Assembly: GCA_028691715.1 (NCBI GenBank)
Contig: JAQUYR010000006.1
Coordinates: 1-34,630 of the forward strand
Direction of reading: 5' to 3'
Source of the DNA: Bacilli bacterium
GTDB lineage: Bacteria; Bacillota_I; Bacilli_A; ML615J-28; CAG-698
Length of the DNA: 34,630 nt
How positions within the stretch are numbered: position 1 is the first letter of the stretch; each line of letters starts with the position of its first letter. Shown piece by piece: positions 1-34,630 of this stretch. The notes under the pieces were generated by a model. The model saw only the letters and a program-made list of their open reading frames with translations, searched no databases and was not told the origin of the DNA. The position numbers and the translations under genes were made by a program.

Positions 1-42
1 CGACAAGCATTCCTCGCATATCAATATTACTTTTTCTCTCAT
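1..42 (-). CDS. rpmG: 50S ribosomal protein L33, N-terminal fragment cut by window edge
   Basis: Minus-strand ATG at 42 translates as MREKVILICEECLS, L33-like. It lies upstream of a SigH-like gene, as in the B. subtilis sigH-rpmGB order. Confidence 0.65.
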   Translation of the reverse strand, partial: MREKVILICEECLS

Positions 43-133
43 AGTCTACCCTTTCCAAAGCCATATATTATTTTATCAAAATATACCTTTTTTGTCAAGA
101 ATTAAATAGCCATTTTTCAAAAACCACACCTAA

Positions 134-667
134 TTATTTATTAGAGATATTACATCTAATCTTTTTTTTAGCTCGGTAAATGGCATTGTATATTTTTCTA
201 TCACTACATGAAAATTCTTTAGCGATTTCTAGAATATCTTTGTTCTCCTCAAACATCTTTTCAAAAACATTTTTTTCAAGTTTTGTTAGATTTCTCTTCA
301 GGTTATTATCAAATTCAAAAACTTCTTCTTCGCTTTGTTCTAGGAGATAATCAACATCTTCTTGAACACAAACATTATAAAAGTACTTACTCTCTTTATT
401 GAGAATTTCTTTTATCTTTCTTTGTAAAATTAAATCAAAATATTTATTAAAGCTCTTTCTTTCAAAAGTATCATATGTTTCAATAGCTATTTTCAACATA
501 ATCAATCCTTCTTGAAAAAAGTCATCAAAATTCTTATTTTTAATTCGAAAATCTCTAATTCTTGTTCTGATTAGAGGCTCGTATTTTTTAAACATTATTT
601 CCAATGCGTCATCGCTTTTTTCATTGATTAAATATAACAATTCGTAATCGTTATATTTATAAATCAT
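134..667 (-). CDS. sigH: RNA polymerase sigma-70 family factor, SigH-like
   Basis: Region 2-like FFQEGLIMLKIAIETYD and a C-terminal HTH (ILEIAKEFSCSDRKIYNAIYRAKKKI). Neighbours are rlmB/mrnC/cysS. Confidence 0.7.
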   Translation of the reverse strand: MIYKYNDYELLYLINEKSDDALEIMFKKYEPLIRTRIRDFRIKNKNFDDFFQEGLIMLKIAIETYDTFERKSFNKYFDLILQRKIKEILNKESKYFYNVCVQEDVDYLLEQSEEEVFEFDNNLKRNLTKLEKNVFEKMFEENKDILEIAKEFSCSDRKIYNAIYRAKKKIRCNISNK

Positions 668-668
668 A

Positions 669-1373
669 CTATCTTTGTTGTCTCCTTATTTCATAAATCA
701 TAATAGCAGCACTAGTAGAAGCATTAAGCGAATTTATCTTTCCTGTCATTGGGATTTCAACTAGAAAATCACATTCCTCTTTAACCAAACGTGAAATTCC
801 TTTTCCTTCAGAACCGATGACTAGAACAATCGGCATATCATATTTTATATCCCATATAGTTGTGCTCTTATCACTTCTTTCAGCGCCAACCACCCAGTAT
901 CCAGTTTTTTTTAAATCTTTAAGTGCCCTCGTCAAATTAGTAACTTCAACAACTTTGACATATTCAATAGCTCCAACTGAGACTTTTGCTACTGTACTGT
1001 TGAGTCTAACACTCCTATTCTTGGGTAAAATAACCCCATCGACATTGGTTGCTTCACAAGTCCTCAAAACTGCACCTAGATTGTGCGGATCCTCAAATCC
1101 ATCTAGAGCCAATATTAAAGCATTTCTTTCCTTATTTATAATATCATTCATCGCATAATATTTATAATCATCAACTAAGGCAACTACTCCCTGATGAAGT
1201 CCTGAAACTAGTTTGTTCATTTCTTCTTTCTTGATTATACGATACTTAATATTACTCTTTTTAGCAATTTCAATTATTGGAGAAGAGGAATCCAATAAAA
1301 ATAATTCCTCAATACCCTTTTCTTGTTTTAGTGCTTCTAAAACAACATTTTTTCCATATATATATTCACTCAT
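669..1373 (-). CDS. rlmB: 23S rRNA (guanosine-2'-O-)-methyltransferase RlmB, TrmH/SpoU family
   Basis: YGKNVVLEAL, LDGFEDPHNLGAVLRTCEA, VIGSEGKGISRLV, INSLNASTSAAIMIYE motifs. Start placed at ATG 1373 rather than 1385 from the RBS-like GAGGAT. Confidence 0.92.
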   Translation of the reverse strand: MSEYIYGKNVVLEALKQEKGIEELFLLDSSSPIIEIAKKSNIKYRIIKKEEMNKLVSGLHQGVVALVDDYKYYAMNDIINKERNALILALDGFEDPHNLGAVLRTCEATNVDGVILPKNRSVRLNSTVAKVSVGAIEYVKVVEVTNLTRALKDLKKTGYWVVGAERSDKSTTIWDIKYDMPIVLVIGSEGKGISRLVKEECDFLVEIPMTGKINSLNASTSAAIMIYEIRRQQR

Positions 1374-1758
1374 TGTTATCCTCAATTGTCCTTATTGCTA
1401 ATTTCATAATTTCTTCAAGCCTTGCTTTTTGCTCTGTTAAGTATAGGTATCCAATAAGAGCTTCAAATCCCGAACTATTCAGATATTCGCTCATTTTAAG
1501 ATTTTTTCGAACAGCTAAATAATTGTGATTTCTTCCACGCTTATATACCACCAGTTCTTCTGGAGTAAAAACATCCAATATTTTTTCAATAATTTTATTA
1601 TGACCACTAGCGCTAACATATTTTACTGCTTCTTTGTGCAAAGCATTTTGATTTGTTATTCCTTTGCCGAGTAAATATTCTCTAATATAGAGTTCATAAT
1701 AAGCATCGCCGATAAATGCGAGATTAGCTCCATTAAGTAAATCGGCTTTTATACTCAT
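1366..1758 (-). CDS. mrnC: Mini-ribonuclease III
   Basis: LAFIGDAYYELYIREYLL, HKEAVKYVSA, KRGRNHN, FEALIGYLYL. Overlaps cysS by 4 nt. Confidence 0.92.
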   Translation of the reverse strand: MSIKADLLNGANLAFIGDAYYELYIREYLLGKGITNQNALHKEAVKYVSASGHNKIIEKILDVFTPEELVVYKRGRNHNYLAVRKNLKMSEYLNSSGFEALIGYLYLTEQKARLEEIMKLAIRTIEDNNE

Positions 1759-3110
1759 AGCAATATTCCTTTATCAGCTATTTGTTTTCGTAAATTATCA
1801 GCTAAAACAAAATCTTTGCTCTTTCGCGCTTGTTGCCATTTTTCTACTAATTCTTTTTCATCATCTGATAGTCTGTTGATGGCGATATCCATTCCCAGAA
1901 CCCACAAAAAATCTTCAAGTATTTTCAAAGCTTGCTTAAGGACATCCATCTCCCCTTGATTATTTCTGATTAAATTGTTGATATGCTTTGTGGCCTTAAA
2001 AATTGCAGTGATAGCATTAGCTGTATTAAAATCATCGCTCATAGCTTCATCAAATTCCTTTTTTATGCCCAGTAATTCTTGATCTTTTATCCCATTTAAT
2101 GGCTTCATATCATCACATTCTAAGTCTATTTTTCTAAATAGGCTAATAAACGCCCGATTGATTTTTTCAAAATCAGTTGTTGCTTGAGCTAATAATTCGT
2201 CTCTATAATCAAGAGGCTGGCGATACGGAACATTCAAAATTAATAACCGATAAACCTGATAGCTAGTCCTATTTAATAATTCGTCTGCCCAAATAACATT
2301 TCCCAATGACTTGCTCATTTTCTCACCACCCATATCTATACGACCATTGTGCATCCAGTAATGGGCAATACTATGATTATGAGCACAAATTGATTGAGCA
2401 ATCTCATTATCGTGGTGAGGAAATTTAAGTTCTAAACCTCCTCCATGGATATCTATCGGTCCTTTAAAGATGTTATCAATCATTACAACACATTCAGTGT
2501 GCCATCCGGGACGGCCCTCACTCCATGGTGATTTCCATTTAATTCCTTCTTCAGTTTTTTTCCAAAGAGTAAAATCAATGGGATTATGTTTCTTTTCATT
2601 TGGATCAATTCGAGCACCATTGATCAAATTTTCAATTGTTTGACCACTAAGCCTTCCATATTCGCTGATCTTTGCTACATCAAAATAAACATCACCATCA
2701 ATTACATATGCTCCATCTTTTTTAACCAATAAATCGATAAATTCCACAATTTTATCAATGTTCTCAGTTACTTTAGGATTGGCATCATGAGGAAGGCAGT
2801 TTAATTTTCTATATGTCTCCTTAATAGCTTTAATATATCTTTCACTAATCTCAGTCTCAGAAACATTTTCTTGTTTAGCTTTAGCAATAATTTTATCATC
2901 TATGTCAGTAAAATTTGAAACATATTTAACTTTATATCCCATATATTTAAAAAACCTAGCAACAGTATCAAAAAAGATAACCGGTCTTGAATTTCCAATA
3001 TGGATATAATTATAGACTGTTGAGCCACAGACATACATTGAAACTTCATTTTTATGAATCGGTATAAAGTCCTCTATTTTATTTGTTAAAGAATTGTATA
3101 TTTTAATCAT
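1755..3110 (-). CDS. cysS: Cysteinyl-tRNA synthetase
   Basis: MYVCGSTVYNYIHIGNSRP (HIGH), GRPGWHTECVVM, GGGLELKFPHHDNEIAQS, EKMSKSLGNV (KMSKS). Confidence 0.97.
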   Translation of the reverse strand: MIKIYNSLTNKIEDFIPIHKNEVSMYVCGSTVYNYIHIGNSRPVIFFDTVARFFKYMGYKVKYVSNFTDIDDKIIAKAKQENVSETEISERYIKAIKETYRKLNCLPHDANPKVTENIDKIVEFIDLLVKKDGAYVIDGDVYFDVAKISEYGRLSGQTIENLINGARIDPNEKKHNPIDFTLWKKTEEGIKWKSPWSEGRPGWHTECVVMIDNIFKGPIDIHGGGLELKFPHHDNEIAQSICAHNHSIAHYWMHNGRIDMGGEKMSKSLGNVIWADELLNRTSYQVYRLLILNVPYRQPLDYRDELLAQATTDFEKINRAFISLFRKIDLECDDMKPLNGIKDQELLGIKKEFDEAMSDDFNTANAITAIFKATKHINNLIRNNQGEMDVLKQALKILEDFLWVLGMDIAINRLSDDEKELVEKWQQARKSKDFVLADNLRKQIADKGILL

Positions 3111-3146
3111 GTTTTTCACTCCAATTCAACATTTTTACACATAATT

Positions 3147-3175
3147 ATTATATAAGAAATGGCGACTATTGTAAA
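3147..3175 (-). promoter_or_regulatory. Putative sigma-A promoter of cysS operon
   Basis: Minus strand TTTACA - 17 nt - TATAAT, about 40 nt upstream of the cysS start. Confidence 0.7.
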
Positions 3176-3200
3176 GCGATAATATTTTTTTTCAAAGAAT

Positions 3201-3236
3201 AAAACAAAAACAAACTATTGCTAGTTTGTTTTAAAT
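3201..3236 (-). terminator. Rho-independent terminator after histidine kinase
   Basis: Inverted repeat CAAACTA..TAGTTTG followed by a U-rich tract on the minus strand. Confidence 0.7.
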
Positions 3237-4640
3237 AACTTTTTGCTTTTTAGGAATGATAATAGTAAATTTTGTCCCTTTGGGTTCATTATGATTAACA
3301 AAAATTTTCCCAAAATGATCCTTGACGATCACTTTTGCAATTGCCAGTCCTAAACCATTTCCACCAGTTTCACGGCTTCTCGCTTTATCTTCGCGATAGA
3401 ACCTTTCAAACATTTTCTTCTTTGTTTCCTCACTGATACCTATTCCAGTATCAGCAATATCAATAGTAAATTCACTATTATTTGTTGTTAAGCTGATAGT
3501 AATACTATCGCCTTCATTAGTATATCTCAAGGCATTATCAAGAATGATTACCAGTAATTGAACTATCTTATTATGATCCACATTTGCTTGAACATTTTCC
3601 AGATTTAAAATAAATTCCTTCTTTTGAATTTCAGCAAGTTCTTTAAATATTGATGAAGTCTCCTGAATTAGTTCTTTGATGTCTGTTACCTCATAATTCA
3701 TAACTTCACGGTTACCATCACTCTTTGCAAGCTGTAATAAATCGGTTGTCAATTTGCTCAACCTTGAAATCTCCTTTAGCGATACCGCAATATCTTCTGA
3801 GACATCATAAACTGTTTGCTCCGATTTTGTTAAGGTGTTTTCAAGTTTGCTCTGAATAATAGAAAGCGGTGTTCGAAGTTCATGAGAGGCATCACTGACA
3901 AAAGTCATTTGCTTATTCAACGATTCAACAATTGGTTTTATGGAGTTCATACTAAGTATTATGCTAGCAAAGGCACCAGCAATAATCATCATGATTGCTG
4001 AAGCAATGTATATTTTTATTATTTCATCACGCGAATTAATCTCACCATTGACCATTACCAGTATTTTAACATACCTGACAAGAGGGACATCAAGGTTTTG
4101 CATCTCAAAGGATAATGTTAAGAAGGTGTATTCCTGATCTCCAGTTGTTACAGTTGCAAATTCCTCAAATTTATCCAGACTATTAAAATCAATCTGAAAA
4201 ATATCATTTGACTCTGCTTCCTGAACTTTTAAAATATATTCATTCCACAATTCCTCATTGACATCCCATCCTGGATAACCAAAGGAATCATTAATATTCG
4301 CATATTTATCGTAATCTTCAATTAAGTAAGCCAAAAAACTATTAGTGTAATATCTAAACTGACCATCATCAGTATAGAATATCATTAACATACGAGCATT
4401 GTTGCTCCCCCGGATGATTAATCTATCTGTCTCAGCGGAGTATTGGATATTATTCTTAACTATCTCTTCAGTTTCTAGCATATCATTCTTAATATCACGA
4501 AAGAATGTTTGATTAATCAAAGTGGTAGCTAAAACCCCAAGCAAGACAAAAATAGTAAAAAAGGCAATTAAATTAAATAATATCAGTTCATAATATTGAC
4601 TCTTTATAAATTTTTTTTCTGAATTATTTCTCTTTTTCAC
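3231..4640 (-). CDS. Membrane sensor histidine kinase
   Basis: Two TM segments, DHp box SDASHELRTPLSII, N box LDNALRYT, DTGIGI, GGNGLGLAIAKVIV. Confidence 0.93.
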   Translation of the reverse strand: MKKRNNSEKKFIKSQYYELILFNLIAFFTIFVLLGVLATTLINQTFFRDIKNDMLETEEIVKNNIQYSAETDRLIIRGSNNARMLMIFYTDDGQFRYYTNSFLAYLIEDYDKYANINDSFGYPGWDVNEELWNEYILKVQEAESNDIFQIDFNSLDKFEEFATVTTGDQEYTFLTLSFEMQNLDVPLVRYVKILVMVNGEINSRDEIIKIYIASAIMMIIAGAFASIILSMNSIKPIVESLNKQMTFVSDASHELRTPLSIIQSKLENTLTKSEQTVYDVSEDIAVSLKEISRLSKLTTDLLQLAKSDGNREVMNYEVTDIKELIQETSSIFKELAEIQKKEFILNLENVQANVDHNKIVQLLVIILDNALRYTNEGDSITISLTTNNSEFTIDIADTGIGISEETKKKMFERFYREDKARSRETGGNGLGLAIAKVIVKDHFGKIFVNHNEPKGTKFTIIIPKKQKVI

Positions 4641-5298
4641 TCCACATATACCCTACATTTCTTAAAGTTTTTAGATAAATATTATAATCGTACTCTTTTA
4701 GCACTTTTCTAAGATTGGATACATATACTTCAACTACGCTCCAAATGGTGTCGGAATCAAATCCCCATATCCTGTTAAACAATTGCTCTTTGGGGATTAT
4801 TATTTCCTTATTTCTGACTAAATATTCTAAAATATCATACATTTTTCCAAATACTTCTAGTTTATCTCCATTAATTGACACTGTTTTATGTATGATATCA
4901 AATTTCATATCCTTAAAAACTAGTTGTAAGCCTTGAAAATTATTATTATATCTTCTAATTAAAGCTTCAGTCCTCGCTAACAATTCATCACGAAAAAAGG
5001 GCTTGGTCATATAATCATCCGCTCCAAGCTTTAGCCCCCTAACTTTATCATTCACTGTATCTTTAGCAGTCAACATTAGCACAGGACAATTGCTAAACTT
5101 GCGTATCTTATCAAGAATTGTAAACCCATCAACATATGGTAACATAACATCTAAGATAATCAGATCGTATATATCTTGTTCAGCCTGAAATAATGCCTCT
5201 TCTCCATCATAGACAGCGTCAACTTCAGCTAAATTTTTTAACATCTCACAAATACTATTGTTTAGATTTTTATCATCTTCAACTACTAAGATTTTCAT
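4624..5298 (-). CDS. OmpR/PhoB-family response regulator
   Basis: ILVVEDD..., phosphoacceptor LIILDVMLPYVDG, LMLTAKD, LGADDYMTKPF, winged-helix C-terminus. Start trimmed to ATG 5298. Confidence 0.93.
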   Translation of the reverse strand: MKILVVEDDKNLNNSICEMLKNLAEVDAVYDGEEALFQAEQDIYDLIILDVMLPYVDGFTILDKIRKFSNCPVLMLTAKDTVNDKVRGLKLGADDYMTKPFFRDELLARTEALIRRYNNNFQGLQLVFKDMKFDIIHKTVSINGDKLEVFGKMYDILEYLVRNKEIIIPKEQLFNRIWGFDSDTIWSVVEVYVSNLRKVLKEYDYNIYLKTLRNVGYMWSEKEK

Positions 5299-5353
5299 AA
5301 AAATCACCTCTACCTAATATTATACAACAAATCCTTAATTAATTCTTAAAAAA

Positions 5354-5380
5354 TTAAAAAAAGCAAGCATATAGCTTGCT
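5354..5380 (-). terminator. Terminator after rpsI
   Basis: AGCAAGC-ATATA-GCTTGCT hairpin followed by a T run on the minus strand. Confidence 0.8.
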
Positions 5381-5387
5381 AAATATA

Positions 5388-5780
5388 CTAACGTTTTGAA
5401 AATTGCGGAGCTCTTCTTGCACCTTTAAGGCCATATTTCTTACGCTCTTTCGCACGAGGATCACGAGTAACCATACCAGCTTTTTTAAGAACTGGTCTAA
5501 AATCAGCGTTAACTTCCATTAATGCTCTTGTGATTCCATGACGAATAGCACCTGCTTGACCTACAATACCACCACCATTAACATTAACGAATACATCATA
5601 ACTAGTTACTGTGTTTGTTAAAGAAAGGGGTTGTAAAACATCTAATCTAACAGCTGCAGAAGGAATATAATCAGCAAATTCGCGCTTATTAATCATTATT
5701 TTTCCACTGCCGGGAACTAAACGAACTCGGGCTATAGAACTTTTACGTCTACCTGTACCATAATATTGAACTTGTGCCAT
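5388..5780 (-). CDS. rpsI: 30S ribosomal protein S9
   Basis: [23 protein letters not shown]... and C-terminal [10 protein letters not shown]. Confidence 0.98.
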
Positions 5781-5794
5781 AATTTTTCTTCCTC

Positions 5795-6232
5795 CTAGCC
5801 CTTAAGATTATAAACTTCTGGTTTTTGTGCTTGATGTGGATGTTCAGGCCCAACATAAACAAAAAGTTTTCTATACATATCATCACCTAATTTTGTTTTA
5901 GGTAACATTCCTCTAATTGATGTTTCAAGAACCTTTTGAGGTTGTAATTCTAACATTCTCTTTGCAGTTCTGCTCTTTAAACCACCAGGATATCCTGAAT
6001 GGCGATAATACATTTTGTCATCTAATTTACTTCCTGTTAAAGCTACTTTTTCAGCATTAACAATGATAACATAATCACCACAATCAACATGTGGTGTAAA
6101 AGTTGGTTTATGTTTACCTCTAAGTAGCACAGCAACTTCAGTAGATAAACGACCTAAAACTAAATCTGTAGCATCAACAACAAACCATTTTCTTTCAATT
6201 GTCTGTTCATTTGCCATATAACTTTTATTCAT
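5795..6232 (-). CDS. rplM: 50S ribosomal protein L13
   Basis: [49 protein letters not shown]. Confidence 0.98.
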
Positions 6233-6318
6233 ATTTTCCTCCTAGGTTTTGGTAACTAATTGAATTGTGGTTATTCAATTACAGAGGGCTCTTTTTATTG
6301 TGGGAAATAAAATATACC
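6233..6318 (-). promoter_or_regulatory. Candidate L13-type ribosomal protein leader RNA
   Basis: About 85-nt leader between the promoter and rplM with a perfect 9-bp hairpin TAATTGAAT-AACCACA-ATTCAATTA (6259-6283), an AGAG-CC-CTCT element and GGTTACCAAAACC-like sequence before AGGAGG. Confidence 0.5.
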
Positions 6319-6324
6319 TCACAT

Positions 6325-6353
6325 ATAATACTATATTTGATGCTTTTTGTCAA
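6325..6353 (-). promoter_or_regulatory. Sigma-A promoter of rplM-rpsI
   Basis: TTGACA - 17 nt - TATTAT on the minus strand. Confidence 0.8.
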
Positions 6354-6488
6354 GAAAATTCATTATTTTTTGCTTTTTAAACTTATAATTGTTAACTACT
6401 TATTTACTGATTGATATTTACATTTTCTTGTTTAAGAATAGTAATAACTTTTTGAATTTTATTATAATCAATTAAATCTCTTAAAAAA

Positions 6489-6812
6489 TTATCCCAATTT
6501 ATTATATTTTTTACTGTTATCCTTAGCCAATAAAATAGGATATTTTGTAGCATTTTTAGCCATTTTAGTTGTTATTATTTCCTCAATATTCAGATTATAT
6601 TTTTCTGCTATTTGAATTCCATAGATAAAGACATCAGCAAGTTCTTCTGCCAATCTCTCAACGCTTTCAACATCATCGCTCCATTGATATAATTCTAAAA
6701 GTTCGCTAGCTTCCAGTACTAAAGACTTTGCAAGATTACTACCTGTATGAAATTTTTCCCAATTTCTTTCTTTTACAAAGCTATTAATCAAATCAATAAT
6801 TTTTTCATTCAT
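6489..6812 (-). CDS. MazG-like nucleotide pyrophosphohydrolase
   Basis: NLAKSLVLEASELLELYQW...LAEELADVFIYGIQIAEK: E-x2-E and E-x2-D helices of the all-alpha NTP-PPase/dCTPase family. Confidence 0.85.
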   Translation of the reverse strand: MNEKIIDLINSFVKERNWEKFHTGSNLAKSLVLEASELLELYQWSDDVESVERLAEELADVFIYGIQIAEKYNLNIEEIITTKMAKNATKYPILLAKDNSKKYNKLG

Positions 6813-7168
6813 TTTCTCACTAAAATTCCTTTCATGTAGTCATCTTGATTATGAAATTCATATATCTTTCGAATTTCATCATCGGTACAGCCAATCAATA
6901 TCTTGATTTCTGAATCTCTTTTTAATAAATCAACTGTGCAGATTATTCCCCTTATGTCCTTTTTAAGACTACCAACCCAAACGTCTATTCCTCCACCATC
7001 CATGGATTTTGTATTTTCTAAATATCCATAATCCAGTGGATAAATTATGTTTGAATACTTAGGGTGATGAGTTCCTCTTGGTCTATCGATTATAATTTTA
7101 GAAGATAATAATAATTCATCAAGTTTTTCCCAAAATTGTTGACTCATTTCTGTAGATTCATTTTTCAT
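6809..7168 (-). CDS. Short inorganic-pyrophosphatase-like protein (family I-like)
   Basis: NIIYPLDYGYLENTKSMDGGGIDVWVG resembles the YPxNYGYI...DGDPVDVLV signature of family I PPase. Confidence 0.7.
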   Translation of the reverse strand: MKNESTEMSQQFWEKLDELLLSSKIIIDRPRGTHHPKYSNIIYPLDYGYLENTKSMDGGGIDVWVGSLKKDIRGIICTVDLLKRDSEIKILIGCTDDEIRKIYEFHNQDDYMKGILVRK

Positions 7169-7207
7169 AAAATATCTCCTTACTGCATATTATAACATTA
7201 GGCTGCT

Positions 7208-7230
7208 AAAAAGGCCACCTGAGCGTGGCC
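7208..7230 (-). terminator. Terminator after YitT gene
   Basis: GGCCACGCTCAGGTGGCC hairpin followed by TTTTT on the minus strand. Confidence 0.85.
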
Positions 7231-7244
7231 AACAATCATTATTA

Positions 7245-8156
7245 CTAGGCAATAACATTTCGATGAAATAATCCGTAGACTTGTTTTACTCCTGTATAAG
7301 TAATAAAACATGTAGGATCAATTTTCTTCGCAATATTTTTATATTCTTCTGCTTCATAACTTGAAACAACGGTTTCAAGAACGTATTTAGTCTTGTTTGT
7401 ATATGCGCCAACTGCTGTATAAATAGTAATTCCATGATTGAATTTATTAATTAAAGCCTCGCGCATTCTATTTTTCTCTTCAGTAACTATTTTCACACTC
7501 ATATATTTATAAATAGTATGAACTTTGTCAAGAACCAGTATACTAATGATTAGGCGAATGATTGTGTACACTGCAGTTTCTAGGGTACCAACAATACCGG
7601 CGACAATTATTACCACTAAATCTACACTTAAAGAAAATTTTGTAAAAGGAATATTTTTTTTAAGTGAAACATATTGGCTAATAATATCCATACCACCTGT
7701 TGATGAACCAGCCCTTAAAGCAATTCCACAACCAAGTCCAGTCAATAGACCTCCTAAGATTGAAAGGAGTATTTTATCACCTACCATAGATTGAAAAGGA
7801 TTAATTCCAAAGTTAGTGTTTAAATATTCCAGTAAAGCAATGAAAATAACCTGCATCACAATCGAAGCTACACTTAGAATAGCAAATCTTTTACTTACTC
7901 CCCTATAACCGATTAAAAATAAAGGTATATTCAAAAGAGCAATAAAAATACTCTTAAATCCAGGCATCTGTTTCCCAAAAACATTAACAGCTATCGTTTC
8001 AATTATTTGAGATATTCCTGTTACTCCACCAGCATAAAAAGAACCTAAATCCAATATCCAGACAACACCAAGACAATATATCAGTGTTCCAACAAACATT
8101 CCTAATACTACGGATACATTACGTTTTTTAAAAAAACTAATAACGCTGTTCATCAT
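7245..8156 (-). CDS. YitT family membrane protein (DUF161/DUF2179 architecture)
   Basis: Multi-TM N-terminus with GSFYAGGVTGISQI and RAGSSTGGMDII; soluble C-terminus YTAVGAYTNKTKYVLETVVSSYE. Confidence 0.88.
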   Translation of the reverse strand: MMNSVISFFKKRNVSVVLGMFVGTLIYCLGVVWILDLGSFYAGGVTGISQIIETIAVNVFGKQMPGFKSIFIALLNIPLFLIGYRGVSKRFAILSVASIVMQVIFIALLEYLNTNFGINPFQSMVGDKILLSILGGLLTGLGCGIALRAGSSTGGMDIISQYVSLKKNIPFTKFSLSVDLVVIIVAGIVGTLETAVYTIIRLIISILVLDKVHTIYKYMSVKIVTEEKNRMREALINKFNHGITIYTAVGAYTNKTKYVLETVVSSYEAEEYKNIAKKIDPTCFITYTGVKQVYGLFHRNVIA

Positions 8157-8164
8157 TTTACCTT

Positions 8165-10102
8165 CTAGCTAATCTTAGCAAAATTGTTTTCTTTTAATAT
8201 TTGAATTACTTCCAAGCTGTTTTTTGAACTGCTGGCAGTCAATATCATACCCTCTGATAAATGACCTCTGATTTTTACAGGTTTAAGATTAGCAACAACG
8301 ACAATTTTTTTACCTACTAAATCAAGAGGAGCATAAAATTCAGAAATACCTGAAATTATTTGACGAGGTTTATCGTCAATTTTAACCTTCAAAATCAACA
8401 GTTTATCTGAGCCTTCCATTTTTGAAGCCTCAATAACTTCAGCCACTCGTAAATCTATTTTAGAAAAGTCTTCAATTGAAATCTCATTTTTTGTTGGTGC
8501 TTCTTCTTTTTTTGCAACATTTTTTTCTTGATGATATTTCTGCTCTTCCACTAAATCAAGACGCTTAAATAAAACTATTGGCTTTGTAACCACTTTAACA
8601 TCAGAAGTTTTCCCATATTCCAGAGAATCAAAGGCTTGATTTTCTGGTAAGACACCCATTTCTTCAAACATTATCTTTGAAGTATCTGGCATTACTGGCA
8701 TGACCATAATTGCTACCAAGCGCAAAACTTCATAAAGGTGATACATAACAGAATTAAGTTCAGCCTTTTTGTCTTCATCTTTTGCCAGAATCCATGGAGT
8801 TGTCTCGTCAATGTATTTGTTTGCTCGACTTATCAGACTCCAAACCTCAGTTAATCCATTTTGAAAGCGAAAATTAGAAAAATTCTCGTTATAATTATTG
8901 ATTACTTCTTTGCTCAAATTCTCTAATTCTGTTGCGAAAGTATCACTTTTTTCTTTTGGTTTAATCACAACTCCATCAAAATACTTGTTAATCATCGCAA
9001 TTGTTCTACTTAAAAGATTTCCCAAATCATTTGCTAAATCGGTATTATATCTTTCGATAAAGCGATCATAAGAAAATAAACAATCATTACCTAAAGGCAT
9101 CTCTCTTGTTAAATAGTATCTAAGCGGATCAAGTCCATAACGCTTTGTAACATCAAGTGGATAGATGATATTCCCAACAGATTTTGACATCTTACCTTCT
9201 TTCATTAAAACCCAACCATGAGCATAAAGCTTAAATTTGATTGGAATATCTAATGCCATTAAAATAATCGGCCAGTAAATTGCATGGAATCTTAGAATAT
9301 CTTTACCAACAACATGAACTACTTCGTCACCATTAAGCCAAAATTTATTATATAGAGTTTCATCCTTACTACCATAGCCTAAAGCTGTAATATAATTGCA
9401 TAAAGCATCAATCCAGACATAGATTACATGGCGAGGATTGCTCAAAACAGGAATTCCCCATTTAAAGGATGTTCTACTAACGCATAAATCCTCTAATCCT
9501 TGTTCAATAAAGGAAACAACCTCGTTCTTTCGAGATTCTGGCTGAATAAAATCGGGATTTTCTTCAATATATTTCAATAATCTATTACTATATTTTTTTA
9601 GGTTTAAAAAATAGCTTTCTTCTTTAACCTTTCTAGTGGGCTTACCACAATCAGGGCAAATACATTCTTCACCAACCTGAGTTTTGGTAAAATATGCCTC
9701 ACAAGCTACACAGTAATCACCCTCATAATATCCTAAATAGATATCTTTATTTTTTAACATCTTTTCAAATAGTTGTTGAACTACCTCGGTGTGACGGATT
9801 TCTGAGGTTTGAATAAAATCATCATTGGTAATATTCAAATTTTTCCATAACTCTTTAGTCGATTTAGCGATATCATTTACCATTTCCTGTGGACTTTTAC
9901 CAGCCTTTTTAGCTGCTTCTTCTATCTTTTGACCATGCTCATCCATTCCTGTTAAAAAGAAAGTATCTATTCCTTTTAAACGATTATATCTAGCAAATAC
10001 ATCGCAAACAATTGTTGAATAGGAATTTCCAATATGAACATTACCACTGGCATAATATATCGGGGTTGTGACATAGCAGGTTTTTTTGTTTTTGTTTTCC
10101 AT
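8165..10102 (-). CDS. metG: Methionyl-tRNA synthetase with C-terminal tRNA-binding domain
   Basis: TTPIYYASGNVHIGNSYST, CVACEAYFTKTQVGEECICPDCGKPT zinc site, GKMSKSVGNII, C-terminal IDLRVAEVIEASKMEGSDKLL. Confidence 0.97.
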   Translation of the reverse strand: MENKNKKTCYVTTPIYYASGNVHIGNSYSTIVCDVFARYNRLKGIDTFFLTGMDEHGQKIEEAAKKAGKSPQEMVNDIAKSTKELWKNLNITNDDFIQTSEIRHTEVVQQLFEKMLKNKDIYLGYYEGDYCVACEAYFTKTQVGEECICPDCGKPTRKVKEESYFLNLKKYSNRLLKYIEENPDFIQPESRKNEVVSFIEQGLEDLCVSRTSFKWGIPVLSNPRHVIYVWIDALCNYITALGYGSKDETLYNKFWLNGDEVVHVVGKDILRFHAIYWPIILMALDIPIKFKLYAHGWVLMKEGKMSKSVGNIIYPLDVTKRYGLDPLRYYLTREMPLGNDCLFSYDRFIERYNTDLANDLGNLLSRTIAMINKYFDGVVIKPKEKSDTFATELENLSKEVINNYNENFSNFRFQNGLTEVWSLISRANKYIDETTPWILAKDEDKKAELNSVMYHLYEVLRLVAIMVMPVMPDTSKIMFEEMGVLPENQAFDSLEYGKTSDVKVVTKPIVLFKRLDLVEEQKYHQEKNVAKKEEAPTKNEISIEDFSKIDLRVAEVIEASKMEGSDKLLILKVKIDDKPRQIISGISEFYAPLDLVGKKIVVVANLKPVKIRGHLSEGMILTASSSKNSLEVIQILKENNFAKIS

Positions 10103-10111
10103 GACAATCCT

Positions 10112-11068
10112 CTACCACAACATCTTAAATACTTTATATTTTTCAAGAACAGGAGGAGTATCATCACCTAATGATTCAGCGATTGGAGCAGTAACAATTT
10201 GATTATTTTTTTGACAAACACAAACTCCGGTTTCTCCATTCATTAATGCTTCAACTGCTTTATAACCCATTTCTGATGCTAAAACTCGATCCTTTGCTGT
10301 AGGTCTTCCACCCCTTTGGATATGTCCAAGAATAGTTGCGCGAGCATCAAAAGGAGTTTTTTCACTAACCTCTTTTGCCAACCAATTAACATCGACCATA
10401 TTTTCAGCAACAATAATAATGGCGTGATTTTTTGCTTTGGCTGCTTGAGTAACATTATCCAAAATGGATTCCAAGTCAAATCCTGTTTCCTTACAGACAA
10501 CACATTCAGCACCAACAGCAATTGCTGTCCAAATAGCAATGTCACCACAATTTCTTCCCATAACTTCAATTATGCTACAACGACGATGACTACTCGAAGT
10601 ATCTCTCAGTTTATCCACTGCTTCAACAACAGTATTTAAAGCTGTATCAAAACCAATAGTAAATTCAGTTCCACTGATATCATTATCAATAGTTCCAGGA
10701 ACTCCAACAGTATTGACACCCATATTGGAAAGAGCTAAAGCTCCACGATATGTTCCATCACCACCAATAGCAACAACAGCATCAATACCATAAATAGCAA
10801 GATTATCAATCGCAACTTTTCTTACTTCTTCATTACTAAATTCTTTCAAGCGAGCAGTTCCTAAAAACGTTCCTCCAAGACCTAATTTTTCAGAAACCGA
10901 TTTGCGATATAGCCTTTCAATCCTTCCTTCATACATTCCTAAAAAGCCATCATGAATCCCATAGACCTCAAGTCCTTTTTGAATAGCAGTACGAACAACA
11001 GCTCTAATAGCCGCATTCATTCCAGGAGCATCGCCACCTGATGTTAAAACACCTATTTTTTTTATCAT
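10112..11068 (-). CDS. pfkA: ATP-dependent 6-phosphofructokinase
   Basis: IGVLTSGGDAPGMNAAIRAVVR, AIGGDGTYRGA, PGTIDNDI, EVMGRNCGDIA, LGHIQRGGRPT. Confidence 0.97.
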   Translation of the reverse strand: MIKKIGVLTSGGDAPGMNAAIRAVVRTAIQKGLEVYGIHDGFLGMYEGRIERLYRKSVSEKLGLGGTFLGTARLKEFSNEEVRKVAIDNLAIYGIDAVVAIGGDGTYRGALALSNMGVNTVGVPGTIDNDISGTEFTIGFDTALNTVVEAVDKLRDTSSSHRRCSIIEVMGRNCGDIAIWTAIAVGAECVVCKETGFDLESILDNVTQAAKAKNHAIIIVAENMVDVNWLAKEVSEKTPFDARATILGHIQRGGRPTAKDRVLASEMGYKAVEALMNGETGVCVCQKNNQIVTAPIAESLGDDTPPVLEKYKVFKMLW

Positions 11069-11132
11069 AAAACACCTCTATACATTATATTTTCCCTTAT
11101 GTTTAATATTCAATAATTATACCACTTTTTTC

Positions 11133-14100
11133 TTATTTAACAATAAAAATATTTTCTAGTATTAATTGTTTTTTTCCATCGCGGACATCTGTTTTCCCCT
11201 CGCCAACATAGACTACCCCATAATCCATTTTATCGGCATTTTCCTGATAATTTCTGGGGAATAAAACAGCATCTATTGATTCTGTTTCATCATAAATTTC
11301 TAAAAAGGCCATATTATCGTTCTTTTTAGTCTTGATAACTTTGATGCGATTGATGGCAAATAGTATTCTTTGTTTTTGACCAACTTCTAGTTCTACAATA
11401 TCAATCGTTTTGTATTTTGCTTTTGCTGAAAGATATTTTCTAAAAATATCATACTTGAGATTCATTCCCAAATACTCCTTTTCTAATCTAGAAATTTCTT
11501 CAAAGCTATATTCTTCATCACTAAAAACATGTTTATTTAATTTATCCTTTAAAATAGCCCCATAATTTGATAACTCTAGGCTTGTATCATATTCCATTAC
11601 CATTTGTTTTCTAGGAATCTTAAATTCATCCAGGGCTCCAGCATATATCATACTCTCAACAATTCGCTTATTAAAAATATCTTTAGTTCTTCTGATGAAT
11701 TCATCATAATCCTGATACATTCCATTTTTATCTCTTTCCTCTAAAAAGCTTTTAAGCGTTAATGCTCCAAGATTTTGAATTCCTAACAATGAATAATAAA
11801 TTCCCTCTTCACAAACAACAAAATCGTCTCTGCTTCTATTAACAGATGGTAAAAAAACCTTTATATTACGACGATTGCAATTGTTTATATATGTTTTTAT
11901 CAAACGAATACTTCCTATTGTATTACTCATTAATACTGCCATAAAATATTTATAATAGTGACATTTTAAATATCCCATCTGATAAGCAACTAATGAATAT
12001 GATACTGAATGCGACTTGTTAAATCCATAATTTGCAAATTTAACAATATAATCATAAACTTCATTGCTAAGTTCTTCAGAATGCCCCTTCTTAACAGCGC
12101 TTTTTATAAAGCGGTCACGTTCAGCAATCAAAATACTACTATTTTTTTTAGATATTGCTCTCCTCAAAATATCTGCTTGACCAGGGGTATAGCCAGCAAA
12201 ATGCTGAGCAATAAGAATAATTTGTTCCTGAAAAACAATTATTCCATATGTTGATTCCAAATCCCTTTGCAGATCTTTGTGCAGATATTCAACCTTTTCT
12301 TCACCAAATTTGCGCTTAACAAATGTGGGGATCATATCCTTTGGTCCTGGTCTGAATAACGCGATGGCATTAACTATATCGTTAAACTCACTCGTTTTAA
12401 GCATCATCAGGGTTTTCTTCATCCCTCCAGATTCCAATTGAAACAAACCATCAGTATCCCCATTAGCTATCATTTCATATGTAGGGTGATCATCTAAAGG
12501 AATTTCATTGATATTTATTCCACCACCAATTTTCGCAATCACATCATCAATAATAGTCAGATTTCTTATGCCTAAAAAATCTATTTTAACAAGCCCGATT
12601 TTTTCTAAATCACTAGCCTCATACTGTGTCTGTGAAAGCCCGTTAATTCCTTCCTGTAGTGGCGTATAGTTAACTAAGTCAGCATCTCCGATAACAACTC
12701 CAGCGGCATGTGTAGATACATGGCGAGGTAATCCCTCAAGCTTCGTAGCCAAAGAAATCAGCTTAGCCACTTGTTCATTTTCTCTTATCATCTGTTTGAA
12801 AAGAGGATTATTATTTATTATCGTTTCCATTGAATCAAAGCCATTACCAGTATATTTTAGTATTTCTTCAAGATAAAGTTCACTTATCTTCATGACTCTA
12901 GCGATGTCACGTATAGCTAACCTGACACCGAATGTTCCAAATGTTGAAATGTGAGCTACTTTATCGCGCCCATACTTTTCCCCAACATAAGAAATAACCT
13001 CATCACGGCGATTGTCAGGAAAATCCATATCGATATCTGGCATTGATATTCTTTCTGGATTCAAAAATCTTTCAAATAATAAATCATATTTCAAAGGATC
13101 GATGTTTGTAATGCCAAGAGAATACGACACCAAAGAACCAGGTGCTGAACCTCTACCAGGTCCAACTAAAATATTTGATTTTTTAGCATATTTTACAAAA
13201 TCATAAACTATTAAAAAGTAATCGCTGAATCCCATTTTTATAATTATATCTAATTCATATAAAAGGCGCTCACGATATTTCTCAAAATCACTAGCCTGTC
13301 CCTTGAGACGCTTATTCAATCCAATCATTGCCAATTCTTTTAGATAGCTATCTGTATCTTTGATATTACCAAAGAATACTGGCATTTTATATTCGCCTAA
13401 CTTAATCTCTAGTTGGCATTTGTTAGCAATTTCAATGGTCTTTTCAATCAATTTAGGGTATTTCCTAAACAAATCATTTGCTTGAACAGGAGAAATAAAT
13501 GATTGGTTCATTTCTTTTTCAGAATAAGGGTAATTATTCAAAGATAAGCCAATGCATTTTAAAACCTTATATACCTCAAAGTCATCATTTTCCAGATAGC
13601 TTGTCTTATTAATCGCTACACTTGGAAGTCCCAAATCTGTAGCAAAATTGATCAATTCCTGAGCTATGTTCTTCATTTCATAGGTCTGTAAGTCAATACC
13701 TAAATAAACATCAACAAAGTACTCCTGATATCTTTTGATTGCTTTTTGGCTCTCTTCATAATTACCTTCCCGATACAGCTTTACTATCTCATTTTCATCA
13801 CTTGGGATAACAATTATGCAGTTATCTGTCATTGTTTTTAGTTTATTTAAACTCAATCCATCTTTGTTAATTTTTACCTCAGTTGCAATTTTTAGTAAGG
13901 AAAGATACCCTTGGTAGTTCTTAGCGTATAATAATAATGTACTATAAAAATTATTCTCCAAAGAAATGGTTACATCAATACCTATAATCGGTTTTATCCC
14001 TTTTTCTTTACAAAGACAATAGAATTTAAAAGCACCATACATATTGCTATCGGTAATAGCAATAGCTTCGTAACCAAAATCTACCGCTCTATCTATTAAA

Positions 14101-14189
14101 CTGGTCAGTTTATTTGGGGAAGAAAGCATAGAATATTCAGTCTCTGTATATAAATTTACATATTTAGACATTTCATTGATTTTAGACAT
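11133..14189 (-). CDS. dnaE: DNA polymerase III alpha subunit, DnaE type
   Basis: N-terminal PHP-like domain, VGPGRGSAPGSLVSY, MPDIDMDFPDNRR catalytic acidic motif, LFRPGPKDMIP, FNKSHSVSYS. Confidence 0.96.
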   Translation of the reverse strand: MSKINEMSKYVNLYTETEYSMLSSPNKLTSLIDRAVDFGYEAIAITDSNMYGAFKFYCLCKEKGIKPIIGIDVTISLENNFYSTLLLYAKNYQGYLSLLKIATEVKINKDGLSLNKLKTMTDNCIIVIPSDENEIVKLYREGNYEESQKAIKRYQEYFVDVYLGIDLQTYEMKNIAQELINFATDLGLPSVAINKTSYLENDDFEVYKVLKCIGLSLNNYPYSEKEMNQSFISPVQANDLFRKYPKLIEKTIEIANKCQLEIKLGEYKMPVFFGNIKDTDSYLKELAMIGLNKRLKGQASDFEKYRERLLYELDIIIKMGFSDYFLIVYDFVKYAKKSNILVGPGRGSAPGSLVSYSLGITNIDPLKYDLLFERFLNPERISMPDIDMDFPDNRRDEVISYVGEKYGRDKVAHISTFGTFGVRLAIRDIARVMKISELYLEEILKYTGNGFDSMETIINNNPLFKQMIRENEQVAKLISLATKLEGLPRHVSTHAAGVVIGDADLVNYTPLQEGINGLSQTQYEASDLEKIGLVKIDFLGIRNLTIIDDVIAKIGGGININEIPLDDHPTYEMIANGDTDGLFQLESGGMKKTLMMLKTSEFNDIVNAIALFRPGPKDMIPTFVKRKFGEEKVEYLHKDLQRDLESTYGIIVFQEQIILIAQHFAGYTPGQADILRRAISKKNSSILIAERDRFIKSAVKKGHSEELSNEVYDYIVKFANYGFNKSHSVSYSLVAYQMGYLKCHYYKYFMAVLMSNTIGSIRLIKTYINNCNRRNIKVFLPSVNRSRDDFVVCEEGIYYSLLGIQNLGALTLKSFLEERDKNGMYQDYDEFIRRTKDIFNKRIVESMIYAGALDEFKIPRKQMVMEYDTSLELSNYGAILKDKLNKHVFSDEEYSFEEISRLEKEYLGMNLKYDIFRKYLSAKAKYKTIDIVELEVGQKQRILFAINRIKVIKTKKNDNMAFLEIYDETESIDAVLFPRNYQENADKMDYGVVYVGEGKTDVRDGKKQLILENIFIVK

Positions 14190-14307
14190 GCAATCTCACC
14201 TCGAATCAAAATTGAACAACAGTCATTACTTTTTACTGTTCCTTATACATAGTATAACACATCAAAAATGTTTTTTCATTATAAAATTTTATATTTTGAG
14301 CAGTTCA

Positions 14308-16476
14308 TCAATTGAAACGATTTTTCCTCTTTGATTTATAATATCTAATAGAAAAGGGAATACTAAACCCTCCAACCATTAAAAAAAATCCAATAATTAG
14401 AGGTTTGAAATAATCTTTGCTTTCTTTTATATATAGTGTTTTCTCTCCACTACTAAATCTTAGCAATTCTTTCTTAACAAACTCATTGGTTTGAGAAAAA
14501 GAAAAATTCTCCAGAGTATTTGTATACTGCCTAATAATAAATTGACCAATGACTATTCTAGATACATCAGGCATAAAAGAAATATTAGCAAGCTCTGTTC
14601 GCTTGTAGGATATTCCTCCGATATCATAGACTAGGTTGATTGTAGCCTTATATTCTTTGCCTATTTTTAAATCATTTAAGACAATATCACTAGTTGTTAT
14701 TGGGTAAGAATAGATTTCCTCCAAAGAATCATGCAAAAGGATAACTTCAAAATATCTAATAGTTTTTTCCAAATCAATACAAGATATATCTAGACAATAG
14801 GGGCTTGTATCATTAGATATTTCTAAATACGGCTCGCTTTTTATAACATTTATTGTATATGACAAATCTAGTTTCTTACTCAGTTCCTCTAGTTTTTGTT
14901 TGTAGACCATTGACTCAATTTTAACTTCATGAAGTCCAATTTCTTTTGGTGAGATAAAGGTAATAATTAGTTTCTTATTACTGTTATTGTAATCAAAATC
15001 ATAACTCACTTCTCCATTTACTGTAACCGATATAACATCATCAACTCCTTCAACAATAAAACTTAATTTATATTCGGTATTAGGTAGAATTTCTAAATCG
15101 GAATTTCTATTTTCTACTTCCGAAAAGTTTATTTGCTTTTTAGAGACATAGAATATATATTTCTCAATTTCACCATTTACTCCTGTTAGTTCTAACTCAT
15201 TTCTTCCCTCAGTTGTTAAAGAATAATTGTTTAATATTGAATTACCATTTAAATTAGCGACTCCGGTAAAGAGAATTTTATAGTTCAATGGATAAATACC
15301 ACCATCCATAATATTGATCTTTAAGGGAATATTAACATTATCAAATATATTAAAATTAAGGTCTCCCTTTGTAATATATTCTCTTTCACGACTATAATCA
15401 CCATAAATCTGTTCATTTAATGTTGGAGTATATTTTTCCTCTACCTTAGAAGCAATTCCATATAGAGTTGTTATGTTCTCTTCCTCATTATATACATCAA
15501 AAAGCAAATCTTTTTCAAGAGAATCAAAAAAAATAGCATTACAAGTTTTAACATAAGTACCACCTTGGAGAATCTTGTTCTCTAATCCCCCGACCTTTTT
15601 AAAATCAACAAGATCATATAAGTTTATTTCTTCATCACTAATTAATAACAAGGTGCCATTAACTCCAATATGAGAATATTCATAGTCTTCCAAAAAACTA
15701 TTCTTTCTCTTGAGATTAAGATCTTCATCAAATACACACAGAGCATTATCTAAGACAATATATATATTATCATCATATAAATTATAATCCCCTATTTTTT
15801 CAACATCATTGATAACAATAATATCTGAGGCAATTAATTCTTTCTCCAGTTTAGCAATGAATAAAACTTTATCACCAGTACCTGCTACTCCAAAATCACC
15901 ATTTGTTAATGGTTCTTTAATACCTAGCGCATAAAAACTTTCATCATTTGCTATAAGACCGATAAATTCTTCATTAAGATATCCTCCCAAAGCCTTTACT
16001 ACAACCTGATATTCACTATTGATTTTTATTATTAGAGCATCACTCAACGCTAGTTCGTTATGATTTGTCAGAACTTCACTACCATAATTGCTAATAGAGC
16101 CATAGACAAAAATTTCACCATTATTTGTGATGACTTGATATCTTCCAAAGACGCCACGTATTAATAGCATCTCTTTAACAATTATTCCTCTTGGTGACAG
16201 CTCAATAAAAAATAGTTCATCCCCCTTTTGATAAATCAGGACAATATTTTCTCCCTTATTAACGGCCTGAGGGTTTTCTATATCAAATAAAGAGTAACTC
16301 CACTCCATGTTGTTTTTCAGATAGTAATAATTATCTTCTTCTCTTACTAAATAGTAATTACCATCTGTCCAGACAATATCTTCATTTGACTCTATTTCTT
16401 CAGTAACAAGATTTATGCTTTCATGAATAATATTTGAGAAAAAAGCGCTTAAAATAAACACCAATGCTCTAAACAT
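14308..16476 (-). CDS. Predicted surface-anchored protein, propeller-like N-terminus and Ig-like region (paralogue of next gene)
   Basis: N-terminal hydrophobic segment MFRALVFILSAFFSN; C-terminal TM and basic tail IGFFLMVGGFSIPFSIRYYKSKRKNRFN. RBS GGAGGAAG at 16481-16488 supports start 16476, not 16515. Confidence 0.75.
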   Translation of the reverse strand: MFRALVFILSAFFSNIIHESINLVTEEIESNEDIVWTDGNYYLVREEDNYYYLKNNMEWSYSLFDIENPQAVNKGENIVLIYQKGDELFFIELSPRGIIVKEMLLIRGVFGRYQVITNNGEIFVYGSISNYGSEVLTNHNELALSDALIIKINSEYQVVVKALGGYLNEEFIGLIANDESFYALGIKEPLTNGDFGVAGTGDKVLFIAKLEKELIASDIIVINDVEKIGDYNLYDDNIYIVLDNALCVFDEDLNLKRKNSFLEDYEYSHIGVNGTLLLISDEEINLYDLVDFKKVGGLENKILQGGTYVKTCNAIFFDSLEKDLLFDVYNEEENITTLYGIASKVEEKYTPTLNEQIYGDYSREREYITKGDLNFNIFDNVNIPLKINIMDGGIYPLNYKILFTGVANLNGNSILNNYSLTTEGRNELELTGVNGEIEKYIFYVSKKQINFSEVENRNSDLEILPNTEYKLSFIVEGVDDVISVTVNGEVSYDFDYNNSNKKLIITFISPKEIGLHEVKIESMVYKQKLEELSKKLDLSYTINVIKSEPYLEISNDTSPYCLDISCIDLEKTIRYFEVILLHDSLEEIYSYPITTSDIVLNDLKIGKEYKATINLVYDIGGISYKRTELANISFMPDVSRIVIGQFIIRQYTNTLENFSFSQTNEFVKKELLRFSSGEKTLYIKESKDYFKPLIIGFFLMVGGFSIPFSIRYYKSKRKNRFN

Positions 16477-16477
16477 T

Positions 16478-18304
16478 TTACTTCCTCCTAAATGGTAGAA
16501 AAAAACCGATAGCAATTCCTAATAATCCCAATACTAAAGAAATATAAATATTGTAATCATCATCAACTGCCTTTGGTGACACTAAATTTAAAGTGGTTTT
16601 TTCTCCACTAGAGGTATCTTCAGTTTCTCCATAAAATTTTATATCTACTGCTAATTCATCTGTTATATCTCCTATATCAATTGCCATTTTCCTGACGGAG
16701 AAAGTTAAATAACTTTTTTCATTATTCCCAATTATTTCTAAAAGATATGTTCCTTCGTTAGGGCAACAATACCCTGATTCTATTCTTTCATTATTTAAAT
16801 ATCCACTACCATTAAAATAAAGAGGGACATTTATATCATAGACACCTTTATTATCTATGTTAACAATTAAAGGTATTTCTTTTATAATTGGTATTACAAA
16901 AGTATAGTCACCACAGGAAAATTCATAAAGTCTTTCATATGTTCCAAAATCCATCAATTCTTTTTCTGGAGCTAGTGCTTTCCCTGCTACATAAATACCA
17001 TTAAGTGAAATAGCTGTTTCCTCTATTTTTATATTGACGTAACTCTCTAGATATGGGGAAAATATACTTCCTTTAGAATGAGAGCCACCAATATATACTA
17101 GCCTATTGATCAAATATACATCGGTTATTTTGTCACCACTAAAAGAATTTATTCTTCGCGAGTATATATTTTCCAAATTATAGTTTAAAATGTTTATTTG
17201 CTTGTAATATTTATTACCATTTTTAATGTCCAAGGCAATAGTAATGTAATCACTAAATGAAATTTTAAAATTTGTGAATCGTGAGTTATCACTACAGACA
17301 TTAATCTTTCTACTACCAATAAAATTTAACTCCTTATCAAAAGTAGTAAACAGAAGACTATAATCCCAATAATTATTGCTTATGATTACTAATTTATCAT
17401 CTGATATTTTCATTTTGGATAGTTCCTTTATCGGATATTCTTCAATACTAAGGTAATCAGTATATTCAAGGAATTCATCGATTACAAGAATTGCCTGAAA
17501 ATCCTTGCCCAGCGGAGAAGAAAAATAACCCTCGCCACAAAACCTTAAATATGCATAGAGTTTCCCATCAAGCATTTGAGCATCGTAAAAAATATTATTG
17601 CCATTGTTACCATATAGATTTAACTGGTATTCATTAAAATTGTCTTTACTAACAAATCCAGCTACAATGTCTAAATTATTACCATCATTTGACAAGAAAT
17701 GTCCATCATTAGCATATGTTGTCCCTATGAAGTAGTATTTATCCTGATAATCAAATACCCTATATCCATAGCTATTACCATTACCATAAAAATCTATTTT
17801 ATCTTTTAGACCGCCATTTTGAGAAAATTTAGCGACCACAATCATATTCTTAGTTGTTTTCATCTCATAATTACCAGTTATTACTAAATAGTCATCATCA
17901 ATAATAGCATCTCTGATTTTTCCATATCCCCAATCATCCAGAATCTTTTCCCAAAGCAAAGTTTCGTTTTCATAATAGGCAATGTATGGGAATTCCCGAA
18001 GGTTTTCAGTCTCGTATGGGTGATTACCATTATCAATTGAGCCAATTATATAATAATCGTGCTCATTAACAGACAGCACCTTTTCCACATTGTAATCAAA
18101 ATTCTGATTCAAGATAAAGAAGTCTTTAGAGAATTCCACTCCTTCGTGATATTTCTCTTTATCGACTTTTATGATTTCAACATCCTCATTATAATATTCT
18201 TCAACATCTTCTTCATCTGCTGTTGTAATCACAGTTTGCTTGATTTCGTTATTTGTAATTGATGGCAAGGATAAAATTAATAAAATTAAAAGCAATTTTT
18301 TCAT
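16478..18304 (-). CDS. Predicted surface-anchored protein, propeller-like N-terminus and Ig-like region
   Basis: Signal peptide MKKLLLILLILSLPSITN, C-terminal TM LVLGLLGIAIGFFLPFRRK. RBS AGGAGGAA upstream of ATG 18304. Confidence 0.75.
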   Translation of the reverse strand: MKKLLLILLILSLPSITNNEIKQTVITTADEEDVEEYYNEDVEIIKVDKEKYHEGVEFSKDFFILNQNFDYNVEKVLSVNEHDYYIIGSIDNGNHPYETENLREFPYIAYYENETLLWEKILDDWGYGKIRDAIIDDDYLVITGNYEMKTTKNMIVVAKFSQNGGLKDKIDFYGNGNSYGYRVFDYQDKYYFIGTTYANDGHFLSNDGNNLDIVAGFVSKDNFNEYQLNLYGNNGNNIFYDAQMLDGKLYAYLRFCGEGYFSSPLGKDFQAILVIDEFLEYTDYLSIEEYPIKELSKMKISDDKLVIISNNYWDYSLLFTTFDKELNFIGSRKINVCSDNSRFTNFKISFSDYITIALDIKNGNKYYKQINILNYNLENIYSRRINSFSGDKITDVYLINRLVYIGGSHSKGSIFSPYLESYVNIKIEETAISLNGIYVAGKALAPEKELMDFGTYERLYEFSCGDYTFVIPIIKEIPLIVNIDNKGVYDINVPLYFNGSGYLNNERIESGYCCPNEGTYLLEIIGNNEKSYLTFSVRKMAIDIGDITDELAVDIKFYGETEDTSSGEKTTLNLVSPKAVDDDYNIYISLVLGLLGIAIGFFLPFRRK

Positions 18305-18365
18305 AACCGTAGTTCCTCCTATATTCATATATTAGGAATAAAAGCAATTTTTTATTTTTATAATT

Positions 18366-18394
18366 AAAAAATGCAAATGAATTTTCATTTGCAT
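18366..18394 (-). terminator. Terminator after ackA
   Basis: ATGCAAATGA-AAAT-TCATTTGCAT perfect 10-bp stem followed by a T run on the minus strand. Confidence 0.85.
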
Positions 18395-18403
18395 TAGAAT
18401 ATT

Positions 18404-19594
18404 TTATTTTCCTTCGGTTAATCTAACCACATCGCGAGCAATCATTAACTCTTCGTTTGTTGGGATAAGGAAAGCTCTAATTTTTGAATCCTTTGTTGTT
18501 ATTTCAGCAACCTCTCCACGAGCTTTATTGGCTTCACGGTCAACTTCAACGCCCAAAACCTTTAGTTTATTCAACACCTTTTCACGACAGCGAGAACTAT
18601 TTTCACCAATACCAGCGGTAAAAACGATGGCATCAATACCCTCCATCAAGATATAATAGCTTCCGATATAATCAGCAATTCTCTTATATTGAATTTCTAG
18701 AGCTAAACGGCATCTCTCATCGGTGTCAACTCGGGCTTCTAAATCTCTTGAATCATTAGAAACTCCTGATACACCAAGATATCCTGATTTTCTATTCAAT
18801 ATCACCAATAATTCTTCAAGGGAATATCCCTCTTTTTTAGACATGTATTCTAAAACAGTTGGATCAATATTACCACTTCTAGTTCCCATAGGAATTCCTT
18901 CAAGTGGAGTTAAGCCCATTGAAGTATCAACACACTTACCACCTTTTACAGCAGCAATTGATGCCCCATTTCCTAAATGGCAAGTGACTATCTTGGTTTC
19001 TTCAAGTGGTTTGTCTAACATAGCTGCTGCTAAATAGGCAACATATTTATGACTAGTACCATGAGCACCATATTTTCTAATTTTATATTTTGTATACCAT
19101 TCATATGGAAGAGCATACATATAGGTATCATCTTTCATTGTTTGATGAAAAGCTGTATCAAAAACAACAACATTGGGAACTCCTGGTAAAACTTTTTGGA
19201 ATGCTCTTATCCCAACAAGATGAGCAGGGTTATGAAGAGGTGCTAAATCACACAGTTCTTCAATTTTGGTAAGAACATCATCATCAACAATAGCAGAATC
19301 CTGAAAATACCAGCCACCTTGGACTATCCTATGGCCAACACCACTAATTTCTTTCAAATCTTTTACTATTTGTCTGGCAATTAGATCATTAAGAACTTTT
19401 TTTACTGCTTCAGCGTGATCTAAAATTGGCAAAACTTCTTTTTCTTTACTACCGTTAACCTTAATTGTATAATAGGCGTCTTTTAAGCCAATTCTTTCAA
19501 CAATTCCTTCGGTTATTACTTTTTCATTGGGCATTTCCAATAATTGAAATTTTAGTGATGAACTCCCAGCATTAACTGCCATAATTTTTCTCAT
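18404..19594 (-). CDS. ackA: Acetate kinase
   Basis: MAVNAGSSSLKFQLLEM, GHRIVQGG, VFDTAFHQTM, CHLGNGASIAAV, FTAGIGENS. Confidence 0.98.
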   Translation of the reverse strand: MRKIMAVNAGSSSLKFQLLEMPNEKVITEGIVERIGLKDAYYTIKVNGSKEKEVLPILDHAEAVKKVLNDLIARQIVKDLKEISGVGHRIVQGGWYFQDSAIVDDDVLTKIEELCDLAPLHNPAHLVGIRAFQKVLPGVPNVVVFDTAFHQTMKDDTYMYALPYEWYTKYKIRKYGAHGTSHKYVAYLAAAMLDKPLEETKIVTCHLGNGASIAAVKGGKCVDTSMGLTPLEGIPMGTRSGNIDPTVLEYMSKKEGYSLEELLVILNRKSGYLGVSGVSNDSRDLEARVDTDERCRLALEIQYKRIADYIGSYYILMEGIDAIVFTAGIGENSSRCREKVLNKLKVLGVEVDREANKARGEVAEITTKDSKIRAFLIPTNEELMIARDVVRLTEGK

Positions 19595-19604
19595 GTTATT
19601 CCTC

Positions 19605-20552
19605 CTATATCTGTTCCATCATATCTTGTATTTGAATAAATAATTTTTCTGCTTCTGCTTTTTCAAAGCTTGTCAACCTTAATATTGCCATATTATAGTT
19701 CTTCATTACTGTTTTTTTACCAATTAAAATGCTCTTTCCAACATGCCCTTCTTTAACTATTTGACTAGGAAGGACAATTAATCCAACTAAAGTAGCTTTA
19801 TCTAATAAGAAATTTTTCAATTTTTCACTACCACTTTGAGAAAAAAAGTCGTTGTCGATAGCATATATGAAATAGCCATCATCAACAATATTCTCAAGTC
19901 TTGCCTCTAGGACAAGAAAAGGAAAATACCTTACTCCTTGATGATATAACTCTAGATCAACACTTTCGTCATAAGAATAACCTTCTAAGTCACCAACTAC
20001 AACATCACCACGATAAGCAATTCTTCTTAAAGCATCCTGAAAGAAAATCTCAATTTGATTATTTTGAAGATTGGTTACAGCCTCAGCAAGCTTAACTAAA
20101 CTTTCATTTTTTTCAATACCATAGAGTTCTATTTCTTGATGCATATTGTTACTAATAGCATTTATCAGATTACCAGTTCCAAGACAAGTATCCAAAATAG
20201 AAATAGCCTTTTCACCATACTTTATTTTAATAATCATCGCTATCAGATAATTTATCGTATCCGGAGTCATCAAATCCAAAGAAAAATTAATATGTTTAAA
20301 AGCTTTGATTATTAAGAGTTCTAATGCTAGTCTAATTTCTTCATTGTAAAAGTTTTCTAATGAAATAGCATTATAAACCTCTTCAATATTTTTTATTGCT
20401 TCTTCTGACAGCTTAGAATCATCAAAAGATAATGTTAAATCTCTACTAACCCTGATTAAAGCCTCGAAATAATCTATATGTAGGTCATCATAAAGAATCA
20501 TGCAGGCTCGATCAACAAAATCATAATATAAATCAACTTTTTCAAAATTCAT
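19605..20552 (-). CDS. Class I SAM-dependent methyltransferase, YtxK-like
   Basis: Motif I ISILDTCLGTGNL; VVVGDLEGYSYDE; adjacent to ackA as in Bacillus ytxK-ackA. Confidence 0.8.
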   Translation of the reverse strand: MNFEKVDLYYDFVDRACMILYDDLHIDYFEALIRVSRDLTLSFDDSKLSEEAIKNIEEVYNAISLENFYNEEIRLALELLIIKAFKHINFSLDLMTPDTINYLIAMIIKIKYGEKAISILDTCLGTGNLINAISNNMHQEIELYGIEKNESLVKLAEAVTNLQNNQIEIFFQDALRRIAYRGDVVVGDLEGYSYDESVDLELYHQGVRYFPFLVLEARLENIVDDGYFIYAIDNDFFSQSGSEKLKNFLLDKATLVGLIVLPSQIVKEGHVGKSILIGKKTVMKNYNMAILRLTSFEKAEAEKLFIQIQDMMEQI

Positions 20553-20559
20553 TTTATCC

Positions 20560-21015
20560 TCATTTTATATCTAGTATTTTAACTTTTATATTTTTATCCT
20601 TATCGATATCGATAATAGTGTAAGTTGTTCCCCTTGGAGTTCTTGGATATGCTAAAGAGCCCGGGCATAAGATATGAATACCATTGACTATTTGATAATA
20701 TGGAACATGTGTATGACCATGAATAATCACTTGGCAACCATAATTTTGAGCAATCCCTGAGAGTGTCATCGGCGATAAAAAAGAACGATGCCCATGAAAG
20801 AGATATATCTTCACCCCTTCAGCATCAATTATTCGATAATCATTCTTTATGTGAAAATCCTGATTTCCTCTTACCGATAAATATGGGTGAATATCACCTT
20901 CTGGGCGACAACTATCACCAGCATGTAAGTAGAACGAAGCATCAGGATGAGAAGCAACAATTTTTTCTAATAAGTGTAAATCATGGTGGCTATCACTAAC
21001 AACGACAATCTTCAT
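20560..21015 (-). CDS. YfcE/MJ0936-family metallophosphoesterase
   Basis: VVVSDSHHD, HAGDSCRP, VRGNQDF, FHGHR, IHGHTHVPYY. Confidence 0.9.
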   Translation of the reverse strand: MKIVVVSDSHHDLHLLEKIVASHPDASFYLHAGDSCRPEGDIHPYLSVRGNQDFHIKNDYRIIDAEGVKIYLFHGHRSFLSPMTLSGIAQNYGCQVIIHGHTHVPYYQIVNGIHILCPGSLAYPRTPRGTTYTIIDIDKDKNIKVKILDIK

Positions 21016-21138
21016 AATAATCTCCCGATACCCTTATTTTTCTATATATTATATTACCACAAACCACCACTTTTTACAAGTAAAAAATACATTTGTATAA
21101 TTAAAAATAAGTAATAAATCCAATTACCATTTTATATT

Positions 21139-21167
21139 TTGCATTTTCTGATAAATCTTGTTATAAT
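21139..21167 (+). promoter_or_regulatory. Sigma-A promoter of yidD
   Basis: Plus strand TTGCAT - 17 nt - TATAAT, about 20 nt upstream of ATG 21187. Confidence 0.75.
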
Positions 21168-21186
21168 AAATTGAGGTAGATTCAAT

Positions 21187-21489
21187 ATGAACAAATTCAT
21201 TATTATGCTAATAAAAAAGTATCAGGAAGCAAAAAGCGAAGATAGCCGTAAATGGTGTCGATATAGTCCAACATGCTCCAATTATGCCATTGGAGTTTTC
21301 AGTAAATTCAATTTTTTCAAGGCTTCTTTTTTAACAATTTATCGAATACTGCGTTGTAATCCCCTTTCCAAAGGAGGATATGATCCCGTTCCTCTATCTA
21401 AAAAGGAAAAAAGAGAATTAAAAAATTCTCTTAAAAAAACTGACGACATCTTGCCAAAGGTCGATGAAAAACCAAGCGATCTTTTGTAA
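21187..21489 (+). CDS. yidD: Membrane protein insertion efficiency factor YidD
   Basis: LIKKYQEAKSEDSRKWCRYSPTCSNYAIGVFSKFNFFKASFLTIYRILRCNPLSKGGYDPVP. Confidence 0.93.
   Translation: MNKFIIMLIKKYQEAKSEDSRKWCRYSPTCSNYAIGVFSKFNFFKASFLTIYRILRCNPLSKGGYDPVPLSKKEKRELKNSLKKTDDILPKVDEKPSDLL
21405..21432 (-). terminator. Terminator of the minus-strand surface-protein gene, embedded in the yidD coding sequence
   Basis: AAGAGAATT-TTTT-AATTCTCTT followed by TTTT on the minus strand. Confidence 0.7.
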
Positions 21490-23049
21490 TAGGCCTTCCT
21501 CTTCAACATCTTCATCAAGATTTTCAATGATATTGATTTGTAATTCCAATTCCTCTCCTTCAACATCTAAAACTATTTTATATGTTCCGGGAGTTTTTTT
21601 ATTTTCACTATACTCATCAGTAATTATTTCGTAACTTATTCCCTCTTTTATAGTTTGAGTTCTCTCTAAAAAGTCAACAAAATCGCTTATTTCCATTGTA
21701 TTATTGCTTAAATCGATATTTATTACCTGAGTATCAATCAAAAAAATCGGGCTTGTTTTGTCGGTGACTGTGATTGTTATCTCCTGAGCTTTTTGGTTAT
21801 TGTTATTATCCTTTACCAATAATCCCACTTTCCACGTTCCAATACGAGTTGTTGAATAGGTATAATAATCATAGGCAACTGTTACTCTATTAGTGATAAT
21901 TCCATCAATATTGTCTGTGACCACTATATTATTAATTATATCCTGGATAGTCAATTTTTGATTATTAGCAATTTCATAGGTGAATGTTCCTGAAAATGTA
22001 GGGGGAATATTATCGTAATAACTAACGACAACACTAACCGAATACTCAGCAATATTTCCTGCAGTGTCAGTTGCTGTAAAAACGATAAGATAAGTTCCTG
22101 GTGTTGCATAATTACTGGTATAGTTATCAGTCTTCACAGCAATTGATGGTGTGACATCCCCATCATAATTATCATTAGCACTTAATCCTGCTTCAATGTT
22201 GGATATTTCAATCTTGGTCAATTGATTTGTTGTATAACTATTTTTACCAGTAATGATGGGAGCACTCATATCCATAACCATGACAAAAACAGAAAAATTT
22301 GTTGTATTATTACTACTGTCTGTCACCGAAAAGACAATTTCATAAGTCCCAATTTCATTCATATGATTGATATAATCATTTTTGGTGACGATTATTTGAG
22401 AAGTTATATCCCCATCATTATCATCCATCGCAATAACTGAAGAACGAATTGTTGAAAAAGAAACGGGATTTTCAAAACTCGTTATATAAAGTCCATTATT
22501 ACCACTGATGACTGGGCTGTAATCTACACTTGGTCCCTGATATATTAAATCATTGACACTTAGGCTCGAATAAAAAGCATAATCGGTTCCTTCAATCATT
22601 GAATAGTTATATTCAATGCGGTATAACTCTAGATTAGCCCCATATTCCTCCATAACTGCCATTTCTAATGTTATATACTTTGTTTCATTGGTAGTTGTAA
22701 AGGTATAATATTCATCCTCACCAGCAATATTTAATTCAGTAGTTAATTGGTTAAGTAATTCCTTATCACTGTTATAATGATAAACAGTCACTCCTAGTAA
22801 TTTTCCCTCTTGATAGTTATACATATTGACCATATAACTAGTGCTCGCTTTAACCCGAATATAGTTTAAGCAACTGACCGTTCCATAATTAATGGGATCA
22901 CCAACTGTATATGTGAAGTTACTATCCTCTAAATAATTATAACCGCTGGGAATGAATTCCCAATTCGGTAAACTACTATTTGCTTTAACAACAGGAATTG
23001 ATAAAAATACTAAAACAATTGTAATTATCGATATGCATATTTTTTTCAT
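21418..23049 (-). CDS. Secreted surface protein with repeated Ig-like (DUF5011/HYR-like) domains
   Basis: Signal peptide MKKICISIITIVLVFLSIPVVKA; repeats of the form SANDNYDGDVTPSIAVKTDNYTSNYATPGTYLIVFTATDTAGNIAEYSVSVVV. RBS GGAGAAGAC supports ATG 23049. Confidence 0.82.
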   Translation of the reverse strand: MKKICISIITIVLVFLSIPVVKANSSLPNWEFIPSGYNYLEDSNFTYTVGDPINYGTVSCLNYIRVKASTSYMVNMYNYQEGKLLGVTVYHYNSDKELLNQLTTELNIAGEDEYYTFTTTNETKYITLEMAVMEEYGANLELYRIEYNYSMIEGTDYAFYSSLSVNDLIYQGPSVDYSPVISGNNGLYITSFENPVSFSTIRSSVIAMDDNDGDITSQIIVTKNDYINHMNEIGTYEIVFSVTDSSNNTTNFSVFVMVMDMSAPIITGKNSYTTNQLTKIEISNIEAGLSANDNYDGDVTPSIAVKTDNYTSNYATPGTYLIVFTATDTAGNIAEYSVSVVVSYYDNIPPTFSGTFTYEIANNQKLTIQDIINNIVVTDNIDGIITNRVTVAYDYYTYSTTRIGTWKVGLLVKDNNNNQKAQEITITVTDKTSPIFLIDTQVINIDLSNNTMEISDFVDFLERTQTIKEGISYEIITDEYSENKKTPGTYKIVLDVEGEELELQINIIENLDEDVEEEGLLQKIAWFFIDLWQDVVSFFKRIF

Positions 23050-23152
23050 GTCTTCTCCTATTTTTAGATATTTAAAGACATTTCTCACACGTTTACTAAA
23101 GTATATCATATTTTTGTAAATATCAACAGACGATTTTTTTATTTCAAAGTAA

Positions 23153-23183
23153 GAAAAAAAGCTCCTTTAAAAGGAACTTTTTT
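23153..23183 (-). terminator. Terminator after cation:proton antiporter
   Basis: AGTTCCTTTTAAAAGGAGCT hairpin followed by a T run. Confidence 0.75.
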
Positions 23184-23193
23184 ATATTTTCTA

Positions 23194-24432
23194 TCAATTT
23201 TGAGGGGCAGGGGTTTCCAATTTCTTTTTGCCGTGAGGCTCAATTTCAATTTCTCCTGCTTTCTTCAGAGCAAACTTAGTAGCGATAGGACCAATTAATT
23301 CATAGAATAAAGTCGCACATAAGACAACTGCTAAAATCTGGCTTGAATATTCGGTAAGTGATTCCGAAGCAATCTTAGCCATACCAATAGCTACACCAGC
23401 TTGAGGTAATAGGGCAAATCCCAAATATTTTTTAACATGCTCATCTTCTTTAACGATAGCTGAGCCAAAATAGGCACCAAAATATTTACCACCCGAACGA
23501 GCTAGTAGATAAACTATACCGATAATTCCAACTGTTGGAATTACTGTTATGTCCAATTCAGCACTAGAAATAATGAAGAATAACATGAATAGTGGAGGTG
23601 TCCAACGTTCAATGCCATCCATAATGCGGAATGAATCATTATTAGTATTACAGAATACAGCACCAGTCATCATACATAATAATAATGATGATACCTCTAT
23701 TGGTAAAATCTCACAAATACCAACACCAGCTAATACGACGGTAATCATCCATATTAAACGGTTAGCCCTTGATTTGAAAAATCTTGTAGCAAATGAAAGG
23801 ATAAGTCCTAAAACAGCTCCAATTCCTAAAGACACTATTATCTCAAATAATGGCATCAATGCTACACTATTAAAACTAATAGTCTCACCATTAGCGAAGA
23901 CCTTAGCGATAGCAAAAGAAATCGCAAATAAAATCAAACCAAAAGCATCATCAAGTGCTACTACTAATAGTAGAGTATCGGTTACTTTACCACGAGCTTT
24001 ATATTGTCTGACAACCATCAATGTTGCTGCTGGGGCTGTAGCAGTGGCTATGGCTCCTAAAACAAGAATCAATGGTAAGTTTTCATTGAATGTTCCTTTG
24101 ATTAAAAAAACGATCATTAAAGAAATATTAACGAAAACCAAGGCGAGAAAAGCTTGTAAAAAAGTGATCAAGAAAACTTTTTTACCAATTTTCTTTAAAT
24201 GTTCTATTTTGAATTCTCCACCAATGGAGAAAGCGATGAATCCTAAAGCAACATCAATAAGCAAAGACAAACTAGAAACTTCTGCTTCACCCATGATTTT
24301 AAAGCAATAGGGTCCAATTAATAAGCCAACGATTAAATAGCCGGTTACATTTGGTAACCTAATTAATTTCATTAATCTTGTAGATAATAAACCCGCAAGT
24401 AATGCTAAAGTTATTGTTAATAATATAGTCAT
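23194..24432 (-). CDS. CPA2-family cation:proton antiporter (KefB/Na+-H+ exchanger-like)
   Basis: About 12 TM segments; LPNVTGYLIVGLLIGP, GFIAFSIGGEF, ATATAPAATLMVV, VVALDDAFGLILFA. Confidence 0.9.
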   Translation of the reverse strand: MTILLTITLALLAGLLSTRLMKLIRLPNVTGYLIVGLLIGPYCFKIMGEAEVSSLSLLIDVALGFIAFSIGGEFKIEHLKKIGKKVFLITFLQAFLALVFVNISLMIVFLIKGTFNENLPLILVLGAIATATAPAATLMVVRQYKARGKVTDTLLLVVALDDAFGLILFAISFAIAKVFANGETISFNSVALMPLFEIIVSLGIGAVLGLILSFATRFFKSRANRLIWMITVVLAGVGICEILPIEVSSLLLCMMTGAVFCNTNNDSFRIMDGIERWTPPLFMLFFIISSAELDITVIPTVGIIGIVYLLARSGGKYFGAYFGSAIVKEDEHVKKYLGFALLPQAGVAIGMAKIASESLTEYSSQILAVVLCATLFYELIGPIATKFALKKAGEIEIEPHGKKKLETPAPQN

Positions 24433-24440
24433 ACTATCTC

Positions 24441-24773
24441 TTATTTAATGCCCTCCGCAAAACTAACAGGTAAAGAATACATAAATCCTTTATCAGCGAT
24501 ACCGTTTGTAGCTTCATTTACCAATCTGCACAAAGTTTTGACTTCTTCATCATCCTTTACTACAATAAATAACATCGGACGAGAATCTTGTGTATAATTC
24601 ACTACTCTAGAGATGCCACCAAATATTGGACCTTCATCAATGTTAGAGTTCAACAAAGCATCTTTTATGCTCATTGTTGTTAAAACACTGCCATGAAAGC
24701 TGTTCTCTGAAAGTCTCTTCAATATTTTAGGCATATATTCACCTTTTACTAATACTGTTATAAACAATTGCAT
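24441..24773 (-). CDS. PII-like small regulatory protein
   Basis: Starts MQLFITVLVKGEYMPKILKRLSENSFHG; ends FIVVKDDEEVKTLCRLVNEATNGIADKGFMYSLPVSFAEGIK, matching the PII pattern V.D..V..v...i..A..tG.igdGkifv.PV.....i. Confidence 0.6.
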   Translation of the reverse strand: MQLFITVLVKGEYMPKILKRLSENSFHGSVLTTMSIKDALLNSNIDEGPIFGGISRVVNYTQDSRPMLFIVVKDDEEVKTLCRLVNEATNGIADKGFMYSLPVSFAEGIK

Positions 24774-24803
24774 GTGACAATTCCTTTCTAAATGTATATC
24801 TAT

Positions 24804-24831
24804 ATTATATACCTATTTTAATTTTTTTCAA
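24804..24831 (-). promoter_or_regulatory. Putative promoter of PII-like/antiporter operon
   Basis: TTGAAA - 16 nt - TATAAT on the minus strand. Confidence 0.6.
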
Positions 24832-24862
24832 GTGGTAAAAATCGTTTTCTTTAAATTAACAA

Positions 24863-24895
24863 AAAGACATGCTTTATATTAAAAAGCATGTCTTT
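24863..24895 (-). terminator. Terminator after phosphatase gene (stem works in both directions)
   Basis: AAAGACATGCTTT...AAAAAGCATGTCTTT inverted repeat. Confidence 0.8.
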
Positions 24896-24898
24896 AAT

Positions 24899-27067
24899 CT
24901 AGAATTTCTTTCTTCTGATGATAAATAATCCCAGAGGAATGATCAAATACCAGAAAATAGTACCGCTGTTACAGCCAGTGTCCTTCACAGGTTCATCAAT
25001 AACTGGATCATCTGTTCCTGGATCGGTAATCTCAACCTTCATGACCTTGACTTTCATCGTATCTTTTACATCATCCCGATCATTTGCGGTAACTGTAATT
25101 GTTGCTTCTCCTTCTTTCAAGGCAACTAAAACGCCATTTTCTATTTTAACAATTGTTTCATCACTAGATGAATATACAAGTTCAAGAGCAATCTCGGGGA
25201 TTACAGCTAATTCAATATCAACCCTTTGACCAACTTCAAGTTCAACATTTTCACTGACAAAGTGAACATCTACAGGAACTATCTCTTCTCCATATGTAGT
25301 TGTTGTCTCAAATAATACTGTATCATTGATTCCAAAGCCCTTTAAAGCAATGGTATTTATTTGTTTATTGTTTACATCTTCTAGGGAGAATTCTTTAACA
25401 GTTGGTGAAACCTCTCCTAATAATACATCATTGGCATAAATAGCAATCTTTTGAAGCATTTCGTTATCAATATTGCTATCCCAAACCAGTTTACTTCCCT
25501 CGATTCTAACATTTTCTATTTTCCCAAAAGTAGCATTTGGATTGATTATTTCAATTTCTTTTGTTGCCACTTGACCATCTCTAAAATATACGTTTACAGT
25601 ATAATTTTTCTTATAATCATTAACATCGATATTAGGAATATCCAGAGTGGTTTGATTATCCTTAGGTCTTGTTGTAGCAATAATCTCATCATTCTCCAAA
25701 ACATCTATCTTATATGCCTTAGCAAAAAACTCATCAGTAAACTCTAATTTTGATTTTGAGAAATCATCTTCATCGACTAAGACTTCTACTTTTTTCATGC
25801 TCTCTTCAATATCAAAATTGGCCATTTTAGCTGGTATTGCTACTTGATCGAGAATATTTCCCGCCTCATCATAAGTTTTTACCATCATATTTTCACCAGA
25901 AACAGTAATTCCTAAAGCTACACTAGTATTACTGATCTTCTTGGCAACATAAACATCAGTGGAAAGTGAAGATTCAGATTCCAAGCGATCACCTACAGCA
26001 CTAGAAGTAATATAAATTGCCCCTTTTTTGCTATCGCTACAATTTGTACTATTATAGATACGATTGCTTCTGGTATAAACATGATCATGCCCAGTCAATA
26101 CTAAATCAACACCATACTTATCAATAATTGGTTGTAAACCTTTCATTGAACTGCTGACTTCATTACCAGCATAGTAATACATATGATGAAATAAAACAGT
26201 ATATTGACAAGGGTTATTTTCCAAAACATCAATTAACCATGATTTTTGATTCAACTCAAATTCTTCAGGCTGACTAGAAAGACGATAAGCCTCAGAGTCT
26301 AAAGAAATAAATAATGTATTTCCATATATGAAATAATAACAGCCATTCTCAACACCAGTAGCGCCATTATCAGGATTGTTTGTGTACATATTAAAGTATT
26401 TCTTACTATCAGCATACAAACCAGCACTTCTGTCATAATACTCATGATTTCCAGGAGTTCCAGCAATCATATATTTTTGAAATGCGGTTAGTGAATAATA
26501 ACTTGTCCATTCATCTCTAACAGTACCATATGCTGTCATATCACCACCAGTAACAATGAATTTCAAATTTCGATATTTGCTCTCAATAGTGTTAATCAGA
26601 TTTTGAGCTGCTGTATATCTTGAAGGAATAGTTGGATAAACATGAACATCAGAGATATACATAAAAGTAAAGGCGGATGTTCCTGAGGTCATAAAACTAT
26701 ATGTCTGTGAGAATATTGTCTTACCAACTCGATAAATATATGATGTCTCACTTTCCAAGTTTGAAAGAGTAGCACCACACTTATAATCAGAGATATCTGT
26801 CTTTGTTCCTTCATCATAATAGGTCAGAGCTACGCACTCACCATCGACTTTAGTCGATGAAGTAAACATTGCATCATCAAATTTTGTATACTCAACAAAT
26901 GTTCCGGAAATAGTCGAATGCCAAGCAACATTCATTTCTGATGATGTATCCTGAGCAGGATTGGTTGTGATTAGATAAGCTTCTTCATCTAATCCCTTAA
27001 CCAGTAAACTGGGAATAAATAATAAAAATAAAGCGATGATTAGTGAGATTTGAATAATCTTTTTCAT
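24899..27067 (-). CDS. Purple-acid-phosphatase-like metallophosphoesterase, cell-surface, with Ig-like C-terminal domains
   Basis: Signal peptide; FMYISDVHV, VTGGDMTAYG, GTPGNHEYYD, VLFHHMYYY, LVLTGHDHVYTRS; BIG2-like tail VELEVGQRVDIELAVIPEIALELVYSSSDETIVKIENGVLVALKEGEATITVTA; C-terminal TM and RRKKF. Confidence 0.88.
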   Translation of the reverse strand: MKKIIQISLIIALFLLFIPSLLVKGLDEEAYLITTNPAQDTSSEMNVAWHSTISGTFVEYTKFDDAMFTSSTKVDGECVALTYYDEGTKTDISDYKCGATLSNLESETSYIYRVGKTIFSQTYSFMTSGTSAFTFMYISDVHVYPTIPSRYTAAQNLINTIESKYRNLKFIVTGGDMTAYGTVRDEWTSYYSLTAFQKYMIAGTPGNHEYYDRSAGLYADSKKYFNMYTNNPDNGATGVENGCYYFIYGNTLFISLDSEAYRLSSQPEEFELNQKSWLIDVLENNPCQYTVLFHHMYYYAGNEVSSSMKGLQPIIDKYGVDLVLTGHDHVYTRSNRIYNSTNCSDSKKGAIYITSSAVGDRLESESSLSTDVYVAKKISNTSVALGITVSGENMMVKTYDEAGNILDQVAIPAKMANFDIEESMKKVEVLVDEDDFSKSKLEFTDEFFAKAYKIDVLENDEIIATTRPKDNQTTLDIPNIDVNDYKKNYTVNVYFRDGQVATKEIEIINPNATFGKIENVRIEGSKLVWDSNIDNEMLQKIAIYANDVLLGEVSPTVKEFSLEDVNNKQINTIALKGFGINDTVLFETTTTYGEEIVPVDVHFVSENVELEVGQRVDIELAVIPEIALELVYSSSDETIVKIENGVLVALKEGEATITVTANDRDDVKDTMKVKVMKVEITDPGTDDPVIDEPVKDTGCNSGTIFWYLIIPLGLFIIRRKKF

Positions 27068-27648
27068 AAAATTTTCCTTTCTTCTTTTATCTTAAAAGCT
27101 GCTTTAATAATTTTACGATATACTTCAATCATTTCTGGTTCACTAGAATACTTCTCTAGTTCTTTTTCTCTAACCCACATTACCCCACTATTTTCATCCT
27201 CTTTCATTGTAAAATGATCATTTTCATTAGCAATAAAAACATATGTAACATTTAAGTGAAGATGGCAACTAACATATTTTCCTCTTTTCATATGACCATA
27301 AACTGGTAATATCTCTAAAGAGACGATTTCATCGGTTAATGGTATCAAATTAGTTGCTCCTACTTCTTCCTTTGCTTCCCTAAGTGCTACTTCATATAAA
27401 TCTTCTTCACCATCGACATGTCCTCCTGTCCATGCCCAACTTTTATATATATTATGGTAAGCCATTAATATCTTAGAAAAATCATCGTTTAAAATCAGGG
27501 CAGATGATGTGAGATGCGCTATTTCGATTTCCCTTGTAAGAATTCTATCTTTATAATTTTCAATACACTCTAAAATCAATTTTTTATCATTGATTTCCTG
27601 AATGCAACTCGGTTTATAATTAATTATTTGTTCAAGATATCTCTTCAT
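27064..27648 (-). CDS. NUDIX hydrolase
   Basis: NUDIX-like box GGHVDGEEDLYEVALREAKEEVG. Overlaps the next gene by 4 nt. Confidence 0.9.
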   Translation of the reverse strand: MKRYLEQIINYKPSCIQEINDKKLILECIENYKDRILTREIEIAHLTSSALILNDDFSKILMAYHNIYKSWAWTGGHVDGEEDLYEVALREAKEEVGATNLIPLTDEIVSLEILPVYGHMKRGKYVSCHLHLNVTYVFIANENDHFTMKEDENSGVMWVREKELEKYSSEPEMIEVYRKIIKAAFKIKEERKIL

Positions 27649-27720
27649 TTTTCATCATCCTTTAATTGAAATAACAAAACATTAACAGTTAACATTATAA
27701 CACAATATTTCCTGTATGTA

Positions 27721-27748
27721 AAAGAAAAACACTATGAAATAGTGTTTT
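27721..27748 (-). terminator. Terminator upstream of NUDIX unit
   Basis: AAAACACTAT-TTC-ATAGTGTTTTT hairpin with T tract on the minus strand. Confidence 0.7.
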
Positions 27749-27789
27749 ATTTTTAATTATAATTACTGATTATTTTAAAAATTTAACTA

Positions 27790-27960
27790 TTATTACTGTT
27801 ATTAATTCAACGATTTTTACCAATTTAAATTCCTAATCTCTGTAGTCGTTAATATTCAAAATGATTAGTATAATCTATATTTAATTTATCATAAATTTAT
27901 TTGATAAATAAATCTTTTATTTTTAAAATACTGTTATTAGGCTATATATTGATTATATCA
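27790..27960 (-). pseudogene. Decayed coding relic / degenerate repeat copy A
   Basis: Two blocks match copy B (25/32 and 22/26 identical nt in the same order). Minus-strand reading ILKIKDLFIK*IYDKLNIDYTNHFEY* contains in-frame stops. Confidence 0.45.
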
Positions 27961-27980
27961 AGATATTATTACCTAATAAA

Positions 27981-28289
27981 TTAATTGGTTAATCTCGTTT
28001 TAATAAGCGTTTCTTGTTGTTCTTCTGCTTCAATTATATGACTTCCAAGCCACTCATAAATAGCCTTAGCGGCATCCAAAGTAACTGTAACTTCTGTACA
28101 AAATTCACGAATAAGCTCTGTATCCATAGGTTTATCATCCATTGTATTGAATTTCTCCATTGGTCTGATTTCTTCAAGAAAAAATCTCATATTTATTTCA
28201 CCACGAGATCCTATACCACCAAAAACACCACTTACGTAATGATTTCTATAATCTTTTGAATAAATATATCGTCCTTTAATATTCTCCAT
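27981..28289 (-). CDS. Small conserved-looking protein, possibly DUF3467-like
   Basis: RYIYSKDYRNHYVSGVFGGIGSRGEINMRFFLEE...VTVTLDAAKAIYEWLGSHI. GGAGGAG RBS supports ATG 28289. Confidence 0.55.
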   Translation of the reverse strand: MENIKGRYIYSKDYRNHYVSGVFGGIGSRGEINMRFFLEEIRPMEKFNTMDDKPMDTELIREFCTEVTVTLDAAKAIYEWLGSHIIEAEEQQETLIKTRLTN

Positions 28290-28394
28290 AACAAACTCCT
28301 CCACTTTTATTTGAAAATATTATATCATACTTTTAAAAGCAAAACAAATTTTTAATATTTTAAAAAATTGCTATTACTAATTCAATGATTTTTT

Positions 28395-28550
28395 CTAATC
28401 CGAATCTTTAGTTTCTAAAATCACCTTATAATCAATATGACTAAATTTACTTTTACTTATATTTATCTTGTCATAGATTGATTTAATAATAGATAATACT
28501 TTGATATAAAAAATAATATAAATTAAATAATCTTTAGCGTTTTTTATTCT
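28395..28550 (-). pseudogene. Start-less open segment / degenerate repeat copy B
   Basis: Minus-strand open frame ...NAKDYLIYIIFYIKVLSIIKSIYDKINISKSKFSHIDYKVILETKDSD* without an ATG. Nucleotide similarity to copy A. Confidence 0.4.
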
Positions 28551-28813
28551 TCAGATTCTTTATCATTTAGTTGGTGTTCAAGCCCCATAATTAAAGTTCT
28601 CATTTCATTAATTTTCTTTTCTTGAGAATTCACTCTTTTAAATAAATTAGATATTTTTGTAAAGAAAATTATATAATATTCTATCCAAATCATAGCCATT
28701 ATTATTAGTGTTAATTTATTGTCAAAATCTGTAAAATAAGATAAGAAAATAAGCAATATTGTAATAATTGAAAATATAATATATAGCAACCCTAATCTTG
28801 ATTTCTCTTCCAT
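28544..28813 (-). CDS. Small two-TM protein with C-terminal coiled coil (tandem paralogue 2)
   Basis: MEEKSRLGLLYIIFSIITILLIFLS... two hydrophobic helices then NSQEKKINEMRTLIMGLEHQL. Confidence 0.65.
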   Translation of the reverse strand: MEEKSRLGLLYIIFSIITILLIFLSYFTDFDNKLTLIIMAMIWIEYYIIFFTKISNLFKRVNSQEKKINEMRTLIMGLEHQLNDKESEE

Positions 28814-28816
28814 GCC

Positions 28817-29080
28817 CTAATCCTTCCTAATTGTTTTTATTCTGCTTTCTAATTTCTTTAGCACCATTTCTAGTTCTTCAATTTCCTTATTTTGATAGCT
28901 CATCTTCTTTAAAATTTTTTTCATTTTAATAAAGAAAACTATCAAATAGACTAATCCAAAGACTTCGAGTGCTATAATTGTAGCCCATGTTAATTTTATG
29001 TATTTATTAGTGACATAAAGTAATATCATGACTAACATAAATATAATATACATAAGACTTGTTCTAGATTTTTCTTCCAT
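28817..29080 (-). CDS. Small two-TM protein with C-terminal coiled coil (tandem paralogue 1)
   Basis: MEEKSRTSLMYIIFMLVMILLY... same architecture and start as the neighbouring ORF. Confidence 0.65.
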   Translation of the reverse strand: MEEKSRTSLMYIIFMLVMILLYVTNKYIKLTWATIIALEVFGLVYLIVFFIKMKKILKKMSYQNKEIEELEMVLKKLESRIKTIRKD

Positions 29081-29198
29081 AAATTTAACTTTCCCTAATT
29101 AATTATTATGATTATCAAATCAAAATTTTAAAATAAATTAATAATCGTTGAATTTGCTAAGTACCCATAAAAAAATCACATATTTTTACTATTCATGA

Positions 29199-29330
29199 CT
29201 ATTTATTATCTTCCCACTTGCCTTTTATTATAGTTCTTTTTCCATAAATTGTAAAGAATATTTTAAGTTGAATAAAGATATTAGCTATTAAAATAGACTT
29301 TCCATGAATATCTGGTTTAATAAAAAAACC
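29199..29330 (-). pseudogene. Start-less open segment (possible relic C)
   Basis: GFFIKPDIHGKSILIANIFIQLKIFFTIYGKRTIIKGKWEDNK* with a stop directly upstream and no start codon. Confidence 0.35.
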
Positions 29331-29343
29331 TTAAAATAGTGCT

Positions 29344-29895
29344 TTATTTTAAATGATGAATCTTAAAGATTTTTAGAATGTCATCATAATTGTAATTAAA
29401 ATCATTAGTGTTTATTAAATGAATATTACCAAAATAATTAACTTTTCTAGCTTCCAAAATTGATTTTTCAAAATCATCATAACTGCTTAAATCAACCGCT
29501 TTATGAACAGGGTTACGGTTACCAGAAGAAATTCGATCAAGAAACCTTTTGTGTAAAACTTTAATATCTGCCTCTAAAACGATACATGTTACTTTATATC
29601 CATACTTTTTTATCAATTCTTCTAATACTCTGAGTTCATATTCCCGAAAATTACTTTCGAGAATGAAAGAAATACCTTTCTCCATAAACTCTTGAGAAAG
29701 ATACTTAAATAAGCCAAAAACAGCATGACTTAGTTTTAAATTTTCCTCGCGATTAGTAAAGCCAATATTGTCACCTAATATTTCCTTAACTATATCTTTA
29801 TTAATTACAATTATATTTAAGTCTTTAGCAAGCCTTTTTGACAAGGTGGTTTTACCAGCTGCTAAATCACCACCAATTAAAATTATTTCCTTCAT
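29344..29895 (-). CDS. P-loop kinase, AAA_33/zeta-toxin-like
   Basis: Walker A LIGGDLAAGKTTLSKRLA; ISFILESNFRE; RISSGNRNPVH. Confidence 0.75.
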   Translation of the reverse strand: MKEIILIGGDLAAGKTTLSKRLAKDLNIIVINKDIVKEILGDNIGFTNREENLKLSHAVFGLFKYLSQEFMEKGISFILESNFREYELRVLEELIKKYGYKVTCIVLEADIKVLHKRFLDRISSGNRNPVHKAVDLSSYDDFEKSILEARKVNYFGNIHLINTNDFNYNYDDILKIFKIHHLK

Positions 29896-29992
29896 ATCTA
29901 CTACCCCTCTTCCCTTTATAAAATAATAACTTCTAGCTATAATATATGTTATCTCATTTTCTTTAAGAAAGCAATTGTTACCCTTTTAAAAA

Positions 29993-30023
29993 GAAAAAAG
30001 TCAGTATAATCACTTATACTGAC
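29993..30023 (-). terminator. Terminator after tRNA-Lys
   Basis: GTCAGTATAA-GTGA-TTATACTGAC perfect 10-bp stem followed by TTTTTTC. Confidence 0.85.
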
Positions 30024-30034
30024 CATATTTTCAC

Positions 30035-30110
30035 TGGTACACTCTCGGGGGCTCGAACCCCGGACCCACTGATTAAGAGTCAGTTGCTCTGCCAACTGAG
30101 CTAAGAATGC
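30035..30110 (-). tRNA. tRNA-Lys(CTT) with encoded CCA
   Basis: GCATTCT TA GCTC AGTTGGCA GAGC A ACTGA CTCTTAA TCAGT GGGTC CGGGG TTCGAGC CCCCG AGAGTGT A CCA folds as a cloverleaf; anticodon CTT. Confidence 0.95.
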
Positions 30111-30126
30111 ATTTACGACCTGTATT

Positions 30127-30155
30127 ATTATACTATAATTGACTATTAAAATCAA
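30127..30155 (-). promoter_or_regulatory. Promoter of tRNA-Lys
   Basis: TTGATT - 17 nt - TATAAT on the minus strand. Confidence 0.75.
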
Positions 30156-30181
30156 TCTTTTTATTAAGTTTTTTCATTTTA

Positions 30182-30212
30182 TAAAAAAGTTCTTCTTTTT
30201 TAAGAAGAACTT
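30182..30212 (-). terminator. Terminator after MATE transporter
   Basis: AAGTTCTTCTT..AAGAAGAACTT followed by a T run. Confidence 0.8.
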
Positions 30213-31599
30213 AATCGACTATATGAGAAGTTGTAAGGTTGGTTGCCCACTTTCCACTTCTGACAAACGATAATCCGACCGATGTTTTAAAGATATCTGA
30301 TCCCTGAACGATAAAGTACACCGCTACTATTCCTAAATTGGTATATTTTGCAAGGATAAAAGCAAGAGGTAAACTTAAAAAGATTTGAAATCCTGAGTCA
30401 AATATCATCGTATAAATGGTTTTTCCACCAGATCTTAGAATAAAGAAACATCCAACATTAAAAGTAAAAATTGGCATACAACAACAGATTACAAGAATAA
30501 ATGATGTTGCTAAATGTCTAATATCATTACTCACATTATATAAAAGAGGAATATATGGGGATGATATTGAATATAATGCTGCCAAAATAGCTGAAACAAA
30601 AACAGCAAAAGCCAGTAGTTTATTGGCATTATCCTTTGCTTCATCAATTTTATTAGCTCCTAATTCCTTACCAACAAAAATAGCAATTCCCATACCTAAT
30701 GCTCCAAAGACGACAAACAGAAGATTGGAAGCCGCCGAGGAGATGCTTAAAGCCGCAACTACAGCTTTTCCCCTTAAGGCGTAACTGAACATTATTAGCG
30801 TTGATCCCATCCCCCAGAAGAGTTCGTTTAGTAGTAGCGGTGTTCCTTTTCTGGCTATTGATTTTGTTAAACCGCTGTCAATTCTAAAATTAGTAAATAT
30901 CTTTGCTGAAAAGGAATATTTCTTAATTAATATCGTAACAATTAGTACACCAGCTTCAATAGCCCTACTGATAAGGGTGGCATAAGCTGCTCCAGCAACT
31001 CCTAGAGCTGGAAACCCCAGTTTACCAAAAATCAAAATATAATTTAAAATACAATTAGCAACTATTGCAGCAATACTGCTATATAGAGGAATTTTTACCT
31101 TACCTATTTCTCTCAAGGTAGTAGCGATAACTTGTGATATTGAATACAGTGGCAGTGAAATAATAATAATATTCAAATATTGTAATCCATACCCAACAGC
31201 TAATTCTTCAGAAACTTCATCATTATCAAATACAAGTCTAATAATAGTTTCCCCAAAAAAAGTAAAGATTGCCATAGCTACTAAGGTTATTCCAAGTGAT
31301 AATAATATTTTAAATCTGAATGATTGGCGAAGATGTTCTTCATCTTTAGCTCCGAAATATTGTGATACGAATATCCCAGGGCCAGCTAAACCTCCCATTG
31401 TAACAGTTATAAAGACAAATAATATTTGATTACTTACCGCTACACCAGCAATGGAATCGGCATCAAGACGCCCCACCATTATATTGTCTAATAAACCAAC
31501 AAGACTTGTTAATCCTTGTTGCAACATGATAGGAATGACAATAGCAATTACTGATATATAAAAGGCTTTAGTTCCTATCAGTTTTCTTATCTTTTTCAT
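30211..31599 (-). CDS. MATE family efflux transporter
   Basis: 12-TM protein; IPIMLQQGLTSLVGLLDNIMVGRL; internal duplication typical of MATE. Confidence 0.93.
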   Translation of the reverse strand: MKKIRKLIGTKAFYISVIAIVIPIMLQQGLTSLVGLLDNIMVGRLDADSIAGVAVSNQILFVFITVTMGGLAGPGIFVSQYFGAKDEEHLRQSFRFKILLSLGITLVAMAIFTFFGETIIRLVFDNDEVSEELAVGYGLQYLNIIIISLPLYSISQVIATTLREIGKVKIPLYSSIAAIVANCILNYILIFGKLGFPALGVAGAAYATLISRAIEAGVLIVTILIKKYSFSAKIFTNFRIDSGLTKSIARKGTPLLLNELFWGMGSTLIMFSYALRGKAVVAALSISSAASNLLFVVFGALGMGIAIFVGKELGANKIDEAKDNANKLLAFAVFVSAILAALYSISSPYIPLLYNVSNDIRHLATSFILVICCCMPIFTFNVGCFFILRSGGKTIYTMIFDSGFQIFLSLPLAFILAKYTNLGIVAVYFIVQGSDIFKTSVGLSFVRSGKWATNLTTSHIVD

Positions 31600-31610
31600 A
31601 TTTTTCTCCT

Positions 31611-31637
31611 AAAAAAAACTACTTGTCTGGCAAGTAG
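31611..31637 (-). terminator. Terminator after pduL
   Basis: CTACTTG-CCAGA-CAAGTAG hairpin followed by a T run. Confidence 0.8.
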
Positions 31638-31645
31638 CAAATTGT

Positions 31646-32221
31646 TTATTTTATAATCTCTCCGAAAACATTAGGTGCGATGGCTCCAGCATTTGACTCA
31701 TCAGTATCAATATGCATGGCAGCAGCAAAGTCACTTCTAACTCTTATTACTACATCACCATAAATGATTGACCTTTGATCATTCTCAACCTTAACACTTA
31801 CTATTTGCTTATCTAAAAGACCCATTTCCTCAGCATCCTTAGGAGTTAGGTGAATATGTCTTTTAGCTACGATTACGCCATTAGGGAGATCTATTTCTCC
31901 ACATGGTCCAATTAATTTGCATCCTGGAGTACCAGCGATATCTCCAGATTCTCTTATAACAATATCAATTCCTAATGTTCTAGCATCAGTCGCTGATACT
32001 TCAATTTGTGTTTTACTTCTAAGTGGTCCCAAAATGGAAACATTGGGAATACTCTTTTTTGGTCCTACAACGGTAACTTTTTCTTCACAAGCATATTGTC
32101 CTGGCTGAGAAAGCATTTTTTTCACAGTCAATTTGGCATCACTGCCAAATAACTTCTTTAAATCCTCTTCACATAAATGCACATGTCGTGCTGAAGTTTC
32201 AACCAATATTTTATTACTCAT
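31646..32221 (-). CDS. pduL: Phosphate propanoyltransferase/phosphotransacetylase, PduL type
   Basis: VETSARHVHLCEEDLKKLFG, GPLRSKTQIEVSATDARTLGI, VIVAKRHIHLTPKDAEEMGL. GGAGG RBS supports ATG 32221. Confidence 0.93.
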   Translation of the reverse strand: MSNKILVETSARHVHLCEEDLKKLFGSDAKLTVKKMLSQPGQYACEEKVTVVGPKKSIPNVSILGPLRSKTQIEVSATDARTLGIDIVIRESGDIAGTPGCKLIGPCGEIDLPNGVIVAKRHIHLTPKDAEEMGLLDKQIVSVKVENDQRSIIYGDVVIRVRSDFAAAMHIDTDESNAGAIAPNVFGEIIK

Positions 32222-32247
32222 TATAATTTCCTCCATAACTTCCAGTA

Positions 32248-32805
32248 TTATACCACATTTTTAACTTTTTGGCTACCCTTTTTTGATGATAAATACTTTT
32301 GATAAATATCATCTGCTAGATCGTTCAAATCAGTGTTTTCATTAATGATTAAGTAATCAACATTAATATTATCCTTAACAAACACCTTACGATCATTAGC
32401 TATTCTTTTCTCTATTTGCTCTCTAGTATCACCACGATTAGCCATTCTCAGTATTCTTGTTTCTTCAATGGTATCAAGGTAAACCGAGTAGATTTCATCA
32501 GGCATTTTATCAATAAATGATTGTAAGCCATTCAAATCGAGAACTACTATCTTTTCAAAAGAAACATCTTTTTTTCTTGTTCCATAATAATTATTATTAT
32601 AATAGGTGGTCTCAACGAATTCATCTTTTTCCTTCATTTCCAAAAATTGGGAAGTCGAAACAAAATTATAGGAAACACCATTCGTCTCATTAATTCTAAT
32701 AGGTCTAGTTGTATAGGTAACAACTCTCTTCATATTGTATTTTTTTATCAAAATATTGGCGATTTCGGTTTTACCACTTGCGCTAGGTCCTACTAAAATT
32801 AACAT
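32248..32805 (-). CDS. Guanylate kinase-like protein
   Basis: LILVGPSASGKTEIA, VVTYTTRPIRINETNGVSYNFVS, NNNYYGTRK, RGDTREQIEKRIANDR. Confidence 0.8.
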   Translation of the reverse strand: MLILVGPSASGKTEIANILIKKYNMKRVVTYTTRPIRINETNGVSYNFVSTSQFLEMKEKDEFVETTYYNNNYYGTRKKDVSFEKIVVLDLNGLQSFIDKMPDEIYSVYLDTIEETRILRMANRGDTREQIEKRIANDRKVFVKDNINVDYLIINENTDLNDLADDIYQKYLSSKKGSQKVKNVV

Positions 32806-32818
32806 AATTCTCTCCTAC

Positions 32819-33313
32819 TCAATCGATTGATCTTCCACAGCTATTACAGTATTTGGCATCGCTGTCATTTTCTTCACCACAATACCTACAGGTCTTCACC
32901 AATAATTTACCGCAATTATCGCAATATTTAGCATCCTTAGAATTAAATTCACCACAGTTAGAACATTTAATCTTTTCTTTTTTTACTTCATTGATTGTTG
33001 AAGCGATTTGTTCTTTAGTACCATCCAACAAATAGTTGGCAGTATCCTTGACAACAGGAGATATTTCTTTGCTTGTGTATCTAGCAACTGATCCCATATA
33101 ACCCATATTTAGACAAACGGCTCCACCAAATATTAGAGGAAGGCCGATGAAACAACAGAAAAACAAACTCGGTGTTCCAAATGTAGCAGCTGCTGAGAAC
33201 AGAGAAACCATACCAATAATCACTAAAATAATCCCAGGAATTAATAATAGGAAGCCAATAGCTCGAAATTTATTCCTTGCTTTTTGATTTTGTTCTATAT
33301 CTTTTTTATTCAT
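32819..33313 (-). CDS. Two-TM membrane protein with tandem zinc ribbons
   Basis: IKCSNCGEFNSKDAKYCDNCGKLLVKTCRYCGEENDSDAKYCNSCGRSID. Confidence 0.8.
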   Translation of the reverse strand: MNKKDIEQNQKARNKFRAIGFLLLIPGIILVIIGMVSLFSAAATFGTPSLFFCCFIGLPLIFGGAVCLNMGYMGSVARYTSKEISPVVKDTANYLLDGTKEQIASTINEVKKEKIKCSNCGEFNSKDAKYCDNCGKLLVKTCRYCGEENDSDAKYCNSCGRSID

Positions 33314-33413
33314 TTTATACCTCACAACTTCTTCTCTATTCTACTATAAACAAAGGTAAATTGCAAGGTAAAACAGAAATTATACTGTTATATTAACGAT
33401 ATCCTTTTAATAA

Positions 33414-33438
33414 GAAAAAGAAGCAAAAAATGCTTCTT
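33414..33438 (-). terminator. Terminator after ABC exporter
   Basis: AAGAAGCA..TGCTTCTT inverted repeat followed by a T-rich tract on the minus strand. Confidence 0.7.
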
Positions 33439-34630
33439 TATATTTGATTACCAGCAAATTGGGTTTGATATAATTCATAATATCTCCCCTTTTGCTCTAG
33501 TAATTCTTTATGATTACCCTTCTCAACTACCATTCCCTGATCCATAACGATGATGACATCAGCATCCTGAATAGTTGATAATCGATGGGCAATTATTAGG
33601 CTAGTTCTATTCTTCATCAAAGCAATCATCGCATCCTGAATATTCTTTTCTGTTCTTGTGTCGACGCTTGATGTTGCTTCATCAAGAATTAGAATTTTAG
33701 GATCAGCTAAGATGGCTCTAGCGATTGATAATAATTGACGTTGACCATGGCTTAAATTACTTCCAGATTCACTTAGCATTGTGTTATATCTTTCAGGCAA
33801 TCTCTCAATGAAATAATTCGAATTACTCATTTCAGCACTCTTAATGATATCGTCCATATCGGATTCTAATCTGCCATAACGAATATTTTGTTCAATTGTC
33901 TCAGAAAACAAAACTGTATCTTGAAGAACAATTGAAACCATTTGGCGAAGCTCTTTTTTGGGAATATCGTTGATGTTTATGCCGTCAATAGTAATGCTAC
34001 CACTATCAACATCATAAAATCTCATCAACAAATTAACTACTGTTGTTTTACCACTTCCAGTTGCTCCAACAAGAGCGATTTTTTGACCAGGCTTTACCTC
34101 AAGATTAAAATCCTTCAGTACTTGTTCTCCGTGTACATAGGAAAAATTGACATCCTTAAAAGAGATATTACCAATAAATGGTTTTTCTTTAACTGAAATC
34201 TTTCCATCATCAACTTCCAAAGGACAATCCATAATTTCAAATACTCTTTCAGCTGCCGCCATAGAAGATTGAATTTGTGACCATAAATTGGCAATTTCAA
34301 TTATAGGTCGAGAAAATCTCTTTGAATACTGAATAAACATTTGAAGGACACCGATTGTTACTATGCTTCCTCCAACAGTCCAGCTTCCCAGTGTATTACC
34401 AGTAGCAGCTAACCAGCCACCAAATCCACAAATCAAAAGGAAACTAAAGTTATTGATAAATCCCATTAAAGGTCCCATAACTCCACCCAAAATTTGAGCC
34501 TTGATTCCTGTCTTCTTCAGACTTTCACTGGTCTCATTGAACTTTGTTTCAACTATTTTTTCCTTTGAATAAGCTGTAACAGTTTTATAACCTGTGACCA
34601 TCTCTTCAACATGACCATTTAAACTTCCCA
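33438..34630 (-). CDS. ABC exporter (fused permease/ATPase), 5' end beyond window
   Basis: Walker A LVGATGSGKTTVVNLLMRFYD, signature LSHGQRQLLSIARAI, Walker B KILILDEATSSVD. Frame stays open to the window edge (..GSLNGHVEEMVTGYKT). Confidence 0.95.
   Translation of the reverse strand, partial: GSLNGHVEEMVTGYKTVTAYSKEKIVETKFNETSESLKKTGIKAQILGGVMGPLMGFINNFSFLLICGFGGWLAATGNTLGSWTVGGSIVTIGVLQMFIQYSKRFSRPIIEIANLWSQIQSSMAAAERVFEIMDCPLEVDDGKISVKEKPFIGNISFKDVNFSYVHGEQVLKDFNLEVKPGQKIALVGATGSGKTTVVNLLMRFYDVDSGSITIDGININDIPKKELRQMVSIVLQDTVLFSETIEQNIRYGRLESDMDDIIKSAEMSNSNYFIERLPERYNTMLSESGSNLSHGQRQLLSIARAILADPKILILDEATSSVDTRTEKNIQDAMIALMKNRTSLIIAHRLSTIQDADVIIVMDQGMVVEKGNHKELLEQKGRYYELYQTQFAGNQI

Follow-up and report, generated by a model that had tools for sequence, protein, structure and literature searches.

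What might a small PII-like protein be doing when its gene directly precedes that of a cation:proton antiporter? This arrangement occurs on contig JAQUYR010000006.1 of a Bacilli bacterium; the whole stretch analysed, hereafter the window, comprises 34,630 nucleotides. The PII-like protein, of 110 aa, is encoded at 24441–24773 on the minus strand, and the gene of the antiporter, of 412 aa, follows on the same strand at 23194–24432 after a gap of 8 nt. This is the layout given in a first-pass annotation of the DNA, and the protein end that it quoted, LVNEATNGIADKGFMYSLPVSFAEGI, is found in the ORF translation. A probable ribosome-binding site (AGAAAGGAA, 24781–24789, minus strand) lies 7 nt 5′ of the ATG of the PII-like ORF. 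The promoter proposed earlier was also located: TTGAAA-16-TATAAT (24831–24804, minus strand), 5′ of the PII-like gene, matches the consensus at 11 of 12 positions and is the top-scoring promoter-like site of the region, although the region shows no overall enrichment of such sites (11 found versus 8.4 expected). A hairpin scan recovered the terminator claimed to follow the pair, as a terminator-like hairpin 3′ of the antiporter gene (23183–23155, minus strand), and detected another belonging to the upstream gene (24863–24895, minus strand), which isolates the unit; in total, three terminator-like hairpins were found in the region against 0.8 expected. Because such hairpins flank the pair on both sides, it looks like a compact, self-contained two-gene unit.

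Upstream of the pair lies a gene for a metallophosphatase surface protein and downstream one for an Ig-like surface protein, and neither neighbour has a tie to nitrogen metabolism. Elsewhere in the window, yidD (21187–21489, plus strand) and the gene of the Ig-like surface protein (21418–23109, minus strand) are convergent, with yidD overlapping the 3′ end of the latter by approximately 70 nt, and a 616-aa ORF with no Pfam match (16478–18328, minus strand) adjoins the acetate kinase gene.

We assessed the fold of the small protein through its homologues, structure prediction, and profile-profile comparison. Searched alone against the Pfam P-II model (PF00543), it scores 13.6 bits (E = 0.086), below the cut-off of 25; some homologues exceed this gathering cut-off (33.8 bits for L136 and 28.9 bits for L263), and the best family member matches P-II with E = 1.4e-10. 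The PII fold is a ferredoxin-like fold of beta-alpha-beta-beta-alpha-beta topology with the T-loop between strands 2 and 3. This topology is seen in both AF2 models, one for the window protein (pLDDT 84) and one for the member from Clostridium ganghwense (72 sequences; pLDDT 88), and with either model Foldseek retrieved GlnZ, GlnK, and PII structures at a probability of 1.00 (E 2e-5 to 2e-6). The PII fold that the first-pass annotation had read from the sequence is thus upheld by structure prediction and profile comparison. The window protein represents a type, hereafter type I, that joins the whole antiporter-linked family at 99.9% probability in profile-profile comparison. The family as a whole is closest to PII-like proteins linked to DUF1538 (97.9%, E = 3e-13), followed by canonical PII (88%) and DarA (17.7%); for type I, the hhalign probability against DarA is 1.8%. 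Taken together, these results place the window protein in the PII superfamily. No NCBIfam model covers the antiporter-linked PII family.

The sequence of the family departs from canonical PII at the ATP site. Both the B-loop motif TGxxGDGKI and the C-terminal RIRTG are absent from the family and from the window protein. Positions aligned with the B-loop read P[DNG]TGI.F in most members and DKGFMY in the window protein, which stops short of the RIRTG equivalent, ending at residue 110 with no Cys tail. The family signature instead consists of G-A-T-I-x-x-S-x-G-M, P-x-F-G-S-L-R/K-x-L-L in the T-loop region, and P-x-T-G-I-x-F-T-x-P-V near the end; in type I, a divergent branch, HG-S/T-V and KGFMYSLP stand at the corresponding places. 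In the family alignment, the part of the T-loop region around F51-G52-S/G53-L/I54 is conserved. Since the strand-2 Thr (T30, aligned with the Thr of the canonical GMT) is 96% conserved in the family, with Ser in the window protein, an adenine nucleotide is a plausible ligand as judged from the alignment. Nucleotide binding is not assured given the missing TGxxGDGKI and RIRTG, and the loss of Lys and Arg residues suggests that a triphosphate would be held otherwise than in canonical PII.

The partner was described in the first-pass annotation as a CPA2 cation:proton antiporter. Its membership of the antiporter superfamily is clear from the match to PF00999 (E = 7e-32) and the Asp-Asp motif VVALDDAFGL, and among chains of solved structure its sequence comes nearest to the Na+/H+ antiporter 4czb (E = 6e-4). 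The subfamily is less secure: against the NCBIfam CPA2 model TIGR00932 the protein scores 43.3 bits (E = 3e-11) where the cut-off is 238.3, such that it appears akin to, yet outside, the curated subfamily, and its assignment to CPA2 on this basis is weak. A simple pattern match also finds the Asp-Asp motif in 110 of the 136 partner antiporters of the family. We take this motif of NapA-type antiporters to fit electrogenic Na+/H+ exchange, with which the window antiporter would be consistent, its ion being unproven. A Pfam scan of the window antiporter, C-terminal part included, found no RCK domain and no other cytoplasmic domain.

The first-pass annotation had named two outcomes that would refute it, a fold unrelated to PII and homologues not regularly found beside antiporters; neither was observed, and the pairing of the two genes is reproducible. 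In a survey of the window's order (43 genomes, 79 PF00999 genes), all 32 clear family members, comprising 31 intact genes and one decayed copy, lie within 400 bp of a PF00999 gene on the same strand. Weaker PII matches away from antiporters in this order (E > 1e-6) were considered as possible GlnB proteins; those examined proved to be DUF1538-linked tandem PII genes. A wider set comprised 180 distinct members from Bacilli, Clostridia, Aerophobetes, and Spirochaetes; a narrower alignment search returned 219 relatives, and a named-genome search with the window protein as query gave no match. In the wider set, 146 members adjoin a CPA-type antiporter gene, nine head Mrp operons, and 25 are near neither; the first fraction (81%) is not an unbiased rate, since the 180 members are related by descent and were gathered by similarity to antiporter-linked seeds. 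The intergenic gap has a median of 2 nt and start/stop overlaps are frequent, while among the best 30 Clostridia loci all 30 adjoin a PF00999 gene. With the chance of random placement estimated at less than 0.5% per gene, the full linkage within the order, together with the range of phyla covered, goes far beyond coincidence. A divergent PF00999 gene (L263, E = 1e-62) likewise has a PII partner.

The association also extends beyond what had been claimed, to a second antiporter class and to a domain fusion. Nine members (L136, L139, L149, L158, and L220–L224), from Aerophobetes, Spirochaetes, and one unclassified bacterium, head operons for Mrp (CPA3; MnhE-F-G-B-C), a multi-subunit antiporter unrelated to PF00999. 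At eight of these nine loci, a PTS_EIIA_2 gene sits between the PII and MnhE genes. In five loci of Spirochaetota, PTS_EIIA_2 and PII domains are fused into proteins of 272–279 aa encoded directly 3′ of a PF00999 gene (L226 1483–2301; L227 1486–2325; L228 1012–1833; L229 1483–2304; L233 1483–2307). Longer apparent fusions in the spirochaete loci L225 and L234 (614 aa and 419 aa) and in L223 (309 aa) seem to arise from read-through of open frames that overlap or lie upstream and were not counted. Cation/proton antiport is the element common to the PF00999, Mrp, and EIIA-fusion settings, and this is the strongest functional evidence available for the family.

We compared the pair with known systems in which a PII-type protein is encoded with a transporter. 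The nearest relatives found, the DUF1538-linked PII-like proteins, are likewise encoded directly beside a membrane protein. Their partner, however, is DUF1538 (PF07556) rather than an antiporter, they occur as two unequal tandem copies rather than one, and their loop reads GGT-[IV]-xx-[AG]-R-[GS] in place of GATI-xx-S-x-G-M; they are the sister group of the antiporter-linked family and, like it, apparently uncharacterised. At L321 and L323–L326, for example, two unequal tandem PII-like genes lie directly 3′ of DUF1538 genes. GlnK-AmtB shares the PII fold, the pairing with a membrane transporter gene, and a likely direct gating, but its partner is a trimeric ammonium channel, whereas the family of the window protein lacks both the GDGKI B-loop and the RIRTG C-terminus; in addition, no linkage to amtB or glnA was seen among the family neighbours checked, where antiporter genes occur instead. 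In the SbtB-SbtA system, too, a small PII-like protein and a secondary transporter are encoded together, and SbtB, once it has bound a nucleotide, controls SbtA (PMC10710835). The partner there is a trimeric bicarbonate symporter, in contrast to the PF00999 antiporter here, and it is by this partner that SbtB was set apart. Two leads from the literature were set aside: BB0017, from a Borrelia paper citing PII work, is a YitT/DUF2179 protein of a different family, and a Fibrobacter match concerns amt-glnK.

On this evidence, we consider it probable that the ORF encodes a PII-superfamily regulator, likely ligand-binding, that is dedicated to the co-encoded Na+(K+)/H+ antiporter. The protein would form a PII-type trimer and bind, in the inter-subunit cleft, a small ligand from the cytoplasm, for which an adenine nucleotide is plausible. 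The region equivalent to the T-loop, with its conserved amphipathic P-x-F-G-S-L-R/K-x-L-L, may then dock, depending on the ligand, on the antiporter's cytoplasmic face, and docking would either raise or lower Na+ (or K+)/H+ exchange. Gating of the antiporter by a nucleotide or cyclic nucleotide, as first proposed, is what we infer from these features. CPA antiporters are dimers, and the symmetry mismatch with a PII trimer counts against the docking model as its main structural puzzle. A review describes the known transporter targets of PII as trimeric and PII control as seemingly limited to trimeric transporters (PMC10710835).

An alternative, which we regard as doubtful, is that the PII-like protein senses c-di-AMP, as DarA/PstA receptors do, and sets the antiporter according to this nucleotide. 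Precedent exists for CPA antiporters controlled by a cytoplasmic nucleotide-sensing RCK/KTN module, namely KefC, CpaA, and KhtTU, and the RCK_C-bearing CpaA and KhtTU are set by c-di-AMP; c-di-AMP also controls K+ and Na+ homeostasis in Firmicutes, which favours such a receptor here. The window antiporter lacks an RCK domain of its own, such that the sensor module, in contrast to the RCK/KTN-gated antiporters, would be the separate PII-like protein. Diadenylate cyclase (PF02457) is encoded in 58 of 60 relatives, including the genome of the window, but so near-universal a presence discriminates nothing. DarA/PstA proteins (PF06153) do share a PII-like fold and an occurrence in Firmicutes. Against this, the family of the window protein falls outside the DarA profile, its profile-profile similarity to DarA being poor beside that to canonical PII, and the DarA motif GGFL is absent; moreover, the genome of the window encodes a separate, genuine DarA (PF06153, E = 3e-34). 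Given this DarA and the missing motifs, c-di-AMP is a possible ligand that we do not favour. An apparent link between DarA and an antiporter on contig C33 of genome G030 was discarded, as a divergent LysR-type gene intervenes.

Somewhat less likely still is that the PII-like protein acts on one or more other cytoplasmic targets and shares an operon with an antiporter that it does not directly regulate, the two genes being joined by a common stress need. Members that stand alone are compatible with this explanation. The Ruminococcus-type members (L148, L150, L152, L154, L155, and L157), which carry a long charged C-terminal tail, lie between LytR-like and rimP-nusA genes with no antiporter in the vicinity; the PII gene at L145 (4001–4351) is directly 5′ of an ATP synthase operon (AtpI onward), in the place of the antiporter; and some members adjoin EIIA alone. 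Antiporters closely related to the partners also occur without PII, at five loci (L188, L196–L198, and L201). Conversely, linkage spans two unrelated antiporter classes as well as the EIIA fusion, and the PII tree tracks gene order, its five context labels needing 10 changes compared with about 60 when shuffled. The antiporter tree similarly places the antiporter-first order in approximately one clade and the PII-first order in another. Distances between PII proteins correlate with those between antiporters (r = 0.67, 136 pairs), but we dropped this mirror-tree result as proof of contact, since shared ancestry alone can yield such a correlation.

The antiporters that lack a PII partner count against the preferred reading of a dedicated PII regulator and also bear on what such a regulator would do. 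The PII gene of the sister species G001 (L015 1501–1740) has decayed, with internal stops and approximately 95 nt missing, and the antiporter gene downstream retains an open frame encoding a 76% identical protein. G001 also has a second pair, in antiporter-first order (L030). From this decay and the close antiporters without PII, the antiporter can evidently persist and work alone, and this speaks for PII as a modulator, perhaps an inhibitory one, rather than as an essential subunit. On the antiporter tree, the sister clades without PII consist of longer antiporters. The longer, PII-less antiporters of 482–497 aa at L168, L194, and L294, in the same genomes, are followed by a gene for an MgtC-family membrane protein, which is perhaps another kind of antiporter partner.

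PII-NG proteins, described as a proteobacterial clade, are non-canonical PII proteins (e.g., GSU2134) that adjoin a proton-driven cation exporter, CzcABC (PMC7726332). CzcABC differs from the partner here in being an RND tripartite pump for divalent metals, and no RND metal exporter genes (czc/cus, to which PII-NG is linked) were found among the neighbours scanned. While the PII-NG precedent beside CzcABC proton/metal antiporters (PMC7726332) would suit a CutA-like or PII-NG-like metal sensor that gates the antiporter by a divalent cation, this is very improbable in light of the monovalent-type PF00999 partner and of a family alignment in which no Cys or His column is conserved.

A broader form of the preferred reading, in which the PII-like protein is a dedicated antiporter regulator, has in our judgement about an even chance of being correct. 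The family would then be an undescribed PII branch serving as a general, exchangeable regulator of Na+/H+ (or K+/H+) antiporters of both CPA2-like and Mrp types; in spirochaetes it would be joined to EIIA, such that ion homeostasis is set by the PII ligand together with PTS state, and it would provide the first case of PII control over dimeric transporters. Among bacterial metabolic sensors, the PII proteins are the best known, and textbooks cover how they control the transport of ammonium and bicarbonate. Their reported associations comprise AmtB, SbtA, and ABC transporters, and PII-NG beside CzcABC (PMC10710835, PMC7726332). The open full-text papers searched contained no report of a PII protein paired with CPA or Mrp antiporters; since all preprints and most subscription papers lie outside this coverage, novelty is provisional. 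The pair would test the claim that PII control seems limited to trimeric transporters (PMC10710835), and it is directly testable, being small and having cultured hosts (Paracholeplasma vituli and Clostridium ganghwense). If the proposal is true, Bacillota, Aerophobetes, and Spirochaetes of the gut and the environment would have their pH and salt homeostasis under a PII-type sensor.
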